A stretch of DNA of 64,000 nucleotides from Desulfomonile tiedjei DSM 6799. GTDB taxonomy: Bacteria; Desulfobacterota; Desulfomonilia; Desulfomonilales; Desulfomonilaceae. How positions within the stretch are numbered: position 1 is the stretch's first letter; the number at the start of each line of letters is the position of its first letter. The notes under the pieces are model-generated. The model saw only the letters and a program-made list of their open reading frames with translations, was not told the origin of the DNA and made no database searches. The translations under genes and the position numbers were made by a program. Positions 1 to 64,000 of the stretch are shown here, one piece after another. The stretch is from the NCBI RefSeq assembly GCF_000266945.1, contig NC_018025.1:2976001-3040000 (forward strand), given 5' to 3'.

Positions 1-1539
1 CCGTGCATAGAAATCGTTGATGTAGCCGCCGCCGAGGTCGTTCAGGCTTTGACCGCCGATTGCCGGGGTCCGCTCGAATGGATCCTGGCGGATGTTCACG
101 ATGGTGGGCATGTCTGTTGTGACCTTCGGCCCGGGCCAGCCAAGCGGCTGTTGGAAAAACTGGAACTTGAGATCATCGATACGGATTGCCCCCAGGTGGG
201 GACCTCCGAAGTAGAAGATCTCGTGACGAACTGACGGCCCCTTGCCAGTGAGAAGGTCCATCTGATTGTACCCGTCGAGATGATTCTTGTACGTTCGGTC
301 GCCGAGCTTCACGCCCTTCAAGAGCTGGTCCTTTATGTTGGGATTGCCGGCGGCCGCCATGAGGGTAGGGAACCAATCCAGCCCCGAGAAGATGCCATTT
401 TCGATTGTGCCTGGTTTGACCTTGCCCGGCCAACGGATGATTGCGGGAACTCGGAACCCTCCTTCAAAGACGGTGCCCTTGGTTGCTTTGAACGGCGTCA
501 TGCCACCGTCCGGCCACGTGAATACCTCCGCCCCGTTGTCGGTGGTGAAGACGACGATCGTGTTATCGGCCTCGCCGATCTCCTCCAGGTGCTTCAGGAG
601 AGCGCCGATGCTATCATCCATTTGGGCCATACCCGCCTCTTCCAGACCATAATTACTTTTGAAATTCATAAGCGCCTGGTACTTCGGGGAGAGAAAGGTG
701 AAGACATGCATACGCGTCGTATTGTGCCAGACGAAGAACGGCTTTCCATCCTTCTTGGCCTTGTCTATGAACCCCTTGGTTCTCTCGACCAGCACTTCAT
801 CAAAAGTCTCCATATTGTACTTGGCCTTGCGGCCCTCCTGCCAGTTTTGGCGGCCGGCCATGTTTGGGAACGGCGCCAAGGGTCCTTCGTCCACGATCTT
901 CTGTTTTCCGACTTTTCCCCAACGAGGCATTTCGGTGGGATCATCCACATCCGTTGCCCAGGAGTGCACAAGATTGCGCGGCCCGTACTTGTCCACCCAG
1001 TCCTGAGGATAGTCGAACCAGTACGGATCGGACATCGCGTCGAGGTGGTACAGGTATCCGAAGAACTCGTCAAAACCATGCACTGTTGGCAGGTATTTGT
1101 TCAGATCGCCCAAGTGGTTCTTGCCGAATTGCCCGGTGGCATAGCCAAGTGACTTGAGTGCAGTGGCGAGCGTGCATGCCTCAGCAGGGATGCCGACGTC
1201 TGCCCCGGCCTGGCCCACCGTCGTCAAGCCTGTACGGATCGGCAGTTCGCCGGTGATGAAGTTTGCTCGGCCAGCGGTGCAGCTTGCTTCAGCGTAGTAG
1301 TCGGTGAATACCATGCCCTCGGCTGCAAGCTTGTCCAGATTTGGCGTCTTGCCGGACATGATGCCGCGATGGTAAGCACCAACGTTGAACCAACCTATGT
1401 CATCACCCATGATGAACAGAATGTTGGGCTTCTTCGCATCAGACTTTTTGGATTCCTGCGAATGAGCTGCACCGGCGAAAGTAATCGCCAGTACGATTGT
1501 CAGCAGCAGAATCCTTGTCTTCATTGTCATCACTTTCAT
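1..1539 (-). CDS. Periplasmic arylsulfatase, 3' end cut by window edge
   Basis: Formylglycine-dependent sulfatase that would hydrolyse sulfate esters in the periplasm; 513 codons are visible and the C-terminus runs off the window. After a signal peptide (about residues 1-28) come the metal-binding GDDIGW near residue 45, the modification motif SCTAGR (C-x-A-x-R, Cys about 87, the formylglycine precursor), GKNHLGD and TTDNGAE. Start chosen at the ATG at 1539 because GGGGGA lies about 7 nt upstream; in-frame ATGs at 1530 and 1524 are less well placed. It is clearly paralogous to the sulfatase at 2805-4520, with the HAD gene between them, all on one strand. The substrate cannot be read from sequence. 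Cys-type sulfatases need an FGE or anSME maturase, and none is seen here. Confidence 0.93.
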   Translation of the reverse strand, partial: MKVMTMKTRILLLTIVLAITFAGAAHSQESKKSDAKKPNILFIMGDDIGWFNVGAYHRGIMSGKTPNLDKLAAEGMVFTDYYAEASCTAGRANFITGELPIRTGLTTVGQAGADVGIPAEACTLATALKSLGYATGQFGKNHLGDLNKYLPTVHGFDEFFGYLYHLDAMSDPYWFDYPQDWVDKYGPRNLVHSWATDVDDPTEMPRWGKVGKQKIVDEGPLAPFPNMAGRQNWQEGRKAKYNMETFDEVLVERTKGFIDKAKKDGKPFFVWHNTTRMHVFTFLSPKYQALMNFKSNYGLEEAGMAQMDDSIGALLKHLEEIGEADNTIVVFTTDNGAEVFTWPDGGMTPFKATKGTVFEGGFRVPAIIRWPGKVKPGTIENGIFSGLDWFPTLMAAAGNPNIKDQLLKGVKLGDRTYKNHLDGYNQMDLLTGKGPSVRHEIFYFGGPHLGAIRIDDLKFQFFQQPLGWPGPKVTTDMPTIVNIRQDPFERTPAIGGQSLNDLGGGYINDFYAR

Positions 1540-1680
1540 GATAATCCCCCAAGACAATCAAATGAGTTCATTTCCGGTCGTAGGAATGTGCGATTTTTGT
1601 CATTACGTTCAGGTTGGTGACGCCTCCCTTTTCTGTCCCCGTGTCGGTTACAATGTGAGGACAAATGCTGCCTGTCAGCA

Positions 1681-2709
1681 CTACGGCTCGAATGCGAAGA
1701 GTCGCTTCCAGTCGTTCTTCATGCTGATAACGGTCCAGCCGTTCTTCTTCGCCTCGTCGTACAGCGCCTGCGTGAAAGTACCGACCTTGGTGTTTGGCAG
1801 CCGCTCGGCCGGTCCGTACGCGTACTCGCGTTCCCCATCATCGTGCAGCACGAGCATAGACAACCTCGTTCCTTCACCGGCTTTCGTGTATTCAAGCATC
1901 TGCCGGTCGCCGGTGGAGTTGCCGAAGGCAGCGCAGGGCCGGCGACCTATCATTAGGTGAATGCCTTCGGGCTTACCCGCGTTGTTGTCGTTGAGCAGAA
2001 GCTTGGGCTCCTTGGTCAGGAAGGGCTTGCCGTCCTTGGCATAGCCGTACCTTGTACCGCCTGCGGTGCCCACCACCTGCTCGGGCGGTATACCGTAGAC
2101 TCGTTCGGAATATTGGCGCACGAAGTCCTGGCCGCCGCCGGTGACGATGTAAGTCTTGTAGCCGTTGGCACGCAGGTATTGCATTACTTCCAGCATCGGC
2201 TGATAGACCAGCTCGGTGTAGGGACGATTCCAGCGCGGATGCGTGGCTGTCGCGATCCACTTTTTCACTTCCGCGTTGAACTCATCCACGGTCATGCCGG
2301 TGAGCGTGGCCATGAGGATCTTCTCGAGATCCTTCATCGAAAGCTTCGCCATTGCCTCCCGATTGCCCGACAGCACGGTCTTGAACGGCTGGACCTTGGA
2401 TAGCCTCGGTTTCGCCTTCACGACCGCCGGGACCCGCTCCAGGCAGTACATGACCTGAGTGTACATCGGGTGCTCGACCCACAGAGTGCCATCCTGGTCG
2501 AACGTTGCGATGCGCTCCTCAGGCGGCACGAATTTCGGACCGGCCTGGTTGGTGGTTTCCTTCACGAAGGCAATGATTGCTTGCTTGGCAGGACCGTCAT
2601 TCCACGAAGGAAGCGGATCGTCCGCGGCAAAAACCGGAACGCTGATTCCTACCCATAAGATCGCGGCGATTATTGATACGCTCAATAATCGCTTCATAAT
2701 GGCATTCAC
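1681..2709 (-). CDS. Secreted HAD-superfamily phosphatase-like protein
   Basis: 342-residue protein with a signal peptide (about residues 1-28, ending VFAAD) and a HAD hydrolase core: motif I FDQDGT (Asp71 and Asp73), motif II IVTGG (about 188-192), and a motif IV-like GNSTGD near residue 265. These support an aspartyl-phosphate mechanism and phosphatase activity outside the cytoplasm. The substrate is unknown. The gene lies between two sulfatases on the same strand with gaps of about 95 and 141 nt, so release of sulfate and phosphate from the same polymer or lipid is a reasonable inference. Start at 2709 has GGGGGA about 10 nt upstream; a second ATG four codons in is possible. Confidence 0.85.
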   Translation of the reverse strand: MNAIMKRLLSVSIIAAILWVGISVPVFAADDPLPSWNDGPAKQAIIAFVKETTNQAGPKFVPPEERIATFDQDGTLWVEHPMYTQVMYCLERVPAVVKAKPRLSKVQPFKTVLSGNREAMAKLSMKDLEKILMATLTGMTVDEFNAEVKKWIATATHPRWNRPYTELVYQPMLEVMQYLRANGYKTYIVTGGGQDFVRQYSERVYGIPPEQVVGTAGGTRYGYAKDGKPFLTKEPKLLLNDNNAGKPEGIHLMIGRRPCAAFGNSTGDRQMLEYTKAGEGTRLSMLVLHDDGEREYAYGPAERLPNTKVGTFTQALYDEAKKNGWTVISMKNDWKRLFAFEP

Positions 2710-2804
2710 CGGTATTCCCCCTTGCGCAAGTTCACTCGGTCTGCAAACTGTTATTCAGCCAACGGGCGGCCTTAGGCCGCCCGCATCATCCACGAGAATC
2801 CGGG

Positions 2805-4520
2805 CTACTGGCTCGGGTGCGCCTGTAGCTTCTTGAGCTGCTCCATGACCTGAGTCAGGTTGAAGCTCTCCGGAGACTGAAGGGGGGGGAACTTGATGTA
2901 GGTCTCGAGCTCGTGGAGCCACATCACCTGGCCCATGGGCAGTATGTTGAAGTCGTATATCCAAGCCGTAAGCGGCCCGCCGAGCGCGCCGCTGAACCAG
3001 AAAGCCGACTTTCTCCACTCGCCCATCGTCGTCTCGAACGGATCGCGCTTGAGATTGACCACCCCGGCCGCGAACTGCTGCTGGACTCCCGGGACGTTGA
3101 AGCCCGTCGCGGTTTCGGGCGCGATCGCGAAATACATCTTCCAATTCTTGTAGCGCACCGCCGACGGGTGCGGGCCTGAATAGTAGAAAAAGGTGTCGCG
3201 GGCCGACTTGTCCGATTTGCCGGTCAGGTAGCCGATCTGGTTGACACCGTCGAGCATGGTCTTGACGATGCCGGGATACTTACCGGCCTGGATCTGCTTG
3301 TTAAGCTCGTCGCCCTTGGGACCGCCCGCGATTTCGACAAAGGTCGGCAGCCAGTCGAGCGACGCGAAGATGTCGTTGAAGACCGTTCCCGGCTTAATGT
3401 GCCCCGGCCACCGAATAACACACGGAGCGCGCATGCCGCCTTCCCAGGTGTTCATCTTCGAGCCCTTGAATGGCGTGGTGCCGCCGTCGGGGAAGCTCCA
3501 CGTCTCGGCGCCGTTGTCGGTGGTGAAGACGACGATTGTGTTGTCGAGCTGGCCCATGTCCTCCAGCTTCTTCAGGACCAGGCCGATGTTGTCGTCCATC
3601 TGCTTCATGCCGGCTTCGTTGACGCCCCAGTCCCTGCCGCCGGGCTCGCCCACCATCGCCATGTACTTATCCGACAGCACGGTCGTGACGTGCATACGCG
3701 CCGGATTGTAGTAGACGAAGAACGGCTTGTTCGTCTTCTTGGGGTCGTTGCGGTCGAGGAAGTCGATCACCTTGGCCGAGATTTCCTCGTCCACCGTCTT
3801 GGACCGCTCGAGCGTAAGCGGCCCCTCGTCCTTGCACGTCTGGTTCTTCGTGGTTCCGTCGGAGGACTTGCACCAGAGGACCGGTCGGGGAGGCGTCAGG
3901 CATGTGGCGGTCTGGGGATCCAACGCTCCCGGCACTTCGGGGACGCCCGGAATCGGCGTGTTCTTGCAGGGCGGCGCAATGCCCTGGGTGGTCGGGTTCT
4001 TGTTGATGTCGGGGAAGCTCGTCTGCTGCATCGCATCGAGGTGATAGAGATAGCCCCAGAACTCCTGGAAGCCGTGTGCGGTCGGCAGCGAATCGGTGTG
4101 ATCGCCGAGATGGTTCTTGCCGAACTGGCCCGTGTTGTAGCCGAGATCGAGCAGGAATTTGCCGATCGACGGCGTGCCGGGCCGCAGATAGGACGGGCTG
4201 CCCGGGAGCTGCGGCGGGATCATCCCGGTGCGCAGCGGATTCATGCCGGTGACGAAGGCGTTGCGCCCGGCAGTGCAGCTCTGCTCGGCGTAATAGTCCG
4301 TGAACATCGCGCCCTCCCGCCCGATGCGGTCGATGTTGGGTGTCTCTCCGACCATCAACCCGCGATGGTAGATGCTCGGCTGCATCCAGCCGATGTCGTC
4401 TCCCATGATGAACAAAATGTTGGGTTTCTTGTCCTGCGCATACGAGGCAGTCGCGATTAGAAACATAATGAGACAAATTGCGACAAAGATCGTCGGAATC
4501 GGCATTTTTCTTAGTATCAT
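2805..4520 (-). CDS. Periplasmic arylsulfatase (full length)
   Basis: 571-residue sulfatase paralogous to the gene at the window's left edge. A signal peptide (about 1-28, ending ASYAQ) is followed by GDDIGW (Asp41/Asp42), SCTAGR (Cys82 is the expected formylglycine), GKNHLGDHTD, and TTDNGAET, covering the metal and sulfate site of the family. The frame stays open to 4646, but the ATG at 4520 is chosen because GGGGGAG sits 6-7 nt upstream and the signal peptide begins there. An insert around residues 170-250 is rich in Pro and Cys and distinguishes it from its paralogue. Likely co-transcribed with the HAD and second sulfatase genes downstream. Confidence 0.93.
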   Translation of the reverse strand: MILRKMPIPTIFVAICLIMFLIATASYAQDKKPNILFIMGDDIGWMQPSIYHRGLMVGETPNIDRIGREGAMFTDYYAEQSCTAGRNAFVTGMNPLRTGMIPPQLPGSPSYLRPGTPSIGKFLLDLGYNTGQFGKNHLGDHTDSLPTAHGFQEFWGYLYHLDAMQQTSFPDINKNPTTQGIAPPCKNTPIPGVPEVPGALDPQTATCLTPPRPVLWCKSSDGTTKNQTCKDEGPLTLERSKTVDEEISAKVIDFLDRNDPKKTNKPFFVYYNPARMHVTTVLSDKYMAMVGEPGGRDWGVNEAGMKQMDDNIGLVLKKLEDMGQLDNTIVVFTTDNGAETWSFPDGGTTPFKGSKMNTWEGGMRAPCVIRWPGHIKPGTVFNDIFASLDWLPTFVEIAGGPKGDELNKQIQAGKYPGIVKTMLDGVNQIGYLTGKSDKSARDTFFYYSGPHPSAVRYKNWKMYFAIAPETATGFNVPGVQQQFAAGVVNLKRDPFETTMGEWRKSAFWFSGALGGPLTAWIYDFNILPMGQVMWLHELETYIKFPPLQSPESFNLTQVMEQLKKLQAHPSQ

Positions 4521-4688
4521 TTTTATCTCCCCCCATTTAGCAACTTTGCTCAAAAACAAAGTCCGAGATATCAATTTCCTGCTATCCTCAACATTCAAGC
4601 ATTTCTCTATAATTGTGTCTTCTTTGTACTTGTTGCTCCTTTCCACCCCCCCCCTTATGTCCGCTCTACTCTCTTCAAATCAAACAAG

Positions 4689-7163
4689 TCATTTTTCTTG
4701 CACATCCGGAGAGGTACCTTTCAAGGCTTCCAGGCGAACCTTCATACGAATCCTGTGCCGGTCTGGTAGACCTTCTACAGCTAGTCCCTTGCTGTACACT
4801 GCTTCAGCCTCCGCCTTTCTCCCCTGTTTCTCATAGATTCCGCCCAGGAGCACATAAGCATCGGCATGAGCGGGGTATTTGGCAATGAGGCCATCCAGTA
4901 CGTCTGCTGCGCCGGCAAGGTCCCCTTTCTGTTGGCGAAAAAAAGCCAGCGTATAAGCGTACCTGGGCTGGTCCGGCCTTATTTCAGCAGCATTCCTGCA
5001 GAAATCCACCGCCTCGTCGAGACGGTCCTTCGAAAGAATTACCGAGAGGTTGTAAGCTGCCTGAGCCATCTGAGGGTCGGCCTTGAAAGCAGCCCTAAGG
5101 TGTTTCTCCGCAGCGATGAGATTATTCTCCTCGGCCTTGAGCAAGCCCATGTTAAAATTCGCGGCGGCATTGTCGGGAGCTACTTTCAATGCCTTCTGTA
5201 AGGTCTCATTGACCTTTTGGCTTTCACCCATACGGGCATACGCCATTGCTTCGTTGACCATGGCGAGGACCGCGCGCGGTTCCATCTTCAGGGCCGTTTC
5301 ATATGACGCTACTGCCTGTTGCATATCACCGCGATCGAGGTAGTAGTTGCCTAAATTGTAATGCGATTCCCACTGGTCCTGTCGTGACAGGACGGAAGCC
5401 AAGTACTCCTTGTTTGCGGCTTCGACCTTTCCCTTGTCTGCTTCCGTCAGAGCGATATTCCGGTAACCGGCAAGCGACGCTGCCGCTCGCACCCGAACAA
5501 GGCGGTAGCCGTCCCCCGTCGCCTCTATCCGAGCTTGCACAGATTCTTTCGTGGGTATGGTTTGCAGGGCCGTTGCAGCCGCAGCACGCATGAGCGGGGA
5601 CGGATCTTTGATCGCCCGGAGCAAGGCTGGTACCACTCGCGAGTCCTCCGAAGCAGGCACAAGGCGGAGAAGCGACGTTGCAAAAATTACGTCACGATCT
5701 TTGCTTGTCATATAGTCAAGCATCTCCGTGAGCTTGTTCCAGTCACGTTTTCGCGCTGAATCAATCAATCCCGCCCGGTGGAGCACTGCCGCCTGATAAT
5801 CTCGTTTACGCCAGATCCTAACCGTCTCATCAGCCCATTGAGGAGTCTTGTCCTTATGGCATGCATTGCACGCATTGGGAGACTTGAAGGCGATGGTTGC
5901 GGCAGGGGTAGGGGGCAGCATCGAGTGGTCGCTCCTATGCATTCGCGCAAATTCCGTCATGGGCATGTGGCAGGAAATGCACCTATTTCCCGGGCTGTCG
6001 GCCTTGTGGTGCGTATGTTCAGTGGGATTGTCGATCTTCTCTTTATGGCAGGGCATGCAAGCCTGATTGGCTTTGTCCTCACTCTTGAATTTGTACCGGC
6101 CGCTGGATGTGTGGCAATGGAGACAATCGAGTTTTCCCGATTTCACGCAGGGGCTCATGAGCCAGGAAGTGTATGTGTAGTTCTCTCCAAGGTCACGGCC
6201 ATCGGGGTAATAGTCGGAGTTTTCGAGAGTTACCAGACCGAAATGATCGAAAAACCTGTCCCCGGGTTGGAAGGTGTCCGTCAGCACAACCGCCTTGGCA
6301 TGACATGTGGAGCATGTCGCATTGTTCTGCTCCTTGGAAAAGTCACGACCGCCGCGCGTTATCTTCAGGTCTTTCGGAACGGTTCCCTTGGGTGCGGCCT
6401 CGCAGACACGAATGTGCTCATCAGCGGGACCGTGGCAAGTCTCGCAATTGATGCCCGGCTCTTTCCAGACCGTATTGTACGTGTCAGTCTTCAGATCGTA
6501 ATTCGTGGAGACTTGGCTCACGTGACACCCGTAACAGGCGGTGTTGAAAGTGTATTGCCAGTCCTTCCAGTGTATCGGCTCGTCCGTCTGACCCGGAACG
6601 TGCCGCACCCCGCTCGCTGCCATGTCAAACCATTCTTTCTTGTTCACGTCGTATGCTACGGGAAGAGTCTGGAGTCGCCCGCGATCCAGAGAAGTAAGAA
6701 AATAGTAAACGTTCTTCCCCCCCATGACGTGATCGATCCAATACTTCTTCTCGCCTTCAGGACCTCGTTCAATGACCCAACCGGTCTCTCCAGTTATATC
6801 GACACGGTATCGAAAGTCCCCGACGACGATCTCCTCTGTCTGAGGGGAGAGCTTATTGAGCGCCAAATCCACGGTATATGGCTGCATGGCCAGTCCGTGA
6901 TGAGAAGGGGCCCACAATTGGTAGAATTTCTCGTGACATTTGCGGCAGCTCACCGAACCGGTGTAGGGGAGCGCAGGTGATCCGACACTATCGGCCATTC
7001 CATGCCCCATAGGAGGAAATGATTGTGAGACTACCCAGTTTCCCAGAATAACAACAAACAGTGCTACGACGGGCATACCAATTTTAGATGCTTTCACAGT
7101 CTCCCCTAGAGAGCGTAGTACCGCGGATGTAACTCTGACAGTGATAATGTTACTCCGCTTCAC
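4689..7163 (-). CDS. Octahaem cytochrome c with C-terminal TPRs
   Basis: 824-residue exported multihaem protein. A hydrophobic N-terminal segment (about 30-47) acts as signal or anchor. Eight CXXCH sites follow between residues 73 and 436 (CRKCH, CYGCH, CETCH, CSTCH, CLHCH, CMPCH, CISCH, CNACH), with further His residues that could be distal ligands. A HEAT-like stretch (about 500-560) and TPRs (about 605-810) suggest a protein-docking platform. It resembles cytochrome c554/NrfA-type multihaem proteins with TPR extensions, so a periplasmic electron-transfer role is likely; the partner is unknown. It is first in the minus-strand run leading to the sulfatases. The start is uncertain: the longest frame begins with GTG and has no clear ribosome site. 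AGGGGAG lies just before another in-frame GTG at about 7097. Confidence 0.85.
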   Translation of the reverse strand: MKRSNIITVRVTSAVLRSLGETVKASKIGMPVVALFVVILGNWVVSQSFPPMGHGMADSVGSPALPYTGSVSCRKCHEKFYQLWAPSHHGLAMQPYTVDLALNKLSPQTEEIVVGDFRYRVDITGETGWVIERGPEGEKKYWIDHVMGGKNVYYFLTSLDRGRLQTLPVAYDVNKKEWFDMAASGVRHVPGQTDEPIHWKDWQYTFNTACYGCHVSQVSTNYDLKTDTYNTVWKEPGINCETCHGPADEHIRVCEAAPKGTVPKDLKITRGGRDFSKEQNNATCSTCHAKAVVLTDTFQPGDRFFDHFGLVTLENSDYYPDGRDLGENYTYTSWLMSPCVKSGKLDCLHCHTSSGRYKFKSEDKANQACMPCHKEKIDNPTEHTHHKADSPGNRCISCHMPMTEFARMHRSDHSMLPPTPAATIAFKSPNACNACHKDKTPQWADETVRIWRKRDYQAAVLHRAGLIDSARKRDWNKLTEMLDYMTSKDRDVIFATSLLRLVPASEDSRVVPALLRAIKDPSPLMRAAAATALQTIPTKESVQARIEATGDGYRLVRVRAAASLAGYRNIALTEADKGKVEAANKEYLASVLSRQDQWESHYNLGNYYLDRGDMQQAVASYETALKMEPRAVLAMVNEAMAYARMGESQKVNETLQKALKVAPDNAAANFNMGLLKAEENNLIAAEKHLRAAFKADPQMAQAAYNLSVILSKDRLDEAVDFCRNAAEIRPDQPRYAYTLAFFRQQKGDLAGAADVLDGLIAKYPAHADAYVLLGGIYEKQGRKAEAEAVYSKGLAVEGLPDRHRIRMKVRLEALKGTSPDVQEK

Positions 7164-7563
7164 GAAGCAATATGTACATTACCATAATACCTGAAAGTGA
7201 AAACCTTTGAAAGCATGGGTACGTATTGTTAGAGATGTCCGAACATTCATCGCGTTTCTTCTTGAAAGGTACTGTGCATCAGAGAACGAGCAATTGCCTT
7301 AAGAAAGGGCCTGTTGAAAAGGCCGCTTACGTATTTGAAGACACGTTATTTTTCGGTTGCCTTAAGATCGATTTCATGAGATTGTGAATCCACCGCGTGA
7401 CAAGTTTAAGATCGGGGATTGCTTGGCGAAAATCCGAAAACTCCGGTTCTAACTTATCGGTGTTTTCTCCGGGCACACCGGTTCACAGCATTCGCTGGAT
7501 TAACGGTAGCAGTGGATATCGGTCTTTGTACCAATGCGGTTTCCTTGAAGAAAGGACTGGAGC
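7164..7563. other. Divergent intergenic region, about 400 nt
   Basis: Separates the minus-strand cytochrome from the plus-strand barrel gene and so should hold both promoters. No open frame with a ribosome site was found. The 11-mer TTGCCTTAAGA occurs twice about 65 nt apart (near 7294 and 7359) and could be a regulator half-site, but nothing more can be supported. Confidence 0.4.
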
Positions 7564-8496
7564 ATGAAAAGGGTTTGGGTCGGTCTGCTTGTCGTTGTCT
7601 TCTGCATTCCTGCAAGTGTGTTCGGTCAGGATTTGCCGTCTGTAGGATTCCCCACTCTGTCGTCCCTCACTGAAAACGTTAAGGTGAACCCATACGCGCA
7701 AGTAGGGTTCCAATGGGTTGGCTCCAACCTGAATCTTCCGGTACAGAACGAGCCTCTTCCGGTCCTTCCACTCAATATCGGGAGTCTGGATATCTCTTTG
7801 AAGGATGCCAATTTTTGGACGGGCATTGCAGGAATTACCATTATAGCTAATGACAAATACAGCCTTTTCGGAACTGCCGGAGGGTTCCTCAATCGACCGT
7901 TCATCACGTCCGGAACTGTCCCTGTGAGTCTCGATCTCATCAGTACGTCGGCCACACTTGAATTCGACAATACCAATGTTGAGAGCTGGTTTATTCAGAC
8001 CGGTATCGGCCTTGGGCCGGTGCTGTTCGGACTCTACTGGGATCATTTCGCGTTTGTATTGGGGGAACCGCGAAACCAGAACGGACCCATTGCAAATCAA
8101 ACCTTAAGAGGTGACATCCTTACCAGGACGTTCGCCCCCTTTATCGGCTTAACCCTCCCGGTGTCCGGCGCAATGCTCACGGTAACGTACAGCCCGTTTG
8201 CCTATTCCAATACGGCTCTGGCTCTCATGAACTCGCAGAACAATCTTTCAGAGCTGCGTTATACGTGGAAAAAGCCGGGAGACTTACTGAATGCCTCGTT
8301 GCAGTACAACACGCCAATTGCTTCAACGTATCAATTCGGCATATGGTGCAACTATAGCTGGATGAGGTTGCGCCGGAATGCGGAGCTAGAATTCCAGAAC
8401 ACTCCCGCGCCCGCCATCTCTCGAACCAGAGATGTTACTGCGACTATGACAAAGTATATTCTTGGCGGAGGAGTGAATGTAGGGATCAACTTCTAA
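7564..8496 (+). CDS. Putative outer-membrane beta-barrel protein
   Basis: 310 residues, not recognised as a named family. A signal peptide (about 1-21, ending VFGQD) precedes alternating hydrophobic/polar strands rich in Gly, Asn and aromatic residues. The chain ends in the aromatic-terminated strand VGINF, as expected for a BAM-inserted barrel. Start ATG at 7564 has AGGACTGGAG immediately upstream. No catalytic motif is visible. It stands alone, with more than 360 nt of gene-free sequence on each side. Confidence 0.75.
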   Translation: MKRVWVGLLVVVFCIPASVFGQDLPSVGFPTLSSLTENVKVNPYAQVGFQWVGSNLNLPVQNEPLPVLPLNIGSLDISLKDANFWTGIAGITIIANDKYSLFGTAGGFLNRPFITSGTVPVSLDLISTSATLEFDNTNVESWFIQTGIGLGPVLFGLYWDHFAFVLGEPRNQNGPIANQTLRGDILTRTFAPFIGLTLPVSGAMLTVTYSPFAYSNTALALMNSQNNLSELRYTWKKPGDLLNASLQYNTPIASTYQFGIWCNYSWMRLRRNAELEFQNTPAPAISRTRDVTATMTKYILGGGVNVGINF

Positions 8497-8742
8497 ACTG
8501 CATCTGAATTGGACATCCATAATTAAATCGTCTCCATATCGCTTTATCCCGCACGGCGTCTAAATCCTTTTAGAACTCCTGATATTACTCGTGCTTACCT
8601 TTTTCTCATTTGGTCACCTCGCTGATATTGGACGCGAAGATCTTCCCCATAGCTTCGTGCAAAAGGGTCGCGAAAAGAGGGAATGCGTTTAGATCTTTAT
8701 ACAGCCATTTCTTCTGTTGCAGATTGATTTATCCTTTGATCC

Positions 8743-8759
8743 TAGACAATTGTTGTCTA
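8743..8759. promoter_or_regulatory. Palindromic operator candidate
   Basis: TAGACAA-TTG-TTGTCTA is a perfect 7-bp inverted repeat around a 3-nt centre. It lies about 31 nt before a TATAAT hexamer, where an activator or repressor could act on the downstream gene. Confidence 0.35.
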
Positions 8760-8789
8760 TCAAAACAAAACTCCGCTCGGCAAATGTCT

Positions 8790-8795
8790 TATAAT
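8790..8795 (+). promoter_or_regulatory. -10 hexamer (TATAAT)
   Basis: Perfect TATAAT 64 nt before the ATG at 8859. There is no good -35 at 16-18 nt, which fits an activator-dependent promoter using the palindrome upstream. Confidence 0.45.
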
Positions 8796-8858
8796 ACACT
8801 GTACAATTCTCTTGGACTGGAATTGAAAAATGAATGGAGATCCCAGGGAGAGTATGCA

Positions 8859-9254
8859 ATGGAAATCGTAAAAATATACGATCCCGTAATTTTGGCGGGA
8901 GGGTACACCAGTTTGTACGTGATCCCCATCGAGTTTTCTCGCTCGCTCGATCCGATTTGGGTGGAAAAACTGAAAGAGAAATATGATGAACTGTCTCTGG
9001 GCAGTTCGGAAAGCATTGTGTTTGAGCCGGTTGAAGACTCGCCGTTACTTGACTGGTCAGCCGGAAGAGTTGATTCGGACAGGCTGTTATTTGTTGTTCT
9101 CAATCAGCAGATCCTTGCAGATGGGATTCATGTGAAGCCAGACCCCGAGAGAGCCCGGGAATGGATCATCGATGCTGTCGATTTCGCCAACCAATCGAGC
9201 AGAGATGTTGCGACAGAAACAAAAGTTCAGGAAATACAACAACACGCGGAATAA
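8859..9254 (+). CDS. Hypothetical protein, 131 aa
   Basis: Not recognised. Starts at the ATG at 8859, which has GGGAGAG about 7 nt upstream; the longer open frame to the left is not needed. The product is acidic, has no signal peptide or membrane segment, and shows mixed alpha/beta character with a Lys/Glu-rich helix near residue 35 and another near the C-terminus. A TATAAT promoter element lies 64 nt upstream. It is a single gene with no obvious partner. Confidence 0.65.
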   Translation: MEIVKIYDPVILAGGYTSLYVIPIEFSRSLDPIWVEKLKEKYDELSLGSSESIVFEPVEDSPLLDWSAGRVDSDRLLFVVLNQQILADGIHVKPDPERAREWIIDAVDFANQSSRDVATETKVQEIQQHAE

Positions 9255-9556
9255 AGCTTCTCCGCTACAGGAAACGTTGCACATGGCATGGTTTTGAAAG
9301 AAATGCGCGGGGGACGAATCGGCTGAAGAAATTGAATGAGAGCACAACCTGCATTAATCTAATGATTGATTGATAGTTCTGTAGTTCTGGCTTCATTCAG
9401 GATGCAGTAATCCTTTGCATCAGGGATTAAGCCAGTTTTTTTTTGTGGAAGCTTTGTATGCTGAACTGAAGAAGATGAGAATTGTTTCGATCTTGTCCGG
9501 TGTTGCTGCCCAGCAGTCGTCGAAACGATGTACTGCGCAGCAACGCAGTCGTGCGA
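9255..9556. other. Intergenic stretch without supported gene
   Basis: About 300 nt between convergent genes. Short frames exist on both strands but none has a ribosome site or protein-like composition. No strong hairpin was found. Confidence 0.35.
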
Positions 9557-9817
9557 TCAGGGGGCCATCAGCGGAGGCGGAAGGTGAGGGTGTGGCATGA
9601 ATCCATATCCGTCCACAAAAGGACCGGGAGACCATATTCTCACGCCATCCCATGGCCCCTGATGAATGGGGGCGCACAGGAGCGGCGGAAGCCCGATGGG
9701 AGCAGGGGCAACCACACTGTCGAAGGGCACGACAACAGGGGGATTCCACCATGCAGCCCCGGGAGTCGCAGTTAAGATCAGGCAACCAAGTGCTATCACA
9801 ACCACAATTTTGCTCAT
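9557..9817 (-). CDS. Small secreted proline-rich protein, 86 aa
   Basis: Unrecognised. A clear signal peptide (about 1-21, ending PGAAW) is followed by a mature part of about 64 residues that is rich in Pro, Gly and Trp (WWNPPVV near the cleavage site, PHPHLPPP near the end). Start ATG at 9817 has AAGGAGAG 6 nt upstream, which is strong evidence of translation. It resembles, in style only, the Trp/Pro-rich exported peptide encoded at 55032-55208. Role unknown; cell-envelope localisation is the only safe inference. Confidence 0.65.
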   Translation of the reverse strand: MSKIVVVIALGCLILTATPGAAWWNPPVVVPFDSVVAPAPIGLPPLLCAPIHQGPWDGVRIWSPGPFVDGYGFMPHPHLPPPLMAP

Positions 9818-10422
9818 GACACTCTCCTTCGGAACCTAGTACGATCGGTTAAGAAAGTACTTAAAATGCTTCATTTAGCTTATTGATTTACCACGATAAA
9901 TTATATCAGATTACAGGGGGAACATCAAGAAGGATTCTGAGATGCACATGGTAAGTCTCCTCGAGTGAATCACCGCTTGTACAGCTAAGATTCTGAGCCA
10001 GATAACACCATTTCGCAATTATACACATACCATAGCGAAGGCAGGGGTGTCCTGAGCAGAGTGATTAGACGGCTTTGCGTCGTCCGGAGCGAAAGATACC
10101 TCCAGCCTCCCAGATTAAGAGAAGAAAACTGAATCAGTATAAGTTTCTTAAATCTCGGGGAAAAGATAGTCGAAATGTACCGGGCAGGATAGGGCGCTGT
10201 GAACGGATCTGCGGCCCCAAAATGAAATAGAGCGGCTTGTTTCCAATATATAAACTGAATTCTAGAGTTTTAGACAAACATATCGGAACTATTAAGATAT
10301 TCGTTGACTACAAATTTTCAATGTGATATAAGACTGTCAGTCTTGATGGTTTTTAGAAAAACCGGATCTTTAACGGAGTTTCTTCTCCAGAAAAGTCTTG
10401 TAGGACTTAGCAAGGATTGCAC
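9818..10422. other. 605-nt intergenic region holding dispersed repeat A
   Basis: No gene supported. AT-rich flanks surround one copy of a 128-bp repeat (10015-10142) that recurs at 54775-54902. The right-hand part before 10423 is AT-rich and presumably holds the promoter of the barrel gene. Confidence 0.5.
10015..10142 (+). repeat. Dispersed repeat A, copy 1
   Basis: 128 bp matching 54775-54902 in the same orientation, with about 16 differences by hand alignment (roughly 87% identity). The middle of the element can fold: GGCAGGGGTGTC near 10040 faces GATACCTCCAGCC near 10095. In the other copy these arms pair perfectly over 12 bp. The conserved centre between the arms includes CGTCCGGAGCGAA. 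No coding frame is conserved. Could be a mobile miniature element, a bacterial interspersed palindrome or a small RNA. Confidence 0.8.
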
Positions 10423-11853
10423 ATGAATCGCCGCAACCATACAGCCCCTGTCACATGCCTGCTGGCGGTCGTATTGTTCATCGTGTTCGAGAGTGCCGCA
10501 CTGGCCCAGGCTTTTATGCCGCCTCCTCCAACGTTCCCTGGAAGGCCTTGTCTAGTGGCCGGAAGGTTTTACTTCGCAGGTGGTGCGCAGTACCGGAACA
10601 TACAGAGGTTTGGCTTTGAGAGAAAGACAAGCCCGATCATCTACCAGTTCCAGCCAGGCGTGCCTCCATTCGGTCCCAATGTAGCCGGGGAGTTTGGAAC
10701 AGGAACCGGGAATGTCGGTTACCCCAATGACGTTGATGCGGGATTGCCTACCGGCAATTCAGCCGATCCTCCTTCTATTTCCGGTATCTGGAACTATCTC
10801 AATGGAACGATCAATCCGGTCGGGGATTCGACCACTTGGCCCGTTTCTCCTTTTGGAGGCGCGCCGACCCTGGCTGGCCTGGGCCAGTATGCCACTACCT
10901 TGGGCACCCCGATAAATGTGGGAAGTTTCACTGTTGCCGCTCCCAACAAGCAGGTGGGGGTCTCCTCAGGTACTATTGGCTTTAGCCTCACAGATCCTCC
11001 CCCTTTCAACGAAACTTACACCATTACCTGGGAACGGCTCCTGGATGACACCGTCGTGGCCGAAGGCGGCGTGGAAAGTATCATCTACCGATACGATACT
11101 CAGGAAATCAACACCGAATTTTCCGAAGGGATCTGGACGCCTGCTCTTGAGCTCGGATTCCAGTGGACGAATTTCTTCGATATCTTCGGTGCCTTCTCCT
11201 GGTACGACATTTCGGACAAAGTGAGCAGAGACTGGGCGGCTACTTCCGGTTTAATGAGAAGGGGATTCCGGGATACCTTCCCGTTCAGCTCGGATAATTC
11301 GGCGAACTGGATTGTGGGCTTCTGGACGAGTTCCACAGTGGTGGAGACTGCAAACGTGAACAACCAGATTCTGGCTGATTCTCCTGGCCCCTTCGGTATG
11401 CCCAGACGCGAATTCTACTTGATGAATGTCAGTTCCACCGGCGGTGTGCCTGTCACAGAGCATCTGAACCTGGAAACCACGGTAAGAGTCTACGAAACGA
11501 AGGTCGGTGCGCGCAGTTGGATTCCCCTCTATGGGCTGGGAAGGTTCGGTATCACACTGGGACCTCTCATGAATATCCTCAATTACAGTGCCAGCACGCA
11601 CAATGTGTACACTTTTGCCACGGTGCCGGGTCCACAGAGTGTTGAGTATGCCAGTCTTAACAAGGGAACATTACTGAGTTTCGGAGTCTTCAGCGGTGCA
11701 GATCTGGAATTAGCCTACGGTCAATTCTTCGGAAGGCTTACAGGCCAATATACGGTTACAGAGCAGAAGCAGATCGTCAACGATGATGCAACGTATACCA
11801 ATGTAAATCTCAGCGGTTTTAGTACAATAATCGCCGGCGGCGTTCGGTGGTAA
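10423..11853 (+). CDS. Putative outer-membrane beta-barrel protein
   Basis: 476 residues. A signal peptide (about 1-30, ending ALAQAF) precedes a Gly/Thr/Pro-rich region and then repeated amphipathic strands with many aromatics. The chain ends IIAGGVRW, a typical terminal aromatic barrel strand. Start is the ATG at 10423, with AAGGA 6 nt upstream; a TTG two codons earlier overlaps the ribosome site and is unlikely. The function is not recognisable; a porin or a barrel of the Legionella-type OMP class are possibilities. Confidence 0.75.
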   Translation: MNRRNHTAPVTCLLAVVLFIVFESAALAQAFMPPPPTFPGRPCLVAGRFYFAGGAQYRNIQRFGFERKTSPIIYQFQPGVPPFGPNVAGEFGTGTGNVGYPNDVDAGLPTGNSADPPSISGIWNYLNGTINPVGDSTTWPVSPFGGAPTLAGLGQYATTLGTPINVGSFTVAAPNKQVGVSSGTIGFSLTDPPPFNETYTITWERLLDDTVVAEGGVESIIYRYDTQEINTEFSEGIWTPALELGFQWTNFFDIFGAFSWYDISDKVSRDWAATSGLMRRGFRDTFPFSSDNSANWIVGFWTSSTVVETANVNNQILADSPGPFGMPRREFYLMNVSSTGGVPVTEHLNLETTVRVYETKVGARSWIPLYGLGRFGITLGPLMNILNYSASTHNVYTFATVPGPQSVEYASLNKGTLLSFGVFSGADLELAYGQFFGRLTGQYTVTEQKQIVNDDATYTNVNLSGFSTIIAGGVRW

Positions 11854-11867
11854 TTTAGATCCAAGTC

Positions 11868-14800
11868 CTACTTCGTCAAGGGACCGGAGGCCCAGTTCAT
11901 TGGAATCTGGCAAATCCTCCGGTCCTTTCGTTTGTACAGCAGGTACCCCTTCTCAAGTCCGTATTTGTACAGATCCCTGGTCAGGCACACGTCATCTCTG
12001 CAATACTTTTCTATAAGGTCCAGCCGTCCTTCTCGAAACCATGTTACCGCTTCAGTGCCATGGCCTGATTTGTTCCGGCCCAGAGTGACTTCGGAGAGAT
12101 GGTCCAGGGGTAGGCGGAACCCGAGAGTGGATTCAACACACTGCAGAATATCCAGATTTGGGAGCGCTCTCAGGTTTTCTCTGGTATAGGCGCTTAACAC
12201 CTCATAATCAAAGCGTATATGGTTGAATCCCACAATGAGAGGGGCACTCAAGAGGAGATCGATCAGGTCCTGCGTCTGTTCCTCCCGAAACGTGAGAAAG
12301 CCGAAATTTTCGCAGTATGCAACGGCAAGGGCCACCTTCATTTTTCTGACGTTTCGCCATCCACCCACTTCGTTGGCCAATTTTTGCGTTTCAATATCAA
12401 AAACCACCAGACCGGGGCTGCACTGGATCCGGGATCGCGAAACAGGAACAGAATCTGATTCCCGTTCCGCAGCGCATGAAGTGGAAAGAGATGTCCTGCA
12501 TGATAGTCGGACAGGTTCTACAGGCTTCTTACAGGATGCGACCCTGTCATCCAATTCAGGAAAAATACGTGCTTTCGTTTTCTTTTGGAGGGTTTCTTTC
12601 TTCAACAGACCGGTTTTTCCCTCTCCCTTTGGCGAGGAATCGCGTGGTCTTTCGGAGGCCTTTCGCAATTTCGTGACCGGCTTCTTGAAAGCAGTATCAG
12701 GATCTAGGAGCAGCTTGAGGGTGAGAATACACGCCTGTTTGTCCAGCGGCTTATTCCCCGATCCGCATTTTGGGGAATGTATACAGGAGGGGCATCCGTC
12801 TTCGCAGGGGCAGGTCTCGACGAGCACGAGGGTTTTTCGAAGCAACTCGTCTATGATGTCAAAGGCCCGATGCGACAGGCCTACACCTCCGGGATGTCCG
12901 TCATAGATAAACACTGCAGGTTTGCATACCTGGGGATGGTCGGGAGTGCTTATCCCTCCAATATCGTCACGGTCGCAGAGGGCAAAAAGAGGGAACATGG
13001 ATATGGCTGCATGTTCCATGGCATGAATCCCACCCATGAAGCTAAAACCGCGATCCTGAATGAACGTTCTCACGGTTTCCGGGATCTCGATCCAGATTCC
13101 TACTGTCTCGAAGTGCAAGGGAGGCAGTTCGAGATCCGTTACAGAAATAAGCTCCTGGGAGGACACTCTGCGTTTTTCGTACGAGTGGATCCTTTCAGTT
13201 ACCTTCAGATTCGCCTCTCGGACTATGTACCCGGGGAATTCGTTCGATCGTAAAGGCGCACGGAGTATTTCCGTATCCTTCTCGGATAATGCACGCGTGT
13301 AATAGTTGAGCCTTTCAGGTTTGACGAGGATAATCTTGCGCTCCAGGTCGAGCCTGGTAACCAGGTATTCCCGAGCTTTGTGAAGATAGACAGCGCCTTC
13401 GTGACATTCCGTAAATACGCGTTTACCGGCGGAATTCCCAATGAGAGATTTGGTGCCATCGAGAAAGATCGGAAATGATGTGCCTATTCCCCGGAGGTCT
13501 ACCGTGCGGTGAGGGCGTTTTGCCGAAGAGAACCAGGGGCCTTCTGCATGAGGCCGGTAGAGAATTCCTTCGTCTTCCAGTTCGTCAAGCACGTTCCTTA
13601 TTTCATCAAGTCCGATCCATTCTTCCTGGGGAGAAATCGGATTTTCTGAAGCCGCACAAGGGATATGCTTTTTCAAAACCTCCTTGTTGTACGGATCGAG
13701 AATCGCTTCCTCGCAATTTCTTCTGAACAGGTCAGTGGGATTGCGAAGGAAATATTTGTCCAGAGCGTCGTGTCCGGCAAGAAGGACGATCGCGCTCGGG
13801 CGGCCCGCACGTCCTACTCTTCCGCCTCGTTGCCAGGTATTGATAATGGTCCCCGGATAGCCCACCAGGATGCAGAGATCCAATCCACCCACGTCAATTC
13901 CCATTTCCAGAGCTGACGTCGAGATCACTCCATCCATTTCTCCGGAAAAGAGCTTCGATTCGATCTCTCGTCGTTCTTCGGGCAGAAAACCTGCTCTATA
14001 AGAGCTTATGCGAGACTTGAGGTGAGGATTGCTTTGCAGTACCCAGCGCGTAATCAGTTCCGTGATTTTGCGAGCCTTTGTGAAAACAATGGTTTTCAGG
14101 CCGCATTTCAAAGCCGCTGCGAACATTTCCGCTGCAGCCGTGTACGGACTGGATACGGGATCGACGAGCAAGAAATGTCGGTCGGATGATGGAGCTCCGG
14201 AAACGTCAACAACGCGAAAATCTCGACCGGTGAGCCTGTTCATGAGGACTGCCGGGTTCGCTATGGTTGCAGAACAGGTAAAGAATAAGGGGTTTGAACC
14301 GTACAGGCGGCAGACCCTCAGGACTCTCAACAGGACCTGGGAAATATGGCTGCCGAAAATACCCTTGTACGTGTGCACTTCGTCCAGCACAATATGGGTC
14401 AGATTGCCGAAGAATTCTTTCCATGTCTCATGAAAAGCAAGCAAACCAAGGTGGAGCATGTCCGGGTTCGTAATGAGCACACGGGGAGGTTGCATTCTGA
14501 TTTTGCGACGCTCCGCTTCAGGGGTGTCGCCATCGTATACCCCTGCGCTAAGGCCCGAATCTTTGGCTATGCTCAGGAATGAATCTTTCTGATCCCGCTC
14601 GAGTGCTTTCAACGGAAAGAGGAATAAGCTGCGGGCGTCAGGATTTCTCACGAGCGTGTCGAGTATGGGAATCTGGTAGGAAAGGGTTTTCCCGCTTGCC
14701 GTGCTGGTACACAGAACTACGTCCTGTTTCTGGAGAGCCAACGAAACAGATTCGGCCTGATGGCTGTACAGCTTTGTAAAGCCGGAACTTTTCAGGAGAC

Positions 14801-14933
14801 GAATTACATCAGGATGTATTCCTTCAAGTATCGGACGCAGGTCAGGCTTTTTCTCGGGGATGATCTCGTGGTGGCAGAGGGACCAGAGGAATCCGGGTGG
14901 ATTGCTCAACCATGTCAGAAATTGGGCGAGCAC
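11868..14933 (-). CDS. MrfA-like DEAD/DEAH helicase fused to MrfB-like 3'-5' exonuclease
   Basis: 1021 residues joining two DNA-repair activities. Residues 1-760 are a YprA/MrfA-type superfamily 2 helicase: Walker A TSTASGKT (76-83), DEVH (184-187), SATI (221-224), QRGGRVGRAGR (368-378), and a DUF1998 region with GHPGGVGLS (about 679-687). A Cys cluster follows (about 708-735, CPCEDGCPSC and PKCG), as in MrfA. A basic linker (about 750-840) leads to an RNase-H-fold exonuclease: DIE (846-848), GFNHIRFD (902-909) and YCRDD (977-981) match ExoI, ExoII and ExoIII. In Bacillus, MrfA and MrfB are separate proteins acting in mitomycin C repair. Start is a GTG without a clear ribosome site, so the N-terminus is uncertain. 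Ends 14 nt from the convergent barrel gene. Confidence 0.88.
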   Translation of the reverse strand: MLAQFLTWLSNPPGFLWSLCHHEIIPEKKPDLRPILEGIHPDVIRLLKSSGFTKLYSHQAESVSLALQKQDVVLCTSTASGKTLSYQIPILDTLVRNPDARSLFLFPLKALERDQKDSFLSIAKDSGLSAGVYDGDTPEAERRKIRMQPPRVLITNPDMLHLGLLAFHETWKEFFGNLTHIVLDEVHTYKGIFGSHISQVLLRVLRVCRLYGSNPLFFTCSATIANPAVLMNRLTGRDFRVVDVSGAPSSDRHFLLVDPVSSPYTAAAEMFAAALKCGLKTIVFTKARKITELITRWVLQSNPHLKSRISSYRAGFLPEERREIESKLFSGEMDGVISTSALEMGIDVGGLDLCILVGYPGTIINTWQRGGRVGRAGRPSAIVLLAGHDALDKYFLRNPTDLFRRNCEEAILDPYNKEVLKKHIPCAASENPISPQEEWIGLDEIRNVLDELEDEGILYRPHAEGPWFSSAKRPHRTVDLRGIGTSFPIFLDGTKSLIGNSAGKRVFTECHEGAVYLHKAREYLVTRLDLERKIILVKPERLNYYTRALSEKDTEILRAPLRSNEFPGYIVREANLKVTERIHSYEKRRVSSQELISVTDLELPPLHFETVGIWIEIPETVRTFIQDRGFSFMGGIHAMEHAAISMFPLFALCDRDDIGGISTPDHPQVCKPAVFIYDGHPGGVGLSHRAFDIIDELLRKTLVLVETCPCEDGCPSCIHSPKCGSGNKPLDKQACILTLKLLLDPDTAFKKPVTKLRKASERPRDSSPKGEGKTGLLKKETLQKKTKARIFPELDDRVASCKKPVEPVRLSCRTSLSTSCAAERESDSVPVSRSRIQCSPGLVVFDIETQKLANEVGGWRNVRKMKVALAVAYCENFGFLTFREEQTQDLIDLLLSAPLIVGFNHIRFDYEVLSAYTRENLRALPNLDILQCVESTLGFRLPLDHLSEVTLGRNKSGHGTEAVTWFREGRLDLIEKYCRDDVCLTRDLYKYGLEKGYLLYKRKDRRICQIPMNWASGPLTK

Positions 14934-15227
14934 GATTCAACCGTTCATAAGAGAATTGCCCTGCGGCGGTTCAGACTATACGATTCTGTTCCTCTTTTCG
15001 TCAACCCACTCTTCGGATAACGGCGGAATTCCGGAATTATTTGCAGAGTAACGAACATCCATATGACATGTACTCCGTCTCCGCGAATCTTCCTTTTCGC
15101 AAAAGCCATTGAATCGACCGAGCAACAAGTGTTTTGTCCAGTCACCACAACGATATGGAATGTACGGATTCTGGAAAAGAGTGCTATATATGAATTGCAT
15201 AACGGTCACATAGGCGAGCAGTGTACA

Positions 15228-15701
15228 ATGAAATCTTATTCCGGTTGTCTGATGTATTTCGCTCCAGGTTTGGCAGTGCTTGCTTTTGTCTTGCTCTACC
15301 TGTGCAGTTTTCCAAACGTCTCAGCAGAAAGCTCGAGCCCCAAAATGGCGACCATAGACTTCAACGGCAAGACTATCCGCGCGGTGATTGCGGATACTCC
15401 GAAATCCCGGATTCAAGGACTTCTGGGGTGGAGTTCCATTGAGGAACACACGGGGATGCTGCTGGATTTTCTTACGGATTCCACTGGAGCAATACATATG
15501 GAAGGAATGAAATTTCCCATCGACGCATTATGGATTGACTCCACCGGAGAAATACGTACCGTGTACGATTCCATTCAACCCGATAAGGGGCTCATCTACC
15601 CGTCGATATTCCCCTGCAGGTACTGTCTGGAAGTTCAGGCGGGATTCTGCAAGAAATACGATATCAAGATAGGACGGAAAGTCCAATTTAGGGCTGATTA
15701 A
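15228..15701 (+). CDS. DUF192 family exported protein
   Basis: 157 residues with a signal peptide or N-terminal anchor (about 8-33, ending VSAES). The mature region is DUF192-like: TPKSRIQGLLGW, HMEGMKFPIDALWID, and a C-terminal VQAGFCKKYDIKIG segment. The family is small, widespread and of unknown biochemical function. Start ATG at 15228 is chosen because the signal peptide begins there. No partner gene is evident. Confidence 0.85.
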   Translation: MKSYSGCLMYFAPGLAVLAFVLLYLCSFPNVSAESSSPKMATIDFNGKTIRAVIADTPKSRIQGLLGWSSIEEHTGMLLDFLTDSTGAIHMEGMKFPIDALWIDSTGEIRTVYDSIQPDKGLIYPSIFPCRYCLEVQAGFCKKYDIKIGRKVQFRAD

Positions 15702-15740
15702 TAGCAATTGCCGAAATTAATGTCCGATTGATAGGAGTAT

Positions 15741-15850
15741 TGGTGGGTACCGTGCCTCCGTGCCGGCATATCTTCAATTTGATCAATGATATCGATAGAA
15801 TGGACCGACAGGGACGCCGATCCTCACTAATATCTTGTATTGAAGCATGG
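15741..15850 (+). repeat. Dispersed repeat B, copy 1
   Basis: About 110 bp containing the core GCCTCCGTGCCGGCA and ending ATCTTGTATTGAAGCATG. The inverted copy at 61433-61528 matches from the core to the end. A partial copy lies at 22106-22190 and a fragment at 27910-27970. The core is itself partly palindromic (GCCGGC). Confidence 0.75.
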
Positions 15851-15918
15851 GATAAGGTCAGAATTTTGGGCAATCGTTCTAATAGCTATGCGGTTCCAAG
15901 GCAGAACAATTTGCCGTT

Positions 15919-16728
15919 TTACCCACCGCATGTGCGAAGAAACTCTTCGGGGTTCATATCATCCCGTATGCCGAGACGTGTTAGTGCAAAATCATATCGC
16001 ACAGGATCTTCAGGCTCGATCTTCCGAAACGCGGCGGTAATCTCGCAGGCGGTCCGCAAATTTGCCTGCTTTCGAAGAGTGAGTCCCATCCACTGACTTA
16101 TTCTGAACATGTGCACATCCAGCGGGATCAACAGATGTCTCGGCGAAATGCTGTCCCATCCGCCGGGATCTACTCTGTCTCTGCGCACCATCCATCTGAG
16201 GTACAGATTAAGCCTTTTGCACGCACTACCGAGTTCCGGCGATGGCAGGAGACTGCGGGGTCTTCCTTGGAAAGGCCGCGAAAGTTCTCGAACCAGATAA
16301 GTCAGCGCAGGAATCACCGTTTCATGCTGGCTTTCCATTCCTTGAACAAAGCAGCCTCCAAGAGATCCGTACGTCTCTATGACACGTTTTGCTCCCAGGA
16401 GCATGGTCGCAAGCTCCTCTCCGGTGGTAAAGCGATGCTTGAAATCCCGGAACTCTCTGCACAGAGAAGATTGCGTAGCAATGCCGAGATAGTCCCTCGG
16501 CGATTCTCCCATGCGCTGCAAAACGGTCCTGACGCTCCGCAGTATCTGGCGGACTGCACCATATGCAAGTGACGAAGCGATGAGTCCGACAATTTCTCTG
16601 TCTCTCAGGTCTGGATAATCGTACAAGAATTCAAGAGGGTCCGGATGCACGTATTCTCTGCGATTCAGTTTTTCGTACAGCTCGCAGAGATTTCGTGCCT
16701 GATCCGTGTTGAGGCGCAGCCTTTCCAT
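15919..16728 (-). CDS. TIGR02757/DUF2400 family protein
   Basis: 269 residues matching the TIGR02757 pattern: DPLEFLYDYPDLRDREIVG near the N-terminus, SSLAYGAVRQILRSV, and RDRVDPGGWDSI with LLIPLDVHMFRIS near residues 190-215. The family has a helix-hairpin-helix DNA-glycosylase-like fold, but no reaction is established. Start ATG at 16728. The gap to its upstream neighbour, the regulator at 16934, carries a palindromic repeat, so the two are probably separate units. Confidence 0.85.
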   Translation of the reverse strand: MERLRLNTDQARNLCELYEKLNRREYVHPDPLEFLYDYPDLRDREIVGLIASSLAYGAVRQILRSVRTVLQRMGESPRDYLGIATQSSLCREFRDFKHRFTTGEELATMLLGAKRVIETYGSLGGCFVQGMESQHETVIPALTYLVRELSRPFQGRPRSLLPSPELGSACKRLNLYLRWMVRRDRVDPGGWDSISPRHLLIPLDVHMFRISQWMGLTLRKQANLRTACEITAAFRKIEPEDPVRYDFALTRLGIRDDMNPEEFLRTCGG

Positions 16729-16791
16729 GAATGTGTTCGTCTCGTTTCTAACGGGGGCTTTACAGCATAAGAGCTAATTTACCAGACTATT

Positions 16792-16862
16792 CCCCCCTTT
16801 TGTAAAGGGGGCCAGGGGGAATTTTGATCTAAACCACTGAAATCCCCCTTTAGAAAAGGGGG
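16792..16862. repeat. Palindromic CCCCCTTT/AAAGGGGG repeat, double hairpin
   Basis: Two hairpins in tandem: CCCCCTTT-TGT-AAAGGGGG (16793-16811) and CCCCCTTT-AGA-AAAGGGGG (16844-16862). Between them GGGGGAATTT and AAATCCCCC can also pair, giving an alternative fold. Same class as the element at 48181-48226. It lies between two minus-strand genes, where it may stop or stabilise transcripts. Confidence 0.75.
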
Positions 16863-16933
16863 ACATTGATGGCCTTCTTGACGCTCGGTGCCCATTCAAG
16901 TAACTGCGACCCTAAGTTAGCGCATATGAGGCT

Positions 16934-17617
16934 TTACAGCCTGGTGCTTCCTTCGGCAAGATCTATCAGGCCTTGTCGATCTTTTATCGTGATGGACCGG
17001 CCGTCGATGGCGATCAATTCCTGTTTGGACATCTTGGCGAGAATCCTGGAGAGCGTCTCCGGGATAGTCCCCAGCAGCCCTGCCAATTGGCCTTTTGGCA
17101 TTTCCAGTTCAATATCGTCCTTGCCCTGTTGCTGATTGCTCAAATAAAGCAGATGAGCGGCAAGTCTGCCGGGAACCTCCTTCAATGAGAGATCGTCAAC
17201 GAGAACGGTGAATCTCCGGAGCCTGCGAGAAAGCACTGCCAGCATATTCAGAGCCAGGGAAGGATTATTCTTGATCAACTCTACAAAAGCCGTCCTCGGG
17301 AAAAAGATAAACCTGCTGTCCGCCAATGCTGTTGCATGCGCGGGGAACGGTCTTCCTTCGAATACCGGCACTTCACCAAAAGGCTCGCCCGGTCCGAAGA
17401 GATGGAGGATTTGTTCTTTACCGTCCGGCGAAATTTTAAAGATTTTGACTTTGCCGGATGTCACAATAAAAAAGCCATGTGCTGACTGGCCTTCGGAGAA
17501 AACTACCCGGCCTCGTTCGAAGGATTTTTCCAGGGCTATTCCCGCAAGATCCTTTAACTGATCCGGCGGTAATCCTTCAAAGAGCGGTATCTTGGAGATC
17601 TTTTGAATCAGTTCCAC
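16934..17617 (-). CDS. Crp/Fnr-family regulator, HcpR/DNR-like
   Basis: 227 residues: a cyclic-nucleotide-binding-type sensor domain (about 10-125), a dimer helix (about 118-145) and a C-terminal winged helix-turn-helix whose recognition helix contains TIPETLSRILAKM. The E..SR spacing is that of FNR-type proteins reading TTGA/TCAA half-sites. There is no Cys in the protein, so it cannot carry the FNR oxygen-sensing cluster; haem-based NO sensing, as in DNR and HcpR, is the likely alternative. It is divergent from the siroheme gene, and a TTTGAC-N4-GTCAAA palindrome lies 34-49 nt before its own start. Together with Hcp and NO reductase downstream, this points to a nitrosative-stress regulator. 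Confidence 0.88.
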   Translation of the reverse strand: MELIQKISKIPLFEGLPPDQLKDLAGIALEKSFERGRVVFSEGQSAHGFFIVTSGKVKIFKISPDGKEQILHLFGPGEPFGEVPVFEGRPFPAHATALADSRFIFFPRTAFVELIKNNPSLALNMLAVLSRRLRRFTVLVDDLSLKEVPGRLAAHLLYLSNQQQGKDDIELEMPKGQLAGLLGTIPETLSRILAKMSKQELIAIDGRSITIKDRQGLIDLAEGSTRL

Positions 17618-17650
17618 CTTGACTCCTCATGAAAAATTTTCCGGTCAGCA

Positions 17651-17666
17651 TTTGACTTACGTCAAA
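17651..17666. promoter_or_regulatory. HcpR/FNR-type operator 1
   Basis: TTTGAC-TTAC-GTCAAA, a perfect 6-bp inverted repeat with a 4-nt centre. Its centre (17658.5) is 29.5 nt before the start of TATATT at 17688, placing it at about -41.5 for the siroheme gene. It also lies close upstream of the divergent regulator gene, where it could mediate autoregulation. Confidence 0.8.
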
Positions 17667-17687
17667 GACGTAGCTCTCAGGAATGCC

Positions 17688-17693
17688 TATATT
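17688..17693 (+). promoter_or_regulatory. -10 hexamer for the siroheme protein gene
   Basis: TATATT followed by TTAG. With a start point near 17700 the leader is about 140 nt. Spacing to operator 1 is the same as at the hcp promoter. Confidence 0.6.
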
Positions 17694-17840
17694 TTAGTTT
17701 GATCGACCCTTTGCTCATAAGGGAACGTCACCCTAAGAAATATAGCTCAACTCGAGCTTCAAAAAAACTCGTAACCGTGAATTCGCAATCATTGCAGATC
17801 GAGGTCCCTGGAATGGGGAACACTAATCGGAGAAGCAGGT

Positions 17841-18671
17841 ATGAAATGGAATGAAGATGCAGAGACCGCAATAGCGAAAGTGCCGTTCTTTGTCCGGCGC
17901 CGCGTTCGGAAACGGGTCGAAGAAGAAGCTGCTCGTCGCGGTTCCGATCGCGTGACTATGGATCATGTTACCGCGTGCAAACGGAAGTACCTGGAAAACA
18001 TGGATGAAGAAGTAAAGGGATTTCAAGTTGAATCCTGCTTCGGCCCAAGTGGTTGCCCAAACAGAGTTTTGCAGGAAGACGGCCTCGGGAATGAACTCGA
18101 GAAGCTCTTCTCGGATGAAAAGATGAGGGATTTCCTGAAATCCAAAGTGAGCGGCCCCCTCAAATTGCATCACGAATTCCGCGCATGTTTGTCGGACTGT
18201 CCCAACGCGTGTTCGCGACCGCAGATTGCAGATCTGGGGATTATCGCCGCAGCGCGGCCATCGATTGTGAGCTTTCATTGTACCGGATGTGCAGCGTGTG
18301 TGGCAGTTTGCAAGGAAAGAGCCATAGAATTGGATTCTCTCACCGGGGAAGCGCGCATTGACTTCGATAAATGTCTATCTTGCGGCCAATGCGTGAAAGT
18401 CTGCCCTGCCGGCGCGCTTGAAACGGATGTGAAAGGTTACCGCATATTGCTTGGGGGAAAGCTTGGCCGACATCCGCAATTGGCGCAAGAAATAGAAGGA
18501 ATATGGTCAAAAGAACAAGTGGTGCGCGTAGTGAAGAAATGTATCGAACACTATAAAACTCACAATTCCGAGGGGGAACGTTTTGGAGAAGTGCTGAACG
18601 CGACAGGCTTGGATTTCCTGTCAGATCGGGATTCCGATCCAGAAGAACAAGCGAAAGTGAAAAAAATCTGA
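17841..18671 (+). CDS. PCP_red domain / siroheme-[4Fe-4S] / 2x[4Fe-4S] ferredoxin fusion
   Basis: 276 residues. The N-terminal 45 residues (KVPFFVRRRVRKRVEEEA) match the small PCP_red domain found at the end of protochlorophyllide reductase subunits. Next comes a low-molecular-weight sulfite/nitrite-reductase-like part with the siroheme-cluster signature C-x5-C (CFGPSGC) and C-x3-C (CLSDCPNAC). Two ferredoxin clusters follow: CTGCAACVAVC and CLSCGQCVKVC. It should bind siroheme and three Fe-S clusters and reduce nitrite, sulfite or a related N/S oxide in the cytoplasm. The operator and hcp neighbour favour a nitrogen-oxide substrate. Start ATG at 17841 is preceded by GGAGAAGCAGGT. Confidence 0.85.
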   Translation: MKWNEDAETAIAKVPFFVRRRVRKRVEEEAARRGSDRVTMDHVTACKRKYLENMDEEVKGFQVESCFGPSGCPNRVLQEDGLGNELEKLFSDEKMRDFLKSKVSGPLKLHHEFRACLSDCPNACSRPQIADLGIIAAARPSIVSFHCTGCAACVAVCKERAIELDSLTGEARIDFDKCLSCGQCVKVCPAGALETDVKGYRILLGGKLGRHPQLAQEIEGIWSKEQVVRVVKKCIEHYKTHNSEGERFGEVLNATGLDFLSDRDSDPEEQAKVKKI

Positions 18672-18675
18672 ATTG

Positions 18676-18689
18676 TTGACTTAAGTCAA
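18676..18689. promoter_or_regulatory. HcpR/FNR-type operator 2, before hcp
   Basis: TTGAC-TTAA-GTCAA, a perfect 5-bp inverted repeat with a 4-nt centre. Its centre (18682.5) is 29.5 nt before TATTCT at 18712, the same geometry as operator 1. Placed at -41.5 it would act as a class II activator site for hcp. Confidence 0.82.
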
Positions 18690-18711
18690 AGCAAGCAAAT
18701 CGACAAGAATT

Positions 18712-18717
18712 TATTCT
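18712..18717 (+). promoter_or_regulatory. hcp: -10 hexamer for hcp
   Basis: TATTCT followed by TTAG, about 70 nt before the hcp ATG. The implied start is near 18724, leaving a leader of about 63 nt. Confidence 0.6.
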
Positions 18718-18786
18718 TTAGAAAAAGACAACGGAGTTTCTGAACTTCAACCGGGTTGCCGGACACATCGCCAGGAGGGAAACAAA

Positions 18787-20427
18787 ATGAAAGAAGACAT
18801 GTTTTGCTATCAATGTGAACAAACAGCTTTCGGAACGGGATGCACCAAGGTCGGCGTTTGCGGAAAATCGGCCGAAGTCGCCAATCTCCACGATTTACTC
18901 ACCTATGCCCTGCAAGGGCTCTCGTTGTATGCCGTCGAGGGGCGCAAAGTGGGAGTTGTGGATCGAGAAGCGAACGTGTTTACCGTGCAAGCTATGTTTT
19001 CCACGCTGACCAATGTGGATTTCGACGAAGATCGTTTCGTGCCTCTTGTCAGACAGGCGGTTGCCTTAAGAGAATCCCTCAAGGAGAAGGTGAGAGCAGC
19101 CGGAGGTAAAGTCGATTTTTCCGAAGATGCGGCAACGTTTCAACCCGCCGGAGACAAAGCCGGAATGATCGCGCAGGGACAACAGGTGGGATTTCGCGAT
19201 GACGGCAAAGAGAATCCCGATATACGCTCTCTGAAACACATCCTCATCCTCGGCCTCAGAGGAGTTTCGGCATATGCCGATCACGCACAGATTCTCGGAC
19301 AGGAAGACGATGCAGTGTATGCATTCGTTCACGAGGGACTGGCTGCTACGCTTCGGCACGATCTTGGCCTGGAGGACTGGGTAGGGCTGGTTCTCAAGTG
19401 TGGAGAGATCAATCTCAGGGCGATGGAACTGCTGGATGCAGGCAACACCGGGATTTACGGACATCCTGTACCGACCAAAGTCCCGCTCGGCCATCGTAAA
19501 GGTAAAGCGATCCTCGTTTCCGGGCACGATCTGAAAGATCTGGAAATGCTGCTCCGGCAGACTGAAGGAAAAGGAATCACGATCTACACCCACGGAGAAA
19601 TGCTTCCGACCCACGGCTATCCGGAACTGAAGAAATATCAGCATTTCTATGGGCATTACGGAACAGCGTGGCAGAACCAGAGAAAAGAGTTTGCCGAATT
19701 TCCCGGCGCGATTCTCATGACCACAAACTGTATCCAGAGACCCAAAGAAACCTATATGGATAACATCTTTACCACAGGGCTGGTTGGCTGGCCCGGTGCA
19801 AAGCACATTGGAGATAAGGATTTTTCACCGGTGATCCAAAAGGCTCTCGAAATGCCGGGTTTCAGCGACGACGTGAATGGAAAAGCAGTCACCTGCGGTT
19901 TCGGGAGGAATGCTGTCATGTCCGTGGCAGGCGCTGTAATCGATGCAGTGAAACAGGGAGCCATTCGGCACTTCTTCCTTGTCGCAGGCTGTGATGGCGC
20001 AAAACCGGGAAGAAACTACTATACCGAATTCGTGGAGAAAGTTCCCCAGGATTGCGTGGTGCTCACCCTCGCATGTGGAAAATTCCGTTTCTTCGACAAA
20101 GACCTGGGAGATATCGGAGGCATTCCACGGCTCCTGGATGTCGGGCAGTGCAATGACTCGTACTCGGCAATTCAGATAGCCGTTGCTCTCGCCAATGCGT
20201 TTAACGTAGGCGTCAATGAACTGCCTCTCTCCATGGTCCTGTCGTGGTACGAGCAGAAAGCAGTCGCGATTCTTCTGACCCTGCTACACCTGGGAATCAA
20301 GGGAATCCGTCTCGGACCGAGCCTGCCTGCGTTTATTAGCCCGAATGTGCTGGATGTGCTCGTGAAGAATTTTGACATCAAACCTATCAGCACCCCGGAT
20401 GAGGATTTGAAGGCGATCCTGGGGTGA
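18787..20427 (+). CDS. hcp: Hybrid cluster protein (Hcp)
   Basis: 546 residues, full length. The N-terminus carries C-x2-C-x8-C-x5-C (CYQC...CTKVGVC), the spacing of Hcp from strict anaerobes and not that of enterobacterial Hcp. Further ligands to the Fe4S2O2 hybrid cluster are seen in the C-terminal half, including VAGCDGAK and LACGKFRF. Hcp reduces NO to N2O (earlier described as hydroxylamine reduction) in the cytoplasm. Start ATG at 18787 follows AGGAGGGAAACAAA. The -41.5 operator upstream and the HD and Fe-S genes downstream suggest an operon hcp-HD-ferredoxin, with the Fe-S protein as a likely electron donor. Confidence 0.96.
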   Translation: MKEDMFCYQCEQTAFGTGCTKVGVCGKSAEVANLHDLLTYALQGLSLYAVEGRKVGVVDREANVFTVQAMFSTLTNVDFDEDRFVPLVRQAVALRESLKEKVRAAGGKVDFSEDAATFQPAGDKAGMIAQGQQVGFRDDGKENPDIRSLKHILILGLRGVSAYADHAQILGQEDDAVYAFVHEGLAATLRHDLGLEDWVGLVLKCGEINLRAMELLDAGNTGIYGHPVPTKVPLGHRKGKAILVSGHDLKDLEMLLRQTEGKGITIYTHGEMLPTHGYPELKKYQHFYGHYGTAWQNQRKEFAEFPGAILMTTNCIQRPKETYMDNIFTTGLVGWPGAKHIGDKDFSPVIQKALEMPGFSDDVNGKAVTCGFGRNAVMSVAGAVIDAVKQGAIRHFFLVAGCDGAKPGRNYYTEFVEKVPQDCVVLTLACGKFRFFDKDLGDIGGIPRLLDVGQCNDSYSAIQIAVALANAFNVGVNELPLSMVLSWYEQKAVAILLTLLHLGIKGIRLGPSLPAFISPNVLDVLVKNFDIKPISTPDEDLKAILG

Positions 20428-20483
20428 GTCGGTATGGGGCGGCGATCAGTCGCCCCTCTTCAAAGGGAAGGGAGGACGAGACC

Positions 20484-21245
20484 ATGAAGTGCCCGGGCCA
20501 AGATCCCAGATTCTGGAAGTTCGATGCAATATTCGATGCAGAGTGTCCGAAGTGCGGTTCCACGGTGGAATTCTTCAAAGATGAAACCCGACGCAGATGC
20601 AAGAAATGCGGGCACCAGGTGTTGAACCCCAAGATGGATTTCGGCTGCGCGACGCACTGCAAATTCGCCGAGCACTGCTTCGGAGATCTTCCTCCCGAAT
20701 TGGTGAAGCAAAAAGAGGATCTCTTCAAAGACCGCGTCGCCGTCGAGATGAAGATGTATTTCAAGAACGATTTCAAGCGTATCGGACATTCTGCCAAGGT
20801 GGCTCGCTATGCCGAACGCCTTGTCCAGGAAGAAAAGGGAGATCCGGCAATAACACTCTCAGCGGCTTACTTGCATGATATCGGAGCTCGTCAGGCTCAG
20901 GAGAAATACAAAAGCGCAGACGCTGAGTATCAGGAGCTTGAGGGACCCCCCGTTGCCAGGGAAATACTCTCCAAACTGGACGCCGCTGAGCCTCTTATTG
21001 AGGAAGTGTGTGACATCATTGGACATCATCACCATCCGAGGCCGAATGAATCAACAAATTTCAAGATAGTGTACGACGCGGATCTCATTGCCAATCTGGA
21101 AGAGAAACAGAAGAAATCCTCTCTGGGGCCGGATCGACTCATGGAACAGTTCGATTCGCAATTTCTAACCAAAAGCGGACGGGAACTCGCCCGCAGCATC
21201 CTCTTCAATGAGGGAAACGGCAACGCTCCATCGAATCAGGCGTGA
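20484..21245 (+). CDS. Zinc-ribbon HD-domain phosphohydrolase-like protein
   Basis: 253 residues. An N-terminal zinc ribbon (CPKC...CKKC, about 13-36) and a further Cys group (CATHCKFAEHC, about 50-60) precede an HD domain with GHSAKVARYA, YLHDIGA (the HD pair) and IIGHHHHP. HD proteins cleave phosphoesters, often of nucleotides; here the substrate is unknown. Start ATG at 20484 has GGGAGGACGAG upstream; an earlier in-frame start at 20424 overlaps hcp and lacks a ribosome site. Its place 56 nt after hcp suggests a conserved role in the nitrosative-stress unit. Confidence 0.85.
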   Translation: MKCPGQDPRFWKFDAIFDAECPKCGSTVEFFKDETRRRCKKCGHQVLNPKMDFGCATHCKFAEHCFGDLPPELVKQKEDLFKDRVAVEMKMYFKNDFKRIGHSAKVARYAERLVQEEKGDPAITLSAAYLHDIGARQAQEKYKSADAEYQELEGPPVAREILSKLDAAEPLIEEVCDIIGHHHHPRPNESTNFKIVYDADLIANLEEKQKKSSLGPDRLMEQFDSQFLTKSGRELARSILFNEGNGNAPSNQA

Positions 21246-21278
21246 CCTCGACGAAGCAATCCGAAAGGAGACTCCACA

Positions 21279-22025
21279 ATGAAAGTAAAACGTAAGATAA
21301 TAGAGATAGATCAAGAACTGTGTAATGGCTGCGGCCAGTGTATTACTTCCTGTGCCGAGGGCGCCTTGAAAATAGAGGATGGAAAAGCGAAGCTCGTAGC
21401 GGAAAAATATTGTGACGGACTCGGAGCCTGCCTGGGAGAATGCCCCACCGGCGCTCTACAGGTGATCGAACGGGAATCGGAGGATTTTGACGAAGCAGCG
21501 GTGCACGAACACTTGGAAAAGATGAAATCAAAGGCTCAGCCGGAGGAAAATCTTGCATGCGGCTGCCCGTCTGCAGCACTCATGAGCTTTTCAAAAGTCT
21601 GCGCGAGCACAGAGGAAACCACAGGAAACGTCAGTGCTGTTTCAGCCCTGAGCCATTGGCCGGTGCAAATTCGTCTCGTTCCGCCAACAGCTCCGTTTCT
21701 CAAGAATGCCGATCTCCTGGTGGCAGCAGACTGCACTCCTGTGGCCTATCCCATGTTTCATAGAGATTTCCTCGCGGGAAAAACCGTCATGATCGGATGC
21801 CCCAAATTCGATGATGCTCAAGCCTACGTTGAGAAATTTGCTCAGGTGTTTCAGGCTAACAACATTAGAAGCATCACCGTGGTTGTAATGGAAGTCCCCT
21901 GTTGTTCCGGATTGCCTCTTATTGTTCGTAAAGGGATGCAAATGGCCGGAAAAGATATTCCAATGGAACAAATTGTGATCAGTGCAAGAGGTCAAGTGAT
22001 CAGAAAACAAAAACTCGTTGCCTAA
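21279..22025 (+). CDS. [4Fe-4S] ferredoxin-type protein of the hcp cluster
   Basis: 248 residues. The N-terminus holds CNGCGQCITSC and a second, altered set CDGLGACLGEC, typical of two-cluster proteins found next to hcp. A middle CGCPS motif and a C-terminal alpha/beta part (KTVMIGCPKFDD, VVVMEVPCCSGLP) follow, with Cys residues that could bind another cluster. Probably an electron carrier to Hcp. Ribosome site AAAGGAG lies about 7-8 nt before the ATG; it begins 33 nt after the HD gene, so co-translation is likely. Confidence 0.85.
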   Translation: MKVKRKIIEIDQELCNGCGQCITSCAEGALKIEDGKAKLVAEKYCDGLGACLGECPTGALQVIERESEDFDEAAVHEHLEKMKSKAQPEENLACGCPSAALMSFSKVCASTEETTGNVSAVSALSHWPVQIRLVPPTAPFLKNADLLVAADCTPVAYPMFHRDFLAGKTVMIGCPKFDDAQAYVEKFAQVFQANNIRSITVVVMEVPCCSGLPLIVRKGMQMAGKDIPMEQIVISARGQVIRKQKLVA

Positions 22026-22105
22026 TAGAAAGAATACTAATTCTTACGAAGATTATAGCAAATGACAGAATTTTTGTCCGATTGCGAAAAGTGCTTCTTA
22101 AAAAT

Positions 22106-22190
22106 TGGTGGGTGTCGGCCTCCGTGCCGGCACATTTTTAAAAACAAATCAACCAGTTCGGTCCGGCAGGGGACGCCGGCCCCTACCGTT
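22106..22190 (+). repeat. Dispersed repeat B, copy 2 (partial)
   Basis: Begins GGTGGGTGTCGGCCTCCGTG and contains GGCAGGGGACGCCGG, matching the left two thirds of the copy at 15741-15850, in the same orientation. The ATCTTGTATTGAAGCATG end is absent. Confidence 0.65.
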
Positions 22191-22338
22191 CCTCACAACG
22201 GGTAGGGTGTTCAAAAGGTCAGAAATTATGTCAACTGCTATAGTATTGTCGGTGAGGGAAGAGAAGAAAACGTACTAGACCTTTTCAATTAATGCGTTCG
22301 GCTGTCATGCACATTAGCGGAAATCACTGTCCGATATG

Positions 22339-22393
22339 CCCGTCGACTACCAATGTTCCCCGTCAGGAATTTGGTCTGCTCGACGGGTTTTTT
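22339..22393 (+). terminator. Intrinsic terminator in the norZ leader
   Basis: CCCGTCGA (22339-22346) pairs with TCGACGGG (22380-22387), followed directly by six T. The 33-nt loop can extend the stem (TTCC with GGAA, CCAA with TTGG). It ends only 37 nt before the norZ ATG and more than 300 nt after the previous gene, so it looks like a leader attenuator or the end of a small RNA, not an operon end. Confidence 0.7.
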
Positions 22394-22430
22394 GTTTATG
22401 CTCGTACCAGTTGATCCGGGAGGGGTGCTT

Positions 22431-24707
22431 ATGAACATGAATGCTTTGAAGTGGGCGGCTATTCTCACCTTTGTCATATCTCTCATCGTTCTCATTTTGG
22501 GAGGGGTCTTCACGCAAGGAGAGCTTCCCCCATATCCGGGAAAGGTCGTCGGACCGAATGGAGAAGTCCTGTTTACCAAGAAGGATATTTTGGCCGGTCA
22601 GGATGTTTTCCAGCAAAGGGGGCTGATGGATCACGGGAGTGTCTGGGGGCACGGTTCTCAGAGGGGACCCGAATTCTCTGCGACCAGTCTGCGACTCGAA
22701 AGTGAGGTCGTCAGAGATTATGTGAGCAAACAGGATTACGGAAAAGGATATGCCGAACTCGACGATCTCCAGAAAGAGATTGTGGACTTGAAGACTGTCA
22801 GGGAAATACGAACCAATCGATACGATCCAGCCACGAATACTTTGACTCTGACGGAATCCCAAGTCCTTGCTCTTCAGAAAGTCGTCGAATTCTGGAACAC
22901 CATGTTCGAGAAAGGAGAAGTACGATACGGATTTCTCCCGAACACCATATCGTCACCCCAGGATAGACTGGAAATAGGCCGATTCTTTTTCTGGACAGCG
23001 TGGGTTGCATCTACGAATCGGCCGGGGAAAACGTATTCTTTTACCAATAATTGGCCGGCAGACAGGACCGTAGGCAATGTTCCCACAGCAGAGACCTATC
23101 TGTGGAGTCTGGGGGGCATTCTGGCGTTGTTTATCTCGCTGGGCATTTTCATCTTCATGGTACATCACTACGGTATCTGGTACGGGCCTGCACGAGGAGT
23201 AGAACTCGGCCAGAGACTCATCGACATGCCCCTTACTTCCAGCCAGCGGAAAGCAGCGAAGTTTTTTCTCGTGGTTATCCTGCTGTTTTTGATGCAGACG
23301 AATTTCGGCGGTCTCCTGGCTCATTACACCATTCACCCGGCAAGTTTCTATTTCCAGTTTATCGCGGACTGGATACCTTACAGTTGGGCCAAAACATGGC
23401 ACCTGCAGCTCGCCGTATTTTGGATAATGACGACATGGATTGCTTCGGCCATCTACATCGCGCCCATTATGGGAGGCATAGAGCCGAAAAAACAGGGATT
23501 AACGGTCGAATTGCTGTTCATTGCAGTCCTTCTGGTTGCAGGAGGGAGTCTCATTGGAGAAGTGGCCGGAATTAAAGGCTATCTTGGAGATATGTGGTTC
23601 TGGTTCGGCCATCAGGGATGGGAATTCCTGGAGCTTGGAAGGGTCTGGCAGCTTCTACTCTTCTTTGGATTAATTGCATGGCTGATCATTGTGTACAGGC
23701 CGATTTCCAACCATATCAGATTGAAGCACCGAGATGAGTTTACCTCGCTCCTTATCTTTTACGTCATCAGTTCGGTGCTCATCGTATTATTCTTCGGCTT
23801 CGGATTGCTGTACGGCAAGGGCACACATTTGAGTGTTGCAGATTATTGGCGATGGTTCGTGATACACATCTGGGTGGAAAGCATTTTCGAATTTTTCGGG
23901 ATCGCCGTGATTTCGTTGCTTCTCGTCAGTCTGGGTCTTGCCTCCGCCAGAGGCGCTCTCATGGTGGCATACTTTACTGCAGCCATCACTTTTCTCAGTG
24001 GAATTCTCGGAACCGCACACCATTTCTTCTGGTTCGGGCAGCCTTCTTTTTGGCTCGCGGTTGGATCGGTTTTCTCTTCTCTCGAACCGATCCCGCTCTT
24101 CGGTCTGGTCGTGAGAGGTCTCCTGGAATACAGATCTATCACTAAAGAAGGGGTTGATTTTCCCTACAAGTGGCCGCTGTATTTCCTTGTGGCATCATCT
24201 TTCTGGAATTTCATGGGGGCTGCGGTGTTCGGGTTCTTGATCAATCTCCCGGTGGTCAATTATTTCGAACATGGGACGTACCTGACCATGAATCACGGAC
24301 ATGCTGCGCTGTTTGGCGTTTTCGGCATGCTCTCCATAGCTCTCTTGCTTTTCTCCTGGCGAGGCATGGTAGATAAAGCTCACTGGAACGACAAAATACT
24401 CAAGGTGAGTTTCTGGGGTTTCAACGGCGGCCTTGGACTCCTCACATTCGGCACGTTGTTTCCGGTAGGAATTCTCCAGACCTGGACGAGCTACAGCCAA
24501 GCGCTTTGGGTCGCAAGGGACGCATCATTCTTCGAGAGACCGTTTGTTCAAGTCGTGGGGACGTTACGAGTGATACCCGATCTGATCATCATCCTGGTGG
24601 GGGTTGTACCGCTCTTCTATTTTCTCTTCACAACCTATCCGTACCTCAAAGCAGTGGGAATCAAGGAGGGTGAATCTGTGTGGGAACGTCTGGGAATGGA
24701 ATTGTGA
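22431..24707 (+). CDS. norZ: Quinol-dependent nitric oxide reductase (qNOR)
   Basis: 758 residues: an N-terminal periplasmic extension after the first membrane helix, as in single-subunit qNOR, then about 13 further helices of the haem-copper-oxidase fold. Family marks include HIWVE (His479, Glu483) and GTAHHFFWFG (His530/His531, FeB ligands) in place of a CuB site, plus NHGHAALFGVFGM near residue 622. It reduces 2 NO to N2O at the membrane using quinol. Start is the ATG at 22431, with GGGAGGGG about 6 nt upstream; the open frame to 22353 covers the terminator hairpin and is not coding. It is the last plus-strand gene of the NO-response island and the only one with an attenuator-like leader. 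Confidence 0.95.
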   Translation: MNMNALKWAAILTFVISLIVLILGGVFTQGELPPYPGKVVGPNGEVLFTKKDILAGQDVFQQRGLMDHGSVWGHGSQRGPEFSATSLRLESEVVRDYVSKQDYGKGYAELDDLQKEIVDLKTVREIRTNRYDPATNTLTLTESQVLALQKVVEFWNTMFEKGEVRYGFLPNTISSPQDRLEIGRFFFWTAWVASTNRPGKTYSFTNNWPADRTVGNVPTAETYLWSLGGILALFISLGIFIFMVHHYGIWYGPARGVELGQRLIDMPLTSSQRKAAKFFLVVILLFLMQTNFGGLLAHYTIHPASFYFQFIADWIPYSWAKTWHLQLAVFWIMTTWIASAIYIAPIMGGIEPKKQGLTVELLFIAVLLVAGGSLIGEVAGIKGYLGDMWFWFGHQGWEFLELGRVWQLLLFFGLIAWLIIVYRPISNHIRLKHRDEFTSLLIFYVISSVLIVLFFGFGLLYGKGTHLSVADYWRWFVIHIWVESIFEFFGIAVISLLLVSLGLASARGALMVAYFTAAITFLSGILGTAHHFFWFGQPSFWLAVGSVFSSLEPIPLFGLVVRGLLEYRSITKEGVDFPYKWPLYFLVASSFWNFMGAAVFGFLINLPVVNYFEHGTYLTMNHGHAALFGVFGMLSIALLLFSWRGMVDKAHWNDKILKVSFWGFNGGLGLLTFGTLFPVGILQTWTSYSQALWVARDASFFERPFVQVVGTLRVIPDLIIILVGVVPLFYFLFTTYPYLKAVGIKEGESVWERLGMEL

Positions 24708-24777
24708 ATCCACGAAGGAATTTCCGCAAAGGAGGATATTACACGGACTTGCGATCAAGATAGTTCTCATTATGACG

Positions 24778-24811
24778 ACAGCACTGACCTGCGCAGTCAG
24801 GTCAGTACTGT
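24778..24811. terminator. Bidirectional hairpin between convergent genes
   Basis: ACAGCACTGACCTG and CAGGTCAGTACTGT form a 14-position stem with one mismatch around a 6-nt loop. It lies between norZ and the convergent TraB-like gene. There is no long T-run on either side, so it is a weak or factor-assisted terminator. Confidence 0.5.
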
Positions 24812-24835
24812 TAGCACCTTGAATGCAAAATCATA

Positions 24836-26689
24836 TTAGTCCTTTTTCATGTACTCGTGTGCGATGTTCCGCAGCCCCTTATTCTGGAGCATATGAAAGG
24901 TTCTCATACGTCTGACGTGCAGAGGATTCAACGAGCCAAGCGGAATGTAGATAATTTTTCTTCCCATACTCTTGGCGAGCTTTTTCCATTTTGCGGCAGG
25001 CGGAGATTTGGCCACATATACAATTCCGGGTTTCTCGGAATACGCTATTCCTGCCACCAGCAACCGTTCATGCCGCGTTTCCACGAAATCGAATGCAGGA
25101 TCTCGCCAGACATCATACATTCGGAGAGGCGGGTACGACAGAGTGAAACCACCGTGCTCCATGCGGCTAATACCTGGACCGACCACGTCAGTACCGGGAG
25201 GAGTGGAATAAAAGGCCATGTCCGATTCCTGAGAATGCTCACCCAGCCATGTCATCTGAAACGGATAGCGGACCGACCGTTCATCCGAATCGAAGATCAC
25301 CACCACAGATCCGAACTCAAGCCCGCCCTGTTCGCCGGTTTTCACGTAAATGCGGTTTTCATAATGTCTTCGGAGCATTTCACGGATATCCGGGCCATTG
25401 CCGAAGTCAGCAACAAACGGCTCGACTTCGACTTGTGAAGTTTGCAGCAGGTGTGCGGCATGTTTTATCAGAGCAGTGCCCCATTTTTCGACTTCCACGT
25501 CCTCGGGTGGATACGAACAGATATCCACTTCGTCCGGGTTCGCTGAATCCCAGGTGCGCTTGAGATGCTCTTTCCATTTCGTGGAAGTTACCGCTTTCAT
25601 GCGGTACTTCCGTGAGGATGGAAAAAGGGTTCTCAGTTTCTTGTGGAGGATGATCTTATGCCCGTGAAACAGCAGGTTGTCTTCGTCCAGTAGCACTGCA
25701 GAAGGGTCCAGTGGATCGTTCGACCACGTATAATCAGCGAGGAACTCGTGCACATGGTATGCAAAATCCTCATCCATAGCTGAACGAGCCGAGGAAACGA
25801 GATGGTAGAGATCCGGAAGCACTTTGGCTCGAAAGGCAAGCCATTTGCGGAGGAACTTGACCCAGGTCAGGTAAACGTATTCGGGCACTTCCTGACGGGT
25901 TTGTGCTTCGAAATAATCTGCAGCAGCACGCATCAGTTGGATGATCAGCTCGTGCCTGTTTTCCGGCCGCGATTCACCCGGATCTTGGCGCCATCGCTCG
26001 AATACTTCCGTAATCTTCGGAATTTCAGTAAAGCCTTTTTTCAGGGAATCCGGATGAACAGGAGCAAGCACAGCAGCGGAGATGCCGGTCTTCATAAGAG
26101 GAAATGCCTGGGGTTTCGTAAGTAGTTTCAATATACCCGGAATATGAGCAAAACCGCCGACATAAAGGATATTTTCGTGCTCCTTTGCCGCTTCCTGGAG
26201 ACGTGCGGCAATGTACGCTTCCCGGCGGGAGTTCTCCGGATCTTCTTCTTGCAGACCTGGGGAGAGCTTCAGTGTCTCCAGAAAAGTGCGCTGTCCCAGC
26301 ACATCCACGACATACGCATCAGGAAGGTTGTCCATGAACAGAGGATAGCGAAGCGTCAGCGGGTCTATGAAACGGATAGGGATGTCCAATTCGAGTCCGG
26401 ATCGAACAGCTTCCTGAACTCCATCGGAACCTTCCAGCATCAGTACGGCATTCTCTTTACCGGCAGTTTCGTACAGGATTACCGAATGATAAGGAAACCC
26501 CCGGACCCCGGAAGCGATTTCGTGACGCAAACCGTGTGGAAGCTCCACGCAAATACAGTCCGGCTTCAGATCGCGAATCAAGAGATGCGCCAGGACCGCA
26601 AATTCGATCCTGTAATGCATTACTCCCAAGAAAGTAATATTCTCGAACCGGATCGTATCAGACCAGTTTTGGGCCATTAAGTGAGCCAA
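24836..26689 (-). CDS. Large TraB-like protein of unknown function, coupled to MoxR
   Basis: 617 residues, no signal peptide or membrane segment. The N-terminal 200 residues resemble the TraB/ChaN-like fold: ITFLGVMHYR (about 18-27), CICVELPHGL (about 45-54), IRFIDPLTLR and YVGGFAHIPGIL near residue 180. The remaining 400 residues are unrecognised, with a helical middle part and a beta-rich C-terminal part. Similar large TraB-like proteins are known to sit beside MoxR ATPases. Start TTG at 26689 has GGAG six nt upstream and overlaps the MoxR gene by 32 nt; an ATG at 26677 is the alternative. The usual third partner, a VWA-domain protein, is not seen. Function cannot be assigned. Confidence 0.75.
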   Translation of the reverse strand: MAHLMAQNWSDTIRFENITFLGVMHYRIEFAVLAHLLIRDLKPDCICVELPHGLRHEIASGVRGFPYHSVILYETAGKENAVLMLEGSDGVQEAVRSGLELDIPIRFIDPLTLRYPLFMDNLPDAYVVDVLGQRTFLETLKLSPGLQEEDPENSRREAYIAARLQEAAKEHENILYVGGFAHIPGILKLLTKPQAFPLMKTGISAAVLAPVHPDSLKKGFTEIPKITEVFERWRQDPGESRPENRHELIIQLMRAAADYFEAQTRQEVPEYVYLTWVKFLRKWLAFRAKVLPDLYHLVSSARSAMDEDFAYHVHEFLADYTWSNDPLDPSAVLLDEDNLLFHGHKIILHKKLRTLFPSSRKYRMKAVTSTKWKEHLKRTWDSANPDEVDICSYPPEDVEVEKWGTALIKHAAHLLQTSQVEVEPFVADFGNGPDIREMLRRHYENRIYVKTGEQGGLEFGSVVVIFDSDERSVRYPFQMTWLGEHSQESDMAFYSTPPGTDVVGPGISRMEHGGFTLSYPPLRMYDVWRDPAFDFVETRHERLLVAGIAYSEKPGIVYVAKSPPAAKWKKLAKSMGRKIIYIPLGSLNPLHVRRMRTFHMLQNKGLRNIAHEYMKKD

Positions 26690-27500
26690 AGGTTTCTCCG
26701 GTGATCTGGGTCAACGATTGATCCAAAGCTTTGCGTTCATCGAAATCGGGCTTGAACTTGAGAAGACGATAAGCATACCGAGCGATATTAAGTCCGTCTC
26801 TCACGCTCAGATCCTCATCACGAGCATGAGATTGTTGAAGCATTTCAACTACTTCCCGAATAAGCTCGTCCGAAGGGCCATCCAATTTTCCGCGTAAAAT
26901 GCGGTATTCTTCTTCCCGTGTCGGAAAATCCATGTGAATGGCAGGCTGGAGCCGAGAATGAATGTACTCGGGAACCTCAAAGGTAGAGGCGTCTTCGTTC
27001 ATGGTGACGCAAATCCTGAATTCGGGTTTTGCAGTTATTTCCACACCTGCCACAATTGAGTACACGCTCCGGCGCATGTCCAGCAGAGGTGCAATTGAAG
27101 CCCAGCTTTTCTCACTCATCCGGTTTCCCTCGTCAAGAAGGCAGATACCGCCTCTCACCATGGCAGAAACCAGCGGGGATGCGACGTACCGAATCTTGCC
27201 ATTATCAGCTATAACAGGAGAAATGATGAGGTCTTCGGGTTTCGTATCTACTGTACACTGCGTGATATACAGCTTCTGCTTCATTGCCTTTGCTGCAGTG
27301 ATCGCGAGCGATGTTTTTCCCACACCAGGCTTGCCCAGTATTCTCGGTTGCATGGGTGGGTCCAAACCGTCATCGGACCAGGCTGCCAGGAGTTGAGTCA
27401 GCGGCTCTTGCATACCGACCCATTCTACGTCCAACTCCGGAGGATCCATCAGGTGGATCTCGACTCCTTTTATAGTGATCTTTTCAAGATACTCGGCCAT
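26658..27500 (-). CDS. MoxR-type AAA+ ATPase
   Basis: 280 residues with Walker A GKPGVGKTS (56-64), Walker B ICLLDEGNR (119-127), a sensor 1 region CVTMNEDAS and the C-terminal lid typical of MoxR. Such ATPases remodel or load partner proteins, usually encoded next to them. It is the first gene of a two-gene unit; its last 32 nt overlap the TraB-like gene, which suggests fixed stoichiometry. Upstream lies a repeat-rich gap, so this pair forms an isolated cassette bordered by repeats on one side. Confidence 0.88.
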   Translation of the reverse strand: MAEYLEKITIKGVEIHLMDPPELDVEWVGMQEPLTQLLAAWSDDGLDPPMQPRILGKPGVGKTSLAITAAKAMKQKLYITQCTVDTKPEDLIISPVIADNGKIRYVASPLVSAMVRGGICLLDEGNRMSEKSWASIAPLLDMRRSVYSIVAGVEITAKPEFRICVTMNEDASTFEVPEYIHSRLQPAIHMDFPTREEEYRILRGKLDGPSDELIREVVEMLQQSHARDEDLSVRDGLNIARYAYRLLKFKPDFDERKALDQSLTQITGETFGSLNGPKLV

Positions 27501-27716
27501 TGTGTTTCCATTCTGCCAATATTTACGGGAATGTGGAGAAAAGCCGTATTACACCACCCCATAGTGATTCTAAGCAAGCAGATGGGTAGTGTCAACTGAA
27601 GGGCTGAATACCGCTTACACCAAGGCGCTTTCCAAAGCAGCAGGTTTTGGCAAACTTTCTTGCTTTGTTGCAATTCTTCGTCCCGCAGGGACCAAAGAAA
27701 ATAGCCCGGTAATTCA

Positions 27717-28040
27717 GAGGCTGTCTCAAGAGTCAAAAACGATCCTTGATCGTGGCACGAATTTCTCATCATCTTTCCGACATAATTATAGCTCCCGTAG
27801 GATGTGATGAGCGAAGCGAATCGAGACTGTCGCAAAATCATCTAGAGTAATATAATCGTGCCACGATTCACGATCCTTGTAGAGCAGGCCTCGTGCCCGC
27901 CCTTTCCCGAATGACCGGCACGGAGGCCGGTCACTACCGGGCACCCACGAGGGGCGCCCCTACAATCAGGCCGGGAAGATGGGGAAACATCGTGCCACGA
28001 ATCAGGACAAATCTCGACTTTTGAGACAGTCTCGAATCGC
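27717..28040. repeat. Mosaic element with nested inverted repeats
   Basis: CTGTCTCAAGAGTC (27721-27734) faces GACTTTTGAGACAG (28016-28029). Inside, CGTGGCACGAA (27751-27761) faces two copies of CGTGCCACGA (near 27857 and 27991). CGAGACTGTCGC near 27821 is another variant of the outer arm. No transposase frame is present, so it resembles a decayed or miniature non-autonomous element. Confidence 0.55.
27910..27970 (-). repeat. Dispersed repeat B, fragment
   Basis: The minus strand reads CGTGGGTGCCCGG then GGCCTCCGTGCCGG, the left part of repeat B as at 22106. It sits inside the mosaic element. Confidence 0.45.
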
Positions 28041-28063
28041 ATCGGTCCCGAAAGACCTCGACT

Positions 28064-28102
28064 GATGCGGTGAATCCGCGCGGATCGCGGATTCACCGCA
28101 TC
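28064..28102. repeat. Perfect 16-bp-stem palindrome
   Basis: GATGCGGTGAATCCGC (28064-28079) and GCGGATTCACCGCATC (28087-28102) pair perfectly around a 7-nt loop, GCGGATC. There is no T-run, so it is not a simple terminator. It could be a cruciform, a protein-binding site or the end of a mobile element. Confidence 0.85.
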
Positions 28103-28229
28103 CTACGCTGGCGATCAGGAAACCCTGCTGCCGCGGGAAACCTTGAACATTCTTGACCAACCGACTCAAAAAGATTAAATTGACTTCTTGTGATTTACCT
28201 GAGGAAATGCGCATCCGGGAGGTTGCCTA

Positions 28230-29423
28230 ATGTCTGTATTTAAAGTGAACAAAACTTTTCAAGAGATAAACGAAAAGATACGGAATGGAAAAGCTGTTGT
28301 TGTCACTGCAGAGGAAATGATCGATGTTGTCAAAGAAAACGGTCACTTAGAGGCTGCCCAAAAAGTGGATGTAGTGACTACCGGCACATTCGGGATCATG
28401 TGTTCTTCTGGCGCTTTTCTCAATACGGGCCATACCAAACCCAGAATTCGAACCAGCAAAATATACCTGAACGGAGTCGAGGCATATGCCGGGATTGCGG
28501 CAGTGGATTGCTATATAGGCGCCACTCAGACGCGTGAAGACGATCCCTTGAACAAGGTTTTTCCCGGTCGCTTTCGTTATGGAGGCGGCCATGTCATTGA
28601 GGATTTGGTCGCGGGTCGTGAAATTATTGTAAAAGCATCTTCATACGGCACGGATTGTTATCCCAACAAGGGCTTCACGAAAAAGATGACGTTGAACGAT
28701 ATTCCGGATGCCGTCCTCTTAAACCCGAGAAATGGGTATCAAAATTATAATTGCGGCATAAATCTCTCGAAGAAAACGATTTATACGTACATGGGAATCT
28801 TGCGCCCGGAGTGCATGAATGCGAATTTCTCCACTTCCGGGCAGTTGAGTCCGCTCCTCAACGATCCATTCTACAGAACCATCGGTGTCGGCACGCGTAT
28901 ATTCCTCGGTGGAGGAATAGGGTATGTGATCGGCCCCGGAACTCAACACAATCCTGGAGTGAAAAGATCGGAGAATGGCGTCGTGATGGGAGGCGCCGGT
29001 ACCATTTCGGTACGTGGCAATTTGAAAGGCATGTCGCCCAGATTTTTGAGAGGCGCATCTTTGACCGGTTACGGCTGCTCGTTGAATGTTGGAATCGGCA
29101 TACCCATTCCCATTTTGAACGAGGATATGGCCCGGTTCACCTCCGTATCGGATGACGAGATTCTCGTCCCTGTGGTGGATTACGGCTTGAACTATCCTTC
29201 AGGGGAAGCATCGCAGCCTCTCTGTCACGTATCGTACGCTCAGCTTCGCAGCGGAGAAATCGAAGTAGACGGAAAGAAAGTCACAACCGCCCCCCTGTCC
29301 AGTTATGCGGCAGCCCGGGAAATTGCCTCCATCCTGAAGGAATGGATAACTTCAGGCAAATTCCTGTTAGGTGAACCCCAGGAAGTCCTCCCTTCAGTTC
29401 CTTTTGAAGGATTTCAGAACTGA
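28230..29423 (+). CDS. Homocysteine biosynthesis protein, DUF39/HcyBio family
   Basis: 397 residues of the DUF39 family: VTTGTFGIMCSSGAFLN (about 49-65), GGGHVIEDLVAG (about 118-129), VGTRIFLGGGIGYVIGPGTQH and a Gly-rich C-terminal half (GAGTISVRGNLKGMSP). The family, with a NIL-ferredoxin partner, was shown in methanogens and sulfate reducers to be required for making homocysteine from aspartate semialdehyde and sulfide without O-acyl homoserine. Start ATG at 28230 has GGGAGG 8 nt upstream. It is the first of three plus-strand genes (DUF39, UPF0280, NIL-ferredoxin) that appear to form an operon. Confidence 0.9.
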   Translation: MSVFKVNKTFQEINEKIRNGKAVVVTAEEMIDVVKENGHLEAAQKVDVVTTGTFGIMCSSGAFLNTGHTKPRIRTSKIYLNGVEAYAGIAAVDCYIGATQTREDDPLNKVFPGRFRYGGGHVIEDLVAGREIIVKASSYGTDCYPNKGFTKKMTLNDIPDAVLLNPRNGYQNYNCGINLSKKTIYTYMGILRPECMNANFSTSGQLSPLLNDPFYRTIGVGTRIFLGGGIGYVIGPGTQHNPGVKRSENGVVMGGAGTISVRGNLKGMSPRFLRGASLTGYGCSLNVGIGIPIPILNEDMARFTSVSDDEILVPVVDYGLNYPSGEASQPLCHVSYAQLRSGEIEVDGKKVTTAPLSSYAAAREIASILKEWITSGKFLLGEPQEVLPSVPFEGFQN

Positions 29424-29514
29424 AGGACTTTCGATGAATTACTCTTTTGCCTGACAAGAGTGATGAAGAAACACTCTTCCGAATCGCTGCGATTCGTGTG
29501 CCGAGTCAATTAAG

Positions 29515-30258
29515 ATGACAGTTCCAATCGTGTACGAACCGCGAACTTATCGGGATTTCGGCAGCCATGATCGTTTCGTCTCATTTAGAGTGGTTATCGA
29601 AACATCTGACCTGTATGTAAAGGCTCATTCGCTTTTGGAGCGTGAAACCAAAGCACTGATCCTCAAAGCACGGTCTCAGGTGGAAGCTGCGATTGCAAGA
29701 CGACCGGAGTTTCTGACGAGTCTCCTTCCGGTCGGCGAAGACTCACAGGATTCTCCGCTGGTCCTTAGCATGATACGTGCAGGGAAGAAGGCGAATACAG
29801 GTCCCATGGCCGCTGTCGCGGGAGCAATAGCAGAATTTGTCGGCAGAGAACTGATAGGAATGTCTCCGGAAGTAATCGTAGAGAATGGAGGAGACATCTT
29901 CCTGCACGTAGATTCTCCAGTCACAGTAGGGCTTTATGCAGGAAGCTCACCGTTCAGCGGACGCATCGGATTAAGGCTGGACGCAACTCCCATTCCGGTA
30001 GGAATCTGCACATCATCGGCCAAAGTCGGTCCTTCGCTGAGTCTCGGCAAGGCAGATGCAGCCACGGTGGTTTCCCCGGACACGTCTCTAGCAGATGCCG
30101 TTGCCACTGCAATGGGAAATCGAGTCCAGAAGGCATCGGATATCAAAGCGTCGGTTGAATGGGCAATGTCCATTCCCGGAATCACCGGTGCTCTTGCAAT
30201 TCTTGGCGACAAGATTGCCGCGGTAGGGGATTTGGAATTGGTCTCAATTCCTTTGTGA
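29515..30258 (+). CDS. UPF0280 family protein
   Basis: 247 residues. The conserved stretch NTGPMAAVAGAIAEFVG (about 98-114), VENGGDIFLH, GICTSSAKVGPS and DAVATAMGN define UPF0280, which is related in fold to ApbE-type flavin transferases. No activity is established. It often accompanies DUF39 and NIL-ferredoxin genes, as here (91 nt after the first, 39 nt before the second), so a role in sulfur incorporation into homocysteine is a fair inference. Start ATG at 29515; the ribosome site is weak. Confidence 0.87.
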   Translation: MTVPIVYEPRTYRDFGSHDRFVSFRVVIETSDLYVKAHSLLERETKALILKARSQVEAAIARRPEFLTSLLPVGEDSQDSPLVLSMIRAGKKANTGPMAAVAGAIAEFVGRELIGMSPEVIVENGGDIFLHVDSPVTVGLYAGSSPFSGRIGLRLDATPIPVGICTSSAKVGPSLSLGKADAATVVSPDTSLADAVATAMGNRVQKASDIKASVEWAMSIPGITGALAILGDKIAAVGDLELVSIPL

Positions 30259-30297
30259 GACCACGCACGCAAACGACCAAACGAAATGAGGTTTTCA

Positions 30298-30744
30298 ATG
30301 GCTTCTCGTAACGTACTACTCATATTCAAATCCAATATAATGTACAAACCCGTGATTTATAGACTCGCACGGGATTTCGATTTAGTTTTCAACATCTTGG
30401 AAGCTAAAATCCTGCCGCGACGCGAAGGACGTATTCTGCTGGAGCTTCGGGGTGATGATGAAACCATCCAGAAAGGGATATCGTTTCTGGAGCAGCATCA
30501 GGTCGTGGTGGAACATCTCGCGGACAAAGTATGGCGAGAAGAAGAGTTATGCGTCCATTGCGGGGCTTGCACCGGACTCTGTCCCACTGAAGCCCTCAGC
30601 GTCAATAAACTCGATCAGAAGGTGGTTTTTGACGTAGAAAAATGCGTTGCGTGCGGAATGTGCGGACTTGTCTGCCCGTTCGGAGCCATGAAAGATGTCA
30701 CATTGTTCGATCCTTTCGCTGAAGGACGTACAGGCGAGAAATAG
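30298..30744 (+). CDS. NIL-domain two-[4Fe-4S] ferredoxin
   Basis: 148 residues. A NIL ligand-binding-type domain (about 5-75) is joined to two [4Fe-4S] clusters: CVHCGACTGLCP and CVACGMCGLVCP. This is the known partner architecture of DUF39 proteins in anaerobic homocysteine synthesis, presumably supplying electrons. Start is the ATG at 30298, with GAGG 6 nt upstream; the ATG 12 nt earlier overlaps that site. Confidence 0.9.
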   Translation: MASRNVLLIFKSNIMYKPVIYRLARDFDLVFNILEAKILPRREGRILLELRGDDETIQKGISFLEQHQVVVEHLADKVWREEELCVHCGACTGLCPTEALSVNKLDQKVVFDVEKCVACGMCGLVCPFGAMKDVTLFDPFAEGRTGEK

Positions 30745-30756
30745 CCCAAAGAACTT

Positions 30757-30780
30757 CGGGCAGCGCGCAAGCGTTGCCCG
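30757..30780 (+). terminator. GCAA-tetraloop hairpin after the homocysteine operon
   Basis: CGGGCAGCGC and GCGTTGCCCG form a 10-bp stem with one G-T pair around a GCAA loop, 13 nt after the stop codon. No T-run follows, so termination is possible but not assured. Confidence 0.45.
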
Positions 30781-30962
30781 CACCAGCCATTCACCGGCAG
30801 CAATCATCTCATTCGCACACCTCTTCAAATTCCATTTGCCAAGGGCTTCTCAGCCGTGGTACCCTTTATTATGCGCACATGGGGATGAAAACCTGAATCA
30901 TTCTCCACAGGCATAAGACAATCCAACTCATTACGACTAATTCGATGGCACAAGGTAATCAT

Positions 30963-31577
30963 ATGCTCGTAGTCGGATTAACGGGAGGCATAGCCTCGGG
31001 CAAGAGCACTATAGCCAAAATGTTCACCGACAAAGGAATACCTCTCATCTGTGCAGACGAACTTGCACGCAAAGCGGTAGAACCGGGATCTTCAGGACTC
31101 GAGGAAATAGAGAGGGTTTTTGGCAACCAGGTGCTTGACCGTGAAGGCAGGCTCGACCGCGAGGCGATGGCGGAAATCGTATTCCGAGATCCCTCTGCTC
31201 GGAAGCGTCTGGAGTCAATAATCCACCCTTTTGTGGCCAGCGAAAAAGAACGCATTATTCGTGAACTTGAAGCTCTGGGACACTCCATGGTGCTTGTCGA
31301 TGTTCCGCTACTCTACGAAAGCGGCTGGGAAGGGAGTTTCGATCTTATTGTCGTCGCCTATGTGCCGCGTCAGCTCCAGGCGGGTCGATTGGTGCAGCGC
31401 GATAAGCTGTCCCTCGATCAGGCTGAGGCACGACTTGCTGCACAAATGGATATTGAGGACAAGAAAAAGCGAGCTGACATAGTGATTGACAACACTGGAG
31501 ATCTGGAACATACCTGCCGACAGGTGACTGCTGTACTGAAAAAATTGGAGGCTGTTGTCATCGAGCGAGAATCATGA
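30963..31577 (+). CDS. coaE: Dephospho-CoA kinase
   Basis: 204 residues. P-loop GLTGGIASGKST at the N-terminus, DELARKAVEPGS, HPFV and DVPLLYESGW are all CoaE marks. It phosphorylates dephospho-CoA in the last step of CoA synthesis in the cytoplasm. Start placed at the ATG at 30963, which has AAGG 7 nt upstream and begins directly before the P-loop; an ATG six codons earlier is possible. Length is normal for the family. Confidence 0.95.
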   Translation: MLVVGLTGGIASGKSTIAKMFTDKGIPLICADELARKAVEPGSSGLEEIERVFGNQVLDREGRLDREAMAEIVFRDPSARKRLESIIHPFVASEKERIIRELEALGHSMVLVDVPLLYESGWEGSFDLIVVAYVPRQLQAGRLVQRDKLSLDQAEARLAAQMDIEDKKKRADIVIDNTGDLEHTCRQVTAVLKKLEAVVIERES

Positions 31578-31692
31578 AAGAATCCGATTAGATGTTTTCT
31601 TCAGGGGGCTTACACTTTCTCTCTTCACGGCATATAATAGGGACGCGGCTTTTACGGCATTGAATCTTCGTTATCAGGGCGAGCGCCAAAGC

Positions 31693-32193
31693 ATGGAAAT
31701 CATAATAGGCATAACTATTTGGATTGTGATCTTTCTCATCTGGTATTTTAGGAACTACCCCCAGAAGCTCAAGGGTTTTCTACCAACTCACGGATTCCGA
31801 ATAAAATGGCCGTCCAGAAGGCGAACGGCACCTTCAGCCAAGCAACCGGTTGATACTCGGCATTCGGATTTCAAGTCACTTGTGGAAGTGATCGAATCCG
31901 TGTGTGCTGCTGACAAAATGGGGTCTTCCGATGCCGCAACCATGGTAGATGCGGTCAAGAAACTTATGGAGATCGAACCTTCAAGCGGACAGATCTGGGA
32001 GGCATACGCTCTGGATTCGCTTGAAAGCGCTGATATCACCTGCGATGATTGCGGTGTTCGGGTCGACAAGTCGGTCCGAAAAACAGGCGTTAAGATATAC
32101 TGCAAAAGATGTGGTAAGTGGCTTGCGCTCAAGAATTCAAAGGTGACGGTTATAGACCCGAGCCGTCGCGATCTTGAAGACTGGGAGCATTAA
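31693..32193 (+). CDS. Membrane-anchored zinc-ribbon protein
   Basis: 166 residues, not recognised. One N-terminal membrane helix (about 2-20), a basic stretch (KWPSRRR), a helical middle and a C-terminal four-Cys ribbon (CDDC...CKRC, about 121-141). The topology implies a cytoplasmic zinc ribbon tethered to the inner membrane. Start ATG at 31693 is chosen because the membrane helix begins there. Role unknown. Confidence 0.65.
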   Translation: MEIIIGITIWIVIFLIWYFRNYPQKLKGFLPTHGFRIKWPSRRRTAPSAKQPVDTRHSDFKSLVEVIESVCAADKMGSSDAATMVDAVKKLMEIEPSSGQIWEAYALDSLESADITCDDCGVRVDKSVRKTGVKIYCKRCGKWLALKNSKVTVIDPSRRDLEDWEH

Positions 32194-32226
32194 GCTCGTC
32201 GGTCCAGGTTTTCCAAGGAGGTTAAT

Positions 32227-32502
32227 GTGAAATCGTTGTCTGTCGGACTTGCCATATTCCTCCTGGTGGTCTTTGCAGGAGGGTATTTTACGGTAAAAGG
32301 GGAACCTTTGTTCAGTAGGATTGACTCGGCGCTCCACACGGATGTTCTGATGGATCTTCATCATGGCATTTTCTTCTTTGTATACCGTGGTAAAGACAAA
32401 ATTCGCGCAACTGAAGAAGGGTTGTCGACGTTTCAGGAAGCGCCTCTCGGTTTCGATAAGAAAAAGCAGTACAGGAGAATTGAAGACGCTTCCAAGTATT
32501 AG
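32227..32502 (+). CDS. Small exported or membrane protein, 91 aa
   Basis: Unrecognised. GTG start with a strong AAGGAGG 5 nt upstream. A hydrophobic segment at about 5-22 may be a signal peptide or anchor; the rest is polar and mixed-charge. Only 33 nt after the zinc-ribbon gene, so the two are probably co-transcribed and both act at the inner membrane. Confidence 0.68.
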   Translation: MKSLSVGLAIFLLVVFAGGYFTVKGEPLFSRIDSALHTDVLMDLHHGIFFFVYRGKDKIRATEEGLSTFQEAPLGFDKKKQYRRIEDASKY

Positions 32503-32701
32503 AGTCTGATAATCGACAAAATACCAGAAATTCCGTGTGCACGCTGCAGGATTCATAGATATAACTTGAAATTAAAAAATGATCCTGATATGGTGTATGA
32601 GGAAGAAGTGTAACCGTTGCATGCGGATGCAAAGTTTCGTCAGGATTTTCCTTCTTTATTTTCTTCCATTGTAATAGCAAAAATCACAGGACATCAAGGG
32701 T

Positions 32702-35035
32702 ATGGATCCAAAAAATCGCCGTACGGATGATCCCATCACCGTAACTCTGGGACAGGACGAGATTCCTGTGGAATACCGGCCGAGAGCTGCTTCTGAGAAC
32801 CATCATTCCAGGGGCTTTCATATTCAGGAGTTTGATGAGCAACCTGAAAAGAGTCTCAAAGATTACATTCAGATTATCGTCAAGCGACGACGAGCCATTT
32901 TGATTGTCTTCTTGGCCGTTGTCTCTTTGACTGCTGCTTACACTTTCACACGTGTACCCATCTATAGAGCTTCCGCTACGCTCGAATTCGAGAAAGAGGC
33001 ATCCAACTCAATCAACACTCTTGGAGAAAGTCTTGCCCCGAATTGGGCTCAGGCAGAATTCTTCGCCACCCAGTCAGGCATTCTGAAGAGCCGGTCACTA
33101 GCAGAAGCCCTCATCGACAAGATGAACCTTACCAAATCTCAGGAATTCAAACCGGCCGAACCCGGTACACTCGACAAAATTGCAGGCTGGTTTGTTTCTT
33201 TCTTTTCTTCGGACGTTCCGCAACCGGAAGGGGATCAAGTCGGAAGAGAAAGTCTTGCACGAGCGGTAACAGATAGAGTCTTTGTGAAAAGAGAGAGCAA
33301 CAGCCGTTTGCTCACTCTCTCCATGGAAGCGAAAGATCCTGAGTTTGCGAAGAAAACGCTCGACACATATATCCAACTATACCTCGACCAGAACTTGCGA
33401 AAAAGAAGAATCATCAGTTCCGAAGCCGTAACATGGCTAAAAGGGGAGCAAACCCGCGCAGAAGACAAACTGGTAAAATCGATGGCTGCACTTGTGAACT
33501 TCACGAATCAGCACGGGATCGTTTCTCTGGAAGATACTTCGAATCATGTGCTCAGGTTCTTCAACAGCAGCGCTGAAGGGCTCGTGAAATCCAAGGAACA
33601 TCGTGTGCAATTGGAAGCCCTCCAGAAAGAGGGAACCCAGAGCCTGGCCGTGTTACCGCCCGACCTCAAGCCCAGCGATCTCCAAAGCCTGAAGGAAAAA
33701 CTCGCGCTTTTTGAAGCAGAATACATGCAACTGCGGGAGATCTATGCTGAAGAATATCCCAAGGTGCTCATGCTGAAAAAGCAGATTGCTTTTCTCAAGA
33801 ACAAGCTTGCAGAAACCGAAGAAAAAGCAATCACCTCGGCTTTGGAGACGGCACGTTCTCAGGAGTCGATGCAGCAACAGGCTTTTGAGCAGGCTCGTAA
33901 AGAAGCGATGAACAACAATTCTTTGGGTGTGCAATATGCTGTCCTGAAAAAAGAAGTGGAGACGAACGAACAGATTTATAAGATCCTTCTCCAGAAATCC
34001 AAGGAGATGGAACTCAATATCCAAATTATCGGAAACAATATCAGCGTGATCGATCCTCCAACCACTCCAGTCGGATCGGTAAAACCCAACAAGAAACTTA
34101 ATCTGTTGATAGGGGCTTTTCTGGGGCTCTTGGCCGGAGTCTTCGCCGCGTTCGTGCTGGAGCAGATGGACAATTCCATTCATTCAACCGAGGATGTGGA
34201 AAAGTACCTCAACCTTCCCAGCCTGGGAGCAGTACCGGATATCAACAAACACCGCAGAATTCACGGTTTGAACGGGAACACTTCAGGATACGAGTTCATA
34301 GCTCATAATTCTCCCAAAGCCCCTGTCTCGGAAGCCATCAAGAACATAAAAACATCGATTTTTCTTTCCATACCTGCCTCCTCCATGCGTACAATTGCTG
34401 TATCAAGCGCTGTTCCGCGGGAAGGAAAAACATTTATCAGCGTCTCGATTGCGTCAGTTTTGTGCTCGAGCACGAAAAGAGTGCTGCTTGTGGATGCAGA
34501 CCTCCGTAGACCGAGAGTAGGGGAGGTCTTCAACCAGCCTGATACTGTTCCGGGACTTACCACGTATCTCACTCAGGATGATGTCAAGTTCCAGAAAATA
34601 TTACACAAATCAAGAATTCCCGGCCTCTATTACGTGTGCGCCGGTCCCCTCCCGCCTAATCCGGTTGCCCTCCTGGAATCGGATCGTATGAGAGATTTTA
34701 TTGATAGATGCAGCAGTGTGTTCGATTTCGTGATCCTTGATTCGCCTCCTGTAGGAGGATTCTCGGATGCTCGTATATTGGCGAGCAAAGTGGATGGAGT
34801 AATTATGGTCGTACGGGAAGGAACGGCCCCCGTAGATCTTGTGCGCCAGACAAAGATGATGATTACTTCGGCCAACAGCAGGATTCTTGGAGTAGTTCTC
34901 AATATGGCAAACGGCAGATCTTCCCTTTATGGGTCCGGGTATGGTGGGTATTACGGTTACTACGGGAACTATTACAGCAAATCCGCACGGTCGGTTGTGG
35001 CGCTCGATGAGTCTGCCACAACCGGGAAGAATTGA
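32702..35035 (+). CDS. Wzc-like chain-length protein and BY tyrosine autokinase
   Basis: 777 residues. The Wzz-type N-terminus has membrane helices at about 62-82 and 465-487, with a long periplasmic coiled-coil part between. The cytoplasmic C-terminus is a BY-kinase: Walker A in AVPREGKTF (near 570), LLVDADLRRPR (A' motif) and FVILDSPPV (Walker B). A terminal Tyr cluster with eight Tyr (about 741-760) is the expected autophosphorylation site. It would control polymer length and export of an exopolysaccharide. No other polysaccharide genes adjoin; the nearest glycosyltransferase is 8 kb away on the other strand. Confidence 0.92.
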   Translation: MDPKNRRTDDPITVTLGQDEIPVEYRPRAASENHHSRGFHIQEFDEQPEKSLKDYIQIIVKRRRAILIVFLAVVSLTAAYTFTRVPIYRASATLEFEKEASNSINTLGESLAPNWAQAEFFATQSGILKSRSLAEALIDKMNLTKSQEFKPAEPGTLDKIAGWFVSFFSSDVPQPEGDQVGRESLARAVTDRVFVKRESNSRLLTLSMEAKDPEFAKKTLDTYIQLYLDQNLRKRRIISSEAVTWLKGEQTRAEDKLVKSMAALVNFTNQHGIVSLEDTSNHVLRFFNSSAEGLVKSKEHRVQLEALQKEGTQSLAVLPPDLKPSDLQSLKEKLALFEAEYMQLREIYAEEYPKVLMLKKQIAFLKNKLAETEEKAITSALETARSQESMQQQAFEQARKEAMNNNSLGVQYAVLKKEVETNEQIYKILLQKSKEMELNIQIIGNNISVIDPPTTPVGSVKPNKKLNLLIGAFLGLLAGVFAAFVLEQMDNSIHSTEDVEKYLNLPSLGAVPDINKHRRIHGLNGNTSGYEFIAHNSPKAPVSEAIKNIKTSIFLSIPASSMRTIAVSSAVPREGKTFISVSIASVLCSSTKRVLLVDADLRRPRVGEVFNQPDTVPGLTTYLTQDDVKFQKILHKSRIPGLYYVCAGPLPPNPVALLESDRMRDFIDRCSSVFDFVILDSPPVGGFSDARILASKVDGVIMVVREGTAPVDLVRQTKMMITSANSRILGVVLNMANGRSSLYGSGYGGYYGYYGNYYSKSARSVVALDESATTGKN

Positions 35036-35083
35036 TTTCACAACCAAGTAGCGTTGTTTACTCCAGTGTTGTTCGGATAAATG

Positions 35084-36316
35084 CTACGAGCATCTCCCGC
35101 CGCAAGAATGCTGGCGGTACACGCTCAAGCACTCCCTGGCCATCATGATCTCTTCGAATGTCCTGACCACGAGGATTTTCACACGCGAATCCGGGTGGGA
35201 AATGTCCATAACCGGTTTATCCGCGGTGGAACGGTCAGGACCGATATTCAAGGATTCATCGATCATGAATCCCAAACCTGCCATTCCCTCGACCACACGG
35301 GACCGTACTGCATGGCTGTTACGACCGATTCCGCCTGTGAAAATAAGAACATCGCACCCACCCATGACGGCCATCATGGCTCCGATATATCTCTTAACCT
35401 TATAACAGAAGGCATCGAAACTCAGTGAGGCTCGTTCATTGCCGGCTCGGGCTGCTGTTTCCACTTCTCTCATATCCGGGCTGATCCCGCTGATTCCCAG
35501 GAGACCAGATTCTCTGGAAAGCATGTGGATCGTTTGATCCGGTGTTAAGGAATCCTCCTTCATGATTATTGGAAGCAGTCCCGGATCGACATCGCCGGAC
35601 CTTGTCCCCATGATTAGTCCTTCCAAAGCGGTCATCCCCAGAGTCGTATCGATGGATCGTCCCCCCTGGATGGCTGTTATGCTAGCTCCATTCCCGAGAT
35701 GGCAGGAAACAATATTGAGGTCTTCGATAGGTGTCGAGAGGAATTCCGCAGCCTTTGAAGAGACGTAGTCGTGAGAGTGACCGTGGAAACCTGTCTTGCG
35801 ATATCCGCGTTCTCCAAAGTAGTGGTACGGCAACCCGTAAATGGCAGCGTGGTCGGGAATCGTCCTGTGAAAACTCGTGTCGAACACTGCCACATGAAGC
35901 GCATTGGGCATTCGTATCATCGATTCCTCTATTTCCTTGAGCATGGCAGGATGATGCAACGGAATCATGGGGGTCATTCTCCGAATTTCCTGCTTGACGC
36001 CTTCATCAACAGGAGTTGCCACTTTGTACTTTCCTCCGTGCCCCACACGATGCGCGACTGCAGAAATCTCCTCCATTCGGTGCAGCCCACTTTTGAAGAG
36101 CGTTTCCAGCATCATGTCGAGCGCTTGCCCTTGGTTTTCGATGTGCACACTCGCATTTTGTGTCGTGGCACTCGATTCATCCCGAAAAGAGTGAGTGCCT
36201 TGATTCAAGCCGATTCTTTCAATTGAGCCCGAGAAGAGCTCTGTTTCAGATGTCATCTCGAAAAGCGTGTATTTCAAGGATGAGCTTCCGCTATTTATTA
36301 CAAGTATCTTCACCAT
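35084..36316 (-). CDS. ackA: Acetate kinase
   Basis: 410 residues. ILVINSGSSSLKY at the N-terminus, VAHRVGHGG, FDTSFH, HLGNGASITAI and FTGGIGRNS are the AckA/ASKHA signatures. It interconverts acetyl phosphate + ADP and acetate + ATP in the cytoplasm. The start is ATG 36316, though the GTG next to it has better spacing from GGAG. It is divergent from the phosphate-acyltransferase fusion across 166 nt, which suggests a shared regulatory region and a joint role in acyl-phosphate energy metabolism. Confidence 0.96.
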   Translation of the reverse strand: MVKILVINSGSSSLKYTLFEMTSETELFSGSIERIGLNQGTHSFRDESSATTQNASVHIENQGQALDMMLETLFKSGLHRMEEISAVAHRVGHGGKYKVATPVDEGVKQEIRRMTPMIPLHHPAMLKEIEESMIRMPNALHVAVFDTSFHRTIPDHAAIYGLPYHYFGERGYRKTGFHGHSHDYVSSKAAEFLSTPIEDLNIVSCHLGNGASITAIQGGRSIDTTLGMTALEGLIMGTRSGDVDPGLLPIIMKEDSLTPDQTIHMLSRESGLLGISGISPDMREVETAARAGNERASLSFDAFCYKVKRYIGAMMAVMGGCDVLIFTGGIGRNSHAVRSRVVEGMAGLGFMIDESLNIGPDRSTADKPVMDISHPDSRVKILVVRTFEEIMMARECLSVYRQHSCGGRCS

Positions 36317-36482
36317 TTCTCCATACCTGGATTGTTTTTATCCGACGAGGCTGTTCACCTCGCGATCACACGTACGTGACACTTGATTATATTCCATGAA
36401 ACATATTATATGAAACTAGTACTACCAACAGGGGTGCAAAAACCCTCAAAGTAGCCACAACCGAAATTGGGAGCCATTCATT

Positions 36483-39212
36483 ATGGAAGCGAACAATGAC
36501 GTAGTTCAGATAATAAATGGGATGAAAGACGCGTTGACGAACTCCGGGCTGTATTCACGTAGTGTATTTGACCCAAATGCACCAAAAGAAGAAGACCAGA
36601 TTCCTAAACTTCAAAGTGCTATACAATCTGCAGCCCCCATCCACGAAGAACTCAAAAAGATGGCAGAGTTCATCCGCACTGCAGTCATAGATCCTGTGCA
36701 CAAAATCGACAGCAACGGCAGAACTGCCCAAGATTTTGATCCTCTTAACGATTTTCTCAAAAAACTTGTAGCTGCATCGGAAAACTTTGGAAAAGAAGTT
36801 GAACTAGTTCCGCTGTACGGAGACTTGCTTTCGCTTTACATTTTGGCGTTATATCGATCAGGCGGACCCGGGAAGAAAAGTCCCATTATCAACATGATCA
36901 TAAACAATATTGTGCGCAGAAAAGCCATTGAAACAGATCACGGCAAACTGCGGGCAGGGATGGACGGCCTGAAGAACAAGATTTGTGTTGCGATAATCGC
37001 CAAGAGGTATGCAGTTTACGTTCTCGCAACAAGGGGATTCGAGGTTTTGTTCAGAAGTGAAATAGAATTTCGCCTGTTCGGGACCTCTCCTGAGGCTTTG
37101 GCGCTTCAAATAACCAACCTGTTTCTCAAACAGGGAATTAAACTAGCCGATATCACGGATATCGTTTGTGGCGGAGGAGACATCGGGACTCTCCCTGACG
37201 GGACGTATGTTCTGAGTGAAAAAGTGCGAGACGAATCCTGGAAACGCCTTCACAACAGCTCTCTCAACAGAGGGGCTTTGGTAGCATGGGAACTCAGACA
37301 ACTCCTGAGGCATCAAGGACGAGGGGAGGGCATCAACGCGTCGTTGTGCAGTCCTCTTTCATTTTCAACCCTGGATTTTCATGCAGTGAGCTCTCTTTTC
37401 AAAGAAGACTCAAGGGAATTGCGGCAGAGCCTCAAAGGGTACGTCAAAGTCACCCCTTTGAAATCGCTTGCAGCATTATTATCAGAAATTCAAGACATTA
37501 ATCCGGAGAATTTCAACCTGCTGGTCATGACCCTCGATGAACTGTTTGCATCTGTTGCCAGAAAAATAGGGCCTCGAATCGTACGTGAACTGGCAGCTCA
37601 AGAAGCGAATAAGACTCTCATAAGTTTCGATTTCGGAAAAATAGTCGATTGGCTGAGACAAGAGAATTTCGTGATTCCACCGAATTTTCGTCTCACTGCG
37701 CGGGAAATCGGCACAGGCGTCAAAGAAATTTGCGAAATCCTGATGATAATCGAATCAGGAAAAGTGTCAGCGGCACTGGAACGTAGTCTGAATCACGTAG
37801 TCGATTCCTATGCTCGACAGGTAGCAATGGTGCTTGAGATGGCCGCCGCAGGAGATCCGTCGGAACGTCCGAATTTCATTGTTATCAGCAGCATGATGGC
37901 ACTCGATCCCTATTTTCAGAAACTGTTCCAAAAGATCCGGGAGCGTATCGACAGCCCCTTTACGCCGATCATGTGCCTGGATTCTCTGGAGCACGATTAT
38001 CTGGTGGCAAATCATCTCTTCGAGATGTACCTCAACCCTGCCAAAGGCGATCGCAGACTGCATTATTCCGTTGAAGAAAAAAGCATGAAACAGGCGCTTC
38101 AAGTGCTTGGCGCTTCAGGTGGAGGCCTGGAGACTTTTTCTTTCTCACGTCTGCTTGATGAGGTCTCCGGCGACATTAGTGACGGAAAACTGTCTCAGGT
38201 GAACATCGTGCTCGTTGGTGCCGATAACGAAGACGCTTTGTTGGCCGTTTCGAACGCCAAGGATTATGGCCTCCTGAACAGGATTGCCCTCATTGGCGAC
38301 CCTGAAGAAATCATGAATGCAATTCAGCGATCCAAAGCGTCGTTGCTTCCCAATCAGGACCCCAGGGTAGAGATTATTCCCATCAATCCGCTTATCGTGG
38401 GTTTCGAGCAGAAGCAGAAGGCCATGGCCGAGGTTTTTCACGATTTTCTCGAAAAAAGCAGAGATTATGTCGTCATGAAAGGAAGCGTGGATACTCCGGG
38501 GCTCTTGAAGGAAGCCCTCTCAATTTACAAGAATGAGGAACCGGTCGACGGCGTTAAGCCAAAGAAGAAAATGGCTTCCCATACGGCACTCTTCGTCCTT
38601 CCGGACGGACGTTTCTTTGCACTTTCCGATGCCGCTGTCAATCCGGGCTTCAGAAATGTGGATCAGCTCCTCAATACTGTCGGCAACCAGTTGAACGTAG
38701 TCAGGCCCGTGGTATCCAAAGACCAGATGCTCAAGGTTGCAATCATCACAGCAGTGGAAAAAGAAACTGCAGCGATTCCCTCCACTCTGCTTGCTGCGGA
38801 GGCGGAACAGCGTTCAAAAGAACTCGAAGAGTTGTACGGTCCGATGGTCCTGGAAGGTCCTTTGTCCTTCGACCTGGCTACCGATCCCGAGGTGGCTTTG
38901 GAGAAGAATTATCACGGACAGATCATGGGCGATGCCAATTGTCTCGTGGCAACTGACATCAACACTGCAAACGTTCTGTACAAACTGCTCTCCAAAACAA
39001 TGGGCAGCCTCGGATTACTCGTCGATTCAGGTGGAATCATCACTGCAGGCCCGGGAACAGTCCCGATAATTCTCACATCCCGGGGAGATACCTCGCAGAC
39101 CAAGTTCAATTCCATTCTCCTGGCTTTGGCATATTCGTCGACTTTGAAATCGGAAAAAACACAGGAGAAGCAAACCGGAAAACTAAAGGTCGTCGCAGGT
39201 AGCTCAAGATAA
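36483..39212 (+). CDS. Fused butyrate-kinase-like / phosphate acyltransferase protein
   Basis: 909 residues. About 1-165 is unrecognised and helical. About 165-560 is homologous to butyrate kinase: DIVCGGGDIGTLPDGTY (about 229-245), LHNSSLNRGALVAWEL and FNLLVMTLDELFASVARKIG. The N-terminal phosphate-binding NPGSTSTK motif of that family is missing (the matching place reads KICVAIIAKRYAVYV), so kinase activity is doubtful. About 570-890 is a phosphate acetyl/butyryltransferase: IVLVGADNEDALLAV, MGDANCLVATDINTANVL, LVDSGGIITAGPGTVPII. It should make acyl phosphate from acyl-CoA and Pi. Divergent to ackA, which could use its product. Start ATG at 36483 has GGGAG 9 nt upstream. Confidence 0.82.
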   Translation: MEANNDVVQIINGMKDALTNSGLYSRSVFDPNAPKEEDQIPKLQSAIQSAAPIHEELKKMAEFIRTAVIDPVHKIDSNGRTAQDFDPLNDFLKKLVAASENFGKEVELVPLYGDLLSLYILALYRSGGPGKKSPIINMIINNIVRRKAIETDHGKLRAGMDGLKNKICVAIIAKRYAVYVLATRGFEVLFRSEIEFRLFGTSPEALALQITNLFLKQGIKLADITDIVCGGGDIGTLPDGTYVLSEKVRDESWKRLHNSSLNRGALVAWELRQLLRHQGRGEGINASLCSPLSFSTLDFHAVSSLFKEDSRELRQSLKGYVKVTPLKSLAALLSEIQDINPENFNLLVMTLDELFASVARKIGPRIVRELAAQEANKTLISFDFGKIVDWLRQENFVIPPNFRLTAREIGTGVKEICEILMIIESGKVSAALERSLNHVVDSYARQVAMVLEMAAAGDPSERPNFIVISSMMALDPYFQKLFQKIRERIDSPFTPIMCLDSLEHDYLVANHLFEMYLNPAKGDRRLHYSVEEKSMKQALQVLGASGGGLETFSFSRLLDEVSGDISDGKLSQVNIVLVGADNEDALLAVSNAKDYGLLNRIALIGDPEEIMNAIQRSKASLLPNQDPRVEIIPINPLIVGFEQKQKAMAEVFHDFLEKSRDYVVMKGSVDTPGLLKEALSIYKNEEPVDGVKPKKKMASHTALFVLPDGRFFALSDAAVNPGFRNVDQLLNTVGNQLNVVRPVVSKDQMLKVAIITAVEKETAAIPSTLLAAEAEQRSKELEELYGPMVLEGPLSFDLATDPEVALEKNYHGQIMGDANCLVATDINTANVLYKLLSKTMGSLGLLVDSGGIITAGPGTVPIILTSRGDTSQTKFNSILLALAYSSTLKSEKTQEKQTGKLKVVAGSSR

Positions 39213-39259
39213 TTGTCCGTGAATGGAAGGCATTAGCTCGCCTTCGCACGGCTTCAGGA

Positions 39260-39289
39260 GGCTTTGCGGTAGAACACTACCGCAAGGCC
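39260..39289 (+). terminator. Hairpin after the acyltransferase fusion
   Basis: GGCTTTGCGGTAG and CTACCGCAAGGCC form a 13-bp stem with one G-T pair and a 4-nt loop, about 48 nt after the stop. No T-run follows. Confidence 0.5.
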
Positions 39290-39407
39290 CCATCTTCTCG
39301 CGACGACATCCAAATTTCAGGATATATAGCTGGTGCGTCTCGCGTGTCTGATTTCGGTAAATACGAAATAAAGTCCACAAAAATTTGCGATCTCTGGAGA
39401 ATTTGTC

Positions 39408-39435
39408 TTGCGCGCGAGATCCGGGATGTTATAAT
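39408..39435 (+). promoter_or_regulatory. Sigma-70-type promoter of the PxxKW gene
   Basis: -35 TTGCGC (39408-39413), 16-nt spacer, -10 TATAAT (39430-39435), about 60 nt before the ATG at 39496. Confidence 0.5.
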
Positions 39436-39495
39436 TATGGTTTAACACAAAGGAATTATGGGTTCTCCTGATTCCAATATAACCGGAGGAAAACA

Positions 39496-39786
39496 ATGCA
39501 GTGCGTAACCTTGAAAAAGGGAGTCGAATGTGCATTTATGACCCGAAAAGGGTGCAATTTCAACGGCGGCCGGTGCCATTCGGTCGTCGATTCTTGCCAG
39601 GGCTGTTCCCGAGCCGCCTCCTTCGAGGAAGGCACATTCTGCACGGTAGCCCCTAACCCCGCCGTCAAATGGGCACGCGGATCCTGTAATTTCGCAACCC
39701 ATCTCGAACGCAAAGCCGTTGAACAAACGCAAAAAATTAACCCCTTGAAAGCATCCAAGAGAGCCGCGGCTTCAAAGAAAAAGTAA
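39496..39786 (+). CDS. PxxKW family cysteine-rich protein
   Basis: 96 residues. Contains PAVKW near residue 54 and about nine Cys in a small core (CNFNGGRC, CQGCSRA, CTVAP, CNFATH), the marks of the PxxKW family found mainly in deltaproteobacteria. The Cys pattern suggests metal binding. The C-terminus is Lys/Ala-rich. Function unknown. Start ATG at 39496 has GGAGGAAAACA upstream, and a good promoter precedes it. Confidence 0.85.
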   Translation: MQCVTLKKGVECAFMTRKGCNFNGGRCHSVVDSCQGCSRAASFEEGTFCTVAPNPAVKWARGSCNFATHLERKAVEQTQKINPLKASKRAAASKKK

Positions 39787-39895
39787 GACCGTTTGCCTCT
39801 CTCTCACATTCCCATGCCGCCTTATTGCTGGATGGATGCAGGGTAGGATCGGTCTTCTACCCGGGAAGACGGATGCGAAAGTAGTTCGGTGAGCA

Positions 39896-39931
39896 CGGGG
39901 GGGCTGCCTCACTCAAAGACAGGTCCCCCCG
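39896..39931. terminator. G/C-stem hairpin between convergent genes
   Basis: CGGGGGG and CCCCCCG form a 7-bp stem around about 21 nt, just after the hslU stop and about 110 nt after the PxxKW stop. Could end both transcripts; T-runs are short. Confidence 0.4.
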
Positions 39932-39934
39932 CGT

Positions 39935-41308
39935 TTACAGGATGTAACGGCTCAGGTCCTCACTTTTCACGATATCTTGTAGTCTTTCCCTGACTATTGC
40001 GGGACTAATACGTACCGTAACGCCCCACATATCCGGAGCCTCGAAAGAGATTTCTTCCAGGAGTTTCTCCATTATGGTGTGAAGACGGCGAGCGCCGATG
40101 TTTTCCGCACGTTCGTTGACTTCCTCTGCCAGTAAAGCGATTTCCTGGATGGCGTCGGTTTCTATCTCGAGAGTCACTCCTTCAGTCTTGAGGAGCTCCT
40201 GATATTGCTTCGTTAAAGCATTCCGGGGTTCGGTCAAAATGCGGACGAAGTCTTCCCGGGTGAGAGCGGATAATTCCGCGCGCAACGGAAAACGACCCTG
40301 TATTTCAGGAATCAGGTCTGAAGGCTTCGAAACGTGAAATGCACCGGCGGCTATGAAAAGGATGTGATCCGTCCTTACTACTCCATGCTTGGTATTGACG
40401 GTGCTGCCCTCGATAATGGGAAGCAGATCTCTTTGGACTCCTTCCCGTGAAACATCCGGGCCTCCGGCATGGGAATGACTTCCGGCAATCTTGTCCATTT
40501 CGTCGATAAACACGATTCCGGTTTGTTCCACACGCTCCTTCGCCATCTTGGTCACTTTGTCATTGTCGATAAGCCTGCCCAATTCTTCTTGCACGAGAAT
40601 TTGCAGTGCTTCAGGAACCTTGACCTTTCTCCGTTTGGTTTTCCCCGGAAATATGTTCGAGAACATGTCCTTGAGGTTGATGTCCATTTCCTCCATGCCT
40701 GCGGGAGAGAAAACCTCTACGACAGGGATCGCATTCATCTGAGTTTCTATTTCCACTTCCCTGTCGGCCAATCTGCCTGAACGAAGCATTCTCTTGAATT
40801 TTTCGCGGGTTCTTTGAGCGACCTCCATGTCCTCGCCGGACTCAACAGCGACCGGCCCCGTGCCCGGTCTTCTGGGTCTACGTGAAGATCTCACCGGCAG
40901 CAGAATATCGAGAAGTCTCTCTTCCGCCAATTCTTCCGCTTTCGGGCGAAGCGTTTCGTACTCTTCTTGTCTCACCATGTTGATCCCAATTTCCATGAGA
41001 TCTCTGATCATGGATTCGACGTCCCGTCCAACGTACCCTACCTCCGTGAATTTTGAGGCTTCGACCTTGAGGAAAGGCGATTGAGCGAGTTTTGCCAATC
41101 TTCGTGCTATTTCGGTTTTTCCGACACCCGTCGGGCCGATCATAATGATATTCTTGGGGGCGATCTCATCCTGGAGATCCTCAGGAACCTGCCTTCGTCT
41201 CCATCGGTTTCGCAGGGCTATTGCCACCATACGTTTGGCGCGATCCTGTCCGATGATGTACTTGTCGAGTTCGGCAACAATTTGGCGTGGAGTGAACGTT
41301 TCCATCAA
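39935..41308 (-). CDS. hslU: HslU ATPase of the HslUV protease
   Basis: 457 residues, usual length. [15 protein letters not shown] at the N-terminus, Walker [10 protein letters not shown], the family's [14 protein letters not shown] (pore loop), Walker [13 protein letters not shown], and the C-terminal SRYIL tail that activates HslV. It unfolds substrates for the HslV peptidase. It begins 18 nt after hslV ends, on the same strand. Confidence 0.97.
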
Positions 41309-41326
41309 ACCTCACAATGGGGAACC

Positions 41327-41869
41327 TCAAAGTTCCTCCAATACTATCTCCTCATTTGTGTAAACGCAAATCCGAGCGGCAATACCCATGGAAAGCGCGG
41401 CAATTTCCTTTGGCTCCAAATCCGTATTTTGGAGCAGCGCCCTTGCTGCAGCCAGTGCAAAGTTTCCGCCCGATCCTATGGCTACGATACCGTCATCAGG
41501 TTCTACCACATCGCCGTTGCCTGAGAGAAGGAATGTTTTGTCCGCATCCGCCACTATAAGCAGCGCTTCCAATCTTCTCAAAAGCCGATCTGTTCGCCAT
41601 TCTTTGGCCAACTCTACAGCCGCGCGGGTCAGGTTATTGGAATACTTTTCCAGCATTTGTTCGAATTTTTCCAGCAACGTGAGTGCGTCCGCCGTGGAAC
41701 CGGCAAATCCTGCCAAAATATTCATGCCTTTTCCAAGTCTCCGAACCTTTTTGGCAGAGTGTTTGACAACCGTATCTCCGAATGACACCTGGCCGTCACC
41801 GGCCATTACCACTTTGGTGCCTTTCCGGATACAAAGAATAGTGGTCGATCTCACTTTTGTATTTTTCAT
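41327..41869 (-). CDS. hslV: HslV peptidase of the HslUV protease
   Basis: 180 residues. [21 protein letters not shown] contains the catalytic N-terminal Thr after removal of an unusually long propeptide of about eight residues (MKNTKVRS). [14 protein letters not shown] and [14 protein letters not shown] are also conserved. It forms a threonine-protease dodecamer. It lies between the recombinase and hslU genes in one minus-strand run. Confidence 0.96.
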
Positions 41870-41906
41870 CCTGATGGTCCTCTTGTCGGACAGTATACCC
41901 TTGGGT

Positions 41907-42857
41907 TTAGTCTCCGGATGCTTTTTGTTTTGTTTTTCGTCCGGAGGGATGCTCCACTCCGCTGCGCGGATGGGACTGGTCGTATATTTCCATGAGTTTT
42001 GCCAGATCTGCTTTCGTATACCTCTGGGTTGTGGAAAGACTGGAATGTCCCAATAACTCTTGTATAGATCTCAAATCTGCACCCCCGTGAAGCATGTGGG
42101 TGGCGAAGGAATGGCGGAAAGCGTGAGGGGAAACATTTTTTGCGATACCAGCCACCAGAGCGCATTGCTTAACAAAACGCGCTACACTTCTTGCAGAAAG
42201 GCGTCCTCCGTGAGAATTCAGGAATAGAGCTTCAGTAAATATCTTTGCTTTGGACTGAATCTCCGAACGGAGTGGCAGATATTGTCTCAATGCCTTTACC
42301 GCACCCGTTCCAACAGGAACATACCTTTCTTTGCGCCCTTTTCCTATTACCCTCAACCACCCATTGTCGAAATCGAGATCGTGGACATTCAAAGACGTCA
42401 ACTCACTGACGCGTAATCCGGATGAATACAGCAACTCAAACAGTGCCATGTCCCGCATCCCGCATTCCGTATTCCTGCTGAAGAATCGTTCCATTTCATC
42501 GACCGAGAGAGCTTTCGGAAGAGGCTTTTCGGTCTTCGGCGCACGGATTCCTGCTGCAGGGCTGAGGTCAAGGTATTTTTCGCGAACGAGAAATCGGAAG
42601 AAACTCCGTAATGCGGCGAGTTTTCGCCCGACAGAGGTTTTTCTTAGTCGGCCGAATCCTCCGGCAAGATAACCTCTGATATGAAATTGGTCTACCTTGG
42701 AGACATCTTCTATCTCTCCGAATTTTTTCCCGTCCATCAGGTACCTGCAGAAGTCTCGCAGATCCGTAACGTATGCGCGGACCGTTTCGGGAGAACGCAT
42801 CTTTTCTGTTTCAAGATGCCTGACAAACAGGATCAAAGCATGTTCGTAGGTCAACAC
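41907..42857 (-). CDS. xerC: XerC/XerD-type tyrosine recombinase
   Basis: 316 residues. N-terminal SAM-like DNA-binding domain (about 1-95), then a catalytic domain with Arg149 (SGLRVSEL), HAFRHS (His245, Arg248), His271 in LGHSS and Tyr280 in TTQRYTK. The Arg-His-Arg-His-Tyr set is complete. Position directly before hslVU matches the common xerC-hslV-hslU order, so it is the likely chromosome-dimer recombinase and not a phage integrase. The exact XerC/XerD choice rests on context. Confidence 0.9.
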
Positions 42858-43008
42858 AGTTCTCTTCCCGCGATTCCATACAAAAACGGTTGATTAGCAG
42901 GAGCTCTTCCCGCACAGAGTACGACTACCGGGTAACCATACTATAGTATGTGAGAAAATTCAATGAAGTAGCGGGATGTTAGAAGAATTTATTAAGAAGA
43001 TAAGTGAA

Positions 43009-45414
43009 TTAATTCCGGGATCGATCTGTGAGATGCTCACGTCGAGGCAATCCCGAATATTTGTTCATATATTTGAACATGCTTACAAGGTGCGTAATGA
43101 AAAAGCTCATTTGACTATGGCTGCGCTTCTGCTCATCATGAAGGCAGACGAGCTTCGGGAAAAAAACCACGGAAAAGCCTGCCTGCCATGCTTTCGTGCA
43201 CAGATCGACATCCTCGAAGTACAGAAAAAATCGCTCGTCAAAGGAGAGTGGATGCGGAAAGAGAGAATTTCTGAACAACATGGCAGCTCCGCAGCCCCAA
43301 TCAATTTCAAAAGGATCCGATCTGTTCCGGTCAATATAGAGATGCTGCTTAAGAAACTCCGGCGGACGATTCTTAAACCAGGGCATTCTCGAAGCAATAA
43401 GAGTCTTTAGGGTATAAAATTTGCGACAGGAATAGGTGGGACGGAATCTCGGATCGACCAGGGTTGGAATAAGACAACTTACCTCGGGGTTTTGCGTGAG
43501 GTATTCGATAGCTTCCAGCATCGCTTCCGGGTTGATGATCGTGACATCCGGATTGCACAGAAGAGTAATTGCGTTCGGTTCCGAAATCTCCTCCAGGCCC
43601 CTGTTCAGACCTGCTCCATATCCTTTGTTTTCCTGATGGATAATCTGGATCGGGAACGATGCCACGGGATTCCCAACACTCTCGGGACTGGAATGGTTAA
43701 CAATGATGAGCTTTTTGAGATATTTGAACGGTTCCAGAGATACGATGAGACGGCGCAATTCTTCAAAATTGTTGTGGTTGACAGTTACTACGTAAAAAGG
43801 GACGGGAGAATGCACGAGATAATCCTGTATGGCGGAATTCTGCACGTGATTGGAAAATTCAGCCTGTTGTGAACTGAGAATGCTCCTGACATATCTCTGT
43901 TCTGTGAGCCATTCATACAATTGAGATCCGTCGGAAAACGATTGGAGCCGTTCTTCCAGCTCGTTAAGGACTCTGTACCATGTAAGGAGAAGATACTTGT
44001 GATATGTTTCGCTTTCATGAATGGGGAATGCCCATCGTACGTGAAATCGCACTCCATGGAAGGTCCTTTCGGCTTCTGTCCTCGGAGCTCCCTCATGTAG
44101 CTTCTGCTGAACCATCCATTTCCTGACCGTATTCTGACCGTAGTAGACCTCGACAAAATCGCAGCCTAAATCCCGTACTCCCGATTCCAACAAGGAGATC
44201 AGTTCTTCAAAGGAACGGGCTCGATGTATCCTGCGACTCATAAACGAATGATAGCTCGAAAGGAACTGGAAATGAGGCCTATTTTCAATGGTCTTGGAAA
44301 GAGTTTCAATACGGTAAAGCCTGAGCATCGAGACGACGACGAAGAGCAGGATCATCCCCGATCCGAGAATGAAGCTCACGCTCCACATGGATCTTGGCCC
44401 CAGGACGAGCACGAGAGTCATGGCCGCGAGGAGTGCGCTGAAGAAATAGATGATGGCGGCAACTTTTCTGGGTTCACCAAATTTTTCCATCAGACGATGA
44501 TGCAAGTGATCGGAATCAGCGAGAAATATTCTTCTTCCTGTTACCCACCTCCGTATTATTGCCAGTAGCACGTCCAGGAGTGCAATGCCGAAAGGAAGGA
44601 ATGGTATCAGTATCATCCCCATAGTGCCGGAACGCTGGCCCGGAGAAATTGCGGCTGAGCTGGTCGCCAGAGTACCAAGCACGAATCCGAGCATGAGGCT
44701 TCCGCCGTCTCCCAGGTAGATGGAAGCAGGTGGAAAATTATGACAAAGGAATCCAAGAAGACTGCCCGAAATGGTAAAGGCTATGCTGGCAACGAACAGG
44801 TCCCCCTTGAACAACCCGATTATGCCACTGGTAATTGCGGCAAAAAAACAGATTCCCCCAGCCAAACCGTCGAGTCCGTCTATGAGGTTGATGCCGTTTA
44901 CAATGGCCAGAATGGATACCAGGAACACAGGACCGCCTAACCAGCCGAAATTTACAAGTCCAACAAAGGGAATAGTGGCAGTGGTAATGGTGTGGCCGCC
45001 CAACAGCAGGATTCCGACCGCACAAAATTGTCCGGCAAGTTTCCTTGTCCAATGCAAACCGATGATATCGTCGTAAGTGCCTAAAATATGGATAGTGGTT
45101 GCGCCTAAGAAAAGGGAAAGCATCTGACTGCTCGCCACTTTTCCGAATGGAAGTCTCCCGGACACCTCCAAAAAATAGAAAACGAAGAAAGCGACGGTAA
45201 AAGGGATGTAAATCGCTACTCCACCCAGGAGCGGCGTAGGTTTTTCATGATTTCTGCGTCCACCTGGATAGGAAAGGATCTGATGTTTGAATGCGGATTT
45301 CTTCAGAACCGGAATTAAGACCAGCGTGGCAATCAACCCAAGACAACCTGCAGTAATTGCAAGAATAACGCTTTCGTATGAAACCAACTTGATTACCTCT
45401 GGTTCAAAAAACAA
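43009..45414 (-). CDS. Fusion of WecA/MraY-like transferase and GT2 glycosyltransferase
   Basis: 801 residues. About 10-370 is a polytopic UDP-sugar:undecaprenyl-phosphate sugar-1-P transferase: GGVAIYIP, TYDDIIGLHW, GINLIDGLDGLAGG, LGDGGSLMLGF and DHLHHRL are its motifs. A cytoplasmic linker (about 380-560) is unrecognised. About 565-780 is a GT2 enzyme of rhamnosyl-transferase type: VVTVNHNNFEELRRL, NKGYGAGLNRG, CNPDVTI (DxD-like), DWGCGAAML and DERFFLYFEDVDLC. One chain would thus start and extend a lipid-linked glycan. The frame begins with a TTG; another TTG at about 45387 has GAGG 8 nt upstream and may be the true start. Confidence 0.85.
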   Translation of the reverse strand: MFFEPEVIKLVSYESVILAITAGCLGLIATLVLIPVLKKSAFKHQILSYPGGRRNHEKPTPLLGGVAIYIPFTVAFFVFYFLEVSGRLPFGKVASSQMLSLFLGATTIHILGTYDDIIGLHWTRKLAGQFCAVGILLLGGHTITTATIPFVGLVNFGWLGGPVFLVSILAIVNGINLIDGLDGLAGGICFFAAITSGIIGLFKGDLFVASIAFTISGSLLGFLCHNFPPASIYLGDGGSLMLGFVLGTLATSSAAISPGQRSGTMGMILIPFLPFGIALLDVLLAIIRRWVTGRRIFLADSDHLHHRLMEKFGEPRKVAAIIYFFSALLAAMTLVLVLGPRSMWSVSFILGSGMILLFVVVSMLRLYRIETLSKTIENRPHFQFLSSYHSFMSRRIHRARSFEELISLLESGVRDLGCDFVEVYYGQNTVRKWMVQQKLHEGAPRTEAERTFHGVRFHVRWAFPIHESETYHKYLLLTWYRVLNELEERLQSFSDGSQLYEWLTEQRYVRSILSSQQAEFSNHVQNSAIQDYLVHSPVPFYVVTVNHNNFEELRRLIVSLEPFKYLKKLIIVNHSSPESVGNPVASFPIQIIHQENKGYGAGLNRGLEEISEPNAITLLCNPDVTIINPEAMLEAIEYLTQNPEVSCLIPTLVDPRFRPTYSCRKFYTLKTLIASRMPWFKNRPPEFLKQHLYIDRNRSDPFEIDWGCGAAMLFRNSLFPHPLSFDERFFLYFEDVDLCTKAWQAGFSVVFFPKLVCLHDEQKRSHSQMSFFITHLVSMFKYMNKYSGLPRREHLTDRSRN

Positions 45415-45865
45415 TTGCCGCTTTTCCGGAATCTCAGTCAGGCTTCATGATTGCCTGAACTCCCGTTTTGCACAGACGTACCAATTCGGCTCCTCCCAAA
45501 AAGATACCGATTCATCCTGCATACGCGAGCACTGTCAATCTAACATATTACCTTGAGAAATCAACCCCCCTGAAAAATACTGTCTTAAATAAGATGAATA
45601 AAAACAGGAAACTAAATTCAAAAATGCGCCTTTTTGAGCCAATCCTCACGATGTTTGGACAAGGACAAGACACGATACAAACTTGACGATCACTAAGCCC
45701 TCATGTAGTCTAGGGATAGGTGCACGAACCAAAACTGCGGATGCAGATCATCTCATAAAATCCGAAGGTACTCTGTCTGGTTCGTCACAAATTGGGGGCG
45801 GCACCTAATTAACTACCATCGCCAATCCGAGTACCCCAGAAGAATGAGACATTTATAGGCAAACA
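45415..45865. other. 451-nt divergent intergenic region
   Basis: Between the minus-strand transferase and plus-strand permease. No supported gene. ACGAACCA (45724-45731) and TGGTTCGT (45778-45785) form a perfect 8-bp inverted repeat enclosing CTGC-GGAT-GCAG (45735-45746), so a folded leader before the permease is possible. Confidence 0.4.
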
Positions 45866-47059
45866 ATGCTCATTTATGACCTGACGAGAATCTCACTCAA
45901 GCAAATCTACAGAAACAAACGACGCTATAAGAGCGTGATTATTGGTATTTCTCTTGGGATTGCCGGTCTCGTGACCATAATCACCATGGGGCAGTCCGTT
46001 GAGAGCGATTTGAGCCGAAATCTGGAATTACTCGGCAGTACCACTATTATCAAAGCCACATGGGATACGGAAAAGATGACCCAGTGGCACAATGGTCAGT
46101 ATTACCAGAATGATGTTGACGAATTGCGGCAACTGCCCGGATGCCGGTTCGTTTCGCCGATCGTATGGACCTGGGCTTATACGTTCTCCCGCGACCGGAC
46201 CAAAATTCAGGGTAGACTCATGGGAGTGGAATCGAATTTCTTCGATGCAGTCCACCTTCCCGTGGAAACAGGACGGATAATCGGCGACAACGATCTGAGG
46301 AGAATGTCCAGCGTCTGTGTACTTGGAAAACGGATCAAGAATTCTCTGTTCAAGCCTGAAGAAAATCCTTTGGGATCGACCATATTTATTGACGGTAACA
46401 TGTTCACCGTGATCGGTATTCTTGGAGGCATGGAAGACCCACTTTTTGATGAGACCATCCTCATTCCTTTTACGGTTGCCAGGTCCCGGTTTGCATATAT
46501 GTACGAAATCAAAGACATATATGTGCGAGCGGTAAACTGGGATATAGTCGGCCAGTTGCAGCAACAGATCTATGAACTGCTTCTGCGTAACAGGCCGGCG
46601 TTCGCCGATTCCGTGGAAGTGCGCTCTTTTCCGGAACGCATTCAGACAGTCCAAAGAGCAGTTCTTCTGGTAAAGGTTTTCCTGTACTTTGCGCTGATGG
46701 TGACGCTTGTGCTGGGTGGGCTCGGTATTACCAACGTTATGCTTGCCGCAGTTCAGGAGAGGACAACCGAAATCGGCTTACGAAAAGCCGTAGGCGCAAC
46801 CGATAAGATGATTATGTCTCAATTTCTTCTGGAATCCGTGTGCATCAGCTTTACAGGAGCGATTATAGGAATATTTTCCGGATACCTGCTGGTCGAATGG
46901 TTAATCCGCATTTTTCAGACCATGCCGGATCAGGAAGTATTCTATGCCAGTCTTGCCGGCGGCGTGCTGTTCAGTGTGATCCTCGGAATTACTTCAGGAT
47001 TATTGCCGGCACGGCGGGCAAGCCAATTAGATGCAGCGGAAGCCATGAGTTTTGAATAG
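45866..47059 (+). CDS. MacB/FtsX-type ABC transporter permease
   Basis: 397 residues. One N-terminal helix (about 23-43), a large periplasmic MacB-core-like domain (about 45-265), then three C-terminal helices of the FtsX fold with GGLGITNVMLAAVQERTTEIG and LRKAVGATDKMI (about 284-310), the region that contacts the ATPase. No ATP-binding subunit or membrane-fusion protein adjoins, so its partner must be encoded elsewhere. Substrate unknown; lipoprotein, lipid or peptide export are the family's roles. Confidence 0.88.
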   Translation: MLIYDLTRISLKQIYRNKRRYKSVIIGISLGIAGLVTIITMGQSVESDLSRNLELLGSTTIIKATWDTEKMTQWHNGQYYQNDVDELRQLPGCRFVSPIVWTWAYTFSRDRTKIQGRLMGVESNFFDAVHLPVETGRIIGDNDLRRMSSVCVLGKRIKNSLFKPEENPLGSTIFIDGNMFTVIGILGGMEDPLFDETILIPFTVARSRFAYMYEIKDIYVRAVNWDIVGQLQQQIYELLLRNRPAFADSVEVRSFPERIQTVQRAVLLVKVFLYFALMVTLVLGGLGITNVMLAAVQERTTEIGLRKAVGATDKMIMSQFLLESVCISFTGAIIGIFSGYLLVEWLIRIFQTMPDQEVFYASLAGGVLFSVILGITSGLLPARRASQLDAAEAMSFE

Positions 47060-47181
47060 GTGAAGGTGTCAAGTCGGTTGAACTTGTGGTCAGCCCATTC
47101 CGGATAAAAAAGTCCCGTCAAAAACAACTATTGGCTTCAGCCCCCCCCTTTACCCCCATTACGGTCCAAATTCCAGGTTTT

Positions 47182-48093
47182 TCACCGGCCTTTGGCGTGT
47201 CTCTCCAGAAATTCATTCCATCGAATGTCCGCGAAATCCTGCAACTGTTGGATCTGCTCTTCCGTAATTCTCCTGAACCGGGTCTGTCCTTTGACATAAC
47301 TCGCTACGGTCTTCTTCCGTCCTTTTTCCGCAAGCTGCAATGATTTTGAGGTAAGCCTGAACGCACCGTCACGTATTTCGTAAAGAACGTGAATACCCGT
47401 ATCTACTGCCAATTTTCCGGTTTTTATCAAATCCTTATTGGGGAAACCCCATCCCGGAGGACACGGTGCGTGTACTTCAATATACCTGGAGCCAGCGGTT
47501 TCCTTGGCCGAGCGGACTTTGTCGTAAAGGTCCAGAGGATACGCAGGAGAGGCAGAGGCAACATAAGGAATACGGTGTGCCTCCACGATCTTCAACATAT
47601 CCTTCTTATGCTGCAGCTTCGCGAGTATGGGAGTGGTGGTGGTTACGGCTCCGGCAGGGCTGGCACTGGATCGTTGGGTGCCCGTATTCATATATCCTTC
47701 ATTATCGTAGCAGATATAAATGAAATCGGTTCCCCTCTCCATGGCTCCTGAAAGGGACTGAATGCCGATATCGTATGTTCCGCCGTCTCCTGCAAAGGCA
47801 ACAACGGTGTAATCCGTTTTTCCCGTAGCCCGTAGTCCGGCAACTATGCCCGATGCGGCAGCTCCTGTGGCAGCAAAGGGATTATTTACGCAGATCACTT
47901 TCACGGGAGTAATGGGATAAACTCCGTGAAGAACCGTCATGCAACTGGCAGGAACAGCCACAATAGTCTTTCCGGGGTCGAGAGCTTTCAAGGCATGGCG
48001 ATACGTGAGCATGAGACCGCAAGCTGCGCAAGAACGCGTTCCCGGGAGAATGAATTCTTCTTTTGGTAAAGACTTAACCGCCTTCGTGGTCAT
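47182..48093 (-). CDS. porB: 2-oxoacid:ferredoxin oxidoreductase, beta subunit
   Basis: 303 residues. GTRSCAACGLML (Cys pair of a cluster), FAGDGGTYDIG (thiamine diphosphate-Mg motif GDG), YDNEGYMNTG and HAPCPPGWGF are the beta-subunit marks. Start ATG at 48093 has GAGAGGT 7 nt upstream. With the alpha, gamma and delta genes it forms the four-subunit enzyme that oxidises pyruvate or a related 2-oxoacid to acyl-CoA. It is separated from the alpha gene by 191 nt with a palindromic repeat, which may alter its expression. Confidence 0.93.
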   Translation of the reverse strand: MTTKAVKSLPKEEFILPGTRSCAACGLMLTYRHALKALDPGKTIVAVPASCMTVLHGVYPITPVKVICVNNPFAATGAAASGIVAGLRATGKTDYTVVAFAGDGGTYDIGIQSLSGAMERGTDFIYICYDNEGYMNTGTQRSSASPAGAVTTTTPILAKLQHKKDMLKIVEAHRIPYVASASPAYPLDLYDKVRSAKETAGSRYIEVHAPCPPGWGFPNKDLIKTGKLAVDTGIHVLYEIRDGAFRLTSKSLQLAEKGRKKTVASYVKGQTRFRRITEEQIQQLQDFADIRWNEFLERHAKGR

Positions 48094-48180
48094 TTAGCTA
48101 CCTCTCGAGCTTGCGAGTGTCGAAACTCGTCAGCTCATTCATGACAAAATCGCGAACGCTTTTATGCCAATTTGCATTCA

Positions 48181-48226
48181 AAATCCCCCCATTCCCCCCT
48201 TTATAAAGGGGGGTTAGAGGGGATTT
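48181..48226. repeat. Palindromic CCCCCCTTTATAAAGGGGGG repeat
   Basis: A perfect 20-nt palindrome (48194-48213) inside a longer imperfect one: AAATCCCC (48181-48188) faces GGGGATTT (48219-48226). Same class as 16792-16862. It lies between the alpha and beta genes of the oxidoreductase. Confidence 0.85.
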
Positions 48227-48284
48227 TTGTCCAACTTTGAAGCAAATTGGTATTAGATCTTCTCAAATCCCTGTTTTTTCAACG

Positions 48285-49472
48285 TCACCCGCGGATATCT
48301 ATCCATTTGTGGGTTGGCTTCTTGGTTATGGTCTCCATAGTCGCTTCCACGAGCTGTTCCGGTCTGACGTCACGACCTCCCAGACCGGCTACAAACGACG
48401 AAAAATTCGGTCTAAGATTCTTATCGAACAGCGCTGCTTTCAGATCTGTTGCCAAGGCTCCTCGATAACCGTAACTCACGTCCTTTTCAAAAACAGCTAT
48501 CGATTGGATCTTTTGAAGATTTTCGGCAAGAGCATCCGCGGGAAACGGTCGATAGGTCCGAACACCCAATACTCCGGCACGAATCCCTTTCTTCCGTAAA
48601 GCATCGGCTCCCACGGTACATTCCGAAGCGAGCGATCCCATACTGACGAGAGCATGTTCCGCGTCATCCATTCCGTACGACCACACAAGACCGCCCCAAG
48701 ATCGCCCGACAATTTTGCCGAATGTGCGGTCCGTTTCGCCAATGGTATCCAGAGCTGAAACGAGATCCTCCTGGAGCCTGAACCTCAGATCCATGTACCC
48801 GGGTCTCAAGTCTCCATCAACATCCTGTCGAGGTTCACTCAGAATGAGAGGATTCAGGTTCATGTAAGTACCGTGAACAATTCCTGAAGAATTGGAGCAG
48901 CCATCGAGAAATTTGTCTACGCTGGCTGTGGGCGGCACTTCTACGGGGGTACTGGCATGGGACAAGGTAAACCCATCGTAACAGACCATTACTGGGATCG
49001 AGACGGTCTCGGCGATGCGGTATGCCTGGATAAGGGTATCCAGGACTTCCTGGCTGTTTCGGCAATACAGTTGAATCCAGCCGGTGTCCCTTTGTGATAT
49101 GGAATCCTGCTGATCGTTAAGGATCGTCCAAGGAGCTCCAACTCCGCGATTCACGCAAGCCATAACCACAGGGACTCTGCTTCCTGCAGCCCAGTGCAGC
49201 ATCTCATGCATGTAGAGCAACCCGTTGGCACTGCTCGCCGTGAATACGCGAGCACCCATTTGGGATGCCGCAACCATTGATGCCATGGCCGAGTGCTCAC
49301 TCTCTACAGTCAGATACTCGGCTTGAAGCTCGTCTCGTTCCACCATCGCCGCCAGTTCTTCGGTCACCGGAGTCTGCGGAGTAATAGGATACGCGGCAAT
49401 GACCTGTACCCGACACAGGGCAGCCGCTATCGCAGCAGCGGTATTGGCCGTGATTATCCTAACGTCTTTCAT
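48285..49472 (-). CDS. porA: 2-oxoacid:ferredoxin oxidoreductase, alpha subunit
   Basis: 395 residues. AAYPITPQTPVTEELA near residue 28, VESEHSAMASMVAAS, TASSANGLLYMHEMLHW and FEKDVSYGYRGALATDLKAAL are typical of the POR alpha chain. Start is the ATG at 49472, with AAGGAG 7 nt upstream; the open frame to 49538 lacks homology. It overlaps the delta gene by 14 nt. Whether the substrate is pyruvate or another 2-oxoacid cannot be decided by eye. Confidence 0.93.
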   Translation of the reverse strand: MKDVRIITANTAAAIAAALCRVQVIAAYPITPQTPVTEELAAMVERDELQAEYLTVESEHSAMASMVAASQMGARVFTASSANGLLYMHEMLHWAAGSRVPVVMACVNRGVGAPWTILNDQQDSISQRDTGWIQLYCRNSQEVLDTLIQAYRIAETVSIPVMVCYDGFTLSHASTPVEVPPTASVDKFLDGCSNSSGIVHGTYMNLNPLILSEPRQDVDGDLRPGYMDLRFRLQEDLVSALDTIGETDRTFGKIVGRSWGGLVWSYGMDDAEHALVSMGSLASECTVGADALRKKGIRAGVLGVRTYRPFPADALAENLQKIQSIAVFEKDVSYGYRGALATDLKAALFDKNLRPNFSSFVAGLGGRDVRPEQLVEATMETITKKPTHKWIDIRG

Positions 49473-49761
49473 CCGGGTCTCCTTCGATCTGCCTTCCTTC
49501 CACCATGGTAATGGCTTTACGAGGACATTCTTCTGCACAAATACCGCAGCCTTTGCAGTATTCCAGGTCTATCTCCAGAGGAAATTCTCTCGAAATCACC
49601 CCGTCCGGACAGTACAACCAGCACAAAAGACAGGTCTCTTTTTGAGAGCACTTTTCATGATCGATTCGGGGAGTGTGGGATCTCCAGTCTCCAGTACGAC
49701 CCGCTTCTCCGGGCGCCGGTTTTGACGCGGCAATCGTAGTTTCTCTTATCTTGTCAGCCAT
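49459..49761 (-). CDS. porD: 2-oxoacid:ferredoxin oxidoreductase, delta (ferredoxin) subunit
   Basis: 100 residues. Two [4Fe-4S] clusters: CSQKETCLLCWLYC and CKGCGICAEEC. It carries electrons from the catalytic subunits to ferredoxin. The ATG at 49761 is chosen because GAGG lies 6 nt upstream; an ATG 6 nt earlier touches that site. Overlaps porA by 14 nt. Confidence 0.92.
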   Translation of the reverse strand: MADKIRETTIAASKPAPGEAGRTGDWRSHTPRIDHEKCSQKETCLLCWLYCPDGVISREFPLEIDLEYCKGCGICAEECPRKAITMVEGRQIEGDPDERR

Positions 49762-49937
49762 ATACATCCTCGGAAGAATCTGTAGACAATTCGTTTCTTG
49801 TATCCAACACTATGCTCAACGTAACCGATTGGGGGAATACATCAGGTTACCGATTCAGCAGTTGAAACCACGTCTCACTGGTTCCTGAACTGATCGGCTT
49901 TCGCTGGAAAGGCCCCTGAATAAGATCGGGAATCGGT

Positions 49938-50534
49938 CTAGCCGGCAGAAGCAGCCGATAGTTCATATCTAAGAACACGCGTATTCTGAAATGCGTAATC
50001 CAGTGCGGCAAAATTTCGCTCGCGTGCGCCGCCCCTGAACTTCTTGCTCACTGCCATACGTATATTCTCGAGATTAACCAGATCGGATGCAGCCGCAAAG
50101 GGACCAAGAATGGAGGTGGAAATGAGCACGTTTCCTTCAACTATGAGACCGGCCGCTTCAGAAGAGTGAAAAGCATCTGCAACTGCTATGGTGTACGGCC
50201 CTTCAATACCGAGTTCTTCGGGGGAGCGAGCGGAGTTGACCACCAGTGTCCCGCCATTCTTCAGGTTGGCAGTCACATTGATCATATCGAGCAAATTATC
50301 ATCCAGAACCACAGCTATATCCGGTAAAAGAACATTGGAAAAAGTCCGAATAGGCTCTCGGGAGATTCTTGTATGAACACTGACCGGCGCGCCTCTCCGT
50401 TCCGAGAAATACGTCGGTTTTGCACTGACGCCTTTGAAGCCCTGATAATAAGCCGCCTCTGTCAGGATTTTTGCAGCGGTTACCGCTCCCTGACCTCCAC
50501 GACCGTGCCAAACGATTTCATAGGTGAAACTCAT
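49938..50534 (-). CDS. porC: 2-oxoacid:ferredoxin oxidoreductase, gamma subunit
   Basis: 198 residues. WHGRGGQGAVTAAKIL at the N-terminus, VSAKPTYFSERRGAPV and VVLDDNLLD are gamma-subunit marks; this chain helps bind CoA. First gene of the minus-strand run gamma-delta-alpha-beta; a 176-nt gap separates it from the delta gene, so a second promoter there is possible. Confidence 0.92.
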   Translation of the reverse strand: MSFTYEIVWHGRGGQGAVTAAKILTEAAYYQGFKGVSAKPTYFSERRGAPVSVHTRISREPIRTFSNVLLPDIAVVLDDNLLDMINVTANLKNGGTLVVNSARSPEELGIEGPYTIAVADAFHSSEAAGLIVEGNVLISTSILGPFAAASDLVNLENIRMAVSKKFRGGARERNFAALDYAFQNTRVLRYELSAASAG

Positions 50535-50705
50535 TATCTACTGCCCCCTGTTACTTAACCAAACTAGATTAACCCGATGTATCCTGTTCGTCAATAATGA
50601 ACTACTAAGGTCTCGTAGCCCGGGTTCGAATAAACCGATTGAAAATCGAGGCGTGCGATTCCTTACAAAAAAAGAGGGCTAATTTTTTCTTACAAAAATG
50701 GGCTG

Positions 50706-51587
50706 TCAGGCAGACAAAGATTGTCCTGTCAGGCGAGAGACGCGTTCCATGCACAGGGACACGTACGCCGGTTCCACTTCATATCCTACAAAATGGCGAT
50801 TCGTCCGTACCGCGGCCACAGCGCTGGATCCACTTCCCATGAATGGATCGAGGATTACTTCTTCCTCGAAGGTATACAATTGAATGAGTCTCTCTACCAA
50901 AGTCGTTGGGAAAGGCGCCGGATGTTTCACTCGTCGGGCAGACTCCGCGGGAATGTACCACACGCTCGTAGTGGCTGCCATGAATTCGTCCCGTGAAATC
51001 GTCGATTTTCCCCGTGTAGTACGATCGAAACGGTCTTTGCAGAAGATCAAGACGTACTCGTGCAAGTCCCGCAGCGTGGGGTTTCCGGCAGACATCCATG
51101 AACCCCAGGCACAGGAACCGGTCGATCCTTTTCCCTTCACCCATATGATCTCGCCTCGCATGAGAAATCCTATATCCGAGGCGATGGAAGCAATATGACC
51201 GTTGAGCGGGATATAGGGCTTTCGCCCGATATTGGCCACATTGAATGCAACTCTGCCGCCCGGTACCAGCACTCGATGGGTTTCTTTCAGCACCTGTGAG
51301 ATGAAATCGAGGTACTCTCTGAGACTCAGGTCCCGATCGTATTCCTTGCCGACATTATAAGGCGGAGACGTGACCATGAGAGAAATCGAATTATCCGGTA
51401 GTTCCTCCATAACTTCTGATGAATGCATAAAAACCCTGTCCAGGTTGTGAGGAGGAACAGTATTGATCCTGGATGTAGTATTGCTCGCTCCGATGGCGGT
51501 GAATATCTTTCTGTCGTAGAAGGAAGAAGAGTCGTGACTCTCCCTTTTTCCCGTTCCAAATGTTCTTGTTTTGGTTCTTTTTTGCAC
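50706..51587 (-). CDS. Orphan DNA amino-methyltransferase (TSPPY type)
   Basis: 293 residues. Catalytic motif IV TSPPYN (about 73-78) precedes the SAM-binding DPFMGSGSS (motif I, about 253-261), the order of beta-class enzymes. SPPY usually marks N4-cytosine methylation, though N6-adenine enzymes with this motif exist. No restriction endonuclease or Vsr gene adjoins, so it may be a solitary regulatory methylase or a remnant of a restriction system. The frame opens with GTG at 51587 and no clear ribosome site; the first 45 residues may not all be translated. Confidence 0.85.
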   Translation of the reverse strand: MQKRTKTRTFGTGKRESHDSSSFYDRKIFTAIGASNTTSRINTVPPHNLDRVFMHSSEVMEELPDNSISLMVTSPPYNVGKEYDRDLSLREYLDFISQVLKETHRVLVPGGRVAFNVANIGRKPYIPLNGHIASIASDIGFLMRGEIIWVKGKGSTGSCAWGSWMSAGNPTLRDLHEYVLIFCKDRFDRTTRGKSTISRDEFMAATTSVWYIPAESARRVKHPAPFPTTLVERLIQLYTFEEEVILDPFMGSGSSAVAAVRTNRHFVGYEVEPAYVSLCMERVSRLTGQSLSA

Positions 51588-51905
51588 GGCACTCTATGGG
51601 ATTTGGTGAGATATGTGCTTGGGCACGGGAGAGCGTTTATCATCGGACAGAAGTATTGTCAAAGAAAAAGGATGCTTATCATGATTTTTTAAAGTTAATT
51701 ATAGGATTATTTTGTCATTCTGCGAATTATATTTCTTTAATAAGAAATTATGGGATCCGATCCAGCCGAGCCCGCTTGCGAAAAAAAGCACACCTGTGAT
51801 ATGCTAACATGTGAGAATCTATGGCCGAGCCACGATCCTACTTACCTCATATCTCTTGATAATGAGCTTCCGCACAGGCGGTGAACTTTTTTCTCCGGAG
51901 GAGAC
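51588..51905. other. AT-rich region before alaS
   Basis: About 318 nt between divergent genes. No supported gene. Very AT-rich from 51660 to 51760, and presumably holds the alaS promoter. Confidence 0.35.
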
Positions 51906-54533
51906 ATGACCGGTGCCGAGTTACGTGAAAAATTTCTGCATTACTTTGAACAAAGGGGGCACGCGAGAGTCCAGAGTTCATCGTTAGTTCCTTCGGGTGA
52001 CGCTACTCTGCTGTTTGTCAATGCAGGAATGGTTCAGTTCAAGAGTGTTTTTACCGGTGCGGAAACACGTGCCTACAAAAGGGCAACCACTGCTCAAAAA
52101 TGCCTCAGAGTCAGCGGGAAGCACAATGACCTTGAAAATGTGGGTCATACGGCGCGGCATCACACGTTTTTCGAGATGCTGGGGAATTTTTCTTTTGGGG
52201 ATTATTTCAAAGAGGATGCTATCGCCTTCGCATGGGAGTTTTTGACTCGTGATGTCGGATTGCCCAAAAAGGATCTGCACGTAACCATTTATAAGGATGA
52301 TGACGAAGCCGAACTCATTTGGAAGAAAATTCTCGGTCCCGGATCCAATCCGATAATAAGACTCGGGGAAAAAGACAACTTCTGGAGCATGGGAGACACT
52401 GGACCATGCGGTCCCTGTTCCGAAATTCATATCGATCAGGGCGATCGGCTGGCATGCGGAGATCCCCAGTGCGGGCCTGAGTGCGAGTGCGACCGTTTTC
52501 TCGAATTGTGGAATCTCGTATTCATGCAATACGATAGAGATGCGTCAGGAAAAATGTCTCCTTTGCCGCGACCCTCTATAGACACGGGGCTCGGCCTCGA
52601 AAGACTCGCGGCGGTCGTGCAGGGGGTCGATTCAAATTGGGAATCCGACCTTTTCAGGCCTATTATCCATTACGTAGAGGAGCTTTCGGGTAAAGAATGC
52701 CGTGGCAATGACAGAGATTCCATAGCTATCCGAGTCATTGCAGATCACAGCAGGGCGGCCGCGTTCCTCATTTCTGACGGCATCTTCCCGTCGAATGAGG
52801 GAAGGGGATACGTCTTGAGACGCATATTGCGCCGGGCCCTGCGTTACGGCAAGTACATCGGACTGAATGAGCCTTTTCTGTACAGTTCCGCTGACGTTGT
52901 GGTGAACCTCATGTCAGATGCATACCCGGAATTGGAATCATCTCGGAGCCTCATTTCCAAGGTGATCCGCAATGAGGAAAATCGGTTTCTGGAGACCTTG
53001 GCCAGAGGACTTTTGCTCTTCGAAGAAGAAGCGGGCAAAGTTCTGAGCGGCTCCAGCCGCGTACTTTCCGGCCAAGTGGCTTTCCGTCTCTACGATACAT
53101 TTGGATTTCCCCCCGATCTCACGGGAGATCTTGCCAAAGAGGCCGGGCTTACGGTGGATCAAGCCGGTTTCGACACGGAAATGACCAAACAAAGGGAAAT
53201 GGCGAGACAGTCCTGGGAGGGAATGGCCGGAGAAGATCTGGCGGCTCTTCGGGAAATTCTGGAAGAAGGTATCACTACCGAGTTCACGGGATATGAGACT
53301 CTGGAGGATGAAGCTGCAGTCTCGGCAATCATAAAGGAAGGTCGGCGTGTGCAAGAAGCCGGTCCCGGTGAACATGTGGAAATAATCGCAGAACGGACCC
53401 CTTTCTACGGAGAATCCGGTGGACAGGTGGGCGATCACGGGACGATAGTTTCGGATGCTGCCCAGTTTGACGTCATGGACACAACGCGGCCGTTTCCTAA
53501 TCTTATTGTGCATAAAGGTCTCGTCACGTCGGGTACCGTGAAGGTCGGCGACCGGACAACATTGAAAGTGAACACCGGGATGCGTAGGTCCATTATGGCC
53601 AATCATTCTGCTACCCATCTTTTGCAGTGGGCACTCAGGGAAGTCCTGGGAGATCACGTCAAGCAGAGCGGTTCTCTCGTGGAGGGGCAGCGGCTTCGAT
53701 TCGATTTCACCCATTTTTCGGCCATAACATCGGAAGAACTAAAAAGGATTGAAGAACTGGTAAACGATAAAATCCAGGAGAATCTTGAAGTCAAAGTCGA
53801 ATTGCAGCCGATTGAAGAGGCGATGAAACGCGGCGCCACGGCCCTTTTTGGAGAAAAGTATTCCGATACGGTTCGTGTCGTATCCATGGGAGACTTCAGC
53901 ATGGAACTGTGCGGCGGCACTCATGCGAGACGTACCGGCGACATGGGACTCTTCAAAATTCTCACTGAAGGCGGCATTGCATCCGGAGTGCGCAGAATCG
54001 AAGCAGTGACCGGCAAGGGAGCCTTGAATTATGTTCGATCCATGGAGGAAGAAATTCGATCTATTTCCGAGAAATTGAAGACTTCCAGGGGAGAGTTGGC
54101 AAAGAAGATCGATAAGCTCCTTGAAGAGAAGAAATCGAAAGAACGTGAAGCAGAATTGCTCAAGACCAAATTGGCCGGCAAGCAGACGTCAGACATTCTG
54201 GAAGGTGTCCGAGATGTTGGCGGAGTAAAAGTCCTGGTAAGACTCATCGAGGATGTTGCTACGCCAAAGGATCTCAGGGATTACGCCGATCGCGTGAAAG
54301 ACAGACTCGGTTCGGGCATCGCACTTCTCGGCGCGAAGGCCGATGGCAAGGCGCTGCTGCTGGCTGTAGTCACGAAAGACCTCACGAATCGTTTTCACGC
54401 GGGCAACATTGTCAAGAAAGCTGCTGAGGCCGTAGGCGGCTCCGGCGGAGGACGCCCTGACATGGCACAGGCAGGCGGTCCCAATGTTGCCGAGTTGCCT
54501 CAGGCTCTCAAATCTATTGAGGATTTTCTGTAA
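51906..54533 (+). CDS. alaS: Alanyl-tRNA synthetase
   Basis: 875 residues, normal length. N-terminal class II catalytic core (FVNAGMVQFKSVF, KCLRVSGKHNDLENVG), a Cys insert (CGDPQCGPECECD), the editing domain with HSATHLL (about 566-572) and CGGTHARRTGD (about 668-678), and a C-terminal oligomerisation/C-Ala part ending GGGRPDMAQAGG. Start ATG at 51906 has CCGGAGGAGAC directly upstream. It charges tRNA-Ala; the editing site clears mischarged Ser and Gly. Confidence 0.97.
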   Translation: MTGAELREKFLHYFEQRGHARVQSSSLVPSGDATLLFVNAGMVQFKSVFTGAETRAYKRATTAQKCLRVSGKHNDLENVGHTARHHTFFEMLGNFSFGDYFKEDAIAFAWEFLTRDVGLPKKDLHVTIYKDDDEAELIWKKILGPGSNPIIRLGEKDNFWSMGDTGPCGPCSEIHIDQGDRLACGDPQCGPECECDRFLELWNLVFMQYDRDASGKMSPLPRPSIDTGLGLERLAAVVQGVDSNWESDLFRPIIHYVEELSGKECRGNDRDSIAIRVIADHSRAAAFLISDGIFPSNEGRGYVLRRILRRALRYGKYIGLNEPFLYSSADVVVNLMSDAYPELESSRSLISKVIRNEENRFLETLARGLLLFEEEAGKVLSGSSRVLSGQVAFRLYDTFGFPPDLTGDLAKEAGLTVDQAGFDTEMTKQREMARQSWEGMAGEDLAALREILEEGITTEFTGYETLEDEAAVSAIIKEGRRVQEAGPGEHVEIIAERTPFYGESGGQVGDHGTIVSDAAQFDVMDTTRPFPNLIVHKGLVTSGTVKVGDRTTLKVNTGMRRSIMANHSATHLLQWALREVLGDHVKQSGSLVEGQRLRFDFTHFSAITSEELKRIEELVNDKIQENLEVKVELQPIEEAMKRGATALFGEKYSDTVRVVSMGDFSMELCGGTHARRTGDMGLFKILTEGGIASGVRRIEAVTGKGALNYVRSMEEEIRSISEKLKTSRGELAKKIDKLLEEKKSKEREAELLKTKLAGKQTSDILEGVRDVGGVKVLVRLIEDVATPKDLRDYADRVKDRLGSGIALLGAKADGKALLLAVVTKDLTNRFHAGNIVKKAAEAVGGSGGGRPDMAQAGGPNVAELPQALKSIEDFL

Positions 54534-54599
54534 GATTTTCACAATTATTCTTCCCACGGGGAACAGTTTACTCTAGGCGAGATCGCAATCGAGGACGAT

Positions 54600-54770
54600 A
54601 TGAACATAAATGAGAGCAATGAGATTTATGGCAGAATAACGCGGGTAATCAACGAGCTTAAGATGTCAAGGCAATCTGTCACTATATTCAAAGTGTCGGA
54701 ACTAACGGGCCTGGAACCGTTTGTCGTGTTTCAGTATTTCTATGAAAAGGGCCTGTTGAGAGGTAAGTAG
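54600..54770 (+). CDS. Small helix-turn-helix-like protein, 56 aa
   Basis: Unrecognised. Begins MNINESNEIYGR and ends EKGLLRGK. The pattern FKVSELTGLEPFVVFQYF looks like a compact helix-turn-helix. ATG at 54600 has GAGG 5 nt upstream, 66 nt after alaS, so it is likely co-transcribed with alaS. Repeat A begins 5 nt after its stop. Confidence 0.55.
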   Translation: MNINESNEIYGRITRVINELKMSRQSVTIFKVSELTGLEPFVVFQYFYEKGLLRGK

Positions 54771-54774
54771 TATC

Positions 54775-54902
54775 GCAGTTATGCACATAAGATAGAGAAG
54801 GCTGGGGTATCTTGAGCGGAGTGATTAGGCGGCTTTGTGTCGTCCGGAGCGAAGGATACCCCAGCCTCCCAGATTATGAGAAGAAAAGCGAATCAGTATA
54901 AA
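54775..54902 (+). repeat. Dispersed repeat A, copy 2
   Basis: 128 bp, same orientation as 10015-10142. Here the arms GGCTGGGGTATC and GATACCCCAGCC pair perfectly over 12 bp around about 43 nt. It lies between the 56-codon gene and a minus-strand terminator. Confidence 0.82.
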
Positions 54903-54930
54903 ACAAAAAGGGACGGGGTTGTCCCGTCCC
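54900..54930 (-). terminator. Intrinsic terminator, minus strand
   Basis: GGGACGGG-N5-CCCGTCCC. Read on the minus strand, the stem is followed by TTTTTGTTTT, a proper U-tract. It ends the small gene at 55032-55208. Confidence 0.75.
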
Positions 54931-55031
54931 GCGTTCCAGTTTCCGGCGCCCGGTTCTCGATTACAATTTCCCTCGTGGGACGCTCCAATCCAAACCTGTC
55001 GTGGCCCGTTTACTAAGTGAGAACCTATCGA

Positions 55032-55208
55032 CTACCAGAACCAAAATCCCCAATGAGGATCGTGCGGGTTTGACAGACTCGCGGGATATGCATACCCTTC
55101 AGGCCATGTAGAATACCATTCATTGTACCAACCCGGATATGTCCACCAGCCCACCACAAAAATAACTAATAAAATAACTTTTGCATTTCGGTATATTGAA
55201 AACATCAT
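55032..55208 (-). CDS. Small Trp-rich exported peptide, 58 aa
   Basis: Unrecognised. The protein starts MMFSIYRNAKVILL, has a hydrophobic segment (about 10-20) and then a tail with nine Trp and five Tyr among about 40 residues (GWWTYPGW, HWGFWFW at the end). ATG at 55208 follows GGAGGATTTG, a near-perfect ribosome site, and an intrinsic terminator lies about 100 nt after the stop. Together these make a real single-gene unit likely. Envelope location is inferred; function is unknown. Confidence 0.7.
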   Translation of the reverse strand: MMFSIYRNAKVILLVIFVVGWWTYPGWYNEWYSTWPEGYAYPASLSNPHDPHWGFWFW

Positions 55209-55465
55209 CAAATCCTCCGGATTACACTTTCACTCGAATCGGCTTAAATTGTGGTAATTATATCTTACTGCTCGATAAGATGTCAAGAAATTTGGATAGG
55301 ATTTTGTAATTACTTACAATACAAAGCCTGAAAATGGTGTCAGAGCACGACACGAGCGACCTCGGAACAATCTTTTGCTCGATACACACCTTATGAAGAC
55401 TACCGGGATAAATGCTAGCAAGATATCTGAGTGCGGATACTCGGCTTGAAGCGATAGAACGATCT

Positions 55466-57832
55466 TCAATCGTTTCGATTGGAATCGGACGAGGATTTCT
55501 TAATACCAAGACGTTCGAGAATCCCTTTGCGGGAAGAAGTGTTCTTTGACTGCACGGGAGGCGGAGGAACCAGGATTTCCTGACGGAGCGCCTCGAGTTG
55601 CGCCAACAACTCCGAGCAGGTGGCGTATCGTTTGGCTGGGTCTTTTTCCGTCATGACCTGCAACACCCGAAACACGGAATCGGGAATCGGCGGATCGACA
55701 GCCTTGAAAGGGGGTAAAGCTTCGTGAACGTGCTTTTGGAAAATCACGTACGCGGATTCGCCGGTAAAAGGTGGTGTGCCGTTCAGTAGATGAAACAGCG
55801 TTATTCCCAATGAGTAAATGTCGGATCGAATGTCTAGATTCGGCGCTCCTTTGGCCTGTTCGGGAGAGAAGTAAAGGGGAGTGCCGCAGGCAATTCCGGT
55901 TTGAGTAATTCCGGTATCCTGAGTATCCATATAGCTTTTGGCAAGCCCGAGGTCAGCCAGCATGGCTTGCCCCTTGTTCGTAAACAGTATGTTCGCAGGC
56001 TTGATATCCCTGTGGAGCACACCGTTCTCCTCTGCAACAATGAGCGCATGTGTAATGTCGATAGCGATGCGGAGCACTTTTTCAACGGGATATCTGCCTA
56101 TACGGGCAAGCATTGCCGCAGCATTGCCGCCGCCCACAAAAGGCATTACGAGAAAATGGACACCATTCTCGTATCCGACATTCATTACACCGACAATGTT
56201 GGGATGCTGCAGTCGAGCTGCGGCCCGGGCCTCACGAATGAAGCGTTTTATAAAAACAGGGTCTTTTTCAGCCAAATGAGCATGGAGGATCTTTACTGCC
56301 ACGGGGATGTCGAGGGCAATGTGGTGTCCCTTGAAAACTCCCCCCATTCCTCCTCCGCCGATTTTGTACAACAGTCTGCATCCGCCGACCACCTGACCGA
56401 TGACTTGCTGCAAGAGCCCATCGGGCCTCATGTCTACAGCGGGTACAGTCATGGCTTTCCCACAGCTACCACATTTTCCTTTCCGCCCGAGTGTCGTGAG
56501 CGGGACAGAATGAACCTGTCCGCACTCGCATGCAAACCGAATTTTCGGTTTTTCCTCTGCCTCGGGCAAAGGTCCGGTTGCAACGGCCTTCTCTTCAGTT
56601 TCAACCTTCCTATCGTCGGTTTCAATGAGAACGGTATCGTTATCGAGTTCCGGGAGAATATTTGCTTCCAGAGCTTTGATAGCTTCTGCTTCAAGCGACG
56701 CGAAGACCTCCGTGGATTCATTCCGACGGAGATTCTTCGCAATTGCGAGATCCGATGCAATAAGTGAAGGATTTTGGACTACATCGTCCATGAACGATTT
56801 GAGCAGTCCTTCACCTCCAGGCAAAAATGAAACGAATTTGACTTTGGTGCCGGCAGCAGAGGATTCTTGACTTGCAGCGACATGTTTGGCCACTCTGGAA
56901 ATCACCCAAACCGGTTCTCCACTTCCCGTCGGAAGATGTAACTGCAGAACCAGGGATTCACCGGGATCCACTTCTTCCGGCAAATGCACAAGAGCCCATT
57001 CGGCGGAAAGTCTTGAGGCAACACCGTCTCGCCATACTTTATTGTCAAGGGAGTAACTGACCGGTGCTTTGACAGGGATGGACAATTCATCCGGGTACAG
57101 TGTTTTTGAAACGTTTTCTGCATAAGCAATGTGCGTGTCTGAGTGTATTGCCGAGCCATCACCGGCGTATTCCGAATCGGCCGTATCCTGAGTGAGGTCT
57201 TCTTCTCTTTCAGGCTCCAGTTCTATCTCGAATACGGAAGCCCCTTTTTCCGATATCAGTTTGGCAATACGATCCAAATCCCGCATTGCTTCTTTTTGAT
57301 CCTCGGAAATTTGCGAGAAAAGATCCCAAGCCTCTTTCCAGAGTCCGTTGCGAAGATAGAGTTCAATGCAATCAGCGAGGATATCACCTTTTTCTGCCAG
57401 GGTCAGGGAACGATCGTTGAGGAGTTGCTCGATCGTGTCCCGGGCTTCTTCCACTTTATCCAGCCGGATCAGGCACATAGCCATGAAGCGGAGGATTTCT
57501 GTTCCGAAGATGGGGGACGGTTTTAGAGCTTTCCTGAACTCGTCGAGTGCTTCTGCATACAAATGCATTTCCATGTATGCGATTCCAAGATCCAAAGTGA
57601 GCCGAGGCGATAGTTTGTCTGTATCTGAAGATCTGGAAGCGGTTGTCTCTTCCATTTTTTTCGCGAACTGCACCTGAACGATCTTGGCCTGTGCTTTGCG
57701 ATTATGGGGTTCCCTGGAGAAGATGGTTTGATACAAAGAAAGAGCATGATCGTACAGACCTTGATTCTCATAGAGTTCGGCTTCCTGCCAAAGCCTATCC
57801 ATTTCAGTCTTATTTTCGCGGGATTCGATCAT
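55466..57832 (-). CDS. TPR / PilZ-like / zinc-ribbon Ser/Thr protein kinase
   Basis: 788 residues. TPR-type helices (about 10-195), an acidic linker, a PilZ-like beta domain (about 255-340), a zinc ribbon (Cys435, Cys437, Cys454, Cys457), then a Hanks-type kinase: GGGGMGGV (492-499), VAVKIL (Lys514), HRDIKPANI (607-615), DLGLA (627-631, DLG in place of DFG) and GTPLYFSPEQ. The tail is Pro/Ser-rich with a short basic end. No membrane segment, so a cytoplasmic signalling kinase is likely. The PilZ-like part lacks an obvious RxxxR/DxSxxG pair, so c-di-GMP binding is unproven. Convergent with nothing; follows the polyferredoxin gene by 122 nt. Confidence 0.87.
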   Translation of the reverse strand: MIESRENKTEMDRLWQEAELYENQGLYDHALSLYQTIFSREPHNRKAQAKIVQVQFAKKMEETTASRSSDTDKLSPRLTLDLGIAYMEMHLYAEALDEFRKALKPSPIFGTEILRFMAMCLIRLDKVEEARDTIEQLLNDRSLTLAEKGDILADCIELYLRNGLWKEAWDLFSQISEDQKEAMRDLDRIAKLISEKGASVFEIELEPEREEDLTQDTADSEYAGDGSAIHSDTHIAYAENVSKTLYPDELSIPVKAPVSYSLDNKVWRDGVASRLSAEWALVHLPEEVDPGESLVLQLHLPTGSGEPVWVISRVAKHVAASQESSAAGTKVKFVSFLPGGEGLLKSFMDDVVQNPSLIASDLAIAKNLRRNESTEVFASLEAEAIKALEANILPELDNDTVLIETDDRKVETEEKAVATGPLPEAEEKPKIRFACECGQVHSVPLTTLGRKGKCGSCGKAMTVPAVDMRPDGLLQQVIGQVVGGCRLLYKIGGGGMGGVFKGHHIALDIPVAVKILHAHLAEKDPVFIKRFIREARAAARLQHPNIVGVMNVGYENGVHFLVMPFVGGGNAAAMLARIGRYPVEKVLRIAIDITHALIVAEENGVLHRDIKPANILFTNKGQAMLADLGLAKSYMDTQDTGITQTGIACGTPLYFSPEQAKGAPNLDIRSDIYSLGITLFHLLNGTPPFTGESAYVIFQKHVHEALPPFKAVDPPIPDSVFRVLQVMTEKDPAKRYATCSELLAQLEALRQEILVPPPPVQSKNTSSRKGILERLGIKKSSSDSNRND

Positions 57833-57954
57833 ACCACTTGCATTCCGGTCCGTGGCACAGGTGCCTTAGTAAACTAAACGAAAAACGCCCCCAAGGAATC
57901 CGAACCGAACGATGTTAAAAAAATTATAACAAACCACCCCTCCATCTGTCAGCT

Positions 57955-59637
57955 TTATTTCAAATCAAACCCAGGGGGCAATTCGCTTTGTGAATCTTCT
58001 GCACCAACAGGAGATTCAGCTTTACCACGAGACTCCTCCGTGAAATCGAAAACACCGGGAGAGAGTCCACCCTCCTTCTTCTTCTCTCTGAATTTGAATC
58101 CGTATTCTTCCGCTTTCTGAATGTAAGAACCCGATGCCAGCCGTACTTCCCCGATAATGTTAACACGAATAGCGGCTGCGCCCTGAACAGGGCAACGCGT
58201 TTCGCACCATCCGCACCCTAAACACTTGTTTTCATCCACAAATGGAGCGGCATTCTTCAATCCGGGAACCGGCTTACATGCCACCGCACCGTATGGACAT
58301 ATTTCGTCACACACAAGACATTTTTTGTCCTGCTCCCATACCAGACAATTCTGCCGCACGACCCAGGCGGTACCAAGTTTTGCATGGTTCTTTTCCTGTA
58401 AAGGAATATTACGGATTGCTCCAGTGGGGCAGACTTTGCCACACGCGTTGCAAGCCACCACACAAGCTGCAATCCTCGGTACCAGAATCGGTGAAAAAAC
58501 GCCTTCCAGGCCGGCTTTGAGCCAAACCGGTTGCAAAGTATTGCTGGGACACGCTTTCATGCACTCCCCGCAACGAATGCACCGTGACAGGAACTCTGCC
58601 TCCGGCATGGATCCGGGAGGACGTATCAACTCAGGGTCCACGTACGATCGTTCCGCGCTTTGGAGTCTCGGCTGATGAATTCCGGTGTGCATGAGACCCG
58701 CCGAGACCAGTCCTGTCCCCACCCCCAGCAACAGTGCCCGGCGTCCGGGTTCAGCAATGGCCACATCCCCCGTCATCGCTCCTTGAAGACCGAATGATAT
58801 CGCGGAGGTAGGGCATAGCTCCATACATCGCAAGCAAACAATACACTCAGAATGTACGGCCACAGTGGGGTCTTCACGTATGGCTCCGGTGGGGCACTCT
58901 CGCGCACAGCGGCCGCATCCGGTACATGACTCCGAGACTCGCCGCCTCAGTAGAGGACGAAAAGAAAAAAGCGCCATGAGCGCACCAGCAGGACAGAGAT
59001 TTCTGCACCAGAACCGGGGAGTGATAAAGGCCAAATAGAAGAGTAGGGCAAACGCCGCCGCAATGAAAGCATTGGTAGAAAATACACGATGAGGGATTTG
59101 GACGTACTCCAAGCTCGCGAGAGATCCACTCGGAATGACGGCGAGCAGTTGTTGAAAACCCAGATCGCCTGCAAGGAGGGCAAGAGGGTGAATCACTATT
59201 CCATAGAATCGCGTAATCAGAGAAAGAGGGCTCCCCAGATGTATCAGAGAGACGCCTCCCACTGCCGCAGCGGCAATTACTGCCAAAAAGAGGTACTTCC
59301 ATGTTCGATACGCAGAAGATGACTCAGAAGAAGCTTGTTTTCCGATCTTCTTACGGCCGACCAGCCCGGTCCACAAATCCAGGGTAGTTCCCATGGGACA
59401 AACGTGGCCGCAGAAAACCCGACCCAATAGCAGGGCACTAACGAGAACCAGGAGTGCGGGAACCACGTACCATTCCAGTATCCTCGACGTCAGAGGAGTA
59501 ATCACCCCGACCAACGGGTCCATCTGGAGAAAAAGATCTACTCTCAGCCCCTCTACCACAGGATAAGCCGCGAAATACAGTAAACAGAGAAATATGACGA
59601 GGCTTATGGTTTGGGCTACTCTTTGAAATCTGATCAC
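57955..59637 (-). CDS. NapH-NapG-like membrane polyferredoxin fusion
   Basis: 560 residues. The first half is NapH-like: membrane helices at about 10-28, 58-74, 112-130 and 190-207 with CGHVCPMG (76-83) and CRNLCPAG (211-218), then two [4Fe-4S] sets CTGCGRCAREC (238-248) and CIVCLRCMELC (265-275). At about 298-318 comes RRALLLGVGTGLVSAGLM, like a Tat signal now internal. The second half is NapG/MauM-like with CIRCGECMKAC, CNACGKVC, CLVCDEIC and CLGCGWCETRC. Likely moves electrons between the quinone pool and periplasmic partners. Its ATG overlaps the DUF362 stop by 4 nt, so the two are co-translated. Confidence 0.88.
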   Translation of the reverse strand: MIRFQRVAQTISLVIFLCLLYFAAYPVVEGLRVDLFLQMDPLVGVITPLTSRILEWYVVPALLVLVSALLLGRVFCGHVCPMGTTLDLWTGLVGRKKIGKQASSESSSAYRTWKYLFLAVIAAAAVGGVSLIHLGSPLSLITRFYGIVIHPLALLAGDLGFQQLLAVIPSGSLASLEYVQIPHRVFSTNAFIAAAFALLFYLAFITPRFWCRNLCPAGALMALFSFRPLLRRRVSESCTGCGRCARECPTGAIREDPTVAVHSECIVCLRCMELCPTSAISFGLQGAMTGDVAIAEPGRRALLLGVGTGLVSAGLMHTGIHQPRLQSAERSYVDPELIRPPGSMPEAEFLSRCIRCGECMKACPSNTLQPVWLKAGLEGVFSPILVPRIAACVVACNACGKVCPTGAIRNIPLQEKNHAKLGTAWVVRQNCLVWEQDKKCLVCDEICPYGAVACKPVPGLKNAAPFVDENKCLGCGWCETRCPVQGAAAIRVNIIGEVRLASGSYIQKAEEYGFKFREKKKEGGLSPGVFDFTEESRGKAESPVGAEDSQSELPPGFDLK

Positions 59638-60569
59638 GCTTCGATATTCTTTATATTGAGTTGGTCGAGATTCATCCGGCCGAGTCCTCGTTCAGCCGCT
59701 AGACGAATATGTTTGACATTCTTGGGTTCCAATTTGCTGCCGTACCACGTGCCCAACGCAACCATCTGTGCGTCGGCTGCAACCATGTCCGTGGAAGCGA
59801 TCACCAGATTCAGCGGAATGACTTTTCCGGGACCACCTGGACCGCCTGTGGTGAGAATTCGGGTGCCGTCAACAACCACCAGATGAGGTTTCAACACTGT
59901 CACCATATCCACAATGGCTTCATGTAAGTCATGTCGGCCATGAAAGCTTCCCCGGTCGTAAATGACCCCCATCATGCCTTTCATGGAAAGACTCACCCCC
60001 GAAGAAGAGTGATGTTTTCCGACAGGCACAGCTATGAGCACGTCTGCCTCAACGACATCATTGAGCACTTCCATGCTCTTCAGTTGCTTGCCTTTAGGCA
60101 CACTCACTTCCTTGAAGAGCCTCTTGGCTTTGGCATGATTGACATACGTATTCGGCACAGAGCTGCACAATTCGGGTATCTTGGACATCTTTAAACAATC
60201 GTCGGGATTGCGCAGAGTATTATCCACTATTGAAATCTTCGCGGCTCCGGCTTCCGCGCACATACGCGCTATTTCGCGAACGACGACGGGGTCCGTATTG
60301 GATGCCATTTCAGGTCCGCTTGAAAAACTCATATTGGGTTTGATGAATACTTTGTTTCCGGGTTTGACGAATTTTTCCATTCCTCCGAGGGCTTTCACCG
60401 CAGAACGGGTAATGGCTGCCGCATCCCTGCCGTGACAAACCACGAGATCCGGGACTGTATCTGCAAACGTGTTCAAAGGATCGAGAATACCTGATCCCGC
60501 AGTTAAGATTGCGGCAGTGGACACGAGTCCGTTTTTCAAGAATTCTCTACGATCGGTTTTAATGAACAT
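59634..60569 (-). CDS. Tat-exported DUF362 protein
   Basis: 311 residues. The N-terminus has a twin-arginine signal, DRREFLKNG, then a hydrophobic stretch and a cleavage region near residue 35. The DUF362 part includes NKVFIKPNMSF, SIVDNTLRNPDDC, GVSLSMKGMMGVIYDRG and VVDGTRILTTGGPGGPG. No ferredoxin cluster is present in it, unlike many DUF362 proteins; the clusters are supplied by the coupled polyferredoxin. Tat export implies folding or cofactor loading in the cytoplasm. Function unknown; a periplasmic redox partner is likely. Confidence 0.87.
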   Translation of the reverse strand: MFIKTDRREFLKNGLVSTAAILTAGSGILDPLNTFADTVPDLVVCHGRDAAAITRSAVKALGGMEKFVKPGNKVFIKPNMSFSSGPEMASNTDPVVVREIARMCAEAGAAKISIVDNTLRNPDDCLKMSKIPELCSSVPNTYVNHAKAKRLFKEVSVPKGKQLKSMEVLNDVVEADVLIAVPVGKHHSSSGVSLSMKGMMGVIYDRGSFHGRHDLHEAIVDMVTVLKPHLVVVDGTRILTTGGPGGPGKVIPLNLVIASTDMVAADAQMVALGTWYGSKLEPKNVKHIRLAAERGLGRMNLDQLNIKNIEA

Positions 60570-60692
60570 CTACTACGTCTCCGTTCTTATTCATGATTGT
60601 TTAGCCAGGATCTGTATGACTATTAGAAAGCGAGGAACTACAAAAGTCAACACGCCAAAATTGTCGGGTAAAGGACGGCTGACAAAAAGGAT

Positions 60693-60721
60693 TTGACATC
60701 AATGATATCGGCGTATATTTA
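60693..60721 (+). promoter_or_regulatory. Sigma-70-type promoter of the LemA gene
   Basis: Perfect -35 TTGACA (60693-60698); -10 TATTTA (60716-60721) at 17-nt spacing, or the overlapping TATATT at 15 nt. About 60 nt before the ATG at 60781. Confidence 0.5.
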
Positions 60722-60780
60722 CTTGACCGACAAAGTTAATCGTTATTGCTCGCATTACGATTTAACAATCCGGAAGTACG

Positions 60781-61401
60781 ATGGAAAACATGGTCAGCCG
60801 GACGGCCCTGATATTACCTCCAGATGGTTGTGTGCACGTGCGAACTTCACGTCTCATTGAATTTTCAAGCTGTCTCCTCATAGCATTTCTGATACTTGCT
60901 ACGATTTCGTTTCTCACCCTGAGACCGGTTTTGAAAGAAGTGAGATTTGATGCGAGAGCCGAGTGGGACGGCTTCATGCGAGCAGTCAAAGAGCGAAACG
61001 ATCTCCTACCCGGACTGGTGGAAGGCCTGAAAGGGTTCGAGCAAGGCCATACAAAATTGGCGGAAAACCTGCTTGAAGCCCGGCTCATCTGTATCAGATC
61101 GACCGATCCCGCGGGAATCGTCGGATCGGTGGACAACATAGAAAGGTACTTAACTCAGATTGAGCATCTGGCTCGAACGAGACCAGGACTGGAACAATAT
61201 CCGCCTTTTGCGGGCCATTGGCGCAAGGTGATACGTATATCCTCGCGAATTTCGTCCACCCGTACCTCGTACAATATCAACGCAAGACTTTACAATAGAC
61301 TGCTCTCGCCATTCCCGCAAAATCTCCTTACCACCGCGTTCGGATTCGTTCCGCTCACGGATTATCCCCTCCCGCAGAGCATTTCCGATACGGATCGTTA
61401 G
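60781..61401 (+). CDS. LemA family membrane protein
   Basis: 206 residues. A membrane helix at about 27-47 is followed by the LemA helical bundle: ARAEWDGFMRAVKERNDLLPGLVEGLKGF (in two parts, about 60-88) and the C-terminal YNINARLYNRLLSPFPQNLL, GFVPLTDYP. The N-terminal 25 residues are longer than usual. Function in bacteria is poorly known. Start ATG at 60781 has GGAAG 6 nt upstream, with a good promoter before it. Confidence 0.85.
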   Translation: MENMVSRTALILPPDGCVHVRTSRLIEFSSCLLIAFLILATISFLTLRPVLKEVRFDARAEWDGFMRAVKERNDLLPGLVEGLKGFEQGHTKLAENLLEARLICIRSTDPAGIVGSVDNIERYLTQIEHLARTRPGLEQYPPFAGHWRKVIRISSRISSTRTSYNINARLYNRLLSPFPQNLLTTAFGFVPLTDYPLPQSISDTDR

Positions 61402-61737
61402 ACGCGATTGCCAAGAATTCTGACGTTTATCTCATGCTTCAATACAAGATATAGTGGGAACCGGCGAACTGCTGGTGCTTTATATTGATATCATTGATTA
61501 TATCAAAGATGTGCCGGCACGGAGAGACTGTCTCAGAATATCGATCCAAGATTTATATGTTCATGGCGTCGTCGTGACTGCTAGGCATTGGGGCACGCGC
61601 ACGCGTGTTCGCAAAGAATATCGGGATTGTCCATTCAGTCATTCCATTAAATGCTGTCATTGCGAGGAGCGCAGCAACCATGAGGAACCTGCGGTTCGAG
61701 GTAAATATGATGAACTCCATTCCGCGTCTCTATCGAT
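61402..61737. other. Intergenic region with repeat B
   Basis: About 336 nt between convergent genes. Holds the inverted copy of repeat B (61433-61528), a GAGACTGTCTC palindrome next to it, and TCATTGCGAGGAGCG near 61658, a motif common in dispersed repeats of many bacteria. No gene supported. Confidence 0.5.
61433..61528 (-). repeat. Dispersed repeat B, copy 4 (inverted)
   Basis: On the minus strand it reads CTCCGTGCCGGCACATC and ends ATATCTTGTATTGAAGCATG, matching 15741-15850 in the opposite orientation, including the central ATCAATGATATC. Confidence 0.72.
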
Positions 61738-62841
61738 CTAATGGAGCTCTGATGGGTCAGGAATTTCTTCTTCGCTTGCCTTCTTAATCGTGCCTTTCGA
61801 GAATACGAAACTCGCCAGAACCAGTTTGTCCTTCTTGGAGGGATGAAGGTAGCGCACACTGAATCCAGGTTTACCCTCAGCCTGGTAACTGGTGATAGGC
61901 AATACGCCATTCAGTCTTAATTGCCAGCTAATTACTCTCCTTTTCAACTTGGTGGACCAGCTCACGAAATACAAGCGCGTGTAATCGCAACCAGAGTCCT
62001 TTCCGATGGGAGCATAGGCGGCAATGAAATTATTCTTTGCACCTCTGTCCGGATCGTCGGTGCTGTTCACGGTTCTCCACGCAACCATTCTCATGAACGG
62101 AACAGTTCGGGCAATATCCTCAGGCGGGGTGAGTTTCATATTGTGGCTGAAGACGTATCCGACCCTCGAATCCTCCAGCTTCACCTTGTACCAGACATCT
62201 TTCTTGAATTGATCCGAGGACGGGTCATCTGCAGCGGCTGCATCTTCAAGCGACTGTCCCTGGGGACCGGATTTTCCTCTCGTGGAAGACGCGAGAGGAC
62301 GTTTCAAGGTTACCACTCTCTCGTACATTTCGAATTTCTTGCCCGGCTCCAGTGTTTCCATTATGTCAGGATCACGGCCGGGTTCCAGGCGAAAATGGGC
62401 TTTGGTCTTAAGAACACCTTCGGCCTGCACAGGCATTCCCTCTATGGAACGCCTCAATTCGTTCATTTTGACAATAGTCTCTTGACCGCCTACCACCTTC
62501 TGATCGACGTACCCTTCTCGGCCGTCACGAACACGAACACGATACCAATTCTCTCCGACTCTATCGACGAGGTGCACAGGTGTCTCAGCAGGTATCTTGA
62601 TGAGCACTTCAGAATTTCCGTTGGCCGTCTGGTGAACATTACAGGCTCGAAGAGTAATCCCTTCCCGCGGAGTGAACGTTTGTCTCGGTCGAACGTTACC
62701 CTTCAACTTCTTGAGTATCTCGCGTTGAAGCGTCTCCACTTCCTGACATCCTGAAAGCGGCAGGCAAAGAACACTCAAGCAGAGGCATAGAAATATAGAT
62801 AAACGGTTAAGGCTCAGTTTATTACTGCACTGCATCTCCAC
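61738..62841 (-). CDS. SH3-domain lipoprotein
   Basis: 367 residues. A signal peptide ends in the lipobox LSGC (Cys about 32). About 55-120 is an SH3b domain (GITLRACNVHQTANGNSEVL, ENWYRVRVRDGREGYVDQ), and a second SH3-like segment lies near 150-240 (VWYKVKLEDSRVGYVFSH). The C-terminal 120 residues form an unrecognised beta-rich domain. SH3b lipoproteins usually sit at the cell wall. Start may be GTG 62841 (GGAG 4 nt upstream) or the ATG two codons later. Confidence 0.82.
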   Translation of the reverse strand: MEMQCSNKLSLNRLSIFLCLCLSVLCLPLSGCQEVETLQREILKKLKGNVRPRQTFTPREGITLRACNVHQTANGNSEVLIKIPAETPVHLVDRVGENWYRVRVRDGREGYVDQKVVGGQETIVKMNELRRSIEGMPVQAEGVLKTKAHFRLEPGRDPDIMETLEPGKKFEMYERVVTLKRPLASSTRGKSGPQGQSLEDAAAADDPSSDQFKKDVWYKVKLEDSRVGYVFSHNMKLTPPEDIARTVPFMRMVAWRTVNSTDDPDRGAKNNFIAAYAPIGKDSGCDYTRLYFVSWSTKLKRRVISWQLRLNGVLPITSYQAEGKPGFSVRYLHPSKKDKLVLASFVFSKGTIKKASEEEIPDPSELH

Positions 62842-63278
62842 GAATCTCCAGGGGTCCCTCCCGAAGACGCAGCTTATATCGGTTCATGGGAGAAATCAAC
62901 ATAGTATCTTGTGAATTCGTTGCTTGTTTTTGCTGCCGAACCGGGCTTTTGGTACGAATTGCAAGGAGGCAGACTCAACATTTGAGCGGCATCGAAGTCT
63001 GCAGCAGTCTTTTACGAGGATCCGAGAGTTGTTCCTTACCGGCATTCAAACTGCATCCATGCGGTTCCACACAATTCACTTGTGAATGTGAACAAAGCAT
63101 GTTAGTTTCAAAGATTATTTTGTGAAAGCTATTACAGCCCCATTTCCGAATAGTTGGGCAGCTTCACAAGCTATTCAAGAAATCGCCGTCATATTTTCTC
63201 TGGAGTCCGATTTCGCGTGCGCTTTGTGGCATTGGACAAAATGAATGGGCTTCGGCCCCTCATCCGATTGGGAAAAAC
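62842..63278. other. 437-nt divergent intergenic region before glmM
   Basis: A Cys-rich frame of about 79 codons exists on the plus strand but has no ribosome site or family likeness and is not called. No strong hairpin. It must hold the promoters of the lipoprotein and glmM genes. Confidence 0.4.
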
Positions 63279-64000
63279 ATGTCGAGAAGGCTCTTCGGAA
63301 CAGATGGAGTAAGAGGCATTGCCAATATCGAGCCCATGACTGCCGAGACCGCGCTTAAACTCGGACGGGCCGTAGCATATTTGGCTAGCACAACCCCAGA
63401 CAGACAACGGCATCGAATACTCGTGGGAAAAGATACCCGTATCTCGTGCTACATGTTGGAAACCGCTCTTACTGCAGGAATATGCTCAATGGGGGTCGAC
63501 GTCCTCCTGGTCGGCCCGATACCGACTCCAGGCATAGCTTTCTTGACTGCCAATATGAGATGTGACGCAGGAGCGGTCATTTCCGCCTCACACAATCCTT
63601 TCCAAGACAATGGCATAAAATTTTTCTCACGAGATGGATTCAAGCTTTCTGATGACGTGGAAGCTGAAATCGAAAAGCTGATGTTTTCAGATTTTCTGGA
63701 TGAAGTCAGGCCTACTGCAGACAAAATCGGCAAAGCCCAACGGATAGAAGATGCACTGGGAAGGTACGTAGTGTTCGTCAAGAATTCGTTTCCCAGACAT
63801 CTGAATCTCGAAGGCATCAATCTGGTGCTGGATTGTGCAAACGGGGCAGCCTACAAAGCAGGCCCTCTGGTCTTCGAGGAATTGGGAGCAAAGGTTCATC
63901 TGACCGGTGCAAATCCAAACGGGCAAAATATTAATCTAAACTGCGGTTCTCTCTATCCGCAAGTGATGTGCGACGCAGTTCGGTCCACTGGGGCTCACGT
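63279..64000 (+). CDS. glmM: Phosphoglucosamine mutase, 3' end cut by window edge
   Basis: About 240 codons are visible. [14 protein letters not shown] at the N-terminus and [19 protein letters not shown] (phosphoserine loop, Ser about 101) identify GlmM, which converts glucosamine-6-phosphate to glucosamine-1-phosphate for peptidoglycan and [14 protein letters not shown] begins the second domain. Start ATG at 63279 follows GGGAAAAAC. Confidence 0.94.

Follow-up and report, generated by a model that had tools for sequence, protein, structure and literature searches.

Conserved TTGAC-N4-GTCAA operators and a predicted HcpR1-type class II activation system at the hcp locus of Desulfomonile tiedjei DSM 6799

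A CRP/FNR regulator of the HcpR1 type in Desulfomonile tiedjei DSM 6799 very probably activates a siroheme-type gene and an hcp-HD-frdX gene run in class II fashion from operators at −41.5, and would repress its own gene. Binding, activation and autorepression, along with NO as the signal and heme as the cofactor, are what we infer for a locus lying within a 64 kb stretch (2976001-3040000) of the 6.5 Mb contig NC_018025.1 (the whole stretch analysed, hereafter the window; positions are those of the window unless given for the genome). The predicted dimer (encoded at 16934-17617) would bind both TTGAC-N4-GTCAA operators and would probably sense NO through bound heme. Centred at −41.5 of sigma70-type promoters that have a good −10 element and a poor −35 element retaining only a G, it would activate RNA polymerase in a class II manner at both operators. 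Operator 1 would thereby switch on the siroheme gene and operator 2 the hcp-HD-frdX run, while a dimer on operator 1 would also cover the putative promoter of the regulator gene and hold down its expression.

Gene content and operators of the locus

The regulator (227 aa; 16934-17617, minus strand) was identified from an orthologue alignment and from Pfam matches above cut-off to cNMP_binding (PF00027) and HTH_Crp_2 (PF13545). It contains no cysteine and is encoded divergently beside operator 1, as the initial annotation had described for a Cys-free Crp/Fnr protein. At 16788-16870, between genes, lies a cccccttttgtaaaggggg / aaatccccctttagaaaaggggg-type inverted repeat that may represent a small mobile element.

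The remaining genes all lie on the plus strand. The siroheme-type protein (17841-18671) was recognised by profile matches to PCP_red and NIR_SIR and has two 4Fe-4S motifs; CX5C (CFGPSGC) and CX3C (CPNAC) motifs are present, and its nearest solved chains are F420-dependent sulfite reductases. It is followed by hcp (18787-20427), encoding a hybrid cluster protein of the hydroxylamine/NO reductase family (NF003658, 844 bits against a cut-off of 367), and by the gene for an HD-domain protein, a recurrent hcp partner whose N-terminal region is rich in Cys (20481-21245; the start codon at 20481 was chosen within the open reading frame 20424-21245). Behind the HD gene comes that for a 4Fe-4S protein (21279-22025), which recurs in this position and is likely the FrdX counterpart. 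Further downstream is a gene for a quinol-type nitric oxide reductase (NorZ-like; 22353-24707; Pfam NorB_cytochrome_c-like and COX1). A search upstream of norZ for an operator of its own revealed none that was recognisable, and the gene might be reached via read-through. The interval between the 4Fe-4S gene and norZ contains a GC-rich inverted element (22080-22200; ggtgggtg...gccggcacattttt...), of which a close copy exists elsewhere in the genome (L206:1765-1830), making it a dispersed repeat. A second prismane/Hcp-family match was found in a 1108-residue open frame at genome positions 287795-289516, with no perfect operator nearby.

Operator 1 (TTTGAC-TTAC-GTCAAA, TTTGACTTACGTCAAA; 17651-17666, plus strand, centre 17658.5) is common to the regulator and siroheme genes, and operator 2 (TTGAC-TTAA-GTCAA, TTGACTTAAGTCAA; 18676-18689, plus strand, centre 18682.5) begins 5 bases past the stop codon of the siroheme gene. 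They are the only perfect TTGAC-N4-GTCAA sequences in the window. Direct reading of the sequence bore out the initial annotation with respect to both palindromes, the −10-like hexamers TATATT (17688-17693, plus strand) and TATTCT (18712-18717, plus strand), and the identical distance of 29.5 nt from operator centre to hexamer, from which transcription starts are predicted at about 17700 and 18724. On the same strand, a G is located at +8.5 from each operator centre (17667 and 18691), corresponding to promoter position −33. The TTAG tetranucleotide that had been pointed out behind both hexamers is indeed present, yet it was found at only 4 of 95 comparable sites, which rules it out as a conserved element behind the −10; judged by these sites, its occurrence in both window promoters is a coincidence.

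Conservation of the operators across orthologous loci

Orthologous loci were collected via protein similarity, not via the motif. They comprised 60 genomic stretches from the phylum, plus 80 named loci that a regulator search had returned. The exact motif preceded 38 of 65 hcp genes, 49 of 96 regulator genes and 20 of 71 siroheme genes by 300 nt or less, with counts rising to 48, 61 and 34, respectively, for the relaxed form TTGAY-N4-RTCAA. The 59 permuted half-sites that served as control gave 0-1 matches. Runs without hcp (L106, L109 and L110) have the operator before the HD gene instead. By these counts, both window operators are conserved regulatory elements. In a nearby locus of the same family (L105), operator 1 is ~390 bp from the siroheme gene, and because of this distance control of the siroheme gene is less certain there.

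Promoter geometry

To describe the geometry, 95 non-redundant gene-facing sites were scored with a −10 matrix of rough E. coli-like frequencies set by hand, with 300 shuffles as control. The mean −10 score was +2.89 at an offset of +29.5 from the operator centre and negative at other offsets (shuffle maximum at any offset, −2.36). The best hexamer was located at +29.5 in 44/95 sites (≤10 in the shuffles), and TA...T occurred at this offset in 48 sites versus 2.3 expected by chance. The best single hexamer lies away from exactly +29.5 in over half of the 95 sites, and the −10 offset is 28.5 or 31.5 in some relatives. Because the −10 peak falls at +29.5, the operator centre is placed at −41.5. 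This conserved peak, the only one found, supports class II activation, and it upholds the earlier assignment of the two operators to the class II position.

Other features emerged unsought from the same alignment. These were a G at +8.5 (promoter −33) in 92 of the 95 sites (97%), a conserved A-rich tract that precedes the operator centre by 17-22 nt (−21.5 to −17.5), and an A in 60% of sites at +41.5, the predicted start position. With a 17-bp spacer, the G would occupy position 3 of the −35 hexamer; the −35 element thus looks degenerate yet retains its G. Together, the degraded −35 element and the conserved class II offset suggest that these promoters depend on an activator.

Palindromes with matching −10 offsets could in principle arise by coincidence, given that −10-like hexamers are frequent in AT-rich intergenic DNA and that sites with one mismatch are barely commoner in the genome than in the control. 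However, sites and offset are conserved across species while the permuted and shuffled controls are close to zero. Coincidence is thus scarcely credible and, as far as conservation can refute it, refuted.

The same positions could also be read as repressor sites. The regulator would then repress at both operators and be released by NO, similar to the model for HcpR2 of D. desulfuricans, for which derepression through an NO-damaged Fe-S cluster has been proposed (PMC5701242); that the operators overlap the −35 region would suit such a role. The regulator nonetheless has no cysteine to hold an Fe-S cluster, the −10 offset is the conserved one of class II activators, and the −35 element is degraded. 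We therefore consider repression at both operators unlikely, and class II activation by the HcpR1-type dimer the better description of the gene-facing promoters.

Alignment of 59 sites toward the regulator gene also yielded a −10-like signal, here weaker and lying at +15.5 to +17.5, with mean scores of −0.54 and −0.37 at +15.5 and +17.5, respectively, and a shuffle maximum of −1.86. An operator overlapping the putative promoter of the regulator at approximately −29.5 suggests autorepression of the regulator gene via operator 1, a suggestion that comes from the family and not from the window, where the regulator-facing −10 hexamer is poor.

Identity of the regulator

The recognition helix of the regulator reads PETLSR (pattern PExxSR), and P186, E187, S190 and R191 are invariant in 80/80 relatives. 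P186-E187 align to R180-E181 of CRP; the regulator thus carries the Glu 181 preceded by Ser or Pro at position 180 that characterises HcpR1, and Pro in place of the Arg of CRP. TTGAC-N4-GTCAA sites stand upstream of hcp and frdX-type genes, and the regulator gene is co-localised with hcp, both as expected of HcpR1. The cluster cysteines expected of FNR are missing from this protein, and cysteine is also absent in 52/80 relatives. The published HcpR motif wyTTGACnnnnGTCAArw matches the palindromes and the recognition residues fit (PMC1274295, PMC545781), in agreement with the resemblance to HcpR/FNR-type sites seen initially. By motif and recognition residues, the regulator matches the delta-proteobacterial HcpR1 class, a prediction dating from 2004-2005.

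Rodionov et al. predicted the TTGAC HcpR motif, the regulator class and its hcp and frdX targets (PMC545781, PMC1274295), and tied the combination of recognition residues present in the regulator, with Ser/Pro at position 180, to this motif (PMC1274295). As far as the available sections of these papers describe it, the delta-proteobacterial HcpR1 regulon shares with the present locus the operator consensus, Pro 180 with Glu 181, and hcp and frdX-like targets, and differs in genus (Desulfomonile here); the HcpR1 targets listed at that time for Desulfovibrio include a putative sulfite/nitrite reductase with polyferredoxin (PMC545781, PMC1274295).

Among named proteins, those most closely related to the regulator come from Desulfomonile records. 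An AlphaFold monomer model (mean pLDDT 89, pTM 0.59) indicates the general CRP/FNR fold only, and fold similarity among CRP/FNR proteins is too general for deciding HcpR1 membership. A tree of regulators that contained no named HcpR1 proteins was mostly unresolved, and AU tests rejected neither grouping.

Given that the TTGAY half-site is near the FNR/DNR box TTGAT-N4-ATCAA, the operators might instead serve another CRP/FNR regulator (of the FNR, DNR or NnrR type) encoded elsewhere. However, the regulator is the only full-length HTH_Crp_2 (CRP/FNR-type) protein found in the genome, which is 99.99% complete. One further HTH_Crp_2 match is a 92-residue open frame, and a PF00325 profile search of the genome gave no match. 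As the regulator gene also accompanies the operators across the phylum, control by another such factor is very unlikely, and the HcpR1-type protein at 16934-17617 is the preferred candidate.

Genome-wide regulon

The genome-wide scan for TTGAC-N4-GTCAA that the initial annotation had proposed returned 7 perfect places in 6.5 Mb versus 1 in the reversed control. With one mismatch allowed, counts were 174 versus 148, and only perfect matches are therefore informative. A refined consensus (TTGAYNYRNRTCAANG) was found at 8 places in the genome versus 0 in the control, and its best four sites, which have the TA centre of the family, are operators 1 and 2 and those at genome positions 434783 and 2250872. 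The regulon is accordingly small, as anticipated, with two candidate targets outside the window.

The site at 434783-434798 (TTTGACTTACGTCAAAGAC) matches operator 1 in core and flank and is located ~108 nt before a GAF and nucleotide-cyclase (adenylate/guanylate) gene, with TATTCT at +28.5 (hand count). The perfect site at 2250872-2250887 is ~98 nt before the gene for a protein with two CBS domains. The latter has an orthologue in a second genus (L218, 62% identity) that also carries this operator, and the CBS-domain gene is a candidate for a conserved HcpR target. CBS, cyclase and HD-domain genes are absent from the published HcpR1 target tables examined, in the sections available (PMC545781, PMC1274295).

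Perfect sites at 1481867 and 4812781, which have no TA centre, and at 4915306, inside a coding frame, were taken as chance occurrences. Relaxed matches at 2426842, 2693983, 4114822 and 6005842 had no convincing downstream gene. In three relatives (L225, L226 and L228; G386, G403 and G404), the same operator was observed before or adjoining a gene whose product joins a cNMP-binding domain to a protein-kinase-like one.

Sensing and comparison with known regulators

E. coli FNR is an activator with class II (−41.5) geometry and the half-site TTGAT, and senses O2 via an Fe-S cluster held by cysteines. The regulator is similar to FNR in its −41.5 geometry and related half-site but has none of the cluster cysteines, and an FNR-type Fe-S cluster is therefore excluded. 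P. aeruginosa DNR (PDB 3dkw), a heme/NO-dependent activator, shares the P-E-x-x-S-R recognition residues and shows 34% identity to the regulator across the structural alignment, the best among the PDB matches listed (Z 18.0, rmsd 7.7, 221 residues); at position 72, DNR has Glu and the regulator His. DNR controls denitrification genes at TTGAT-N4-ATCAA (PMC1274295).

HcpR of P. gingivalis activates hcp on NO in a heme-dependent manner (PMC12750200). Its structure (PDB 9day) and the regulator model are alike in their CRP/FNR fold (Z 16.4, 218 residues, rmsd 11.4), although identity is only 21% and the P. gingivalis protein is a member of the HcpR2 branch, whose motif differs (PMC1274295). Its likely heme ligand, Met68, is placed by hand alignment close to Leu73 of the regulator, which has the invariant His72 instead. 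His72 occurs in all of the 80 relatives, but DNR, FNR, CRP and the cyanobacterial relative lack it; Met125 is found in 78/80. By analogy with P. gingivalis HcpR and DNR, heme is the likely cofactor of the regulator, with His72 as a hypothetical ligand, and known HcpR systems point to NO as the signal.

The cyanobacterial relative (42% identity) is encoded near a qNOR gene bearing the same operator. On Acaryochloris plasmid pMB02 (L207:1089-5690), TTGAC-N4-GTCAA lies upstream of the qNOR gene, and a transposase gene separates qNOR from the CRP/FNR regulator gene, an arrangement resembling the published one of Synechocystis (PMC1274295).

Implications

The prediction of HcpR from operator motifs is two decades old, and we found few accounts of how its delta-proteobacterial TTGAC type acts at promoters. 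While the regulator type and motif were known, the alignments appear to make promoter detail newly visible: in the available sections of the open HcpR literature (PMC545781, PMC1274295), we found no description of the −41.5 spacing, the G at −33, the A-tract or the regulator-facing promoter. More tentatively, HcpR1 of the Desulfobacterota could be a distinct NO sensor that holds heme on the invariant His72 and not on the Met of P. gingivalis, and that works as a fixed two-sided switch, in which a single operator would serve both activation of the defence genes (at −41.5, the G at −33 being required) and repression of the regulator gene (at approximately −29.5). The invariant His72 offers a directly testable heme-ligand candidate. 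The conserved geometry yields exact predictions of start sites, with operator position separating activation from repression, and the combination of operator, G at +8.5 and −10 at +29.5 provides a search pattern for HcpR regulons in uncultured sulfate reducers.
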